Assembly (NCBI GenBank): GCA_019454045.1
Contig: SKCR01007813.1
Coordinates: forward strand, 248,001 to 312,000
Length of the DNA stretch: 64,000 bases
Direction: 5' to 3'
Source: Zanthoxylum bungeanum
Taxonomy: Eukaryota; Streptophyta; Magnoliopsida; Sapindales; Rutaceae
Translations under genes and position numbers: made by a program
Part shown: positions 1 through 64,000 of the stretch, in pieces
Layout: each line of letters opens with the position of its first letter
Position numbering within the stretch: position 1 is the stretch's first letter
The notes under the pieces: generated by a model
Databases searched by the model: none
Told to the model about the DNA's origin: nothing
Seen by the model: the letters and a program-made list of their open reading frames with translations, nothing else

Positions 1-1279
1 ATTTACTTTTGTAATAGTAATAGTAATTTACCTTTTTTAACTTTTACAGTTTTTACTATTCAACCATGAGGATGTAACTTCCCCCTGCTAGGGTGAAAGG
101 TAATTCTTTTACTATTGTTATTTAGATTAATCTCCATTAATTATAATATATTCACTATTTAAAATTTGACTTAATAAGGATACCGCTATATTGGTCGGTT
201 GGTAATTCATTTTAAAATGGTTTAAACCTGACTAAGCAAGGATACCGCCAGATTGGTCGGCTGGTAATTAAATTTGCTTACCGCCTATATGGCAGGTTTA
301 TTTTTGTTCCGCCTTTATGGCTGGTTGGACTTAATTTGACTTAATCAGGTTACCGCCTATATGGCTGGTTGGAAAACTTATCACAAGTTAATATATTATA
401 TTAAGGGAGATATCTAAATAGTAAATAGTAAAAGTTGATCATGTTACCTTAGCATTTTATTTTATTGTAATTTTACTTTTCAGTATTTATTTTACCGCAT
501 TTACTTTATGTCTTTTACTTTTAAGTTTTTCTAGCCCTAGTTATGTGTCGTAACTAAGTTAGTTATCTGGGGTTGTGATGAATTCTAATATCACCGGTTT
601 ATAAGGGGTTATTTTCTAGTTTGGGTAATTTAAAGGTTTACTTATTAAGCCTTAAGCTTAATGCGTCTTGTTAATTGGCCACTAATAAGATTGATCTAGT
701 AAATCTAAAATAAACTTGACAAAGGAATTTTAGGTTTCAGTCTTAGACTTAATAGCCCACGATCTTCCTTGAGGATAGATAACCCTTTAATAGATTTCCT
801 TACAGGATAGACATATACCTGTCGGGTGGGGGTAGCCATATTTGGCACTTAATCTTAATTAATCCAGGTAATTTGGTTGACATAGACATATGGTTCAATT
901 GGGTTATACTGGGTATTTGCGTCTGACCATCGACAGAGGCTTTCGCATAATTTCGTGTTCCAGGTTAGTAAACCGATATATTGCACAAACATGAAATAAC
1001 CACTTTATCTTTTCAAAGATATTAGAAAGATTCACAACCCTAGATAGTTTCCTAATATTGAATTTTCTTAAACCTACTTTCGTGAAATTTTATTTACTTG
1101 TTTTTAAATTTAAAATCATCACCATTTCAAATCAATCAATCAACTTGTTAGATACTAGTAATCATTTGACCAAATAAAATTAATAGATTAGGTATTAAGT
1201 CCTCGTGTGATCGATACTTTTTATACTACTTGAACGATACGTGCGCTTACGTTATACGCGTGTGATTACGCACTGGTCA
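1..1279 (+). mobile_element. Athila-like LTR, 3' portion, truncated by window edge
   Basis: This stretch is collinear with the LTRs at 8481-10492, 16227-18274 and 45353-47556. Shared landmarks are the block around 60-130 (AACCATGAGG then GTAACTTCCCCCTGCTAGGG), tandem units containing GGATACCGCC and GGTTGGTAATT at about 175-375, the block CCCACGATCTTCCTTGAGGA near 757, and the terminal region with GATACGTGCGCTT. It ends in CA at 1278-1279, as do the other copies. No primer-binding site follows the CA, so it is a 3' LTR or a solo LTR rather than a 5' LTR. It resembles the 45353 copy more than the 8481 copy. The left end and TSD lie outside the window. Confidence 0.85.
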
Positions 1280-1628
1280 AACACGGAATTGGATTTTTTG
1301 ATGGATAAACTTGAACATATAGGGTACCATAATATGAAGCGTACTTGTTGAGCACTTGGATAATGCGTTATGAATCATACAGATAATTTATAATATTTTT
1401 CTCGGATTAAATGAGTTAATTCGAATCATTTAATTGTTAAATGATGGTACACATATTTATGGGCATTTTGGTTATTTAATACTTATAAGTATTTGTATTT
1501 AATATATAATTTGATTCGATACACATTAATTAATTGTCAAATGAGTTTTTGACACATGTCATTAATATATATATTTTGTTATTTAGTATGTGTGTGTGTG
1601 TATGTATGTATGTATATATATATGTGTA

Positions 1629-1684
<56 letters not shown>

Positions 1685-2023
1685 ATATATATATATTAAT
1701 AATTATAATAATTAACTATTTAGATATTTAAATGTTAAATATTTAAATATTTAAATAATATCTATATATCATAGTTGTTATATAATATGGTTAATTATTA
1801 TTGGTTACATATGGCATGACTTTTAAGGTTGAAGTATACAAATTGGATTTGTTAACTTAAGCTTTAATTATTTAATTTGATTAAATAATTAATTTTGACA
1901 AAAAAATAATTATCCTAAAATTCTGCTAACCAAGTACAAAATTGACAAAGCGAGAAAGGCAAAATTTTTAGCCATATTTGCCTAGAAAAAAAGTGAAAAG
2001 CGAAAAAAAAAAACGACACAAAA
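1280..2023. other. AT-rich intergenic sequence with a TG/TA microsatellite
   Basis: No coding region is visible. A (TG)n then (TA)n tract occupies about 1588-1697. The rest is AT-rich sequence between an LTR end and the next solo LTR. Confidence 0.6.
1588..1697. repeat. (TG)n/(TA)n microsatellite
   Basis: About 110 bases of alternating TG, TATG and mostly TA dinucleotides. It creates a spurious open frame of Y and I residues that is not a gene. Confidence 0.95.
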
Positions 2024-2028
2024 TATTT

Positions 2029-4746
2029 TGTAATATCCCGAGTTTTCGAAACAGTTCGAGAAATTTTTCGATTTAATGTTAAGGATTTGGAATGGGATGG
2101 TAATCGACATTCAGAGTTTATGTATTAGAAAATAGATCATATATTTTAAAGTGAAGCTTTGTCGCGTTGGGAAACGCATGGTTTCGAGAATCGGTTACGC
2201 AATTCCTAATTATAACATTATATGCGTAGAAGTTTCTTGTTTCGGCTATAAAACTCGCCAATGAACTCCGATTGAGCTAATTCTTGAACCATCATACTCG
2301 TTTTTTCCGAGACAAACAACTTTCATGTTGAACATTTTTTGAAATTCGCATCAGAAGGGCTTTAAAATAGTAAATTTCTTAAAATACCCTTATAGGCAGG
2401 GGCAATATAGTAATTTCTGGAGAAATAACATGATATTTACTTTTGCTATTACAAAAAAAAAAAAAAAATCAGAAGGGGATACGAGAGAGAGAGAGAGAGA
2501 AGAGAGGTGGCTGGCGTACAGCCAGCCAGCCACCCTCGACGGTGCACGCCGGCACCGCCGGCTTCGTCTCCACCAGTCGGGCGGCCGGAACGGCGAGAAA
2601 ATATAAGAGAAAAGCACGGGCTTGGGTTTTCCGATCCCGGCTCGTCGCTTCGTTTCACGAACCGAGCCACCCGCCAAATCGAAGCCCTCGACGAGTACTA
2701 TAAGATGGCAGTGATGGTTTCTCTGATTCGTCCCCGGAATATCACGAAATGAGGAGGGAAGCCGCGTATGAACAGTAACCTCGACATGAACAGTAGCTCC
2801 GATCGAAATTCTGTCGATTCCAGCGCGTTCATGGGATCATTTGGAGTCCGTATATGGCCTCAAAATTTTGATGTGACTTGGATCTGGAGTGCTCGCGAAG
2901 CCAAGTAAGTAACCCATGCGATGAGAACTTAAATTAGTGATTTCGAGTTTGACTATATATATGTATATATATATATGAATGGCATGTTAGGATAAAAGAT
3001 GATAGTTAAAGTATATTCTTGAGAATGAAGTTCGAGATTACGTATGGTTAGGATAGTCGACTACCACGAATATGGACCTTTGTTATTGATATGACATGTA
3101 GTGAGACATGAGATGAACTGAATGATCATGTGTATCTATGGATGTATGGAAATGTATAAATCGGTACTGATATGAATTCATGTAAGTAAATGTATTAGTA
3201 TGTATAAGCAAATGTATTAGTATATGAAAGCGTAGTTGTATATGTATGACATGTTTGGATATGTATGATTTGGGTATAAAGGATTGGTAAAGAAGATAAA
3301 ATATGACTTTAGAATTGTATTAGTACCTGTAGATGTGTGTCTTTAGAATAAGTTGTTATTGATCAATGTATACGATTTAACGGCTTAGAATTTGAGTTTG
3401 TATAGACTAAAGTCTTTTCCGAGTAATGGAAGTTCGTTAATGATTGGATACGTATATGAATGGTGAATGTTGATTGATAGGTATAGAATGTGAGAATTGT
3501 AAAGGTCATGGAATCAGAATTTGAAGTAATATATATATTCATATGTTTGATATATGTATATAAACATATGTGTGTGATGATTCTGAATGATTTAGAAATT
3601 TTTGTCGTGTATATGTTTGATTATGAGAAACCGTGTAATGAGTTTGATTTTACAGATGATTTTACATATGATTTTGTGAATGATTTTCGCAAAAGTTTTG
3701 GAAAGAAAAATCTGGACTTATATATTGTGGATTTAGAAACAGACTTTTGAGATATGATTCTTTAAAAGAGAATGGATTCGTAAAAGAGTTTTCAAGAGAA
3801 CTCAGTCTTACAAAAAAAAGCTCAGAGTTTTTAGACAGAATAGAGTTTGCAGAAAAATTTTACAATAACAAAATGTGTTTTCAGATAAGAAATGAGATTT
3901 AAGAAAAATACAGTTTTCATAAGACAATTTGTTTGGGTTGCCGGTTTGATACTTCAAAGATGGATAATTGACATAACAATGAATGTGCTTGCCATCATAT
4001 TTCATGTGATTGAAGTGTATTTGATATTAATGATGTACGGTATTCATGTTGTGCTTTGTATGCTTTGGATGTTAGCGATTAAATTAGCGCATATGTAAAG
4101 TTTGACATTGATTAAGTTTAAAGAATAATATCAAGTTAATAAAATTTAAACTTGTAACAATTTAGCAATCCTGATAAACTGCTGATAAGTTGATTAGTTT
4201 GTTTGGAGTTTATATTTGGCTTATTTGTTATAACACTAGCATGGTCACTTACTGAGTTTTATAACTCACACCAAACCAGTTTACTAGTTTTGCAGGTTGG
4301 TTATCAGTTGGGTCAACCATTTCAACTTTAAAGTCATGCTCGAGACGTGGATCACCAAAACGGCAGTCACCCTCACAGGTGTCCTGGGAGAAGTCTTATA
4401 GGTTTTGGATCATTTTTTATTATATTGCTTTTGTGCTGAACACACTAGTTTGTATAAATAAGTTAAAGTTTTGATTGCTTATGATGTTGTGGGCACAAAA
4501 CCCTTGAGTGTTGATAGATTATGTGATTATGGAGCCCTTAGGTTGTGATTTTGATGAGTTGTGTGTGGACCTGAGGTCCTTTTATTCCTTTGACGTTTTC
4601 TTAGATTCTTTTTGGTACTGGACTGTGATCCAGGTTGTCCAGTTTTAGGATACATCATGTCGAACTTTCTATAAATTTAGAGGCTTATGGAGATGGGTCA
4701 ATCCTTTCTTCTGCCGGTAACCTCTTGCATCTGGCGGGATGTTACA
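2029..4746 (+). mobile_element. Ty3/gypsy-type solo LTR, TSD TATTT
   Basis: The unit starts TGTAATATCCCGAG and ends GGCGGGATGTTACA. This is the TG...CA layout, with a short inverted terminal motif (TGTAA.ATCCC / GGGATGTTACA), seen in large plant chromovirus-type LTRs. It is flanked by a perfect 5-bp duplication TATTT at 2024-2028 and 4747-4751. At 2718 bp it lacks primer-binding site, gag and pol, so it is a solo LTR left by LTR-LTR recombination. Inside are a GA microsatellite and a GC-rich patch (about 2484-2700) and AT-rich sequence with TATATA runs near 2955. Family assignment beyond gypsy-type is inference. A related LTR end is seen inverted at 63850. Confidence 0.85.
2484..2700. other. 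GC-rich patch with (GA)n inside the gypsy-type solo LTR
   Basis: A (GA)n tract at about 2484-2502 is followed by roughly 190 bases that are conspicuously GC- and CpG-rich compared with the AT-rich surroundings. Overlapping open frames on both strands here are a by-product of the high GC content. It may be the promoter or 5' leader of the LTR; that role is inferred. Confidence 0.5.
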
Positions 4747-4751
4747 TATTT

Positions 4752-6072
4752 TCCATATTGCTGAGAGCTTGTCAGGGCAACAAGGAAGGGATATATTTTC
4801 ATTTGTTTTGCTCTTTCATAATCTTGTCTTGGCCAAAAAATTCATCTCATCTTTAAGTGCTTCCAAAAAATATTCTTTGAAAGATAAAAAGAAAGGGTTG
4901 AATCAAAAAGTAAAGAAATTTGAAAATTTTGAGATAATTTTTAATATTCTTGAGTTTAAAAAATTTATTTCTTGTTCTTGAATATATAGATTTATTCTAG
5001 GATTTCTTTTATTTCTCAAATTTGGGCTTTTTAATTTAGATGATGAATTGAGAGGCTAGTTGCATGTGTGAAGCGATATTGATTAATATTAGTTCAATTT
5101 TATCATATGATGATTTTTTTCCATTCTAGAGTGTTATGATCACTCTTATAACATCTAGAATTGTTCTTAAGTCATTCATTTGCGGTAACTTTAATTGGTG
5201 TTGAGATTAACATGATTAATATTGAGAAAATTGATTATTTTTTCTCCTTGATCAGATCTGGAAAAATCAGAATTTTGTTGATGAAAAATATGATGTTTCA
5301 ATATATTTTATGTGTATCGGGTATTAGAATAATTGTCGGAAATTATTTCGGAGTGAAAATACGCGAAAACAGCGAAAAATGGTGTTAGTAGGTGAGTTTC
5401 GGACTTACTGGATAACAAGTAAACTACGAATAGTTTATCCAGTAAGTTTAACAATTTTTAAATTACGATTTCATCTGAACCACGCTTCCGCCACATATAA
5501 CCCCAACACAATTATGATGCGACATATTCATCATATCCTAAATAAATATTCAGAACTGATTTTCGTAATATGCCTCAACCAAAGACTTTAAGAATCATGA
5601 ATTTGAAACCTAAATTTCATACACGAAATTGATGGTTCCTCTCTGAATACATCACTGGATATAACGAGTATCAGTCCATACTCGAGGAACATGCAGAGGT
5701 CTAATATAAAATCGATGACGTGTCTGCCATTAGAATGTGGATGATAGCTCATAAATCCACTTGTGGTATCATAACTCAAATGATTAAATATACTATTCGA
5801 CTTGAAAAGATTCATTTTGATGTTGATGTATTATTTATTAGGAATCTTTTATTGAGTCGTTTAATATTCATCCAACGAACGCCTACATGTCTGTAAAAGT
5901 CTATCGAGACTTATGACTTACTGAGATAAACTATTGGAATCAATTTTCAGTATATGATATGTATTAGTCTCACAGGTTTACTAACTTATCAGGTATGTAA
6001 ACCTTGACTCGATATAATTTAAGAATAAACTATATTATGATGTTTCTCAGTAACAATTGTGAAGATTTTATA
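4752..6072. other. AT-rich intergenic sequence
   Basis: No gene, LTR terminus or recognisable domain was found. Short open frames of 70-80 codons show no motif and have an AT-rich, low-complexity composition. Confidence 0.5.
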
Positions 6073-6077
6073 ATTGT

Positions 6078-6667
6078 TGGTAAAATAGTGTCATTAAACG
6101 AAATTAACATGCTACATTCAAACAATAATTCAGTAACATGACAAAATTGAACATACACCATAAACATAGAAAAACATGGAAAATATAGAAGATGATGACG
6201 AAACTAAGATCCAAGTCGAGATGCCTCTGTCCTTAAGAACTTATTAGCCCCGCCTCATAGCTCTACGGATGGTTTTGTGGCTAACGTTCTCCCAAGATTA
6301 CTTGGATATTTCTTGTAGAATTGGCACTCCTTTAACAAGAACTTGAACAAGGACAAAATGGTTGAATCTCTCTCTTAACTTGACTCAATTATTCTAAATG
6401 AAGACTTGTAAATGTAGAAATCTCATATTGGAGAGAATAAACCTAAGCCCCCATTATATAGGCATGGAAGGGTGCCTTTGTAGGCACCATTTGGCTTAGG
6501 GTGTAACCCTCATAAGGGTTATACCCCTTCTTTATGCCTTTTGGGGCCTAGATGAGTGTTCTTCCAATTTAGAGGACATGTCTCTTTAACTTGTGCATTT
6601 CCCATAATGCACTTCTTAAAGGACATGTATCTCCTACTTAAACTACATATTTCAAGAATTTACAATA
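6078..6667 (-). mobile_element. Ty1/copia 3' LTR of the minus-strand element
   Basis: On the minus strand the LTR begins just after a polypurine tract (about 6668-6676, GTGGGGGA-like) and ends ...CTATTTTACCA at 6078. It is collinear with the plus-strand LTR at 26187-28802 once the CACTA-like insertion there is removed (about 590 versus 584 bp). The first dinucleotide appears mutated (TG to TA). It closes the 3' side of the decayed copia element whose RNase H lies at 7260-7740. No clear TSD partner was identified. Confidence 0.7.
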
Positions 6668-7259
6668 ATCCCCCACAATTCTCTAAATATTAATGCAGAC
6701 ACTTAAGAGAGTTTCCATGAAATAAAACTGCATCGAAATATGGAGCTTTCACCTTGAACCTTTCCTAGTGAATGACACTCGGATTTACTTGGTAAATCAG
6801 TGACCCATAGTCTTAAATTGTTCTATCGTTGGTGTAAACCAAGACAATTGCCAATGCATAGCTTTACTTTGACCATTTCCCGTTCTACGTTTGTGTTCAT
6901 TTCAGCCATGAACATTGGCCATGGATTCATCAAGTACTTTAGGGAATTCAGCCTTTAAAAACTCTCATGGAAGCGGCATCACTTCTTACTTGAAATAGGT
7001 GATCTACTATAAAGAGGTAATATGCCATAACCCTCATTAAGAATCTTCTCCTAATATAGTGATCATTAAAAGCCTTAACGTATCCTAACCTTGACAAACA
7101 GCACTCTGCGTCATTACAGAAATAGGAAAGAGTATAAAACTCTACACTGCTTGTTTTGAATTGCACAAAGTTTCAGTTGTCCCTTTTGAACCTAGATCTT
7201 GGGAACTCCAGTCAACTAGGTTGGGTTTCCACAGTGATAATTCTTAATTTATAGGCTTC
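6668..7259 (-). other. copia 3' untranslated region next to the LTR
   Basis: On the minus strand this lies between the pol terminus and the polypurine tract. It is collinear in part with 25965-26186, which is the equivalent region in plus orientation. No coding potential is visible. Confidence 0.6.
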
Positions 7260-8480
7260 AAGCCCATTCCCCTCGGTGACTTCTCAACTTTCTCTCTAGG
7301 TAAACTTTTAATAAGTGGATCCGCTAGGTTTTCCTTCGATTTGACATAATCTATCGAAATTATGCCACTTGAGAGCAGTTATCGTATGGTATTATGTGTG
7401 CGACGTATGTGTTGAGACTTACTATTATACATTGTATTTTGGGCTCTCCCAATAGCCGATTGACTATCACAATATATGTTTATCACTAGCATTGGTTTGG
7501 GCCAATTTGGAATATCCTCTAGGAAATTTCGAAGCCATTCTGCTTCTTCTGCTGTTTTCTCTAATGTTATGAACTCAGATTCCATGGTAGACCGGGCAAT
7601 ACATGTTTTCCTCGAGGATTTCCATGACACGGTTGCACTACCAAGTGTGAAAATAAATCCACTCGTGGATTTAAAATCCATTATATCAGATATCTAGTTA
7701 GCATCGTTGTATCACTCGTGGATTTAGGATATATCGTATAATGCAGACCATATTTTGAAGTTTCTCTTAGATACCTCAAAACTCTTACTATGGTTTTCCA
7801 GTGGTTATGTCCTGGATTGCTCGTATATCTGCTAAGCCTGTTTACAGCTTGAGTGATATCAGGTCATGTGTAATTTATGAGATACATCAGACTTCCAATG
7901 ATTCTCGAATACTCTAATTGTGATACGCTTGAGCTACTATTCTTTGAAAAAAAAAAAGATTTAGGTCTATAGGAGTTCTAGCCACATTTAGATCTCTTTT
8001 ATTATATTTCTCAAGTATTTTCTCAATATATTGAGTCTGAGATAATATATACCCATCTGATGTTCTGGAAATCTTAATTCCTAAGATCACATCAGCTAAT
8101 CTTAAATCTTTCATATCAAATTTGTTGGTCAATACTTTCTTGGTAGATTGGATCATCTCAATATTACTACCAATTATCAGCATATCGTCTACGTAGAGAC
8201 ACACAATGACATACCCTTTTGAGTTGATTTAGTGTATACACACTTATCACACTCATTGATTTTGAACCCACTCCGTATAAGGATTTTACAAGTTTGCACA
8301 CCTTCTGTTCTTGTCCAGGAACATTAAAACCTTCAGGTTGCTCCATGTAAATCTCTTCATCCAGTTCACCAATTAGGAATGTCATCTTTACATACATTTG
8401 ATGTATTTCAAGACCAAATATAGCTGCTATGGCTATGAGCATTCTTATTGACGTGATACGAGTCATTGGTGAATAGGTAT
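7260..8480 (-). pseudogene. Ty1/copia pol, reverse transcriptase C-part and RNase H (left part)
   Basis: This is the 3' half of a decayed copia polyprotein. The minus strand reads, in order, reverse transcriptase from the YSPMTR segment (8480 downward), the EIYMEQPEGF and KVCKLVKSLYG motifs (8330-8270), the catalytic YVDD box (about 8190), the DVILGIKISRTSDGY segment, and RNase H with [19 protein letters not shown] and [12 protein letters not shown] (7640-7430). Several frame changes and stops separate these blocks, so it cannot encode a working protein. Translation runs straight on into 18280, where the KYYRQKEGLNYFD-T stretch completes the domain. The Athila-like element at 8481-18274 therefore split an already existing copia gene. 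Confidence 0.9.
8476..8480. repeat. TSD (left) of the Athila-like element: GGTAT
   Basis: GGTAT immediately before the LTR start TGATGAGC is repeated at 18275-18279 directly after the 3' LTR terminal CA. Confidence 0.9.
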
Positions 8481-10492
8481 TGATGAGCAAAAAATATATC
8501 AATATTTACCGCCCCTTTTACTTAATATTTTGTTTAGTTTCTCGGGTTTGATGAACGTTTTGATGTGTTTTAGTTTATTTTGCAGATAAAATAAAATTGG
8601 GACTCAATGAAATCAATTAGAATGAAATATGGGTCAAATAAGGGTAAAAATTGGACTTGACATATTAATTTTGGAGAATGGAAACTTGAAATGGCGTTCT
8701 AACGAAGTGCAGTTTCAGAAATTCTAATTTTGCGCAGCTGTCGTTGTTTGGGCATAACTTTTTATTCTGATATCGGATTGTGCTAATTCAAGTTCCAAAT
8801 TAAAGAAGACTCAAAGATCTACAACTTTGAAAAATAAAATAATTTCGAAATCTGAAGATTTCATGACCGAAATGGATGAAACATCCAGAAGTGTGTTATG
8901 TGTAATTATTAAAGTCATTTTCAAAGCAAAAAAATAAATAAATAATAAAAATATTTAAACTCCCACCAAACATGATAGCAATTAATAATAGATTTGGTGG
9001 AGTAATTAGTGGAGCAATTAATAATGGATTTGGTGGAGGCAAAATTTTGCCTATAAATACCAAATCATTTCATTTATAAATTCATATTTTCTTCTTTGAA
9101 ATTCCTTAAGAATAACTAATAAATTGTATATTATTTGTTTATTTACAACTTTCAGTAAATAATTTTCGCTTTTGCACTTTCTTTTCTTTACTTTTCAGTT
9201 TTTACTTTCCACAATTTACTTTTACGCACAGTACTTTCCTTTTTTTACTTTTTCAGTTTTTACTTTTCAAGCAATGAGGAGGTAACTCCCTCTTAATGGG
9301 GTAAAAGGTAAAGCTTTTATTATTGCTATTTAGATTAATCTCCCCTAATTATAATATAATAACTATTTAAAATCTGCCTTAACGAGGATACCGCCATATT
9401 GGTCGGTTGGTAATTAATTATAAATTGGTTTTAACCTGACTAAGCATGGATACCGCCTGGTTGGTCGGTTGGTAATTAATTATTAATTTGACTTAATCAT
9501 GATACTACATATATGGCTGGTTGGTAATTATCACATAAAATTAATATATTATATTAAGGGAGATATCTAAAATAGTAGTAATAAAAGTGAATCATTTTAC
9601 CTCAGTATTTTCTTTATTGTACTTTTACTTTATTTACTTTCAACATTTCTTTCTAGTAATTTACTTTCCAGTAATTTAATTTCCATCATTTACTTTTCAG
9701 TATTTAATTTCCAGCAATTTACTTTATGTCTTTTCTTTTATTTAAGTTTTCACTACCCGTAAATATGTGTCGTAACTAAGCCAGTTATATGGGGTTGTGA
9801 TGAAATCCAATATCACCGGTTTATAAGGGATTAAATTACAGTTTGGGTAATATAAAGGTTTATTTATTGAGTCTTAATCCTAATGTTTTTTATTAACTGG
9901 CCATTAATAAAATTGAACTGGTAAACTTAAAATGAACTTGGAAAATAGATTTTAGGTTAAAGACCTTAGACTCAATAGCCCACGATCTTCCTTGAGGATA
10001 GATAACCCTTTAATAGATTTCTTTACAGGATAGGAATATACATGTCGGGTGGGGGTAGCCATAATTGGAACTTAATCTTAATGAATTCAGATAACTTAGT
10101 TAACATAGGAATATGATTAATTGGGTTATACTGGGTATTTGTATTTGACCATCGGAAGAGGCTTTTACATAATTTCGTGTTCCAGGTTAATAAACCAATA
10201 TATTACACAAACGTAAAATAACCACTTCATCTTTTAAAACATATTGGAAGGATTCACAACCCTGGATAGTTTTATAAATTTGAATTTTCTTCAATCTACT
10301 TTCAAGCAATTTATTTACTTGTTTTAATTTTAAAGTCATCACCCAATCAAACAATCAATCCATTAGATACTTGTAAACATTTAACTTCATAAATTGATAA
10401 CAAAAAGTTTTAAGTCCTCATGGGATCGATACTTTTTATATTACTTGAACGATACGTGTGCTTGCGTTATACACGTGTGATTACGCCGGTCA
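8481..10492 (+). repeat. 5' LTR of the Athila-like element
   Basis: The LTR starts TGATGAGC and ends CGGTCA, with 2,012 bp. It is collinear along its full length with 16227-18274. A TATA box lies at 9052-9059. Downstream are tandem units with GGATACCGCC and GGTTGGTAATT at about 9380-9520. A conserved block with CCCACGATCTTCC near 9978 is shared by all LTRs of this group in the window. Confidence 0.92.
9052..9059 (+). promoter_or_regulatory. TATA box in the 5' LTR
   Basis: TATAAATA occurs about 570 bp into the LTR, after repeated ATTTGGTGGAG motifs. The same box is conserved at 16831-16838. It is a plausible core promoter for element transcription; this is inferred from position and conservation. 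Confidence 0.65.
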
Positions 10493-10498
10493 AGTTTT

Positions 10499-10516
10499 TG
10501 GCGCCGTTACCGGGGA
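10499..10516 (+). other. Primer-binding site, tRNA-Asp type
   Basis: TGGCGCCGTTACCGGGGA lies 6 nt after the 5' LTR and matches the complement of the plant tRNA-Asp 3' end with one mismatch. tRNA-Asp priming is typical of Athila-group elements. This fixes the 5' side and the orientation of the element. Confidence 0.9.
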
Positions 10517-10656
10517 CTTATTTATCTTTCACTATTAATTTTGAGGTTAGATACCTTTACTTGTATCTAATTTTCTTTTTACTTATTGCTTTTGTTTTCA
10601 CTTGTTTTAGGTTCTCAGACACTACATGAGATGAACCAGAAGCTTTGAAATTCGAC

Positions 10657-12480
10657 CGCTTGACCCAGAAATTGAAAGAACCATAAGACAATTAAGAAGG
10701 GAAAGACGAGAAGGCCAAGAAGCAATCGTTAATATGGAACCTGAACCGTTGGAAGTTGCACCACCAATTCCCATTCGAGGCATAACCGTTCTGGTGGTTG
10801 ACGGCTTTATTTCATGTATTGTACTTCCTCCATTACCAGCAAATGTGTGTGACATCAAAACATGCATTCAGATGATTCAGCAGTCAATACAGTTAGGGGG
10901 GAATGCAACTGAAGATCCTAATGCCCACATCAGCAACTTCCTGGAAGTTTGCGGCACTTTCAATTACAACAGAGCATCAGAAGAAGGAATGAGACAACGA
11001 GTTTTTCCATATTCCTTGAAAAACAGAGCAAAAGCTTGGCTACATTCACTATCAGCAGGTTACATCACAACTTGGAACACTCTAGCCACCAAATTCCTTG
11101 CAAAGTACTTTCCACCAGCCAGAACATCAAAGTTGAGGAATGACATCACATCCTTCGTGCAGCAAGATTCAGAATCCCTCTGCGAAGCTTGGGAAAGATT
11201 CAAAGATTTGCTCCGGAAATGTCTTCACCATGAGATTCCAAAGTGGCTTTAAGTCCAAACTTTCTATAATGGACTTTCTAGACTAATGAGAACCACAATT
11301 GATGTTGTTTCTGGAGGAGCTTTGATGGCAAAAGGAGAAGATCAAGCCTGGGACTTAATCGAAGAAATGGCTAACAATAATTCCTTGTTGCCAACAGATT
11401 GAAGCATGATCCAGAGAATTGCAGGAATATATGAAGTTGGAGCCAACTCAACAGTGAATACTAAGTTGGATCAGATTTGCAAATACCTAGAAACACTCAG
11501 CGCACAAGTTGTAAACATTACTGGAACCACAAGTTCACCATATGGAGGAGCACCAGAGCCAAACCAATATAAAGAAATGGTGAATTACGTCAATAATTTC
11601 AACAGACAGAGGAACGATCCCTATTCCAACACCTACAACCCAGGGTGGAGGAATCATCCTAATTTCGTATGGAACAACAATTCAGGGTAAATGAACAACC
11701 GACCACCCGAATTCCAACAGCAGAACAAAGGCTGGGAGCAGGCAAATGAAACAGGAATAGCAGAAGTGTTGACCCATTTGAAAAAGATAAAAGCAAAACA
11801 TGACTCTCAAGCAGCTAGGTATGATGTTTTGTTTCAATCCCATGCAGCATTAATTCAAAGTCAAACTGCTTCTATTAAAGCATTGGAGAATCAAATTGGA
11901 CAACTTGCCAATGCTCAGAGTTACAGACCGCCAGGTAACCGTCCTAGCAACACATAACCAAATCCAAGGAACATTGGGAAGGAGCAATGTTATGCCATCA
12001 TGTTAAAAAATAGCACTGAAATCAACAAAGATGTTGGAATCAAGGAAACTATTGAAGAAGTTCCAAAATATGCAGTTCCACATATGGAGGAAAAAGAAGA
12101 AAAGGAAAAAGATCAAGAAAGAATCATTTTACCTCCACATTTTCCTCAACGACTCCAGAAAAACAAATTGGATAAACAGTTTGCTCGATTATTGGAGGTT
12201 TTTAAAAAGCTGCATATCAACATCCCATTTGCAGAAGCCTTGGGAGAAATGCCCAGCTATGTCAAATTCATGAAAGACATTCTTTCACGAAAACGGAGAT
12301 TGGGAGATTACGAGACAGTAGCATTGACGGAAGAATGCAGTGCCATCATTCAGAGGAAACTTCCCCCAAAGTTGAAAGATCCTGGCAGTTTCACTGTTCT
12401 TTGCACCATATGAGAACATGACTTCGGTAAGGCTTTATGTGACTTAGGTGCAAGTGTTAACTTAATGCCTTTTTTATTTA
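10657..12480 (+). pseudogene. gag: gag and start of protease, Athila-like
   Basis: One reading frame from ATG 10734 is recognisable as a gag polyprotein but is broken by in-frame stops at 11250, 11400, 11688, 11955 and 12411. Upstream of 10734 the same frame reads DPEIERTIRQLRRERREG, and a one-base loss near 10655 separates it from a likely earlier start. The capsid-like core is at residues ~60-170 of the first block, with AKAWLHSL and the W...F...YFPP pattern of plant gag. The later blocks contain a Q/N-rich region (YNPGWRNHPNF) and a coiled-coil-like stretch (SIKALENQIGQLANAQ). The final block ends at the retropepsin start, where CDLGASVNLMP (about 12440-12472) replaces the usual DTG/DSG with DLG. 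The protein would form the particle shell; this copy cannot make it intact. Confidence 0.85.
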
Positions 12481-12505
12481 CGGGAAACTGCAGATTGGAG
12501 AAACA

Positions 12506-13315
12506 ATGCCTACCTCAGTCTCTCTACAACTTGCTGATAAAATGCTCGTATTTCCGAGAGGTGTAGTTGAAGATGTGCTGGTCAAGGTTGACAAATTTAT
12601 TTTCCCAGCAGATTTTATTGTCCTTGATATGGAGGAGGACGAAGATGTGCCGATCATCCTCGGGAGACCATTCTTGGCTATTGGTCGAACCATTATTGAT
12701 GTACATAAAAGAGAACTAACCATGAGGGTACAGGACCAAGAAGTAACATTCAATGTTTTCAAGGCCATGAATTTCCCAGATGATGAAAAGAATGAGGAAT
12801 GTTTCAGACTTGATGTGATAAATAGTATCATCCAGAACTCCAATGCAATGCAAAGTTCTACTGACAAACATAAAGCATGTCAATTACCTATGGAGCCAGA
12901 AGATAAAGCGTACCATGCACTGAAGAAGCCAATTCTTGCACTACAAGCTACAAAAGAGAAACAGTTCCACCAGTTCAACGAATTGGAGGAATTTCACATT
13001 CAGCCTTTTGAGAATGCCAAATTGTACAAAGAAAATGCCAAGAAGAGACATGATGAGAAGTTAGTGCGCATACAACTAAAACCAGGGCAGGGGGTACTGT
13101 TAAACAAGTCAAGCTTGAAACTCTTCCCATGGAAGCCAAAATCACGGTGGTCAGGTCCATTCTTAATCACCAAGGTTTTACTAGATAGAGTCGTTGAGTT
13201 ACATGATCCCGACTCCAACAAAACATTCAAGGTTAAAAACAAGCATGTCAAACACTACTGGGGAGAATCAATTGAGCAACAAAAAGAAAGTGTCACACTT
13301 TTAGATCCAGCATAA
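12506..13315 (+). pseudogene. Protease C-part fused to integrase C-terminal tail (pol with internal deletion)
   Basis: An open frame of 269 codons. Residues 1 to ~95 are the C-terminal half of an Athila-type retropepsin (DFIVLDMEEDEDVPIILGRPF, then GRTIIDVHKRELTMRV). From about residue 128 on (after 12890) it reads as the tail of an Athila integrase: NELEEFHIQPFENAKLYKE, KKRHDEKLVRIQLKPGQGVL, and LKLFPWKPKSRWSGPF near the end. Reverse transcriptase, RNase H and the zinc-binding and catalytic parts of integrase, normally about 3 kb, are missing between these halves, yet the frame stays open across the junction. A frameshift near 12480 separates it from the protease active-site segment upstream. 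Either a deletion happened to keep frame or the fusion is a stable family feature; only other copies can tell. Confidence 0.85.
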
Positions 13316-13400
13316 CATTTGGGAAGTCATGTCTAGCTGACGACGTTAAATTTAGCGCTAGCTGGGAGGCAACCCATGCAATTTTTTTATATATTGTGAT
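13316..13400 (+). other. Conserved post-pol spacer of the Athila-like element
   Basis: It contains TTAGCGCTAGCTGGGAGGCA followed by ACCCATG, closely resembling the short conserved stretch that follows pol in plant Athila/Tat elements. It ends in a T-rich tract and a TTTGTATAG|GT sequence (to about 13438) that could serve as a splice acceptor for the next ORF; that use is inferred. Confidence 0.55.
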
Positions 13401-14003
13401 TTGGTGTGTTTTATTTTTGTGTGTTTAATTTGTATAGGTAAAATCAGATTTATGATGGAAGAAATTCTTGCAAATATTTACAAGCAATTTCCTTCTCTCC
13501 CTCAAAATTCTCTGATGAAAGTCTATAAATATCGCTTGGAACAAATGAGACTACTGATGATCAAAGGTATGCCTACTGACATTCGTTGGATTATTGAAGC
13601 ACGGGTCCGATTGGCAGGTGAGTCCTCTAACTCTTTTATTTCACATATTCCTAGTTTAGGAAGAAGCACATATGCTAAAAAGAGAAGAGCCAAAAGAATG
13701 TGTGTTTGTTATAAATGTGCTCGTATATTTTGTGATACTCATTGTCGATCTTTAGGAATTGTGTCTGATAACCGCGAAGATAAGATTAATTTCATTAGAG
13801 ATGGCTTGAGTAAGGAGTCTTTGGATGAAATATCTAAAACTCTTGATACGCATCCCAGTGGATATGTGTATCACGAAATTCTCATGTTATATGCACAATT
13901 CCGTAAAGAAAGACAACAGTTAAGTCTCGGGAATCTGACTCTAAAAGACCATGTTTGCCAATTTATAAGAAAATTTGATGAGAAGCTTGTCCCTGACGCA
14001 TAG
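13401..14003 (+). CDS. Unrecognised 200-residue protein with Cys cluster, carried by the Athila-like element
   Basis: I do not recognise this protein. It is intact: one open frame ending TAG at 14001. The more likely start is the double ATG at 13452/13455 (residues 18-19), because residues 1-17 overlap a T-rich stretch with an acceptor-like TATAG. Visible features are a helical, charged N-part (EEILANIYKQF...YKYRLEQMRLLM), a basic patch KKRRAKR at 93-99 that could be a nuclear signal, and a Cys cluster C101-x-C103-x2-C106-x4-C111-x3-C115 with H114, suggesting metal binding. A Leu-rich C-part contains LSLGNLTLKDHVCQF. It sits where Athila elements keep an env-like ORF, but I see no signal peptide or transmembrane segment in the likely form. 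It could be a second captured host gene or an element-specific accessory protein. Confidence 0.6.
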   Translation: MVCFIFVCLICIGKIRFMMEEILANIYKQFPSLPQNSLMKVYKYRLEQMRLLMIKGMPTDIRWIIEARVRLAGESSNSFISHIPSLGRSTYAKKRRAKRMCVCYKCARIFCDTHCRSLGIVSDNREDKINFIRDGLSKESLDEISKTLDTHPSGYVYHEILMLYAQFRKERQQLSLGNLTLKDHVCQFIRKFDEKLVPDA

Positions 14004-14233
14004 ACGTCATTCAAGCCGTTACATTATTGTAAATATTATATCTCTTTGTCTTTTCCTAATAATTGTGATTTTTTTATTTTCTCCGATAGGATCCAGGCTA
14101 CTTTTTGACCTTTCATGATTTACTATTTTGCTATTAATCGTCATTTGGAAGATACTTGTGCTATTATTACTCACCCTTTTCAGGTTCTATAAATTCAACT
14201 CATCATTGCACCTTTGAAGGCATCCAGATAAAA
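14004..14233 (+). other. Spacer between the unknown ORF and the LOG-like cDNA
   Basis: A 230-bp AT-rich spacer with two pyrimidine-rich tracts ending in AG (CTCCGATAG|GA near 14088 and CCCTTTTCAG|GT near 14184) just ahead of the LOG start. They resemble plant splice acceptors and could allow spliced subgenomic expression; no transcript evidence is available here. Confidence 0.35.
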
Positions 14234-14887
14234 ATGGAAGCTACTTCAAGAAGACGGGTTGAAAACATCTGTGTTTTTTGCGGTACCAGTGTTGGTGTTA
14301 AACCAGAATACGTAACAGCAGCACACGAATTGGGTCGAGTCATTGCTGCAAGGAATATGCACTTAGTATATGGCGGTGGCAATCTTGGACTAATGGGGAT
14401 CGTTTCAAAGGCTGTATAGGATAGAGGCAGTCAAGTCTTAGGAATCATCCCAAAACCCTTGGCAGAGGCGAATCTTATTGGATCATCAAACAGCAAGGAA
14501 CTAATCGTGCCAGGTATGTCTGAACGACTGGTAGAGATGATTAACAGTGTTGATGCTTTTATTGCTTTGCCATGAGGCTTGGGCACGATAGAGGAAATTT
14601 TTACAGTATTATCTTGGGCAAACTTGAACATACACCAGAAACCGCTTGGACTGTACAATGTTGATGGATTTTATGATTTTCTTTGTGTGTTTCTTGATGA
14701 TGCCTGGAGAAATGGGTTCGTGTCAAAGCCTGTAAAAGAACTCCTCTTTACTGCCAGAACTGTCCCAGATTTAATTGACCAAATCTTAGCCTTTGAACCT
14801 CAAATTGACCTCATTCTTTCCAAGATAAACTGGTTTGATAATGATTGTGGTAAGAGGCATCGGATAAATCTGGATCTTAATCTTTAA
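14234..14887 (+). pseudogene. LOG-like: Captured LONELY GUY (LOG)-type cytokinin nucleotide phosphoribohydrolase, intronless
   Basis: LOG enzymes release free-base cytokinin from its riboside 5'-monophosphate in one step, in cytosol and nucleus. From ATG 14234 one frame of 217 codons runs to TAA 14885. Family motifs are NICVFCGTS (11-19), YGGGNLGLMG (46-55), the VLGIIPKPL segment (68-76), PGMSERLVEM with R98, and P-x-GLGTIEE (113-121), where E121 matches the catalytic Glu of the PGGxGTxxE motif. WANLNIHQKPLGLYNVDGF follows. There are no introns, whereas plant LOG genes usually have several, so the source was probably a spliced transcript. Two nonsense changes break it: TAG at codon 62 (14417, probably from CAG) and TGA at codon 114 (14573, from a Gly codon of PGG). 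No frameshifts occur. The C-terminal tail ends LDLNL. It lies between pol and the polypurine tract, inside both LTRs. Confidence 0.9.
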
Positions 14888-16212
14888 CTTTTCATTTAGA
14901 TGTAGAATTTCAGCTAACCAGGTACGGTTTTCTAAACTCTTCTTCTACTGTTTAAGACATTGGGGACAATGTCTCATTTAGGTTTGGGGAAGGAGAATAT
15001 TTAAATTGTATCTTGTTTTTATTGTTTTATTTTTAGTCAAAATTTTTGAAAAAAAATCAAAAAAACAAAATTAGAAATTTTACAAAAATTAAAAAAATAT
15101 ATTTTAATTTTGTGATTTTAATTTTATTAATCAGGTGAAATTTGTGTGAGATAGTTGTGTAAGGAATTTCCACTCCTGAGACGTATCTCAACCTATTTCG
15201 AAACAAGTTAATTTTTGTTTATTTCCTTTTGAATTATTTAATTTGTGAATTCTCCATAAAATAACTAAAATGGATCTTCATATGCTCAGTTGACAGATAT
15301 TATCAATATGCATGGTAACATACGGACATGAGATGTAATTGAAAAGTTTGTAATATTCAGTGCTCCAGTTTAATTGGAGGAAGCACCTAAAAAAGCGATG
15401 GGATTAAAAAAAACGTCCTAGATCCGAGTTATTAAGTCTGTAAGGGTGTTTTAACACCTAGTGACCTAAAACCAACTGGTTTGGGAGTCATTGGCCCAAC
15501 ACTCGTTACATGGATCGAAGATGTTGGAAAAAAAAAATACATTTATATTGGAAATCTGAGTAATTAAGTCTTTAGGGGTGTCTTAACACCTATTGCCCTA
15601 AAGCCAACTAGTTTAGGAGTCACTGACCCAAAGCTCGTTACATGGATGGAAGATATTGTATATAAATAAAAAAAATCAAAAATCAAGAAAACAAAAATCA
15701 AAAATCAAAAAAAAAATCAGAAAAATTATTCCATTGCTACAAAAAGGTGTGAATTCTTATAAAACTTTAGAATAAAAATATTACTCTCTTCTCAACTGCA
15801 CTTGTGACTATTGTGGGTAAAATGAGTTGATTAATATTTTGTTAGCTGTGTATATGAAGAATGGTAAAAATAATCGGAGAATTTACTTATTTGGTAATTT
15901 AGAAAGAAAGAAAACAACTAGTAACTTGGATAAGAAGTTTCACATGTTTAGTCACTAAATTCTTTATTCTCTTTTCTCGTCTTTTTTCTTTTGTATGCAT
16001 TAGTTTTATTATCTTTTTACTTTTGTAAAACATTTTTGGGTATCGTTGCTGTAAGCCCTCATGAGACTACAACTCGTCCATTAGGGACACCTAGGGTTTA
16101 AAGGCTTGTTGCATACGCTAAATGCAACCGTGATCCCTGTGAAAGTGGCTTAGATTAATTTTAATTGTTTCTTGTATTTAATTTTATTATTTTGCTCGAG
16201 GACTAGCAAAAT
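14888..16212 (+). other. 3' noncoding region of the Athila-like element
   Basis: No coding region is visible. A purine-rich, PPT-like tract with AGGTTTGGGGAAGGAGA lies at 14982-14998. Two copies of a roughly 110-bp segment occur at about 15421-15530 and 15553-15660 (period 132), each holding a GAGT-ATTAAGTC stretch and ending CTCGTTACATGGAT. A/T-rich runs fill 15040-15120 and 15660-15730. Confidence 0.7.
15421..15660 (+). repeat. Two diverged direct repeats, period 132 bp
   Basis: The unit beginning GAGTTATTAAGTCTGTAAGG (15426) recurs as GAGTAATTAAGTCTTTAGG (15558). Both continue with a TTAACACCTA block and end with CTCGTTACATGGAT. Confidence 0.8.
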
Positions 16213-16226
16213 GTAAGGTTTGGGGG
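16213..16226 (+). other. Polypurine tract
   Basis: GTAAGGTTTGGGGG precedes the 3' LTR directly and is the expected plus-strand primer site. The boundary follows from alignment with the 5' LTR start at 8481. Confidence 0.8.
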
Positions 16227-18274
16227 AGATGAGCGGAAAATATATCAATATTTACCGCCCATTTTACATAATATTTTGTTTAGTTTCTCAGGTTTGATGA
16301 ATGTTTTGATGTGTTTTAGTTTATTTTGCAGATAAAATAATATTGGGACTCAATAAAGTCATTTAAGATGAAATGTGGGTCAAATAAGGGCAAAAATTGG
16401 ACTTGACATGTTAATTTTGGAGATTGGAAACTTGAAAGGGCGTTCTAACGAAGTGATGTTTCGGAAATTCCAATTTTACGCAACTGTAGTATTTTGGAAA
16501 TTCCAATTTTAACTTTATATTCCGATATCAGATTAAGCTGATGAAGGTTCCAGATTAAAGAAGACTCAAAGATCTACAACTTTGAAGAACAAAATAATTT
16601 TGAATTCTGAAGATTTCATGACCGAAATTGATGAAACATCCAGAAGTGTGTTATGTGTAATTATTAAAGTCATTTTCAAAGTAAATAAATAAATAAAAAA
16701 TAAAAATAGTCAAACTCCCACCAAATATGATAGCAATTAATAATAGATTTGGTGGAGTAATTAGTGGAGTAATTAATAATGGATTTGGTGGAGCATTTAA
16801 TAATGGATTTGGTGGAGGTAAAATTTTGCCTATAAATACCAAGTCATTTCATTTGTAAATTCATACTTTCTTCTTTGAAATTCCTTAAGAATAACTAAGA
16901 AGATTGTATCTTGTTTGTTTATTTACAGCTTTCAGTAATTAATTTTCGCTTTTGCACTTTCTTTTCTTTACTTTTCAGTTTTTACTTTCCACAATTTACT
17001 TTTACGCACAGTACTTTCCTTTCTTCACTTTTTCAGTTTTTACTTTTAAAGCAATGAGGAGGTAACTCCCCCTTGCTGGGGTAAAAGGTAAAGATGTTAT
17101 TATTGCTATTTAGATTAATCTCCCCTAATTATAATATAATAACTATTTAAAATCTGACTTAACGAGGATACCGCCATATTGGTCGGTTGGTAATTAATTA
17201 TAAATTGGTTTTAACCTGACTAAGCATGGATACCGCCTGGTTGGTCGGTTGATAATTAATTATTAATTTGACTTAATCAGGATACCGCCTATATGGCTGG
17301 TTGGTAATTATCACGCAAAGTTAATATATTATATTATGGGAGATATCTAAAATAGTAGTAATAAAAGTGGATCATTTTACCTCAGCATTTTCTTTATTGT
17401 ACTTTTACTTTATTTACTTTCAGCATTTCTTTTCCAGTAATTTACTTTCCAGTAATGTAATTTCCATCATTTACTTTTTAGTATTTAATTTCCAGCAATT
17501 TACTTTATGTCTTTTCTTTTATTTAAGTTTTTACTACCCGTAAATATGTGTCGTAACTAAGCCAGTTATCTGGGGTTGTGATGAAATCCAATATCACCGA
17601 TTTATAAGGGGTTAAATTACAGTTTGGGTAATATAAAGGTTTATTTATTGAGCCTTAATTCTAATGCTTTTTATTAACTGGTCATTAATAAAATTAAACT
17701 GGTAAACTTAAAATGAACTTGGAAAAGAGATTTTAGGTTAAAAACCTTAGACTCAATAGCCCACGATCTTCCTTGAGGATAGATAACCTTTTAATAGATT
17801 TCCTTACAGGAGAGGAATATACCTGTCGGGCGGAGGTAGCCATAATTGGAAGTTAATCTTAATGAATTCAGATAACTTGGTTAACATAGGAATATGATTA
17901 ATTGGGTTATACTGGGTATTTGTATTTGACCATCGGAAGAGGCTTTTACATAATTTCGTGTTCCAGGTTAATAAATAAATATATTACACAAACGTAAAAT
18001 AATCATTTCATCTTTTAAAAAGATATTGGAAGGATTCACAACCCTGGATAGTTTTATAAATTTGAATTTTCTTCAATCTACTTTCAAGCAATTTATTTAC
18101 TTCTTTTAATTTTAAAGTCTTCACCCAATCAAACAATAAATCCATTAGATACTTGTAAACATTTAACTTCATAAATTGATAACAAAAGGTTTTAAGTCCT
18201 CGTGGGATCGATACTTTTTATACTACTTGAACGATACGTGCGCTTGTATTATACGCGTGTGATTACGTCGGTCA
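16227..18274 (+). repeat. 3' LTR of the Athila-like element
   Basis: Collinear with 8481-10492. The first base reads A rather than T (AGATGAGC versus TGATGAGC). It ends GTCGGTCA at 18274, followed by the GGTAT duplication. It has one extra unit with GGATTTGGTGGAGCATTTAA at about 16776-16805 compared with the 5' LTR, plus scattered substitutions. The two LTRs have therefore diverged visibly since insertion. Confidence 0.92.
16831..16838 (+). promoter_or_regulatory. TATA box in the 3' LTR
   Basis: TATAAATA, at the same position relative to the LTR as 9052-9059. Confidence 0.6.
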
Positions 18275-18279
18275 GGTAT
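18275..18279. repeat. TSD (right) of the Athila-like element: GGTAT
   Basis: Perfect match to 8476-8480. Confidence 0.9.
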
Positions 18280-20574
18280 CAAAGTAATTAAGGCCTTCTT
18301 TTTGTCTATAATATTTTATGACAAGTCTTGTCTTGTACTTATCTATTTATTCATCCAGTTTCATCTTCCGTTTGAATATCCATTTGTAGCCCAGTGGCTT
18401 ACAACCTGTAGGAAGATCAACCAACTCTCAAGTATAGTTTTGTAGGATGGAATCAATCTCACTATTGATAGTCTCTTTCCACAAAGGTGCCTCCGACGAA
18501 GACATTGTTTCTTTATAGCTTTGAGGCTCATTTTCTAACAAGTATGTCATAAAATTGGGTCCAAATGACTTAGACGTTCTAGCTCTTTTGCTACATCTAG
18601 GTGCAATTTCCTCAATATTTTCTTGTTGATGTGATTCTTGGTCAACTTGATCACTGCCTTTAACAGTATCAATAGTTCTTTTGAGAGACTATGTTCCTTG
18701 TTTTCCTTACAATGAAATGTCTCTTCAAAGAATGTCGCATTCCTTGACTCATTATCGTATTTAGATTGATGTCAGGAATTTCAGGCTTATATACCAAGAA
18801 TCGATACGCACTATTATTTTGAGCATATCCAATGAATATACAATCAACAGTCTTGGTCATATTCTAACCTTTTTAGGTTTAGGAACCATCACTTTGGTGA
18901 GACACCCCCACACTTTCAGATATTTGTAAGAAGGTATGTGACCTTTCCACAATTCATATGGTGCCTTGTCCAATCTTGAGTGAGGTAGCTTGTTCAGAAC
19001 ATAGTTGGCGGAAAGCAAAGCTTCTCCCCCACAAGTTCTAGGGTAAATCAGAGTTTTTCAACATGACATTTATCATTTTCTTCAATGTTCGATTTTTGTG
19101 CTCAGCAATCCCATTTTGTTGAGGCGAATAAGGAGCAGTAGTTTCGTGAATAATTCCATGATTGGAACAATATTCACCAAATGGTGACACATATTCACCT
19201 CATCTATCACTCCTGATTCTTTTGATTTTCTTGCCAAGTTGATTTTCAACTTCGTTATTATAGTGTATAAAGCTCTCAATAGCTTCATCTTTGCTCCTCA
19301 GCAAATACACATGATAGAATCTTGTGCTATCATTGATAAAAGTGACAAAGTACTCACCGCCTCTTGTTTGCACAATATTCATATCACACACATCGGAGTG
19401 TACAAGTTTCAATGGTTCAGAACTTCATTCTATGGAATGAAATAATGTCATATGCATTTTTGCTTCAACACATGCCTCACATTTATGTTGGTTATCAATT
19501 GTAAATTTAGGTATAAGGTCTATGTTAATTAATTTACGCATTGTATCATATATTTTGTGACTCAATAATATAAGCAGAAGATGTAGCTTTATTACTAGCA
19601 TTGTGTCGATTGAAAACCATTACATTGAACTTGAAAAGGCCCTCAATGAGGTATCATTTTCCTACAAAGACATTATTTTTTGTCAATACAAACTTATCAG
19701 AAACAAATACAAGCTTAAAACCATTATTGCTAAGGAGTGAACCTGAAACCAAGTTCTTCCGAATATCAGGAACATGCAAGGCATTCTTCAATGTAAGCTC
19801 TTTCTCAAATGTCATCTTCAGAACCATTGTGCCTTGTCCAACCACTCTAGAGGTAAAGGAGTTTCCCATTGTCAGATGATCACCACCACCGACCTTCTGA
19901 TACGAGCAAAATATCTTGCTATTAGCACATATATGACGAGTAGCCCCAGTGTCGACCCATCATTCTCTCGGATTTCCAACCAAGTTGGCTTCTGTTACAA
20001 CTATTGAGAGGTTCATCTCTGAGATCTCATTAATTAGTTGCTCATCCTCAGTGACATGGGCCTCATTTTTCTTTTTCTTGCCTTTGTCCTACGACTTCTT
20101 ATTTCTGCAGTCCTTTGCCATGTGATCATTTTTTCCACAGATGTAGCACTTCTCCTTGAACTTCTTGTTTGCTTGGGAAGAATCAGCTCCACCGTTCTTT
20201 CTCTTTTTACGACCCTTTCCACCCTCGACGATGTTGGCCTTAGACTCCATAATCTTGTAGCTAGCCTTCTCAGACTTCTTGTTGTCCTCTTCGATCCTCA
20301 ATCGAACTCCAAGGTCTTCAAGACTCATCTGTTTTTTTTATTTTCAGATAGCTCCTGAAGTCTTTCCATGATGGAGGCAACTTTTCAATGATTATGGCAA
20401 CTTGAAACCTCTAGTAGAGTTTCATTCCCTCATCTAATATTTCATGAATGATTGACTGAAGTTCACCCAACTGAGACATCACCGTCCTTGAATCTACCAT
20501 CTTGTAGTCCAGGAACCTATCCACGATAAATTTATTTTGTCTGGCATCCTTGGTTTTATACATCTTCTCGAAAG
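18280..20574 (-). pseudogene. Ty1/copia gag C-part, protease, integrase and RT N-part
   Basis: Second piece of the copia split at 8480. The minus strand, from 20574 down, reads the gag middle (FIVDRFLDYKMVDS), a zinc knuckle CYICGKNDHMAKDC (about 20145-20105), the protease/linker region ending [20 protein letters not shown] (19790-19730), and integrase with LVHSDVCDMN and YFVTFINDSTRFYHVYLL (19410-19300), then RSDR. The IFIGYAQNNSAYRFLVYKP segment (18840-18770) and the RT start follow. Frame changes and stops are frequent. It is interrupted again at 20574, where gag continues at 24583 beyond a solo LTR. Its closest relative in the window is the remnant at 61556-63849. Confidence 0.9.
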
Positions 20575-23500
20575 TGTTGGGTTTCTACTATAGTCCCAAT
20601 ATCATTCAAGCAATGAAAATAATGTGAATACAATAAAGAAGTATGGCGGAATCATACTTACAATGAACGGATTTGCGATGCGATGAAACACAAAAATTTC
20701 TTCATCCTTGAAGTGTTAGACATTATGTCCCATAGCGTCACTGTTTGTAAATGATATTGTATTATTGTACAAAATTAACTATGTGATAATGAAATTGCCT
20801 TTTGCCATTTTGTAAATATTATTTACTTTGATATATAAATGGCGAAAGTCCATATGATTAGTACTGGATTGAGATGATATGAGACAGTATCAATCCATAA
20901 AGGTTTAATCATTAAATATCCCTAGCCGTAGTATTATCGAGACTGGACATCGATAATGCGGAATAGACTAGTATTGCGCTTGTGCACGTTGTGAGGGCAC
21001 AACGGCATAGTTCTCATATATTTAAGTATTGGATACTTATGCAAGTGCGATAGGAGGTTGTGTTTTACCGATGGTACGGAAAACAGCTTCGCTCTGGATA
21101 GACCCCGCGGAATCCCATTGGTAGTATGTCTACGTGTCTATGGGAGGCCGCATCAGGGTAGGTGTATATGGTCTTGACCTGAGACTTACATCGCTAGTAC
21201 TTGCGACAATCGGTAAACTTTAGTTTTGGTGGTTGGGGACCTTGACCGGTTCTGTGTACACCTCTTCTGGGTTTATCGAGAATCGTAGTGTACTGGATGT
21301 GATGTCAAGATGGAAGTATCGCTTCAGACATATGGAGGTGATGATCACGCAGGACACAGAACTAGTACTCTATAAAAGGTTGCAACCGTCGGGACAATAT
21401 GACAAGGTCAGGATTGTCCGATTTAAAGAGACTAGTTTCTTGATGTCCGATATATGTTTCGTACGGGGCAGACACATCTCCAGCCCCAGGCCTAGCATGT
21501 GATCATCCGATACTGGATCGATGTACGCAATACTACGGTATACTACGCTTGATATAGATCTTATATTCCTATAAGAATATTTCTGGAGAATTGGGTAGGC
21601 ATGGCGCTTTGCTAGAAGCCAACCTTGTCTTGTGAATCGGTAAGAACGTAGTACGAGGTACATGCGTGTTCGGATTATCCGACGACCGTGTTTACTGCCA
21701 ACATATCCGAAGATCTCTTGGGTCGCTTCCTGAAGATTCACCTATGATATTTGATTCGAACTTAATTAATCTTGGATTAATTGCGGAAAAACTTTATGTC
21801 GGATAAAGTGCCTTATTTAGAGAGAGAGAGAACGATTAATTTAGAATTAATCAGTAAAATTATTATATTCGATAATAATCGAAATTTGATTTCGACGCGA
21901 AATTAAAATTAGATTTTAATTCGGGCATACGAGTTAATTTAGAATTAATTCGTTAGCGACGTAAATAATAATTTCGCTAGGCGCGATTATTTATTTAAAT
22001 TCGATTTAAATAACGTCGCGACGTAAGTTCGGTATTTCGGAAATATCGAACCCGAACGCGTGAGTGCACGTGGGCCCACTTTCATTTGGAAACGTGTGGG
22101 GCCCACATGACACATGTCATTATATGCATTATTTTATTGATGATGCATTGCATGGTGATAGTGTATTTTACACTCAAATGTTATGCATGGAATTTGAGTG
22201 TTGGACACTCTAAGGCTTTGCATGGCTTGTGTCATAGATTTATTATTATTTAATAAATATTATGGCATAAATATAAATTGATTTTTGGTATCAAAATCAA
22301 TTAAGAAAATCTCTCTTCTCTCTCTCACTCTTGGCCGAAACCTGAAACAGTTTTTGCTCTCCTTCTTCTTCAATTTTGGTTGCCAAAAACTTGAAGAAGG
22401 GTTGTTGTTTGGAACATGCAAGGCTAGCACCTTCAAAGGGATCAAAAGAGGTGATAGGGAAACCATCATAGAGCAAGGAATACACAAAGTTTGGTGCTTT
22501 CTTCTTCTTGTCTTCCTTGGCCGAACCTAATCTACCTTGGAGCTTCCATTTGGTTTGATTTTTCTTCATCAACATTGCATTGTAAGTATGATTCCGCCAT
22601 ACTTCATGTTTATATATATTCTTTGTTGTATTTCATGTATGCTTAATCTTTCCTTGGGACATATTATAGAATCCAACATGAAGCTCTCGGCAATGCCCAA
22701 GTTTTGTGCTCCTTGTGTTCGGTCAAGCTCCATTTGAGTGCTCCAAGCTCCAAGCTTTGTGAATGGTGATTCCATGCTCATGAATGGGTTTCCCTATCGT
22801 CTTTGAATGACCCCTTGGATGTGTTAGCATCTTGGAAAATTTTGCCACAAATCTTCCCCTTAAGCTTTTTGCATCTCTCGGCCATGCCAAGAAATTAGAG
22901 AGAAAAAATTGCCCTTGGCCGAATGAGGGAGGGAGAGAGAGAGATAAGAGTTGTGTTTATATTTGTTTTCTAAAAACCAATTATATCCAAAGTGTTTTCC
23001 AAAATTTGGTATATGTCTTTCAAAAAGTCAAAAAAAATTTGGAGCCAAAATGGCAATTAATGCCCTCAACAACCATTATCATTAATAGTGACAAGTTGTC
23101 ATTCACCAAAAGGTGACTTGACATCCATCACTAAATTGACATGCGATGTGACGAGCGATGTGACTTGTGGGCCCCACTCGATTCGAAATGCGAGTGGGCC
23201 CGCAAACACTCTCGTGCTCGGGTTCGCTAATTCCGAATTAACGAATTTTCTGTTGCGACGTAATTAAATCAAATTTAATTAAATAATTATGCCTAGCAAA
23301 ATTATTATTCACGTCGCTAGCAAATTAATTCTAAATTTACTCGTTCGCCCGAATTAAAATCCAATTTTAATTCCGCGTCGAAATCTAATTTCGTATAATA
23401 TATCAAATTTATTATTTTATCGATTAATTCCAAATTAATAGTTCTCTCTCTTTAAATAATATTTTATCCCAGATAAAATATCTCTGTAATTAATCCTAGA

Positions 23501-24582
23501 TTAATTTTCTCTCTCTACTAATTAATCACAGATTAATTATGTGCGAGTCATACATCATTGGTGAATCTTCGGGAAGCGACCCATGAGATCCCCGGATATG
23601 TTGGCAGTAAATCCGGTCGTCGGACTATCCGAACACGTACGTACCTAGTACTACGTTTTTACCAATTTACAAGACATGGTTGGCTTCTAGCAAAGCACTG
23701 TGCCTACCCAATTCTCCAGAAATATTCTTAAAGGAATATGTAATCTATATCAGGTGTAGTATACGTAGTATTGCGTATTGCGATCCAGTATCGGATGTCA
23801 CATGCTAGGCCTGGCGCTGGAATTGTGTCTGCCTCGTACGAAGCACATATCGGATCTCTGGTAACTAGTCTCTATAATCGGATAATCATGACCTAGTCAT
23901 ATTATCCCGATGACTGCAATACTAAAGAGTACTAGTTTCGTATCCTATGTGACCATCATCTCCACTATGACTGGAGTGATGCTTCCATCTTGACATCACA
24001 CCCAATACACTACGATTCTCAATATACCCAGAAGAGGCGTACACAGATTCTGTTAAAGCCCTGGACGACCAAAACCAAAGTATATTGATTGTCGCAAGTA
24101 TTAGCGGTGCAAGTCTCAGGTTAAGACCAAATACGTCTACCCTGATTCGGACTCCCATAGACACACAGTCATACTACCAATGGGATTCCGAGGGGTCTAT
24201 CCAGAGCAAAGCTGTTTCCGTACCATCGGTAAACACAACCTCCTATTACACTTGCATGAGTATCCAATACCCAAATATATGAGAACTATGTCGTTATGCT
24301 CCCATAACACGCACAAGTGCAATAGTAGTATATTCCGTATTATCGATGTCCAATCTCGATAATACTCTAACTATGGATGTTTTAATGATTAAACCTTCAT
24401 GGATTGATACTGTCTCATATCTTATCAATCCGGAACTAATCATATGGACTTTTATCATTTATATATCTTGGTAATCCAATTACAAATGATAAAAGAGCAA
24501 TTTTCTTTGTCACATAGTTAATTTGTACAACAACACCATGTTCTGGACAAATAGTGATGTTATGGGTCATAATTGTCCAACA
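20575..24582 (-). mobile_element. Solo LTR (copia, same broad family as 48735), interrupted by another LTR
   Basis: The outer LTR begins TGTTGGG at 20575, continues to 20713, resumes at 22679 and ends GTCCAACA at 24582. Without the inner insertion it is about 2,038 bp. It parallels the LTRs at 48735-50691 and 56866-58823 in the same orientation: GAAGTATGGCGGAATCATAC near the left, GTGGGCCC blocks in the middle, and the run with GGTCATAATTGTCCAACA at the right. The flanks GAAAG (20570-20574) and GAGAG (24583-24587) match at 4 of 5 bases. Copia gag translation is continuous across the site (WESL to the left-hand KMYKTKDA), which confirms an insertion. Confidence 0.85.
20714..22678 (+). mobile_element. 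Solo LTR in opposite orientation nested in the LTR at 20575-24582, TSD TGAAG
   Basis: It starts TGTTAGACATTATG and ends ATCCAACA, 1,965 bp. It is the reverse-complement orientation of the same LTR family: its start matches the inverted end of 48735-50691 and its tail carries GTATGATTCCGCCATACTTC. The duplication TGAAG at 20709-20713 and 22679-22683 is perfect. Open frames inside (for example 21370-21741) are not genes. Confidence 0.9.
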
Positions 24583-24888
24583 GAGAGATTCCTAGAGAAT
24601 CTTCGCAGAAGTCATGCCTTGGTACACATTGTACAGGGTATTGTCAAGTCATCCCAAGAGGTAATTTTTGCATAAGAAATTTCCTGACGACCATGTCACT
24701 TCTCACAGTTGCTTGGCTGTTTATGTTTCTCCATCCACAGGACCCGGAGGATCTTTGAGGTACTTAGCCAACTATAGTGTTGTCAGGTAGAATAATATTT
24801 TGCTCTGACATTATTTAAAGTTTGCTCCACCAAACTTTTCAGGTTTTTCTCCATGACCAACCAGTACTGTGATATTTCTACTAGCCAT
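24583..24888 (-). pseudogene. gag: Ty1/copia gag N-terminus (5' piece of the split element)
   Basis: The minus-strand ATG at 24888 opens MASRNITVLVGHGEKPEKF followed by GGANFK, a typical copia gag start. After a stop and a frame change it continues LDNTLYNVYQGMTSAKILWE to the solo-LTR junction at 24583. Gag then resumes at 20574. Upstream on the minus strand (to about 25110) is leader sequence with an acceptor-like TCTTTTGTAG near 24925. Confidence 0.8.
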
Positions 24889-25544
24889 GTGTAATTGGAA
24901 AATACAACAGTAATCAATAAGTCTACAAAAGATAAATTGCACAATGATCAAACGTATGATCCTGTTTAAGTGATATACTAAGAATACACTCGTTGTTATA
25001 TTGGATAGTAGTACCAAATAACACAAGTCCTTAAATTTACAAATAAGGTTTCTTATGATAAATGAATAAAGGAATATTCCCAGAGGACGAAGGGGATCTG
25101 GAGTAACCACTTAAATCTTTGCCCACTTAGGCTCTTATCATCTTTTTGATAGAATATCATTTAAACACTTTCTCAATAGAATATCTTAGACATTCAAACT
25201 TAGTATTACACTTCAATTCACAATACAATAATAAATATGTGTAGGTTTGTATATGTATATGTGTATAAATCAATCAAGCTTGGACGAAATTACTTGTGTA
25301 AGATTACACTTTTAATTCTCAACTAAGTATGCAACACACAATTCATTTTCAACTTGATCACTATGTGTATACTTGTGATAATTAAACACTCTAATATAAA
25401 CTTAAACCTATACTTCCAAGTTTAAGGTAATACAATATATGATTTTATTAAGCTAACATTATGTCATACAAGGTAATATAAATTAATCTAAGTCTATGTT
25501 ATTATTTTTTAATCTAAAATAATTCCAAGGTTTAATTTCGTTAG
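24889..25544 (-). other. copia leader and AT-rich sequence of uncertain origin
   Basis: Immediately upstream of the gag start, with no clear primer-binding site. A block near 25371-25455 (GTGATAATTAAACACTC and onward) recurs at about 29077-29165 in the same orientation. The expected 5' LTR of the element is not next to it; the nearest LTR piece is 25887-25964. Confidence 0.4.
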
Positions 25545-25790
25545 TGTCGCGTTCGTTAATTCGTTCGAACGAAACTTTCCAGTGAGTTCACGTTCGAGTA
25601 ACGTTCCTAAATACGTTCGAACGAAGTGTTTCATAGAGTTCATGTTCGTGTTGCGTTCGTAAACGCATTCGAATGTTCTTTGGTAGAAGATTGGCATTCG
25701 AGTTGCGTTTGAATACGCGTTCGAATGAGACTACGGAAAACGGAATTTTTACTTACGCGTTCGTCGGGAGTTTGAACGCCCATGTGTATT
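25545..25790. repeat. Cluster of TTCGAACG-type palindromic repeats
   Basis: Degenerate units of about 45-60 bp contain TTCGTTCGAACGAAA (25559), TACGTTCGAACGAAG (25612), ACGCATTCGAATG (25663), TACGCGTTCGAATGAG (25714) and ACGCGTTCGTC (25754). They stand out as CpG-rich in an AT-rich context. No element terminus was recognised. Confidence 0.7.
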
Positions 25791-25886
25791 TTTCATGCAC
25801 ATAATATATTTTCCAGAAAAATGAGTATCTATACATGCAAAAATTCATTTAACAACACATATAAAGTAATAAGTTCTTAAGATTAT

Positions 25887-25964
25887 TGTCTAAATAGTGT
25901 CATTGAACAAAATTAACATGCTACATTCAACCATTAATTCACTAACATGCCAAATTGAACATAA
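25887..25964 (-). repeat. copia LTR tail, inverted relative to 28725-28802
   Basis: These 78 bases are the reverse complement of the LTR end at 28725-28802, with a few mismatches (TGTCTAAATAGTGTCATT at the outer edge). They may be the surviving tail of the 5' LTR of the minus-strand copia element, but no primer-binding site adjoins them. Confidence 0.75.
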
Positions 25965-28802
25965 CTGTAGAATGGGAAATGGTCGAAGTAAAGTTATGTG
26001 TTGGCAATTGTCTTGGTTTACACCAACGGCAGAACAGTTCAAGATTATGGGTCACTAGTTTTCCAAGTAAATCCGATTTTCATACACTATGAGATGTTCA
26101 AGGCGAAAGCTACCTATTTCGATGCAGTTTTATTTCACGGAAACTCTCTTAAGTGTCTGCATTAATATTTAGAGAATTGTGGGGATTGTTGTAAATTCTC
26201 TAAATATATATTTTAGTGTCGAGAGACATGTCCCTTAAGTAGTGTCTTATAAGAAATGCACAATGATGAAGGGACATGTCCTCTAAATTGGAAAGATGAG
26301 TCTCTAGGCTTCAAAAGGCATAAGGGAAAGGGTATAACCCTTATGAGGGTAACACCCCAAACCAAAAGGCACTACAAGAAAACTGTCAAATAGCGACGGA
26401 AAAATCAGTAACTAATCTGTCGCTAACTGACCACTAGCGATGGAATAGCGACGAAAACATTCAGTCTCTATTTTATTGGTCGTAAAAAAAATAGCAACGG
26501 AAATATTACATCTGCCGCTAAAATTAACGACGGAATAAATTTATGTCTCTATATAGCGACGAAAATTTCGTCTCTAATTAGAGACAGAAATTATTATGTC
26601 GGTAAATAGTGACGGAAAATTTCGTTTCTATTTAGCGACAGAAGTATTTTCGTCGCTAAATAGCGACGGAAATTTCGTTTCTATTTAGAAAATGAATAAT
26701 TTTCGTCGCTAAATAGTGACAGAAATTTCATTTCTATTTAGAGACGGAATAATTTTCGTCGCTAAATAGCGAAGAAATTCTGTTCTATTTAGCGATGGAA
26801 AAAATTAAAAATTAAAATTTTAAAATCTTAGAGAGGCGGGAAATTTAAAATTTTAAAGATGCATGAAACTTTTAAAATTTTAGAAAGGAAAAAATTTTAA
26901 TCTAAAATTTTAGAGAGATGTGAAATTTTATAATTATATAGATGTGAGAAATTTATAAATTGTAGAGAGAGGAAATTTTTAAATTTTAGATAAGGAAAAT
27001 TTTTAAAATTTTTGAATGGTGGAAAATTTTAAAGAATTGACTTTTTTAATGTTATATATAAATCTTCAATTCCACAAGACACTGTAATGTCCACAGTAAG
27101 CTTCGACATACTACCATCCATTTATGCCACTTTAAACCCAAAAAAAAAATATTAGTGTTTGTTTCTTAGGAAATTTTAAAAGTGGAGATAAGAAAAATGA
27201 GAGATTGATAATGAGAGTTGAGGTATGAAAATATTTGATGGTATATGGAATTGAGTAGGAAAATTTCGGATGATGTATTGGAGTTGAGAGTTAAAAAGAT
27301 TGTGGTGTATATATAGAGGAAAAAAAATAAGAGAAACAATAAGATTTGTAAATTTTGTAGACATTTGAAATTTTCGTAAGGCGGGAAATTTTTGAAAATA
27401 TTGGAGGGATTGAAAATTTTAAAAATTAGCGACGGAATATAGATTCCATTTCTATTTAGCGACCGAAAATTCGTCTCTATTTTTTTAAAAAAAATTGACG
27501 CTGAAATGAATAAATTTTTGGGGAGATTGAAAATTTTAAAAATTAGCAACGAAATAGAGATTTTATTTCTATTTAGCGATGAAATAAAGATTTCGTTTCT
27601 AATTAGCGACGGAAAATCCGTCTCTATTTTTTAAAAAAATTTGGCTCCGAAAGGATTAAATTTTTTAGGGGATTGAAAAATTTAAAATTAGCTACAGAAT
27701 TTTAATTCTGTTTTCTAATTAGCGACGAAAAAATTATGTCTTTAATTACCAATAGTTTTTTAAATTAGAAATTAAAATTAAAATGAAAGTTAAAAATTAA
27801 AATTAGCGATGGAATAAAGATTATGTTTCTAATTAGCGACGGAAAAATTCTGTTTCTAATTACCAATAGTCTTGGAAATTAGAAATTAAAATTAAAATAA
27901 AAAATTTAAAATTAGCGACGGAATAAAGATTATGTTTCTAATTAGAGACGGAATTTTAATTCTGTTTCTAATTTACGACGGAAATTTAATTCTGTTTCTA
28001 ATTAGCGACGAAATTTTAATTCCGTTTCTAATTAGTTACGGAAAAATTTTATCTCTAATTACCAATAGTTTTGGAAATTAGAAATTAAAATTAAAATAAA
28101 AATAAAAATTTAAAATTAGCGACGGAATAAAGATTTCGTTTCTATTTAGCGATGTAATATTAATTCTGTTTCTAATTAGCGACGGAAAAATTCTGTTTCT
28201 AGATGAAATTAGCGACGGAATAATAATCTGTTTCTAATTAGCGACGAAATTTTATTTCCATTTCTAATTTAGAAATGGAAATTTTTTTGTCGCTAAATTT
28301 CGTCCCTAATTTTATTATCCGTTTCAATTTCGTCTCTATTCGGTCGTTAAATTTTGAAATAGAATATTTCGTCGCTAAAACTATAATTTCTTATAGTGGG
28401 GTACCCTCATAGGTACCCTTCCATGCCTATATAAAGAGGCATTGGGGGTTCACTCTAAGGATCCAGAAAACGAGATAAGTCTTCCATTATGTTTAGAGAG
28501 TCATCTTCAAAGAGAGTTTCCTCCTTTTTGCTTGTTCAAGTTCTTGTTAAAGGAGTGCCCATTCTACAAGAAACATCCAAGTAATCCTGGGAGAACGTTA
28601 GCCACAAAACCATCAGTAGAGCACCGAGGCGGGGCTAATAAGTTCTTAAGGACAGAGGCAACTCGACTTTGACTAAGTTTTTCATCATCTTCTACATTTT
28701 CCAGGTTTTTCTAAGTTTTATGATTTATGTTCAATTTGGCATGTTAGTGAATTGATGGTTGAATGTAGCATGTTAATTTCGTTTAATGACACTATTTAGA
28801 CA
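25965..28802 (+). mobile_element. copia 3' internal end plus LTR in plus orientation, interrupted by a CACTA-like element
   Basis: 25965-26186 matches the inverse of about 6680-6890 (3' untranslated region and PPT, TTGTGGGGA). The LTR starts TGTTGTAAATTC at 26187 and ends ...TTTAGACA at 28802. Removing 26370-28398 leaves about 584 bp, as in the copy at 6078-6667. The upstream internal region and a matching second LTR in this orientation are absent, so this is a fragment. Confidence 0.75.
26370..28398. mobile_element. CACTA-like non-autonomous DNA transposon with subterminal GCGACGGAAA repeats
   Basis: Termini are CACTACAAGAAAA at 26370 and its imperfect inverse TTTCTTATAGTG ending at 28398; CACTA is the diagnostic terminus of En/Spm-type elements. 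The flanking 3-bp duplication is imperfect (AGG/GGG). The interior has no transposase. It has dozens of units of TAGCGACGGAA and its inverse TTCCGTCGCTA in both orientations within about 450 bp of the left end and 980 bp of the right end, and an AT-rich middle. The disrupted LTR is recovered by comparison with 6078-6667. Confidence 0.8.
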
Positions 28803-28908
28803 ACAATAATAACATCACAACGATTCATTTTATGGTTAATTTATATTCTTACCTTTAATAAAATTATATTGATTGAAATTACTAATTTTATTCATAATAA
28901 AATATAAA

Positions 28909-29051
28909 CTTAATATATTTATACAAAATACATCGTATATTTGACACATCATGCACCAACACTAACAATTATCAGGTGAATTTACAACTTAAACAATAAT
29001 TTAGATTTAAATATATCTAGTATCCCTATAATTACTAATCATGCACAATCT
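28909..29051. repeat. Direct repeat, copy 1 (143 bp, offset 269)
   Basis: Identical by eye to 29178-29320, from CTTAATATATTTATAC to CATGCACAATCT. Confidence 0.9.
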
Positions 29052-29177
29052 ACTTTATCACAATTAAACTAGGTGTATGCTTGTGATAATTGAATATCTT
29101 AATATTAACTTAAACCTATACTACCAAGTTTATAAAAATTCAGTATATGATTTTACTAAGTTAATATAAAATATATA

Positions 29178-29320
29178 CTTAATATATTTATACAAAATAC
29201 ATCGTATATTTGACACATCATGCACCAACACTAACAATTATCAGGTGAATTTACAACTTAAACAATAATTTAGATTTAAATATATCTAGTATCCCTATAA
29301 TTACTAATCATGCACAATCT
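29178..29320. repeat. Direct repeat, copy 2 (143 bp)
   Basis: Identical by eye to 28909-29051, suggesting a young local duplication. The 126 bp between the copies is partly similar to 25371-25455. Confidence 0.9.
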
Positions 29321-32300
29321 TAAAAAACATTAGCACAAAACTCATATTAACTATAGACCCCAAGTCTTATAAAATTATGCAACATATATAGTTGCTCGTC
29401 ATGTGGTGAGCCATGTAGTTCATGAGATCATTTATGTTATTATAAAACCATCTAAAATGTAGTAGAAAAAAATGTGATTTTATATTGAATTGATGTGTGT
29501 TTAATTTTTTATCACACGATATTTAATAATAATATATACTTAAAATTGAATTATATTTAAATTATCATTCAATAAATATTCGGATATTGAATTCAAGTTG
29601 GTGTAAGTTATATAATGTTCATTAAATGCTAGAGGTGAGGTGAGGTGAGGTGATGTTAGTGAGCAAGGATTCCATGGAAACCATTAAACAAGACACAAGG
29701 CATTTTCGAGAAGAGAACAGAAGCAACTGAATAAGACAAAAAAAATGACCAAAGGGCAATAGGCTGGGCGGGAAAATTAATTAAGATAGGCAAATTGTCC
29801 AGCAGCAGCAAAAAGCATGAAATGAAAGGCCGTTGCAGAGGAAATGTCAATAGTGAAAAGACAGAATTGCATTTAATACTAACAGTACAGGCTTTGACTG
29901 CGATGTAATGCTAAAACTCAAAATCCAAAGCACCAATATTAATATAATAAGCACAAAAAAAGATACGACAGTGATCCATGCATGGCCATTTTACATTATA
30001 TTATTACAATTACGTTACATAGCCCAGTATATATACCACTGTCTCAGTGTTCAGTAACCAGCTTTATTATCAAGAATTATAGTCGCGTTTGATAGAAGGT
30101 TATGCTAATGTTTATAAAATTATAATTTCATAATATAAGATTCATTATAAGAAAAAGATATTTTAACGTCGCCAAATATTGACACTAAAATAGATTAACG
30201 TCGACGTTAGAGGTTTTCGCGTTGAAAACACGCGACGCGGGAAATGGATGCCAAAGAATGATCGAGGAAATATTTTAGCGTCGCTGTAAAATAAACGATA
30301 CTAAAAATTTTTGCATCGCCATTATTTTTTATACTAGCTTATATTTTACCATTTATTCCATTACATATAAATTAACTTATATTTTCAGTACAATACTCTC
30401 TATCAAACTCACATTTTTATATTTTGACTCGATTTTTTGTTTTTTAATATTTGCAATATATTGCATGACAATGATGAGGTACTGTTGCAATGATGACTTT
30501 GCTTTTAATTACAATTGCCAGTCATATATACTCTTGCACTTGTACTGCTGACGCATGTATCATATAATCCATACACCCATGTATCATGTATGCATGCTTG
30601 TGTTGATGTTAATTATAATTACACTTTAAAAATTTCTTTGAACACTGTTAATTAGTACATTTATGTGTTAATTTTAAAATTTAGATTATTATTTTGTACA
30701 CTCTTCAATATACCAAAATCACCCTCACTTAAATAATTTATATTAATTAATTTTGTTTACTTTACACTCATAAAAATACTTAGTACACTAAAAAAAAATC
30801 TTTTAATTCTTCTTCATCTATCTCTCTCATTCCAATAACATTTTTATTTTCATTTTATTTTATTAACAAATACACTCTTTATTCTTATATTATATTACAA
30901 ATTATTTTTTTAATTATTTTAACTATTTGAACACCAAATTTTACTAAATCTGGCAGTATAAAATGCTACACCAAATTTATAAGATGTGATTATCTTATAA
31001 ATTTAAATATATTAAACAACTAAACAGTAATCCATCAATTAATAGGTTTTAGATTTGGAAGAAAGTGTAAAAAATAAAATAACAAATAAAAAATTCAAAA
31101 GAATAAAATATACATTATTTTTTCTTAAAAAAAAATTCAATAATTTCCATCAATCAAAAAAATAAAAAACAAGAACTCACATACTTTTTTATTATTATTT
31201 TAATCTATAAATTCAACGAACAGTCCCACGAAATTTATCTTAGAATATGTTAATTAAGAAAATAAAGATTTTAGGGTTTGAAAATAGGAGAAAGATGGAT
31301 GAGTATGTCTAATGAATGTCCAGATAAATAATATATATTTATCTACTATAATTTGTGTTTAATAAGAATTTATATTATGAGTATTTTAATAATAAATATT
31401 TTCATTAAAATAGGTGTGTCTAGAAAAAATTTTAGAATGCAAATAGTCACACCCTTGAAAATAATAAGAGAGTTGAGCAGTGAAGTGACTGTGAGACCTG
31501 TATATTTTTTGAATGTAGCAATTAGCTATGGTAAGTCAAATTCTGAAATACCCAAATTCAAGATTGAAGCTGGCTCCATTATTAAGCAGAATGCATGCCT
31601 TCCTTCAACTTTTAAGATGCCAAATCAAAGCAAGTAAACATAACTACTCAATTTGGGTTCTTTTTTTCACGCAGAAATTCACAAAGCCAAATTCACTCCA
31701 AAAGTTAATTTGAGAATATAGGGTTTTTAAATACTGATATTTTAAGTTCATTTATTCATCTCATCTATGTGAGATAATTATCTCAGCTTTCCTTCTCATG
31801 TGGGTGAGGGTCAATATATAGGTATTAGGTAGTGTGTATCCACTCGTACATGAATCTAGCTCTTATATCATATATCATATATCTAATTCAATCTAGAAAC
31901 TAATGTGAAAGTAAAGAATTACTTAATACTTATATTTTAATTTTGTTCATTCATCTCAGCCGTTGTGATATATTTTCCTGTAGAAAGAAAAAAATAAAGT
32001 AAGCATACCCTTGAGAGTAGAGAGTAACTACATAACAACATTGAATGGTGAAAGCTAAAGGGGAAAAAAAATACCCTAGCTAGAATAGAAAATTATGAGT
32101 TAAGCTAGCCAGTTAACAAGCTTGAGAACAATATGGGGTTGGGTTGTGTGAGTGAACTATAAGTTGAAGGTGTCATGCATCACAAAATGAAGATTGAAAC
32201 AATAACTTTATCTAAGGACGTTGCTAAAAATAAGTACCCTAAAAGGGTAAAAGGGAGTATGGGCAAAGTGAGTTTTAGCTGCAAGTAATAGTACTACTGC

Positions 32301-35300
32301 ATCTAGGGTTTACGTTTGAGTGAAGTGAAGCATGGAGAGTGGAGTGGTGTTGATTTTAGAAAGAAAAAACTAAAAAAAGTGACATGAGATTGAAAGCGAG
32401 GGTTTACAAGAGAGAGAAACACAGAGATGCTGATAATATTATTTTCTACTTTGCATTTATTTCGGGTTGTCCCTCCGAAAGAGAAAAGACCCAACTCCCC
32501 TCCAAATCCCCATGCCCAAATTTTTATTTTATATTTATTATGGGATTTGATTTTGGCCTCCCCTTAATGCCATTGCATTTATGGGACAGTGCCAACACCA
32601 TGCATGAGACCCTGACACTCTGTGCTTGCTTTCTGCCCACCACCGACTCTTGTGGGTGCAGCCCTTGTAGTTGTACCTATATCAAATCAATTAAGTTAAA
32701 ACTTGAAGCACTAATTAAATTTGAAATATTTATTAATTTTAAATTTAATGGTAGAAATTTAAAATTAAAACTCTTCATATTTGTAAGTTTAATGGTTTCA
32801 ATTTTAATTACTCAATATACTTATATAATATTGGATACTAAGAATGACAATCGGACCGTCCATCCCGACCGAATCACGTCCATCCCGATTATAATTGGGG
32901 ACAAAAAAATATTCAAAATCATAATTAATTTTTTGAATCGAAACGGAAAATCATCCTAAATTCTAAACCGAATTATTCAAGATTTTAAATCTCAGATTCA
33001 TATATTTTAAACTAATATTAGTTCATGACTTGACTAATCCTTCTCAATTTTTTTTTTATTACAATCACAATGTTCAATTCATGTTCTTTCATCATTGTTC
33101 TTTGCTTTTGATTGAGTCAATGACCATTCCTTACTTTCCATCCAATTCCTTATTCTTGAAGTTTGGCATTACTAGTGCACACTTTCCTAGTTTATAATAC
33201 AACAATTGTTACATCTTATTCAACCCTTTCTCCCTTCCTTAATAACATGCCTTTTGTCCCCTTCTGGTTCTCTCTCTCAAGTCACATCTCTCTTTCTAAT
33301 GTCAAATGAAAAAAGCAAACTGAAAAAAAAAATCCAACTAAAGAAAGAGGATACTTGACCTTCCTTAAAACTTCCATGTATATATAATCCATCTTGGGAC
33401 GTGCCCTTTTTTGCATTGTACACCATTCTCTATATGGGATTATTCAACTTCTTGCACACTTGCACTAATGTTATATGAAAGAGCTTTCATACTCTAGCGG
33501 CATATTTATTCTTCTAATAAAATCATATTGTATTTTTATGTCATATATTTTAGAAAACAGTTGTTTATATCATATATACTTAATCTTAAATACATACAGA
33601 ATTTGTCTCACAACTAACGACGTATCACGTGTGTAGGTCAGCCTAGAAATCCTCGAGGTCTAAGGTTATTTTTAAATTTTAGGATAATTGACCTTAATAT
33701 AATATTATAATATAAAAATAATACGAAGGTCATAAACAGACGTCTCGCCCGCCTGAGTCTAGGGCCGGCTCTGCATGTGTGTTGTCTTCATAAGCCATAC
33801 CAATATAATAATAAAATAATAATATTTTACATCATGTCACACACATTAATTAGAATACAAATTTTGTATTTCAACTTTTATAAACATATTATTATATATT
33901 GTATACACATAATCTCGTTTCTTGACCATTGATACACTATTTTAGTATATCACTATTTAAAAAATAATTTTACAATGCAAAAATAACTAAATAATGTCTT
34001 ACTCTCATGAAATAGAAAGAAATGAAAAAAAATATTAAAGAGAAAGGCGTAACTTTCCATTATGATGTGAAATAGTTGCTTATTATTATTTAAAAAAAAT
34101 GCATCTCTCTCATTATTCTAAAGAGACGAATATACACCTAATATTTGAAGGAAATTTATCCTTCCAATAAATCTATTAGTGTGTTATAAGAGATTTGATA
34201 TTCAAACACCTCTTATAGCATTGCCTTTAATTCATTACATCATAACCTATAATTACTCATTTATCCATGCTTGTTTAACTTGTCTCGATGTAATATAGTT
34301 GAAATTCAGCCTGAAAATAAGCTCCCCATAAAAAATAAAAAATAAAAAATAAATAAAAAAAAAAAGGAAAATTAGGTGTGTCCACCACTAAACTAACTAA
34401 AGATTGGCAAATTCGATTATTCTTTGAAACTCAAGTCTCCAATTATCATATTATCTTACATTTTCATCACTTTGCAAGTTTTATGTTGAAGGCAAAAAAG
34501 TCATATAAAATTTCAACAATTTGTAACATGGGCTCTCAGGTTTTAATATTGAGCCAGGATGATCGGTTCCCGTAACAATAGCCCATATCGGAGAGAATGA
34601 TTGTGGTCCGCGAAAAGTTTTCCTTTTTGTTAATAATTTAGAAGATAATTTAATTAGTACATATATAATTATTTTAGAAGAGACTTAGTATAAACATAAT
34701 TAAAAAAATTTCAACAAATAAAGTGCTGCAAACATAATAAGCCTCAATAATATTTAACTTCACCGAGATAGTAATTTTCACCCATCTACAAGTCCTCTCA
34801 ATTTGTTTTTATGTTTTGAGAACGTTGAATGTTAACTTCATTTGATAATAAAATTAGATATTTTTTTTCTATGTATATAATAAAGTTATCATTCAATATT
34901 TATCACCGATAAAATTTTGAAGTCGACCCTTCATATAATATTTATAGTTGAAAATGCTCTCTCTAAAATTACTATGACTTTAAGTAGAATTAAAATCAAC
35001 ACAACCAAAAAATAAACTGAAGCATATATATCTTATTCTTTTTTATCTTAATCAATGCCCTTGCAAATTCACCAATTCATTTTAAACTTGAAAACTCTAT
35101 GTTAAAACATAAATTTATATGTAAACATCAAGTTGAATCTTAAGTGCCATAAGATTCATTTGAAGCAAATCTTTTAGGATAAAATTCAATAAGTCATAAT
35201 AATATTTCCTTGTCAAAACCGCAGACAAATCATTTGAACATAGGCAAACGTGTATATGTTATGCCATTGATATGCAAATCTTGGCCAATTCTTCTTGAAA

Positions 35301-35593
35301 AATGATAAGAAAACTAAACCAAGAATAAACGGGGTTAAAATAACTACCAGTAAACTAATGTTGTTTTGATGATAAATTAAAATAAAATAAAAATATCAAA
35401 ATAACAATATCATGTATGTATATATTAAATTCGAAATTAACCAAGAAAATTACTAATTAATACATGTTATGTATTTATTGGTTGAGTGCATTGAATCTGC
35501 TCCGTATAAGTTTCTCTCATGAAAAGATACATGTACAGTTTTAAGCAGAAATTTTATCGTCTATTTTGATGAACTTGTTATATGTGACTCTAT

Positions 35594-37028
35594 TGATGAG
35601 TACCTATAATATACACATTTTGAGTGTATTTATAATTGACTTCACTCCTAAATTATGTTCTTAAATGTGTTAAATGCATTACTATTCATTATTTTAATGT
35701 CTATGATGCATTATATGAAAAATTAAGCAAAAATGAGTGAAAAATCTGAAATTCCCGATTTACACCAATGACTTTTTAATTTGCGCAGCCTTCATTATCT
35801 TACTCATAACTTTTGCATACGATATCTCAATGAGGTGATTCAAGTTGCTTGGAAATAAAACTCAATTATCTACAACTTTATAGTTTATGTCGAAGACTGA
35901 ATAAAACTCTTTCATGGCTAAAATCGAGCTTGAATCTACCAACATTGCATTGTTAGCTTGCGTCGCGACACACAGACAGTTGTGTCGCAACACAAATATG
36001 GAAGACTCCAAAAATTGAATAGGAAACTTAGTTGTTATGATATCTATATAAAAGAAACGTCTATGGTTACTTCACATACATTTTTTGGAGATGAATAAAC
36101 CTCTTTTGAGGCCAAAACACTCTCCAAACACAACAACAATTTAAGAACAATCAAGAACAAGAAGATCAAATAAGGATAAAGAAGAGAAAATTGAAAAACT
36201 TGGAGATTGAACATTAACAACCTTCATAATTTATTTTCTTTATCTATTCTTTATTAATTCTTTATTATTTATTATGTTGAATACTATGGTAATTTTGTTT
36301 ATGTTCTTCATCATGAACTAGATCTTGTTTTAGGATTACAATGGAACCCGATATGAACTTTTATTAATGAAATCTCTTTTATGATTGATTTGTGATATTT
36401 TATGTGGATTGTTTATCATTCTCTATGCTTAATACTTTCTATAGCTTGGCCAACAATAGGATAATTGTGGTAGACCTTAAGGAACTTGGAAATGGAAATT
36501 TTGGTTTAGCCCTAGGAATTGATAATATGTGATATCATTTTATTTAATAGATTTCCGTCCATGATAAGAATATATCTACATAGCATGCATAGCATGCATA
36601 GCCATAATTAGAACTTGATCGTAATAAGTTCGGCTTAGATTAATTATCATAAAAAAATATAGGTAATTGAACTAAGTTGAGTGTTTCTACTCGACCATCA
36701 GAAGAGACTTGTAGATAACTTTGCGTTATAGGTTAATAATTCATTATAATTTATCAATTATAAAGAAAGGAAAAAGATTTAAGGAATTATTGTGGGGAAG
36801 TTGTGATTTTATATTCTTGATATCTTACTATTTTCTCTTATTTAAATTTGCTTTTCTTTTCCTTTGGTTTAGTAGTTAATGCATCTTTCTTCAAATTAAA
36901 TCATAAGTCTAAATAAGGTTAGAGTTGATAAAACTTTAATATTAGACATTAATAATAATTGCTCGTGGGATTGATATTTTTATACTACTTATGCGATACA
37001 TGCGCTTGCGTACTATATAAAATCGCAA
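35594..37028 (+). mobile_element. Probable solo LTR of a diverged Athila-like family, TSD TCTAT
   Basis: It starts TGATGAGTACC like the other LTRs of this group. Order of landmarks is the same: a promoter-like part with TATATAAAAG at 36046-36055, a T-rich pyrimidine stretch, the ATAGATTTCCGTCC block (36546), the TCGACCATCAGAAGAG block (36696) and the terminal region with GATACATGCGCTTGCG (36994). TCTAT at 35589-35593 recurs at 37029-37033. The right terminus reads CAA rather than CA, so the exact end may be off by one base. No internal coding part is present. Confidence 0.7.
36046..36055 (+). promoter_or_regulatory. TATA box in the solo LTR at 35594
   Basis: TATATAAAAG about 450 bp into the LTR, at a position comparable to the TATA boxes of the 8481 and 16227 LTRs. 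Core-promoter role is inferred. Confidence 0.5.
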
Positions 37029-37033
37029 TCTAT

Positions 37034-40000
37034 CATGGCCAAATGTCGCCATTGACGGAGGCACATATAAACTGATGAGGGCGACTCCAAAAATTTATTA
37101 AAATATATTATATAAATTAATGAAAAAACTAATTTTTAAATAAGATATTTTTATTTTATCCCATTAAATTAATTTCCTGACTGCGACACTATGTGCCACC
37201 CATATATTTGAGTGATCAACCTGTCAAACTTGATAACTAGACTGCCAAAAATTCATAAACTTCTTATATGGAAAAATTAATGAAGTGGGAAGATGAACTT
37301 GATTGGAGATTGAGACCTTTGGTTGCTCACCTAAGAGGTCAGATTTCAAATTCTCTTATAGTCGTCGATTATATGATCTCACTTTAGTCCCAGTTTCGAA
37401 GTCAGTGCACAAGCTTAGGGATTTTAGATTATAAATCATTACATTCTTTAAATGTCTTTTAAAATGTAATGGAATTATTTATCGAAAAATAGTCTAAAAT
37501 CTCAAATGAATACACCCCTAATTAGTGTGTCAATTTATAGTAGAGATGATGTGAGATTCATGGAATCACGTTGCAGTAAGAAGATATTGACATACACATG
37601 GTACCCTTGTCCTGTTTTCTTATAATAATCCATCTCCATTTTGTTTTCTTACTAGGGGAGCCGAGTCACTAGCCTTTTTCCCCTGGTAAGTAAATGGTAA
37701 TACCAGCCTTTATGGCCTTTCGAGTTAGCATTCAGCTGGTAGAGGCGCTTCAGTTCATGCATAGAAGGCTAACTCAGATCCAAATGGTATATAACCCGGC
37801 AAGTACCCTCCACGCATTTAGATTTAACTAGCAGGGGCCAAGTTCATTACAACGAACATCTTTACAAAATATCCTTGCATTGGTAATCTCAGGCCCGTGT
37901 CAAAAAATACCGCGTAATTTTCCACACGACCATCCTCCGACCGACTTTCTTAATCAAACTCATCGAGTATTTCCAACGTAATGTCGCCAGGGATATTGAA
38001 TCTCTCCCTCAGAAGATCCAGGTCGGCCTGGATCATTGTTGAATGTTTATCCATATCCAGGCCATAGTTATCAAAAATGGGGTATGCAGGGGTTGTCTTG
38101 CGTGATATTTGAGGTTTTCCTCATCAGATGGAGTCGGGTTTGTGTTAAGGTCAGAGTCATCAAGCACATATGATCATGGGTCTCCGGATTAGTCATGTTA
38201 ATCAAGAACACTTCCAAATCCTCGGGTTGGGAGTTTCAAGGGGAAGTGAGGATGAGGACTCTAAGTCAGACATTTCCTAAAAGGAATGACCCGATGAGTA
38301 AGGTTAGTCCCAAATAAGTTGTTCCTATTTTCCTAATTGGGCCTAAAATAAGTTACTTGAGCCTAATCTATTATCTTCTTATTCGAAGTGGCTAACCCTA
38401 AAAAGATCTAAAATGCCCTAGTAATGGCATAAAAATAAGTTCTTATAAGTAAATAAAAATCTGACCTAAACACAATCCAAAAACACTACCTAAACTCTTT
38501 CACAAGCATGACCCAACCCGTTATGTATATTTTATTCACAAACATGCCACAACATCCAAAAACATGTTTTGCAGATTCCACACAAACAACTACCACAAAA
38601 TATAGAAAAACCATTTTCGAAACAACAAATTTCCAGAAAAATAACATATAAAACACAGATTCATCAATATTTTACTACAAAATAGAGTATGTTCAAATCA
38701 AAAACAAAGAGAGTTGGGAACATACTTACAGATTTTTTGAAGAAAAATGACTGAAGATGAGAACATGGAGCTGTTGCTTGAAGAACACGAAGAAATCTTG
38801 AGCTTTGTTGTTAAGAGAGAATCGGTAACGATGGAGCAGTTGGTAAAAGTAGTAAGGAATGGGAAAAATGTCTTTTTATACGCACCTTGGGTTGATCCTA
38901 GCCGCTGATTTCAAACCAAGAGTGTTAGATGCATGCTACGTGTTTGGGTAATCTCAGCCAATCAATTTTAGGTAGGCAAGCCACAAATGAGTGACACTTG
39001 GCACGCATGGGATAATAGAGCAATTGTGATTTGATGGATTTGATTGAGCATTTAAAAAATGAGATGATGGCTTCGCGTATTCCTATGGCCTTTTGAAAAA
39101 CCTAGATGTTTTTTCGGATGACGATGAAAGAAAAGCAAATCATCAAAAAAAATAAATTTGGCAGTTAGTAAAATGACCCGCCTCAAGGTGGTGAAGCCTT
39201 AAAATTCCCGATGCAATAAGGTATGAGAAAACAGATGTGACCCGACATGGATTTTCATAATAGACACTTCTCAATAGAGAACAATTACAATGGGATATCA
39301 GGTCGACATTATTCTACTCGCACCACCATCTTTTATAAAGTTCTCAGTACCAAATGGCAAACTTCGTTGGTACCGAGAACTATGGAAAATATTGATGGTG
39401 GTTTTTTACAGTACCCAGCTCGATGAGGGGGCAACGTCTATTGTTGAATTACCCACCCTAGGTAGGATTAAAGGCCCAAGGGCCCAAAATCAAGAGGAAG
39501 CTTAGAGAAGGTTATGAGGGTCCCGACCCGACCACATTGAAGTGTATATTGAGGATGCTTCGTATGTTTGGGTACTTTGACCCGGGGAGGTTTTAATTAT
39601 ATGGTGTGAATATCTCGACCCGAAGAGCGAAGATAGAGTCATGTCTGACCAATTTAAGCATATGACGTATGTCCTACCTGAAAATGAGTGCATCTAGAAG
39701 GCTAATGATGAAAATAATAAAGCAACAGATCACGTGAAGCTAGGGGTCCTACCAGTCGCCCTAGACTGATGCAGTGGCAGAAAAGCTGACTCGCAGACTA
39801 TCAGAAAGGGCGGTGGAAGAAATGTCTAAATGGGTAATGATGATTAAGTGATGTAAGGTGACATCAAGGTCGGTTGTAAAAAGGTTTTGAGAACCTATAA
39901 AAATGGGTTAAAGTCATTGTAGAAGGGGATTTTTTTTTTTTTTTAACGTTATTTTCTGACTAATGTAATTTGAGAGAAAAAGTATTAGAAAGAAACTAGT

Positions 40001-40270
40001 GATATAGAGAGAAAATGAGTCATGTACCTGATCACATTATGAGAGATAAATCAGGTTAGTCAGTACCCGAGGATTTATTTGGTTGCAACACTATAATTTC
40101 TCTATTAGACGCTAGGGACGGTATTTACCCCGAGGTCAATAAAATCATATCCTCTTTCCTCTCGTGAACGTAGGTTGGAGCCATTCTCTGTCGAACCATG
40201 TTAAACCATATCTCTGTAATTGTTTGTCTTTTGCAGTTTGTGTAATTCCCACAACCAAATAAATTCACTA
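37034..40270. other. Unrecognised sequence, probably old repeat material
   Basis: No domain was identified. Composition is more mixed than in the flanks, and segments such as 37640-38260 and 39500-39800 look like worn coding or LTR sequence with many stops. A poly-T run lies near 39931. The open frames of 63-71 codons at 39290-39693 carry no motif I recognise. Confidence 0.4.
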
Positions 40271-40275
40271 GTTAT

Positions 40276-41504
40276 TGTATTATAAATATTACAAATATTT
40301 TATTGGTAATCGGAGAAAATCCGAATCAGCCCCTGATGAGCAAAACACCCTATTGAGCATACCCTGGTTCAGACCCTGAAGGCAGACCCACGCAGAAGAC
40401 CCTTAGAGTAGACCATGAGAGTAGACCCAAGCAGATGCGCCTGACGGATGCGTCTGACGGTAGACCCTGATGCGTCTGACGGAAGACCCTGGAGATGCGT
40501 CTGACTCGGAAGGCTATGTGCGTCTGCCTCTGAAACCGTTGTGCCTATGCCTCGAATGCGTCTGCGTCTGAAACTGATATGCGCTGAAGACGAGCCTGCG
40601 TCTGACCCTGACATCTGCTGAAGGCGAGCCTGCGTCTGACCGAACCTCTGACCAATGAAGTTGAGCCAGAACCGAACCACTGTTTCTTTCTTCCGAGGCA
40701 TGTTGATGTCAACAATCTCCTTAAAATAAATTTGTCCCCTACCGATGGTGCAGTAGAACGTGAGACGATTGTTTCCCAGGATGCAATGGAAAACGAACGA
40801 GCAAGGGCACCACCAAACTCGTATCCAACGAACCACAAAAGTGCTTGAACTCTTCCGAAAAACTTAGAAAACCGTGGGCAAAACCTTTAAAACGAAAGCT
40901 TATGAATTTTTCTTGTGTGTTGTCTCCAACCAAAATGAAATACACTGCCCTCTTTAAATAGAAATTGAACACGCCATTCATGAGTGGGAGACCTTACATT
41001 TGCTTGTAACCACCAAGTTAATTAGTACCATTAATTCAACTGTTATGGAATTTAAAAAGGCTTGGAAAAATAAAGAAACTTGCAAAAATTGGCTGGGCCG
41101 GGCCTGCACAATTTGGTCCAAAATTCGTGTACGCATGACGCGCGGGTGCACAAGAGTCAGGCCTGATCGGATTTAATTTGCACCCCCCATGCGAGCGCAC
41201 GTAGTGAGAGCCTCTATCCTTATAACTCTTACCCATCTACATATGAACAATCATATATAAACACAACTTCTCTCTATTAGCTTTCCCATGTGGGACAAGC
41301 ACATTTCTCTTTATTTTCCAACACCAATGGGTGAACTCTGAGCAACAATTTCTCATTCACCCAAGCACCATTTTAAGCATATGAATATACCATTTCGAAC
41401 TACTCACAGATGAGTACTGAATCATTAAAAAACAACCATTAACACGAAGTGGACCATGCTTAAAATTGTGCCTCAAAATGCTTACTCATAAGCATTTTCC
41501 AACA
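40276..41504 (-). repeat. Array LTR-i (3' LTR)
   Basis: Minus-strand LTR reading TGTTGGAAAATGC (from 41504) to ...TAATACA (40276), 1,229 bp. It contains a cluster of GATGCGTCTGAC and AGACCCTGA motifs at about 40360-40640. It is followed on the plus strand by the inverse of a polypurine tract (ATCCCCCAC, 41505-41513). Confidence 0.88.
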
Positions 41505-42100
41505 ATCCCCCACATGAATGAAATTGGCGAAAAAAACGTCAAATAAAAAAACATTTTATTTTGACCTAGAAGAGTTCAACGGTTCAACACCTGCATATGA
41601 TAGGTAGGCCTCAGCCTTTGAACCTTCCCTTGTGACAATATATCTCATTTACTGGCTGACAGTGGACGCGATGTCATTGAACTGTACTGCCGTTCATGTA
41701 AATGGAAAACATATATCCCACAGATATTTTACCTAACACATCTGAGTTCTCATTATTATGTTCATTTTGGCTATGAACATCAACCCGGTTCTGCGAGAGT
41801 TTCTAAGAATTGAGCCCTGTATAATTCCCTTTGAAGCGGCCACACTTTTCTCTCACATAGGTGATTTCTTATTTAAGAGTATCTCGTAATACTTTGCTCG
41901 GATTCCTGACGCATAAGAACCATTAAAAGCCTTTGCTTAACCTCTATCCATACGAGCATCACTGTTTCATTTCACCATAGGAATGGACTAGAGGGTAACC
42001 CCTACAGTGAACCAATTACGTGTTTTAGGAGTAGGGTGTCCCATTGAACCTAGATCTTAGGATCTCCAGTCAACAATGTTGGGTTTTCCTTCGTAATAAA
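41505..42100 (-). other. 3' untranslated region of array unit A
   Basis: Between the RNase H end and the LTR, with the polypurine tract GTGGGGGAT (minus strand) against the LTR. It is collinear with 44234-44860. No coding potential is visible. Confidence 0.7.
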
Positions 42101-42103
42101 AAT

Positions 42104-42991
42104 TTATCTAATGGGCTTTAGTCTCATTCCCCTCGATGATTTCACAACTAACGCTCTGTTTAACCATTTGGTTAGCGGATCCGCAATGTTATCATTTGAC
42201 TTTACATAGTCAATCGAAATAACTCCAGTATAGACTAATTGTCTAACGGTATTGTGTCTACGATGAATATGTCTAGACTTACCATTATACATACTGTTAT
42301 GTGCCCTTCTAATTGCAGATTGACTATCGCAATGAATGCAAATTGCTGGCACTGGCTTAGGCCAACTTGGAATATCCTCTAGAAAATTTCGAAGCCATTC
42401 TACTTCTTCAGCACACTTATCTAATGCAATGAATTCTGATTCCATTGTAGATTTGGCTATCACAGTTTGTTTGGAGGATTTCCATGATATAGCTACACCT
42501 GCTAGTGTAAACACATAGCCACTGGTAGACTATGAGTCTTTCATGTCAGATATCCAATTACAATCACTGTATCCTTCGATTATAGCTGGATATCTATGAT
42601 AGTGCAACCCATAATTACGAGTAAAACGTAAGTACCTGAGTACTCTTACTATTACTTTCCAGTGATCAACCCCTAGATTACTCGTATATCTATTGAGCTT
42701 GTTTACTGTACATGCTATATCAGGCCTCGTACAACTCGATAGATACATCAAACTCCCGATCACTCTAGAGTATTCTACTTGAGATATACCCTATCCCATA
42801 TTCTTTGACAGATGTAAACTCACATCTAAAGGAGTTCTAGCCATAGCAGAATCATCATTGTTGAATTTACCAAGAATCTTGTCCACATAGTGCGACTGAA
42901 GCATGCTGGCCAGCCGAAGAGGCTGCCACTGCAATTTGGCCAGCCACAGGGGATGCCACAACATTCTGGCCAGCCGAAAAGGCTGCCACAT
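42104..42991 (-). pseudogene. copia RT C-end and RNase H, array unit A
   Basis: The minus strand reads LQSHYVDKILGKFNNDDS, then [35 protein letters not shown], and RNase H with [20 protein letters not shown] and [12 protein letters not shown], ending [16 protein letters not shown]. Two stops (near 42528 and 42770) interrupt it. Everything from the gag N-part through integrase and the RT active site is missing. It duplicates unit B at 44862-45352 plus 47562-47960. Confidence 0.88.
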
Positions 42992-43022
42992 TCGGATCTA
43001 CTGTGTTTGGACTATTTTCCAT
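42867..43022 (-). pseudogene. gag: Truncated gag start fused to RT sequence, unit A
   Basis: The minus-strand ATG at 43022 opens a 51-codon frame, MENSPNTEDPNVAA and onward, with three 10-residue repeats beginning VAA and containing AGQ. It then crosses into RT sequence in the wrong frame and stops at TAA. Only about 30 bp separate the ATG from the LTR, and no tRNA-Met primer-binding site is seen. The same fusion recurs at 47836-47991. Confidence 0.75.
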
Positions 43023-43051
43023 ATCCACAGAGTCGAGTTTTGTTTTAAGAC

Positions 43052-44233
43052 TGTATTACAAATATTTTATTGGTAATCGGGGAAAATCCTAATCAGCCCC
43101 TGATGAGCAAAACACCATGTTGAGTAGACCCTAGTTCAGACCCTGAAGGCAGACCCACGCAGCAGACCCTGAGAGCAGATGCGTCTGACGACAGACCTAG
43201 ATGCGTCTGACGGAAGACCCTGGAGATACTTCTGACTCGGAAGGCTATGTGTGTCTGCCTCTGAAACTGTTGTGCCTATGCCTCAAATGCGTCTGCGTAT
43301 GAAACTTATGTGTGCTGAAAACGAGCCTGCGTCAGACCCTTACGTCTGCTGAAGGTGAGCCTGCGTCTGACCAAACCTCTGACAGATGAAGTTGAGCCAG
43401 AACCGAACCACTGCTTCTTTCTTCTGAGGCTTGTTGATGTCAACAATCTCCTTAAAACAAATTCGTCCCCTACCGATGGTGCAGTAGAACGTGAGACGAT
43501 TATTTCCCATGATGCAACGGAAAACGAACGAGCAAGGTCACCACCAAACTCGTATCCAACGAACCACAAAAGTTTTTGAACTCTTCCGAAAAACTAAGAA
43601 AACCATGGGCAAAACCTTTAAAACGAAAGCTTATGATTTTTTCTTGTGTGTTGTCTCCAACCAAAATGAAATACACTACCCTCTTTAAATATAAATTGAA
43701 CACGCCATTCATGAGTGGGAGACCTTACATTTGCTTATAACCACCAAGTTAATTAGTACCATTAATTCAACTGTTATGGAACTTCAAAAGGCTTGGAAAA
43801 ATAAAGAGACTTGCAAAAATTGGCTGAGTCGGGCCCGCACAATTGGTCCGGTATTCATGTACGCAGGACGTGCGGGTGCACACGAGTCAGGCCTGATCAG
43901 ATTTGATTTGTACCCCCTGCGCGCGCACTTAGAGAGAGCCTCTATCCTTATAACTCTTACCCATCTACATATGAGCAATAATATATAAACACAACTTCTC
44001 TCTATTAGCTTTCCCATGTGGGACAAACACATTTCTCTTTATTTTCCAACACCAATGGGTGAACTTTGAGCAACAATTTCTCATTCACCCAAGCACCATT
44101 TTAAGCATATGAATATACAATTTCGAACTACTCACGGAGGAGTATCCGAATCATTCAATAACAACCACTAACACGAAGTGGACCATGCTTAAAATTGTGC
44201 CTCAAAATGCTTACTCATAAGCATTTTCCAACA
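43052..44233 (-). repeat. Array LTR-ii (shared middle LTR)
   Basis: TGTATTACA at 43052 to TTCCAACA at 44233, 1,182 bp. It carries the gag-leader junction of unit A on its left and the PPT side of unit B on its right, so one LTR serves as 5' LTR for A and 3' LTR for B. Confidence 0.88.
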
Positions 44234-44861
44234 ATCCCCCACATAAATGAAATTGGCGAAAAAAACGTCAAATAAAAATATTTTATAAAACCTTTTATTT
44301 TGACCTAGAAGAGTTCAACGTTTCAACACCTACATAGGATAGGTAGGCCTCAGCCTTTGAACCTTCCCTTGTGACAATATATCTCATTTACTGGCTGACA
44401 ATGGACGCGATGTCATTGAACTGTACTGTCGTTCATGTAAATTGAAAACATATATCACACAGATGTTTTACCTAACACATCTGAGTTCTCATTATTATGT
44501 TCATTTTGGCCATGAACATCAACCTGGTTCTGCGAGAGTTTCTAAGAATTGAGCCCCGTACAATTCCCTTTGAAACGGCCCCACTTCTCTCTCACATAGG
44601 TGATTTCTTATTTAAGAGTATCTCGTAATACTATGCTCGGATTCCCGACGTATAAGAATCATTAAAAGTCTTTGCTTAACCTCTATCCATACGAGCATCA
44701 CTGTTTCATTTCACCATAGGAATGGACTAGATGGTAACCCCCACAGTGAACCAATTATGTCTTTTACGAGTAGGTTGTCCCATCAAACCTAGATCTTGGG
44801 ATCTCCAGTCACCATAGGAATGGACTAGATGGTAACCCCCACAGTGAACCAATTATGTCAT
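44234..44861 (-). other. 3' untranslated region of array unit B, with a local 51-bp duplication
   Basis: Collinear with 41505-42103. The 51 bases at 44711-44761 (TCACCATAGGAATGG onward) are repeated at 44809-44859, replacing some of the sequence present in unit A. Confidence 0.8.
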
Positions 44862-45012
44862 TTATCTAATGGGCTTTAGTCCCATTCCCCTCGATGATTT
44901 CACAACTAACTCTCTGTTTAACCATTTGGTTAGCGGATCCGCAATGTTATCCTTTGACTTTACATAGTCAATCGAAATAACTCCAGTAGAGAATAATTGT
45001 CTAACGGTATTG

Positions 45013-45051
<39 letters not shown>

Positions 45052-45352
45052 CTGTTATATGCCCTTCCAATTGCAGATTGAATATCGCAATGAATGCAAA
45101 TTGTTGGCACTGGCTTAGGACAACTTGGAATATCCTCTAGAAAATTTCGAAGCCATTCTGCTTCTTCAGCATACTTATCTAATGCATTGAATTCTGTTTC
45201 CATTGTAGATCTGGCTATCACAGTCTGTTTGGAGGATTTCCATGATATAGTTGCACCTGCTAGTGTAAACACATAGCCACTGGTAGACTTTGACTCTTTC
45301 ATGTCAGATATCCAATTAGCATCACCGTATCCTTCGATTACAGCTAGATATC
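44862..45352 (-). pseudogene. copia RNase H, array unit B
   Basis: Open for 170 codons including solo-LTR sequence at its start. From 45352 down it reads [52 protein letters not shown] and [11 protein letters not shown]. The RNase H segment itself has no stop here, unlike unit A. Its upstream part lies beyond the solo LTR, at 47562. Confidence 0.88.
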
Positions 45353-47556
45353 TGATGAGTGGTAAATCTATCACTATTTCCCACTCATTTAACCTAATAT
45401 TTTGTATAGTTTCTTGAGTTTTGTGAATATTTTGATGTGTTTTGTGTTATTTTATAGATAAATAAAGTTTCAGGACATTCTGGAGGTGATTTGGAGCAAA
45501 ACAGTGAAAATTAGAAAAATGGGCATTTTGGTAATTTGGGCGCGTCGCGACGCGCAAGCCTTTGGCGTCGCGACGCCTAACGTGCACCAAGTCCATGCTA
45601 ACATGCGCTGGGTCAACGGGTCAGAATTTGAAAAGTTTGACTTTGCTAACGTGCGTCGTTCCACGTGTCACCATCACAGCTGATCTGCTAACATGCGCCG
45701 TGCCACGTGTCATCATCATACGGTACCGAAAGTCGCCATCGCCATGTGTCACTCCACGTTATTGCCACGTCATCATACACATCATCAGTTGACCGAGTCA
45801 ACGTGCCACCTCACCACCACGTCATCATCAGCCAATCACGAAGTGCCACGTGTCAAAATTCTATGGTGCCGACAGTCACTTTGCCACGTGTCGCCACGTC
45901 AGCGCCACGTCAGCATCAATTATTGGCTCTCTTATCCGAAATTGACACATGGCGGATAAGAATCTAAGCCGACCAATCAGAAGCCGCCACGTGTCACAAT
46001 AATTGAGCTCCAACCACCTTGCCTCGTGTCACCTTATCACCTTATCCAGAATCGCCACGTGTCATCACCTCAGCATGCCACGACCAAAGAAGCTGGCGTC
46101 GCGACCCCTAGAGCCCACCGAGGCCCATAAATTGAGCTCGAGATTTCAGTTTCAGTTGTACCATTCTCTCTCAGTTCTTTGATGTAAATATGGAGTCTTC
46201 TCTATAGTTTCTTTTAATTTAAGTTTTGTAATTTAATTTTAATTACGTTCTGTAATAATAGTAATTTACTTTCTTTATTTTTACAATTTTTACTATTCAA
46301 CCATGAGGAGGTAACTTCCCTCTGCTAAGGTGAAAGGTAATTCTTTTACTATTACTATTTAGATTAATCTCCTTAAAAATAATATATTCACTATTTAAAA
46401 TTTGAATTAAAAATGATACCGTCATATTGGTCGGTTGGTAATTCATTTTAATCTGGTTTAAACCTGACTAACCAAGGATACCACCAGATTGGTCGGTAGG
46501 TAATTTAATTTTGGTTCCGCCTTTATGGCTGGTTTATTTTGGTTTCGCCTTTATGGCTGGATTATGGACAAATATTACCGCCTTAATGGCTGATTGGACT
46601 TAATTTGACTTAATCAGTTTACCGTCTATATGGCTGGTTGGTAATATTATCACAAGTTTATATATTATTTTATGGGAGATATCTAAAATAGTAAATAGTA
46701 AAAGTAATTCATTTTACCTTAGCATTTCATTTTATTTTATTTTACTTTTCAATTTCTACTTTATCGCATTTTACTTTTGGCATTTTTACTTTATGTCTTT
46801 TATTTTACTAGCCCTAGTTATGTGTTGTAACTAAATTAGTTATCTAGGGTTTTGATGAAATCCAATATCACCGGTTTATAAGGGGTTAAATTATAGTTTG
46901 GGTAATATAAAGATTTATTTATTGAGTCTTAATCTTAATGCTTTTTATTAACTGGCCACTAATAAAATTGACTAGGTAAACTTAAAATGAACTAGACATA
47001 GGAATTTTAAGTTTAAGACCTTAGACTCAATAGCCCACGATCTTCCTTAAGGATAGAATACCCTTTAATAGATTTCCTTACAGGATATGAATATACCTGT
47101 CGGGCGGGGGTAGCCAAATTGGAACTTAATCTTAATAAATCTAGGTAATTTGGTTGATATAGACATATGGTTCAATTGAATTATACTAGGTATTTGTAAT
47201 TGACCATCGGAAGAGGCTTTTACATAATTTAGTGTTCCAGGTTAATAAATCAATATTTTACCCAACTTTAAGATAACCACTCCATCTTTAAATAATATTG
47301 GAAGAAATCACAACCCTAGATAATTTTTAATATTGAATTTTCTTAAAACCTACTTTCGAACAATTTTATTTACTTTTTTTTTTTAAATTTAGAATCGTCA
47401 CCATTTCAAATCAATCAAATAACTTGTTAGATTCTAGTAATCATTTGACCTCATAAAATTAATAGATAAGGTTTTAAGTCCTCGTGGGATCGATATTTTT
47501 TATACTACTTGAACGATACATGCGCTTGTGTTATACGCGTGTGTTTACGCCGGTCA
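45353..47556 (+). mobile_element. Athila-like solo LTR in array unit B, TSD ATATC
   Basis: Starts TGATGAGTGG and ends CGCCGGTCA, 2,204 bp. ATATC is duplicated at 45348-45352 and 47557-47561. The uninterrupted site is seen in unit A near 42590 (ATATCTATGATAG). Its 3' half is collinear with 1-1279, 8481-10492 and 16227-18274, but its 5' half differs: it holds two GCGTCGCGACGC palindromes and a dense set of CACGTG boxes. No internal region is present. Confidence 0.92.
45661..46064 (+). promoter_or_regulatory. Array of G-box (CACGTG) motifs in the LTR promoter region
   Basis: CACGTG occurs at 45662, 45704, 45847, 45885, 45988 and 46056, mostly within the ten-mer CCACGTGTCA, with further CCACGTCA and CCACGTTA elements between them. 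G-box/ACGT cores bind plant bZIP and bHLH factors such as ABA- and light-response regulators. They lie upstream of a CATAAATTG box at about 46129 and the inferred transcription start. The regulatory role is inferred. Confidence 0.6.
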
Positions 47557-47561
47557 ATATC

Positions 47562-47960
47562 TATGATAGTGCAACCCATAATTACGAGTAAAACGTAAGT
47601 ACCTGAGTACTCTCTTACTATTGCTTTCCAGTGATCAACCCCTGGATTACTCGTTTATCTGTTGAGCTTGTTAACTGTACAGGCTATATCAGGCCTCGTA
47701 CAACTCGATAGATACATCAAACTCCCGATCACTCTAGAGTATTCTACTTGAGATATACCCTCTCCCATATTCTTTGATAGATGTAAACTCACATCTAAAG
47801 GAGTTCTAGCCACAATAGAATCATCATTGTTGAATTTACCAAGAATTTTGTCCACATAGTGCGACTGAAGCATGCTGGCCAGCCGAAGAGGCTGCCACTG
47901 CAATTTGGCCAGCCACAGGGGCTGCCACAACATTCTGGCCAGCCGAAGAGGCTGCCACAT
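47562..47960 (-). pseudogene. copia RT C-end, array unit B
   Basis: Continuation of 44862-45352 beyond the solo LTR: LQSHYVDKILGKFNNDDS, then [20 protein letters not shown] and [15 protein letters not shown]. It is open through this segment. Confidence 0.85.
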
Positions 47961-47991
47961 TCGGATCTTCTGTGTTTGGACTATTTTCCAT
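47836..47991 (-). pseudogene. gag: Truncated gag start fused to RT sequence, unit B
   Basis: Same 51-codon frame as 42867-43022, from the ATG at 47991. The nucleotide repeat unit is 30 bp and occurs three times, about 47872-47961. The identical junction in both units shows the deletion predates the tandem duplication. Confidence 0.75.
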
Positions 47992-48734
47992 ATCCACAGA
48001 GTCGAGTTTTGTTTTAAGACTGTATTACAAATATTTTATTGGTAATCAGGGAAAATCCGAATCAGCCCCTGATGAGCAAAACACCCTGTTGAGCAGACCC
48101 TGGTTCAGACCCTGAAGGCAGACCCACGCAGCAGACCCTTAGAGCAAACCCTGAGAGCAGACCCACACAGATGTGTCTGACGGATGCGTCTGACGGCAGA
48201 CCCTGATGCGTCTGACGGAAGACCCTGGAGATGCGTCTGACTTGAAGGCTATGTGCGTCTGCCTCTGAAACCGTTGTGCCTATGCCTCGAATGCGTCTGC
48301 ATCTGAAACTGATATGTACTGAAGACGAGCCTGTGTCTGACCCTGATGTCTGCTGAAGGCAAGCCTGCGTCTGACCGAACCTCTGACCGATGAAGTTGAG
48401 CCAGAACCGAACCACTGCTTCTTTCTTCCGAGGCTTGTTGATGTCAACAATCTCCTTAAAACAATTCGTCCCCTACCGATGGTGCAGTAGAACGTGAGAC
48501 GATTGTTTCACAGGATGCAATGGAAAACGAACGAGCAAGGGCACCACCAAACTCGTATCCAACGAACCAAAAAAGTGCTTGAACTCTTCCGAAAAACTTA
48601 GAAAACCGTAGGCAAAACCTTTAAAACGAAAACTTATGAATTTTTCTTGTGTGTTGTCTCCAACCAAAATGAAATACACTGCCCTCTTTAAATAGAAATT
48701 GAACACGCCATTCATGAGTGGGAGACCTTACATT

Positions 48735-50691
48735 TGTTGGAAAAATTAATCCATGTCCCAAGATCAAAAGCACAAGCAAAATATATATATAAAAGAATGA
48801 ACAATATTGAAGTATGGCGGAATCATACTCACAAAGATCGGAATACGGATGCGTTGATGAAACAAAACTTTCTCCTTTGTGCAGTGAAGGATTCGGCCAA
48901 GCAGAAAAGAGAAGCTCCAAGCAATGTTTGATCCTTCCAAGCTCTAAGATGAGTTTCCCATAACACCTTTGTATGATCCCTTGATGGTTGCTAGCCAAGT
49001 TGTGAATTATAGTTCCAAACTTGTACACTTTCTTCTAGTCTTGCCACAAAACAAATGAAGAAATGAGAGAGCCAAAACTGCTCACTGTTTCGGTAATTTG
49101 AGAGGGAGAAGAGATATGATTTTTTTTACAAAAATCAATTTTATTTATGCCATAATATTTATTAAATAATAATAACACTTATGACACAAACCATGCAAAG
49201 GCTTAGAGTGTCAAACACTCAATTTCCATGCAATACCCTTGAGTGCATTGTACACTATCTCCATGCAATGCATCAAGATAAAATAATGCATATAATGACA
49301 TGTGTCATGTGGGCCCCACACGTTTCCAATGAAAGTGGGCCCACGTGCACTCACGCGTTCGGGTCCGATATTTCCGAAATACCGAACTTACGTCGCGACG
49401 TTAATTAAATCGAATTTAAATAAATAATTGCGCCTAGCGAAATTATTATTTACGTCGCTAACGAATTAATTCTAAATTAACTCGTTTGCCCGAATTAAAA
49501 TCTAATTTTAATTCGCGTCGAAATCGAATTTCGATTATTATATCGAATATAATAATTTTACGATTAATTCCAAATTAACCGTTCTCTCTCTTTATATAGT
49601 ACTTTATCCAAGATAAAGTCTCTCTGTAATTAATCCAAGATTAATCGAGTTTGAATCATACGTCATTGGTGAAACTTCGGGAAGCGACCCAAGAGATCCC
49701 TAGATATGTTGGCAGTAAATCCGGTTGTCGAACTATCCGAACACGTACGTACCAAGTACTACGTTTTTCCCGATTTACAAGACAAGGTTAGCCTCTAGCA
49801 AAACGCCATGTCTACCCAATTCTCTAGAAATATTCTTATTGGAATATAGATCTATAACAGGCGATAGCATACCGTAGTATAGTGTATATGGAACCAGTAT
49901 CGGATGATCACATGTAAGGCCTGGGGCTGGAGATGTGTCTGCCCCGTACGATACACATATCGGACATCAAGCAACCAGTCTCTTTGAATCGGATAATCCT
50001 GACCTAGTCATATTATCCCGATGGTTGCAACCATTATAGAGTACTAGTTCTGTATCCCTCGCGATCATCTTCTCCATATGTCTGAAGTGATACTTCCATC
50101 TTGACATCACATCCAATACACTACGATTCTCGATAAACCCAGAAGAGGTGTACACAGAACCCGAAAGCCCTGGACCACCAAAACTAAAGTTTACCGATTG
50201 TCGTAAGTACTAGCGATGCAAGTCTCAGGTTAAGATCATATGCACCTACCCTGAAGCGGACTCCCATAGACACGAGACATACTACCAATGGGACTCCGCG
50301 GGGTCTATCCAGAGCGAAGCTGTTTTCCGTACCATCGGTAAAACACAAACTCCTACCGCACTTGCATAAGTATCCTATACTTAAATATATGAGAACTATG
50401 CCGTTGTGCCCTCACAACATGCACGAGTGCAGTACTAGTCTATTCCGCATTATCGATGTCCAATCTCGATAATACTACGACTAGGGATATTTAATGATTA
50501 AACCTTTATGGATTGATACTGTCTCATATCATCACAATCCGGAACTAATCATAGGGACTTTTACCATTTATATATCAAAGTAAATAAATTACAAAACGGT
50601 AAAAGGCAATTTCATTACTACATAGTTAATTTTGTACAATAATACAATATCATTTACAAAATAGTGACGCTAGGGTCATTACTGTCTAACA
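48735..50691 (-). repeat. 3' LTR of the copia at 48735-58823
   Basis: TGTTGGAAAAATTAATCC to ACTGTCTAACA. It is near-identical to 56866-58823; differences seen by eye are mainly 1-2 nt indels. Confidence 0.95.
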
Positions 50692-50702
50692 ATCTCCCAC
50701 TT
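50692..50702 (-). other. Polypurine tract of the copia
   Basis: AAGTGGGAGAT on the minus strand, directly against the 3' LTR. Confidence 0.85.
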
Positions 50703-50718
50703 GCCTATAGCCAGTCAC

Positions 50719-53700
50719 TCAAGCATCTAATACCTGAACTATGTACATGTCGCTCAAACTTTTCCGAGGAATAGCCTTCGTCAGCGGATCTGCAATATTA
50801 TCCTCTGATGCGATCTTTTCGATTTTCACATCGCCACGATGTATGATCTCTCGAATCAGATGGAATCGTCGAAGAACATGTTTGGATCGTTGATGAGACC
50901 TTGGTTCCTTAGCCTGTGCTATAGCCCCACTATTGTCACAATACAATGGAACGGGCTCAGCTGCTAACGGAACTACTCCTAATCCAATTAGAAATTTACG
51001 GATCCAAACTGCCTCTTTTGCTGCTTCAGCTGCTGCAATGTACTCTGCTTCAGTTGTTGAATCGGCAACAGTATCTTGCTTGAAGATTTCCAGCTCACTG
51101 CTCCGTTATTCAAGCAAAATATGTACCCGGTTTGCGACTTGAAGTCGTCTCTGTCGGTTTGGAAACTTGCATCGGTATATCCAGATACCTCAAGTTTCCA
51201 TCTCTATAGATCAAGAAAACATCCTTAGTTCTTTTAAGATACCTAAGGATACTCTTAACCGCCATCCAGTGATCCTGTCCTGGATCGGCCTGATATCGAC
51301 TGCACATGCTCAAAGCATGGACACATCAGGTCGTGTACATATCATGGCATACATGATCGATCCGACTGCCGAGGCGAACGGAGTCCGACTCATGTTGTCT
51401 CTCTCATCTTGTGTTTTAGGACACATGTCCCTAGATAGAAAGACGCCATGTGATGTTGGCAACAGTCCCCTCTTGGACTGTTCCATGTTGAATCTCTTCA
51501 ACACTTTATCAATATATGTACTCTGGGAGAGTCCAAGTAGCCTTCTAGATCTATCCCGGTAGATCTTTATTCCTAGAATAAAAGCTGCTTCTCCCAGATC
51601 TTTCATGGAGAATTTCAATGAAAGCCAAGCTTTCACCGACGTTAACATGGGAATGTCATTGCCTATAAGCAATACATCGTCGACATAAAGGACAATAAAA
51701 GTCAGTGCACTCCCACTAACCTTCTTATATACACAAGGATCATCTACGTTTTGAATGAAATCATATTCTTTTATGACCTCATCAAAACGTTGGTTCCATG
51801 ACCTCGATGCTTGCTTCAGTCCATAAATGGACCGATTTAACTTGCAAACCTTGTTTGCAAGTCTTGGTGCGATAAAACCGTCAGGTTGTTGCATATAAAC
51901 ATCCTCCAACAGGTTTCCGTTAAGGAAAGCGGTTTTAACGTCCATCTGCCATATTTCGTAATCGTAATATGCAGCTATTGCAAGCATTATCCGAATGGAT
52001 TTAATCATGGCAACAGGTGAGAAAGTTTCGTCATAATCAACTCCAAGTTGTTGACGATACCCCTTCGCTACAAGCCTAGCTTTGTACGTTTGTATGTTGC
52101 CATCCATGTCTGTCTTCTTCTTGAAGACCCATTTGCATCCAATAGGCTTTACGCCTTCTGGTGCATCAACCAGTGTCCAAACTTGGTTGGTATACATGGA
52201 ATCCATTTCGGCCTTCATGGCCTCTTGCCATAAAGTGGATTCGATACCTTGTATCGCTTCCTTATACGTAGCCGGTTCAGTATCCTCAATAAGATTAATA
52301 TCTACATGAGGCGAGATCAGGAATCCATACCTCTCAGGTATTACCCTGACTCTCTCCGACCTACGTAGTCCTTGTGTAATTGAAGATTGTGGTTCAGTCT
52401 CATCCTGGATGGACTGTTCATGTTCCGTTCTTGATTCATTGCCAGGAACAGTATCACTTCGATTTTCGTCGAGTTCTACTTTCCTCCCACTAAACACTGC
52501 ATTTATGAATTCCTTTTCAAGGAAAACCGCATGTAGAGCAACAAATACTTTGTTCTCTTGTGGGTTAATAGAAGTAATATCCTTTGGTTTCCTTAGGATA
52601 TCCAACAAATAGGCATTTATCTGATTTGGGTTCAAGTTTGGTACCTTCCAAACGTTTGACGTATGCCCAGCAACCCCAAATCTTCAGGAATGAGAAACCT
52701 GGTTTCTTTCCTGTCCATATCTCATACGGAGTCTGTTCAACAGACTTTGACGGAACCTTATTCAAAATAAGAATTGCACTTTCTAATGCATGTCCCCAGA
52801 AGGATATAGGTAGCTCAGTGCGACTCATCATCGACCTTACCATGTCAAGCAAGGTACGGTTTCTCCGTTCAGACACCACCATTTAATTGTGGTGTTCCAG
52901 GAGGAGTCCATTGTGAAAGAATACCATATTCTTTCAAGTAATCTTGAAACTCATTACTTAAGTATTCGCCACCACGGTCCGACCGTAATGTTTTAATACT
53001 CTTGCCTGTTTGTTTTTCAACTTCGTGTCGAAACTCTTTGAATTTCTCAAAAGTTTCCGACTTGTGCATCATTAGATACACATAACCATAACGTGATGCA
53101 TCATCCGTAAAGGTTACGAAGTATCGATATCCACCTCTAGCCTGGCTAGACATGGGCCCACAAACGTCACTATGAACGAGGGCTAACAGTTCAGTGGCGC
53201 GTTCACCTTTTCCACTAAAAGGTGATTTAGGCATTTTGCCTAATAAACAGGATTCGCAGACGTCATATGAATTTGGATCAAATCCGTCCAAGTACCCACT
53301 CTTCGAAAGTGTGGATATGCGAGTCTTGTTGATGTGTCCCAGACGACAATGCCACAAATAAGTTTCTTCCTTTGGATTACTCATTTTGAGCCTTTTGTTT
53401 GTTATTTTACATTTTGGAGATTCATTTATATTCAAAATAAAGACCATTATTTGCATCAGCACTGCAAATTTCTGCATCATTTTATATAAATAACACCTGG
53501 TGTTTTTAAATACAAAAGTGTACCCATACTGGGTTAACAAAGATACAGAAATTATATTCTTAGTTAAACTAGGAACATAATAACAGTCAAAAGTTTAAGT
53601 ACATGCCCCGAGGGCAGTTCCAAAACAAAAGTGCCTACGGCCAAAACAGCAACAGAAGTTCCATTTCCAACTCGTAGATCAACCTCCCCCGAAGCCAGTC

Positions 53701-54668
53701 TCCTGCTATCATGCAGATCCTGCACATCAGTACAAATATGAGAACCACAGCCAGAATCAAAAATCCAATTTTTATTAAGACTAGAAGTAGTCATATTTAT
53801 CTCAATAACAAACATACCTGAGGCCGGTGCCTTGCCCGCCTGTATGTCCTCCTTATGTCCCTTGTTCATGCGGCAGTCACGCTTCCAGTGACCTTTCTTG
53901 CCGCATTTCAGGCAAACATCTTGAGACTTGTCCCTTGGCTTCCCAGAAGCCTTTGTTGACTTGGCCTTGCCTTTGTTCTTATGCTTTTTCTTCTTAACAC
54001 CCCCAGTTGCCTTGAGCCCAGCTTTCGGCGTTTGAGATGTTGTTGCAAAGTGCGCCTCGCGCTTGTTGCCTTTCAGAAGTTCTTTCTCTGACTCCTTGAG
54101 AATCGACAATAACTCTCCAAGAGTGTCATCCGATCCGAATTCATCAGTTTGTAATTGATGACAATCTGTTTCCAAGTATCGGGTAGTGACTGTAGAAGTA
54201 CATCTATAGCCAGCTCAGCCTCCAAGACTATACCCATATTAGCCAGTTCATCAATATCGGCTATCATTTGAGTCCCATGGACCTCAACAGAACTACCATC
54301 AGTCATACGACGGAGCGAAAGATTTTCTTCACCAACTCGTACCTCGCTATCCGCTTATTAGTGCGGTGAAGATCTTGCAATCTTGCCATCATATGATAAG
54401 GATCCAAGTCCCTATTTTGGCGACGAAAGTGTTGAGTCATTGAAGCAAGCATGATCGACTGAGCCGTGTCACAATCATCACTGTGAGTTTTCCATAACTC
54501 CAGCTCAAGTGGCTCAGTGGGCTTAGGCCCGAGAGGTCTTTGTATCGTATACAGTATCCTCTCCGCCCCAAGGACTATCCTTAGGTTCATTTCCCAATCA
54601 GCAAAGTTTATCCCCTTAAAGACATTGTCACCCATGATGATGTCTCGGACATTTACCTTGCTTGCCAT
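50719..54668 (-). pseudogene. gag-pol: copia gag-pol, all domains present but frameshifted
   Basis: The minus strand from ATG 54668 gives gag (MASKVNVRDIIMGDNVF onward), a zinc knuckle CLKCGKKGHWKRDC (about 53915-53870) and protease WIFDSGCGSHIC (53762-53727). The GAG-pre-integrase HHCC region follows (LWHCRLGHIN...CESC). Integrase shows HSDVCGPM, RSDRGGEY and the SERRNRT segment carrying the third acidic residue. RT spans 52200-51310 with YVDD at about 51680, and RNase H ends near 50719 ([28 protein letters not shown]). Frame changes fall near 54300, 54120, 53560, 52875, 52600, 51310 and 50950. Because the domains are otherwise well kept and LTR differences are mostly indels, some breaks may be sequence errors. 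No stop-rich decay is seen inside domains such as RT (441 codons open). Confidence 0.92.
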
Positions 54669-56852
54669 CTTAACTACGATAGTCCAACTATCTAGTTAAC
54701 GATAAAATGGGTACAGTCAAACTGTTACAAGAAAAAATAACTTTTATTAGTCCAACTAATGTTAAAATATTGACGAAATAAATTTTGTAAGCGCGTAAAG
54801 CTAAGTATCTGAATGAAATTGCAAACTCAATACTAGCCTCCCACTATTTTCTACAAGTCTCTAACCCTCTGTTGAGTACTCGGGAAATCCAATTTCCTAG
54901 TGGGCTAGGATCCCGTTAAATAACACACAACCTTGACTTTGGCCAACAAGTTGTATGATATTTAACTAGGTAGATCTCGAAGATCAATTGGATCCCATCC
55001 AATTCCTAGATCCGGTAGGTGGACATCCAAGTCCGAAATATATATATCTAATACATATGTCAATGTATCTAATACATTTTCCTAACCATTTCCTCTGAAT
55101 CAACTAAGCCTTGGCTTTGGCACAACAAACCTAATGATTCCAGTTAAGCGGGACCCATTGACAAGGAAAGTTTCGTAATCAATGTCGATGGACAAGAAGT
55201 GATCTTGACTTTGGCCAACAAATCACAACTTGGACAGGACACCGATGTGGAACAAAACTCTCATGATTCAAACACATCCTCAATTGACAAAGGTCTTGAC
55301 TTTGGCCAACAAACCAATGCCAATTTCGGATCTTGAGAAAGAATCATTCAACGGAAGGAATATCGCTTAATATTGTTTGAGGGATTTTTCGCGTAATTGG
55401 CAACCAATTAATTTATCTTTGTTAGGTCTCATCATCATACACCCTTAAGCATGCTTCTAAAACATCATAAAGTGCGTAAAGTAAAGTAATAGTGATATGC
55501 GGATGGATATATAAACAACTTGTTCCTAGAACAAATCACTCCATTTCCTCTCCCCGCTAGCACTATTCTACTTCTACCCAATTACATAATACAATAAGAG
55601 AAACCTCATTTACATTGAGGGGAATTAGGTGAGAAGAGAATATAAAGAGATAAAGAGATAAGGCTGGACTCGCAGGTCCAATTTATAAATTCCAAATTTA
55701 CAATAATTTCTAAAATTACCCTTCCCTTCTAATATCCATCCGATATACACTATTCATTCAACACATCCATATTCATTCATTCAAGGCATGTTATACAACC
55801 AATCAAATCCAATTAATTAGTCTTTAATTAGGTGACAATACAATGTTCAAACAATTGTTTGCATTTGCACGAGTCCAACTCGTTTTGAGAATAATAAACT
55901 TATCGTATGAATTCATGAATTATATCGAACTACTTGTTAAATCCAATTTAAGTCGTATTCAATACTAATCCTATTATTTAATTCTAAATTAAATATTTAC
56001 ACTTTTATTGTGCTTTTATAACTTAGATTCCAAATCTAGTACTATGGGTCTCAAAGCCCAACTAACATCTAATGTTCGTTTAATAAAGTCTGATGGGCTT
56101 TCTATTGATTTTATTAGGCTTGGGCCTTGGTCAATGTGGGTCAAACCCAATTTCCAAGCCAATAAGGAATCACCCTCATTGCCTTTAAATCAATATCAAG
56201 CCCATAAGGCCCAATTAAACATAAAAGCCCATTTATTACATTTGCACTTAAATGGTATGATTTAGGCCCATTTTGGATCCAATCCAAATGGTCCAAATCT
56301 ACTTGGCCCAACCAAGCCCATTTATGTCCAAATATAATAGTTTTAGGCCCAATTCCAATTTAAGCCCAATTAACCAAATTTTAAAATTCCAAATTTTATA
56401 ACTTAATTAATTAAAGTGTATTTCATGATTAATCCTTTAAATCAATATTCCCAAAATATCAAATAATCCATTAATCATATTTTATCTTAAATATATGTCC
56501 AACATTATTTAATCAAAAAATCAAGTCCCTAATACTCCATCAAGCATTCGGCCAAGGTGATTAAAATGGTTCCGATTTCGTTTTCAATCCAATCGAGTTA
56601 CAATCATCATTCCATATTATTTCAAGTCATCTAATGTCTTAAAATTAAAAAATCATCTAGTCCACATGCTTGCATGTATTCGGCCAAGCCTCATTTGGGT
56701 TGGAAAAATTAATCCAATTTATTTTCCATGAAATTGATGATGTATAATCTATATAACATACATCTAAGCATATTTAATCAAGCAAACTCATCAAATCATG
56801 CTTCAAACAATTTTCCCCAAATAACATCCTAATATATTTGCATGCTCTTTAA
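54669..56852 (-). other. Long 5' leader of the copia with a repeated motif
   Basis: About 2.2 kb between the primer-binding site and gag, with no coding region recognised. The motif CTTGACTTTGGCCAACAA (plus strand) occurs at 54932, 55204 and 55295, with a variant at 55110. The part at 56020-56400 is rich in short GCCCA-containing segments. Confidence 0.7.
54932..55312. repeat. Four dispersed copies of CTTGACTTTGGCCAACAA in the leader
   Basis: Starts at 54932, 55110 (variant CTTGGCTTTGGCACAACAA), 55204 and 55295. Spacing is about 180, 95 and 90 bp. Confidence 0.85.
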
Positions 56853-56864
56853 GCTCTGATACCA
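56853..56864 (-). other. Primer-binding site, initiator tRNA-Met type
   Basis: The minus strand reads TGGTATCAGAGC directly after the 5' LTR, the standard plant copia primer site. Confidence 0.95.
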
Positions 56865-56865
56865 T

Positions 56866-58823
56866 TGTTGGAAAAATTAATCCATGTCCCAAGATCAAAA
56901 GCACAAGCAAAATATATATATAAAAGAATGAACAATATTGAAGTATGGCGGAATCATACTCACAAAGATCGGAATACGGATGCGTTGATGAAACAAAACT
57001 TTCTCCTTTGTGCAGTGAAGGATTCGGCCAAGCAGAAAAGAGAAGCTCCAAGCAATGTTTGATCCTTCCAAGCTCTAAGATGAGTTTCCCATAACACCTT
57101 GTATGATCCCTTGATGGTGCTAGCCAAAGTTGTGAATTAAAGTTCCAAACTTGTACACTTTCTTCTAGTCTTGCCACAAAACAAATGAAGAAATGGAGAG
57201 CCAAAACTTGCTCACTGTTTCGGTAATTTGAGAGGGAGAGAGAGATATGATTTTTTGTTACAAAAATCAATTTATATTTATGCCATAATATTTATTAAAT
57301 AATAATAAACTTATGACACAACCATGCAAAGGCTTAGAGTGTCAAACACTCAATTTCCATGCAATACCCTTGAGTGCATTGTACACTATCTCCATGCAAT
57401 GCATCAAGATAAAATAATGCATATAATGACATGTGTCATGTGGGCCCCACACGTTTCCAAATGAAAGTGGGCCCACGTGCACTCACGCGTTCGGGTCCGA
57501 TATTTCCGAAATACCGAACTTACGTCGCGACATTAATTAAATCGAATTTAAATAAATAATTGCGCCTAGCGAAATTATTATTTACGTCGCTAACGAATTA
57601 ATTCTAAATTAACTCGTTTGCCCGAATTAAAATCTAATTTAATTTCGCGTCGAAATCGAATTTCGATTATTATATCGAATATAATAATTTTACGATTAAT
57701 TCCAAATTAACCGTTCTCTCTCTTTATATAGTACTTTATCCAAGATAAAGTCTCTCTGTAATTAATCCAAGATTAATCGAGTTTGAATCATACGTCATTG
57801 GTGAATCTTCGGGAAGCGACCCAAGAGATCCCTAGATATGTTGGCAGTAAATCCGGTTGTCGAACTATCCGAACACGTACGTACCAAGTACTACGTTTTT
57901 CCCGATTTACAAGACAAGGTTAGCCTCTAGCAAAACGCCATGTCTACCCAATTCTCTAGAAATATTCTTATTGGAATATAAGATCTATAACAGGCGTAGC
58001 ATACCGTAGTATAGTGTATATGGAACCAGTATCGGATGATCACATGTAAGGCCTGGGGCTGGAGATGTGTCTGCCCCGTACGATACACATATCGGACATC
58101 AAGCAACCAGTCTCTTTGAATCGGATAATCCTGACCTAGTCATATTATCCCGATGGTTGCAACCATTATAGAGTACTAGTTCTGTATCCCTCGCGATCAT
58201 CTTCTCCATATGTCTGAAGTGATACTTCCATCTTGACATCACATCCAATACACTACGATTCTCGATAAACCCAGAAGAGGTGTACACAGAACCCGTTAAA
58301 GCCCTGGACCACCAAAACTAAAGTTTACCGATTGTCGTAAGTACTAGCGATGCAAGTCTCAGGTTAAGATCATATGCACCTACCCTGAAGCGGACTCTCA
58401 TAGACACGCAGACATACTACCAATGGGACTCCGCGGGGTCTATCCAGAGCGAAGCTGTTTTCCGTACCATCGGTAAAACACAACCTCCTACCGCACTTGC
58501 ATAAGTATCCTATACTTAAATATATGAGAACTATGCCGTTGTGCCCTCACAACATGCACGAGTGCAGTACTAGTCTATTCCGCATTATCGATGTCCAATC
58601 TCGATAATACTACGACTAGGGATATTTATGATTAAACCTTTATGGATTGATACTGTCTCATATCATCACAATCCGGAACTAATCATAGGGACTTTTACCA
58701 TTATATATCAAAGTAAATAAATTACAAAACGGTAAAAGGCAATTTCATTACTACAGTTAATTTTGTACAATAATACAATATCATTTACAAAATAGTGACG
58801 CTATGGGTCATTACTGTCTAACA
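56866..58823 (-). repeat. 5' LTR of the copia at 48735-58823
   Basis: Collinear with 48735-50691. It ends GTCTAACA at 58823, followed by the duplicated ACATT. Confidence 0.95.
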
Positions 58824-59736
58824 ACATTTGCTTGTAACCACCATGTTAATTAGTACCATTAATTCAACTGTTATGAAACTTCAAAAGGGTTGGAAAAATA
58901 AAGAAACTGGCAAAAATTGGTTGGGCCGGGCCCGCACAATTTGGTCCGGCATTCGTGTACGCATGACGCGCGGGTGCACACGAGTCAGGCCTGATCGGAT
59001 TTGATTTGCACCCCCTTGCGTGCGCACGTAGAGAGAGTCTCTATCCTTATAACTCTTACTCATCTACATATGAGCAGTCTATATAAACACAACTTCTCTC
59101 TATTAGCTTTCCCATGTAGGACAAACACATTTTTCTTTATTTTCCAACACCAATGGGTGAACTTTGAGCAACAATTTCTCATTCACCCAAGCACCATTTT
59201 AAGCATATGAATATATCATTTCGAATTCCTCACGGAGGAGTATCCGAATCATTCAATAACAACCACTAACACGAAGTGGACCATGCTTAAAATTGTGCCT
59301 CAAAATGCTTACTCATAAGCATTTTCCAACAGTTAGGAGATTTATTTAAGGGTAATTCCCAATCTTACTATTGGAACGAAAAAAAGTCGTCAACATGCCT
59401 AATAAAATTATTAATTCAAATAATATGAGGTTGTGATTCATTATAATGTGATTGAGTGACTGTCAATCTTCTTTATTTATTTATTTCTTACTTTTTATTA
59501 TTGCAGCGGCCGAAGCAGTTTCTACAATAGGGGGAGTACATGAAGGATGAACCTTGGTTGAAGCTTTAGTGTAACCGTTTGAAGTATTACTAATATAGTT
59601 ATTTAATGCCTCCACATAGATTTGAAATTTTATTCAAAAAATGGCATGACAACCTAGTATTCATTCTTTTTACTTCGAGACATTGTGGCCATTCGTCGGG
59701 AGTTTTGCCAAAAAAATTTCGGAATGAGACTGAAGG

Positions 59737-59771
59737 GCGTTCATTATCTAATGGATAGGAGAGAGGTCTTC
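59737..59771 (+). pseudogene. trnR-UCU: Plastid trnR-UCU 5' half fragment
   Basis: GCGTTCATTATCTAATGGAT onward through GAGGTCTTC follows the acceptor, D-arm and anticodon 5' stem of plastid trnR-UCU with a few changes. The UCU anticodon loop and 3' half are missing. Confidence 0.7.
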
Positions 59772-59911
59772 AAAAGAAAAAAAAAAAGGAATCATTTTAG
59801 AAAGTATTTTCTTTTCTTTTTTTTATCACCCGACTGTGATACTCTAATATGTCCAGCCCAATACTTAATTGATTTGATCAATCTTAACACAAATTATTAT
59901 TGAAAAAAAAC

Positions 59912-59942
59912 TGGGTCATCCTGAATTTGAACTAGAGACCTC
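59912..59942 (-). pseudogene. trnI-GAU: Plastid trnI-GAU 3' exon fragment
   Basis: The minus strand reads GAGGTCTCTAGTTCAAATTC then AGGATGACCCA, matching the T-arm and acceptor end of plastid trnI-GAU with a few substitutions. Confidence 0.6.
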
Positions 59943-60087
59943 ACACGGTGCCCATAAAAAGCAAAAATAGGTTGATGGATCATTATGAAACCCTTGGAAA
60001 AAAATGATGAATCTAAATATCAAGTAATGTATTTAGTTTCAAAGCCCTGAGCGCGAAAATATCATGTTTGGTTCGGGAAGGGATCTG

Positions 60088-60160
60088 GGCGACTGTTTAC
60101 CAAAAACACAGGTCTCCGTAAAGTCGTAAGACCATGTATAGGGGCTGACGCCTGCCCAGT
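60088..60160 (+). pseudogene. rrn23: Plastid 23S rRNA (rrn23) fragment
   Basis: GGCGACTGTTTACCAAAAAC, then a segment with GTAAGACCATGTATAGGGGC, and CTGACGCCTGCCCAGT: a highly conserved 23S segment, with two changes by eye from the plastid form. It ends at AGTG, where trnE sequence begins. Confidence 0.8.
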
Positions 60161-60200
60161 GGTTCACGACATCTCTCTTTCAAAGAGGCAGCGGGGATTC
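60158..60200 (+). pseudogene. trnE-UUC: Plastid trnE-UUC fragment
   Basis: AGTGGTTCACGACATCTCTC, TTTCAAAGAGGCAGCGGGGA and TTC match plastid trnE-UUC from the D-arm to the T-arm, including the UUC anticodon. The first four bases overlap the rrn23 fragment end, consistent with microhomology joining. Confidence 0.8.
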
Positions 60201-60262
60201 CCGAAGAGAAGGAAGAGATCTTCAGCAGTCGGAACGGTTTGTGGATTCCGAACTGCTATAAA

Positions 60263-60303
60263 GGCAATTTGCAGTCCCCCACCTTACCGCTCAGCCATGC
60301 CAC
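60263..60303 (-). pseudogene. trnC-GCA: Plastid trnC-GCA fragment
   Basis: The minus strand reads GTGGCATGGCTGAGCGGTAA, GGTGGGGGACTGCAAAT, matching the 5' half of plastid trnC-GCA through its GCA anticodon. Confidence 0.75.
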
Positions 60304-60388
60304 TGAAACAATCCAAAATAGATGAAAATATTCCCTTTTTGGTTGGGAAATTTATGTTAAATGCACTTATAGTGGTGTTAATTTATCT

Positions 60389-60420
60389 GCGTTTTCGTGT
60401 CTCTCTAAAATTGCAGTCAT
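60389..60420 (-). pseudogene. psbA: Fragment of plastid psbA 5' coding end
   Basis: The minus-strand ATGACTGCAATTTTAGAGAG then ACACGAAAACGC encodes MTAILERHEN, close to the start of the photosystem II D1 protein. It is only about 32 nt and the upstream sequence is not psbA leader, so this is less certain than the tRNA pieces. Confidence 0.5.
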
Positions 60421-60515
60421 GGTCCTCCAAAAATGACTTCTCCAGTGGGGGAACAGATCATTAGACAGGAATCTGAATATGAAGAGAGAAACAAAGAATA
60501 TCACTACGCCGGTTG

Positions 60516-60577
60516 TGGGCGATGAGAGATTCGAACCCGCGACACCGTGGTTCGTAGCCACATGCTCTAATCCTCTA
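60516..60577 (-). pseudogene. trnR-ACG: Plastid trnR-ACG fragment
   Basis: The minus strand reads GAGGATTAGAGCATGTGGCT, ACGAACCACGGTGTCGCGGG, TTCGAATCTCTCATCGCCCA: D-arm to acceptor end of plastid trnR-ACG, including the ACG anticodon. The first ~14 nt of the tRNA are replaced, so it is not functional. Confidence 0.85.
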
Positions 60578-60590
60578 CTTATGTTTCCAT

Positions 60591-61555
60591 GGCTTAGTTG
60601 AGTTAATTTTCAAATATTCGGACCTTACTTTTAAAAAAGCAAATACAAAATGTCAGATTAACAATGTTATCCCTTCATATTATAAAACTCAATTTATTTA
60701 TGGAATGTGAGATCTGTCTAAGAAGACTTAAAAATACCTTGCAAATCCGATGGAAAAGAGCGAAATCCATAAACTTTAAAATACAAAAATAATCCTATGA
60801 ATTCTACATTGAATAGATCCCTGATAGAGTCGTCTAAATCTTTTAAAAAATGAGGATCAAATACTGAATGGAGTTTATACTAATCAATGTATAACAATAA
60901 AAAGATAACTGAGACTCACATATGCCCATATTAGATAAATCTTATTATAAATTATTATTAAGTCTATTTTCCTCATTTCCTGTCACTAATTAATATGGAC
61001 TACTGCACGATTATTTTTGTTTTGAGTCATGATTTCATTTAATTTATCATAATTTAATCAGTTGTTGACTTATTTTTATTTTGACACTAATTTATTTTCA
61101 TTTTTTAAATCTTTATGCACTTTTTCCGGCACACTTTAAGTAATATGAGCCTCTTTTCTCACTTTTTGTCTATGTGGATTTTTCTTTCCTCTTTTCTACA
61201 CTTTTAATTAAAAAATTAAATATCTATAAAAATACAAAGTATTTAATCATAAAAATTACATATTATCACTTTATAAATCATAAGCTTTCCAATGTATACC
61301 ATTATCAATATATTTTCACGAAAAAAATAATTGATCAAAAATGCCAATCAATATGCTCCTAAGAGTTTATTCACATTTTAATGAATTCAGCCATATTTCA
61401 ATCATATTTTAGTAAGTTCAGTCATATTTCAGTGAGCTTAATCACACATTAATAAACTCCCTCTCATTTTAGTGAGCTTGATTGTATTTTAATGAGTTCA
61501 GTCACATTTCAAGATGTGCAGTACTTTAGGAATAAATTTTGATCTTGTAGAAATT
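60591..61555. other. AT-rich intergenic sequence
   Basis: No gene recognised. Around 61380-61520 a short degenerate motif (TTTTAGTGAGCTTAAT-like, CATATTTCA) recurs several times. Confidence 0.5.
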
Positions 61556-63849
61556 CAAATTTTGAAGCCATTCTGCTTCTTCTACAACTTTGTCTAATGT
61601 TATGAACTCAAACTTCATAGTAGATTGGGCAATGCATATTTGTTTCGAGGATTTTCATGACATGGTTGTACCTTCAAGTGTGAAAATAAATCCACTCGTG
61701 AACTTGGAATCTGCTGTATCAGATATCTAGTTAGCATCGTTGTACCTTTTGAAAAAAAACAAGATATCTTATATAATGTAGATAATATTTTGAAGTTTCT
61801 CTCACATACCTCAAAACTCTTACTATGGCTTTCCAATTGGTATGTCCTAGATTACTCGTATATCTACTAAGCTTATTTATGACTTGAGCGATATCTGATC
61901 GTGTGCAGTCGGTGAAATACATCAGACTTCCGATGATTCTCAAATAATCTAATTGAGATACGCTCGAACCAGTATTCTTTGACAGATGAAGAATTATATC
62001 CACCAGAGTTCTAGCTACATTTAGATCTCATTTACTATATTTATGAAGTATTTTCTCAACATAATGAGCTTGAGATAATATGTATCCCTCTGATGTTCTA
62101 GAAATTTTAATTCCTATAATCACATCATCCACTCCTAAATCTTTCATATCAAATTTGCTAGTCAAAGTTTTCTTGGTAGACTAATCATCTCATAATTACT
62201 ACCAATTATGACCATATCATCTACATAGAGACACACAATGACATATCATTTTTTAGTTGACTTAGTGTACAGACACTTATCACACTCATTGATATTAGAT
62301 CCACTCAATAATATTTCTTTGTCAAATTTCTCATGCTATTGTTTAGGTGCTTGTTTTAATCCGTACACTGATTTTACAAGTTTGCACAAGTCTTCTTCTT
62401 ATCCAGGAATATTGAAACCTTTTGGTTGTTCCATGTAAATTTTCTCATCCAATTCACCATTTAAGAATGATGTCTTTATATCCATTTGATGTATTTCAGG
62501 GCCAAATATAGTTGTTATGGTTATAAATATTCTTATTAAAGTGATATAAGTCACTGATGAATATGTATTAAAGTAATCAAGACCTTATTTTTGTCTATAA
62601 CATTTTATGACAAGTCTTGCATTGTACTTATCTATATGGCTTCATATTCCATTTGAAAATCCATTTGTAGCCCAACGGCTTACAACTTGGAGGAAGATCA
62701 ACCAACTCCCAAGTATGGTTTTGAAGGATATAATCAATCTCACTATTGATAGCCTCTTTCCATAAAGATGTCTCCAAAAAAAATACTTGCTTCTTTATAA
62801 CTTTGAGGCCATTTTCTAACAAGTATATTAGAAAAGCAGGTCCAAATGACTTAGATGTTCTTACTCTCTTACTACGTCTATGTTCATTTTCCTTAACATT
62901 TTCATGTTTATCTAATTCTTGGTTAACTTGATCACTACTTGTAGCATATCAATTGTTCTTTTGAGAGACCATGTTCTTTTTTCTTTAAAAGGAAATATCT
63001 CTTCAAAGAATGTCACATTCATTGACTCAATTATCATATTTGGATTGATGTTAGGAATCTCAGATTTATGTACCAAGAATCGATACGTGCTATTATTTTG
63101 AGCACATTCAATGAATATACAGTCAACAAGTTTTTGTCATATTTTAACCTTCTTACGATTATGAACTATCACTTTGGCAAGACACCCCCACACTCTTAGG
63201 TTTAGGAACTATCACTTTGACAAGACACCCTCACACCTTTAGGTATTTGTAGGAAGGTGTCTGTTATTTCCACAATTCATATGGTGTCTTGTCCAATCTT
63301 TTATGAGGTAGTTTGTTTAGAACGTAGTTGGCGGAGAGCAAAGCCACCCTAATGGTTCTATGGTAAATGAGAGCTTGTCAACATGACATTCAATATTTCC
63401 TTCAAATTTAGTTTTTGTGTTATATAATCCCATTTTGTTGAGGTTAATAAGAAGCATTAGTTTCATGAATAATTCCATGATTGGAATAATATTCACCGAA
63501 TGGTGACACATATTCACCTCCCTTATCTCTCTTGATTATTTTAATTTTCTTGTCAAGTTGATTTTTAACTTCGTTCTTATGGTGTCCAAAGCTCTCAATA
63601 GTTTCATCTTTGCTCCTCAACAAATACACATAGCACAACATTCATATCACACACGTAGATGTGAAAAAGTTTCAAGAGTTCAGAACTTCGTTCTATGGAA
63701 TGAAATGATATTTTATTCATTTTTATTTCAACACATATTTCACATTTATGTTGGTTATCTATTGGAAATCTAGGTATAAGGTCCATTTTAATTAATTTAC
63801 GTATTGTATCATAATTAACATGCCCCAACCTACTATGTAACACCAATTT
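61556..63849 (-). pseudogene. Ty1/copia pol remnant related to 7260-20574
   Basis: The minus strand, from 63846 down, reads VLHSRLGHVNYDTIRKLI and CEICVEIKMNK (GAG-pre-integrase), integrase pieces (YVYLLRSKDETIESF, EVKNQLDKKIK), RT start (ETSLWKEAINSEIDYILQNH, WELVDLPPSCKPLGYKWIFK), the RT core with a worn active-site region near 62215, IIGSLMYFTDCTRSDIAQVI and part of RNase H to 61556. Gag, protease, the last part of RNase H and both LTRs are missing. It is useful as an uninterrupted reference: at about 62560-62600 it spans the site where the Athila-like element inserted in its relative. Confidence 0.88.
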
Positions 63850-64000
63850 TGTAACATCCCCATCTCAAAGATGCTACCGGCAGGTGACAGGTTACCATAT
63901 TACCCTCAACCTCTAACTAACTGACTGAATAACTGAACTCTACTGCTTTTCTTGTTATTTGACAATCACAAATCACATATTTACACTGGAGGACTACATG
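63850..64000 (-). mobile_element. Start of a gypsy-type LTR, inverted, cut by the window edge
   Basis: TGTAACATCCC at 63850 is the inverse of the terminus GGGATGTTACA of the solo LTR at 2029-4746, and CCGGCAGG nearby parallels its CTGCCGGTAA. It interrupts the copia remnant. The rest lies outside the window. Confidence 0.55.

What the first reader, a model, noticed from the sequence alone, without database searches (positions are those of the whole stretch)
14234..14887. LTR retrotransposon carrying a captured cytokinin-activation (LOG) gene
An intronless 217-codon LOG-like sequence with recognisable family motifs, including the conserved Arg (98) and Glu (121), lies between pol and the polypurine tract of an Athila-like element bounded by LTRs and a 5-bp TSD. 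The absence of introns points to capture of a spliced mRNA during reverse transcription. LOG is the direct activation step for cytokinin, so copies driven by an LTR could alter hormone dosage or produce small RNAs against host LOG genes. Only two nonsense changes and no frameshift are present, while the adjacent gag has five in-frame stops and at least two frameshifts. That suggests later acquisition or longer constraint than gag.
Basis: partly seen in the sequence, partly recalled or inferred. Interest (0 to 1): 0.92.

Follow-up and report, generated by a model that had tools for sequence, protein, structure and literature searches.

The report
Retrotransposon carrying virus-like and hormone genes
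A plant jumping element carries two borrowed genes side by side, one related to plant-virus proteins that can block RNA silencing and one related to the plant enzyme that switches on the hormone cytokinin; both look kept by selection among related copies, although the hormone gene in this copy is broken.

Summary
In detail: a 217-codon intronless LOG frame with two stops (14234-14887) lies inside a Ty3/gypsy, Athila-type element with LTRs 8481-10492 and 16227-18274 and target duplication GGTAT. The interpretation changes in three ways. (1) The capture is ancient: retrotransposon-type LOGs form one clade in several plants, and LOG in such elements is already in print (Citrus, Populus). (2) The intact ORF just upstream (13452-14003) is a homologue of the flexivirus nucleic-acid-binding / cysteine-rich protein, an RNA-silencing suppressor in some carlaviruses (Pfam Viral_NABP: window and 24 of 24 relatives scanned). 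My paper searches found no report of it in retrotransposons. (3) The two are a conserved pair: in the window's 3.96-Gb genome a LOG match follows NABP in 43 of 44 copies examined. Both evolve under constraint (pN/pS 0.44 and 0.36; neutral simulations 0.72 and 0.76). The stops do not show longer constraint than gag; one is shared by 8 of 32 readable copies. Best reading: an accessory module acting in trans, an anti-silencing or regulatory zinc-finger protein plus local cytokinin activation. Neither activity was tested, and this copy's LOG is broken.

The parts
8476..8480 (.). left copy of target-site duplication GGTAT
8481..10492 (+). 5' LTR (TGATGAG...GGTCA)
   Evidence: same ends as the solo LTR
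10499..10517 (+). primer-binding-site-like TGGCGCCGTTACCGGGGAC (tRNA-Asp type by recall)
   Evidence: print; tRNA type not tested
10635..12413 (+). gag region, one frame with five stops; Pfam Retrotrans_gag 3.3e-19 in 10635-11249
12461..13315 (+). protease remainder (RVP_2, below Pfam cut-off) followed by integrase C-terminus; RT, RNase H and integrase core absent
13429..13437 (+). 3'-splice-site-like ...TTTGTATAG just upstream of NABP (function inferred)
   Evidence: 40 of 44 copies by a loose pattern
13452..14003 (+). intact 183-aa ORF, homologue of flexivirus nucleic-acid-binding (cysteine-rich) protein: basic patch plus C-x2-C-x4-C-x3-C
14172..14183 (+). 3'-splice-site-like CACCCTTTTCAG upstream of LOG (function inferred)
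   Evidence: 35 of 36 spacers
14234..14887 (+). LOG (cytokinin riboside 5'-monophosphate phosphoribohydrolase) frame, two stops
14957..14971 (+). ACATTGGGGACAATG motif; found after NABP in L002 and, by pattern, in 25 of 44 genome copies
15422..15669 (+). two tandem 116-bp repeats in the 3' noncoding part
16215..16226 (+). polypurine tract AAGGTTTGGGGG next to the 3' LTR
16227..18274 (+). 3' LTR
18275..18279 (.). right copy of target-site duplication GGTAT

Best explanation
This is a decayed, non-autonomous member of an Athila-type LTR-retrotransposon group that carries a conserved two-gene accessory module, NABP then LOG, between integrase and the polypurine tract. Shown here: the anatomy, the pairing in 43 of 44 examined copies of the same genome, fused gene models of both in other plants, the homology of each protein, and purifying selection on both. 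Inferred: each gene is translated from a spliced sub-genomic mRNA of the LTR promoter. NABP binds nucleic acid and dampens host RNA silencing or host transcription, as some of its virus relatives do. LOG frees active cytokinin from its nucleotide in the expressing cell and keeps that cell dividing, which favours copies that reach the germ line. The products act in trans, so elements with a dead LOG or no pol can still spread. LOG came from a spliced plant LOG mRNA, and NABP shares ancestry with flexivirus proteins; the direction of that transfer is open.
For: Pfam Viral_NABP in 25 of 25 and Carla_C4 in 23 of 25 proteins (window and 24 relatives). Integrase-NABP-LOG order; integrase-NABP in L002 and in the Rhamnella model P0233; NABP-LOG fused models in Orobanche (P0206, P0229) and Rhamnella (P0228). 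Selection: pN/pS in frame 0.44 (NABP, 42 gap-free copies) and 0.36 (LOG, 17) against simple star-shaped neutral simulations 0.72 (sd 0.09) and 0.76 (sd 0.06) and out-of-frame 0.72-1.09; dN/dS falls with pair depth from 0.52 to 0.28 (NABP; 7 pairs in the last bin) and from 0.60 to 0.28 (LOG), with 0.38 in the deepest LOG bin. R98 and E121 both kept in 82 of 92 full-length LOG relatives. Acceptor-like sites: 40 of 44 before NABP against 24% in shuffles, 35 of 36 before LOG. Silencing suppression by virus relatives: PMC3689765 (passages), PMC12172455 (abstract).
Against: No expression, splicing or activity was tested. Most retro-LOGs replaced K99 (kept in 8 of 92) and H96 (H in 15 of 92) of the MHxRK motif, so the enzyme may be altered. 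NABP cysteine spacing (x2-x4-x3) differs from that printed for a carlavirus (x2-x9-x4), and the finger pattern is whole in only 33 of 44 genome copies, 105 of 120 listed hits and 77 of 120. The fold comparison was not significant. A stop in the LOG catalytic motif is present in 8 of 32 readable copies, so LOG is not needed in cis. CVB p12, a carlavirus relative, did not suppress local silencing (PMC3689765 passage); CYVCV CRP suppressed single-stranded but not double-stranded triggers (PMC12172455 abstract). A stricter acceptor pattern taken from the window matched 1 of 44 copies.
Confidence: 0.45

Rival explanations
1. Passenger module: both genes were captured long ago; NABP has a role in the element's own life cycle (RNA chaperone, packaging, nuclear export), and LOG is a tolerated passenger with no hormone effect.
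For: The codon-114 stop is in 8 of 32 readable copies; K99 is lost in 84 of 92 LOG relatives; L002 and L024 carry NABP without a LOG in the stretch held.
Against: LOG pN/pS 0.36 in frame, below all 40 neutral simulations (lowest 0.66); R98 and E121 both kept in 82 of 92; full-length LOG frames of this type occur in several plants.
Confidence: 0.3
2. Recent capture by this one element of a host LOG mRNA, with LTR-driven overexpression.
For: Intronless frame inside LTRs.
Against: A LOG match in the same place in 43 of 44 copies, in a deep multi-species clade apart from two Arabidopsis LOGs (support 93/92); this copy is broken.
Confidence: 0.03
3. Chance nested insertion of a LOG pseudogene.
For: None found.
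Against: Conserved position, match starting 214-288 bp after NABP in 43 of 44 copies.
Confidence: 0.01
4. The NABP resemblance is convergence of a basic patch plus cysteine finger, with no shared ancestry with flexivirus proteins.
For: Different cysteine spacing; no significant fold match; no PDB or NCBIfam relative.
Against: About 110 aligned residues at E 1.7e-9 in the window protein, and a match in 25 of 25 proteins scanned; ranks 1 and 3 of nine weak structure hits are named RNA silencing suppressor (not significant).
Confidence: 0.1

Closest known systems
Ty3/gypsy elements with a LOG-family (YgdH) extra domain in Citrus and Populus (PMC9289625 section 12, citing Steinbauerova et al.; Athila lineage and LOGL4 by recall)
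   Same: LOG-family ORF in Ty3/gypsy elements of flowering plants
   Different: The main text of PMC9289625 has no occurrence of 'nucleic acid binding' or 'carlavirus': no NABP, no pairing
Carlavirus / mandarivirus cysteine-rich nucleic-acid-binding protein (Pfam PF05515, PF01623)
   Same: Basic patch followed by a cysteine finger; profile match over about 110 residues
   Different: About 183 aa, finger C-x2-C-x4-C-x3-C, lies in a retrotransposon
Plant LOG enzymes (At2g37210, At5g11950)
   Same: Catalytic Arg and PGGxGTxxE motif; length about 216 aa
   Different: No introns; K99 and H96 mostly replaced; separate clade
Phalaenopsis Ty3/gypsy with AlkB RNA demethylase (PMC9289625)
   Same: Plant Ty3/gypsy element with an extra RNA-directed protein, shown active in vitro there (abstract)
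   Different: Unrelated domain; found only in Phalaenopsis in that screen
Sunflower Tekay elements with a conserved 5' extra ORF (PMC11728184, passages)
   Same: Extra retrotransposon ORF proposed there to modulate RNA silencing
   Different: 5' of gag, chromovirus lineage, structural likeness to DRBM proteins, not a viral NABP relative

Membership tests
LTR retrotransposon, Ty3/gypsy, Athila lineage | LTRs, 5-bp TSD, PBS, PPT | tested here: met
   (PBS by position and likeness only)
LTR retrotransposon, Ty3/gypsy, Athila lineage | domain order protease-RT-integrase in relatives | tested here: met
   L054: RVP_2 (below cut-off), RVT_1, H2C2 in order; L002: H2C2, rve
LTR retrotransposon, Ty3/gypsy, Athila lineage | no additional RNase H (which marks Tat, PMC6317226) | tested here: inconclusive
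   No RNase H family hit in L002 104-1591 besides H2C2 and rve; no RT phylogeny made
Flexivirus NABP / CRP | profile match above Pfam gathering score | tested here: met
   Window protein 38.4 bits against 23, and 26.0 against 20.9
Flexivirus NABP / CRP | carlavirus finger spacing C-x2-C-x9-C-x4-C as printed for PVH | tested here: not met
   C-x2-C-x4-C-x3-C in 33 of 44 genome copies, 105 of 120 hits and 77 of 120
Flexivirus NABP / CRP | silencing suppression | not testable with these tools
   -
LOG phosphoribohydrolase | catalytic Arg and PGGxGTxxE | tested here: met
   82 of 92 full-length relatives keep R98 and E121, 72 the whole motif tested; 14 of 17 gap-free genome copies keep R98 and E121; in the window the motif is interrupted by a stop
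LOG phosphoribohydrolase | MHxRK motif | tested here: not met
   K99 in 8 of 92; S at 96 in 68 of 92
LOG phosphoribohydrolase | enzyme activity | not testable with these tools
   -

The most novel reading that the evidence does not exclude
A widespread plant retrotransposon group carries a selected two-gene host-manipulation module, a flexivirus-type silencing suppressor plus a cytokinin-activating enzyme, comparable to the strategies of gall-forming pathogens and RNA viruses; plant viruses and retrotransposons have exchanged a silencing-suppressor gene.
Probability: 0.35. Interest if true: 0.9.

Novelty: new variant of a known kind. Interest (0 to 1): 0.7.

Why it matters
How LTR elements evade RNA silencing, and whether they manipulate host physiology, is open. 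Here is a high-copy group that carries, next to each other, a relative of a viral silencing suppressor and a hormone-activating enzyme, both under selection; each activity can be tested with one standard assay. It also points to gene exchange between retrotransposons and RNA viruses, and warns that proteins named as host LOG (for example Populus 'LOGL10') or as 'viral nucleic acid binding' may be retrotransposon genes.

Tried and rejected
Nested-insertion and recent-capture readings were rejected on copy evidence. The stop-count argument was rejected by expectation and by the shared stop. Viral-contig scans with NABP (none) and LOG (one 33% locus, L001, not pursued) led nowhere. Plasmid and phage searches: no match. 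dN/dS of the integrase C-terminus against L002: dS saturated. A search of the own genome for LOG did not complete, so the number of LOGs outside elements and the host donor gene are unknown. The paper by Steinbauerova et al. was not held; its abstract is recalled, and what I cite comes from PMC9289625 section 12. The supplementary chart of PMC9289625, which may list rarer domains, could not be read.

Full report
The frame at 14234-14887 is a LOG-family reading frame of 217 codons with stops at codons 62 and 114 and no frameshift. The open pieces before and after the stops hit LOG-type Pfam families, the nearest solved structure by sequence is Arabidopsis At2g37210, and 389 database proteins match at E <= 0.001 (120 listed). 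The NCBIfam LOG equivalog is hit by both pieces, below its whole-protein cut-off.

It lies inside an LTR element. The LTRs run 8481-10492 and 16227-18274; the target duplication is GGTAT; the target is a copia element on the minus strand whose reverse-transcriptase frame is interrupted. A solo LTR of the same family at 45353-47556 with duplication ATATC confirms the LTR ends. LTR divergence (K2P 0.062) gives 2.4-4.4 million years under rates of 1.3e-8 and 7e-9 (the rates are recalled values). gag has five stops in one frame, and the next frame goes from protease straight to the integrase C-terminus, so this copy has no RT, RNase H or integrase core.

Upstream of LOG, 13452-14003 is an intact 183-codon ORF. 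It matches Pfam Viral_NABP (1.7e-9) and Carla_C4 (9e-6); of 25 proteins scanned (window and 24 relatives) 25 and 23 match. The NABP of L002 is just under the Carla_C4 cut-off (20.8 against 20.9). A search gave 183 relatives at E <= 0.01, with Xanthoceras, Acer, Populus, Rhamnella and Orobanche named among the 120 listed; a second with the core alone gave 676 at E <= 10 (120 listed), Parasponia among them. No virus protein is named in either listing. Three gene models fuse NABP with LOG (P0206, P0228, P0229) and one fuses integrase with NABP (P0233). L002, a fragment that reads like plant retrotransposon in a bacterial MAG record, has integrase, then an intact NABP, then the ACATTG.GGACAATG motif with no LOG between them. 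NABP without LOG therefore exists, by loss or because LOG came later.

In the window's own genome (3.96 Gb) the NABP query had 57,900 first-look candidates, of which 150 were scored and all 150 matched. I examined 44 of these 150 places: the window copy, 3 further best loci (L008-L010), 20 listed without stops (L011-L030) and 20 listed with stops (L031-L050). A LOG match follows NABP on the same strand, starting 214-288 bp after it, in 43 of 44 (39 with at least 150 residues; L017 has only 20); the exception, L024, has integrase and NABP but no LOG in the stretch held. The integrase C-terminus precedes NABP in 41 of 44 and the integrase core in 11. Upstream of L024's NABP, L054 holds protease-like (below cut-off), RT and H2C2 matches. 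In 20 of the 44 copies a polypurine tract and LTR start are readable downstream (counted by eye). The module is thus shared by pol-bearing and pol-deleted subfamilies.

Selection. In-frame pooled pN/pS is 0.44 for NABP (42 gap-free copies) and 0.36 for LOG (17 gap-free copies); shifted frames give 0.82-0.93 and 0.72-1.09, and star-shaped neutral simulations with the LTR transition bias give 0.72 (sd 0.09, lowest 0.58) and 0.76 (sd 0.06, lowest 0.66), 40 runs each. The ratio falls with pair depth (NABP, 44 copies: 0.52, 0.34, 0.28, the last with 7 pairs; LOG, 20 copies: 0.60, 0.32, 0.28, then 0.38 in the deepest 23 pairs), as expected when live lineages are constrained and dead copies drift. 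The pairs are not independent, so no P value is claimed. NABP of the window against L002: NG86 dN 0.25, dS 1.13. LOG copies differ more than NABP copies (mean 0.106 against 0.070 per base in 17 copies; Mantel r 0.49, none of 5000 permutations as high); part of this may come from choosing copies by NABP similarity.

The codon-114 TGA occurs in 8 of 32 copies readable there by a pattern, this copy included, and the codon-62 TAG in 2 of 17. Elements with a dead LOG therefore multiplied, which fits action in trans or dispensability.

LOG trees put 61 of 61 retro-type proteins (SH-aLRT 91; the first 60 suitable hits and the window) and 38 of 38 (93/92) apart from two Arabidopsis LOGs. Only two host LOGs were available, so the donor lineage is not identified. 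Of 92 full-length relatives among the 120 listed, R98 and E121 are both kept in 82, but K99 in only 8 and H96 in 15. In the window genome R98 and E121 are both kept in 14 of 17 gap-free copies.

Expression is inferred. A loose pyrimidine-rich acceptor pattern, chosen after looking at the sequences, occurs within 40 nt of the NABP start in 40 of 44 copies (24% in shuffles); a stricter pattern taken from the window matched 1 of 44. A Y-rich CAG lies within 120 nt of LOG in 35 of 36 spacers (no shuffle control). These copies are related, so the counts are not independent.

Literature. PMC9289625 (section 12 read) reports the YgdH/LOG domain in LTR elements of Citrus and Populus in line with Steinbauerova et al.; its main text has no occurrence of carlavirus or nucleic acid binding. 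PMC6317226 (passages) counted extra ORFs of at least 250 codons, so both ORFs here fall under its limit. PMC7264820 (passages) has no mention of LOG. PMC3136472 (passages) reports flexivirus replicase-like, not NABP-like, sequence in cucumber. PMC11728184 (passages) proposes silencing modulation by an unrelated Tekay ORF. Searches for NABP in retrotransposons listed no paper describing it; one search listed 12 of 420, none with the phrase 'viral nucleic acid binding', and the two papers concern glyoxalases. Only open-licence PMC papers were searched. Viral CRPs: PMC3689765 (passages) and PMC12172455 (abstract and one section) report silencing suppression; CVB p12 did not suppress local silencing and is said there to act in plant transcription (passage cut off at that point).

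Fold comparison of an 88-sequence model (pLDDT 74, pTM 0.33) found nothing significant; of nine weak hits, ranks 1 and 3 are entries named RNA silencing suppressor, from Grapevine Kizil Sapak virus and Fig latent virus 1 (E 0.59 and 1.4; both flexiviruses by recall).

Verdict: a real feature. LOG in such elements is known; the conserved pairing with a flexivirus-type NABP, and the selection on both, is what is new here as far as these searches reach. The mechanism remains an inference.

Noticed in passing
45353-47556: Solo LTR of the same family with target duplication ATATC; another LTR fragment lies at about 22-1280.
   Followed up: partly
L002 1-3330: A fragment that reads like plant retrotransposon sits in a bacterial MAG record (Candidatus Nomurabacteria, DAIEQH010000041.1), probably contamination; a C. 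difficile record (P0310) holds a similar NABP piece.
   Followed up: partly
P0043, P0048, P0070 (database proteins): Populus proteins named LOGL10 fall in the retrotransposon-type LOG clade, so host LOG family counts may include retrotransposon genes; their genomic context was not seen.
   Followed up: partly
15422-15669: Two tandem 116-bp repeats in the 3' noncoding part of the element.
   Followed up: no
7379-8475 and 18280-20337, minus strand: A copia element split by this insertion.
   Followed up: partly
L008: A LOG only 58% identical to P0001 lies beside a NABP of the window's type; it has two stops and a long branch within the same clade, so it is either strongly decayed or exchanged.
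   Followed up: partly
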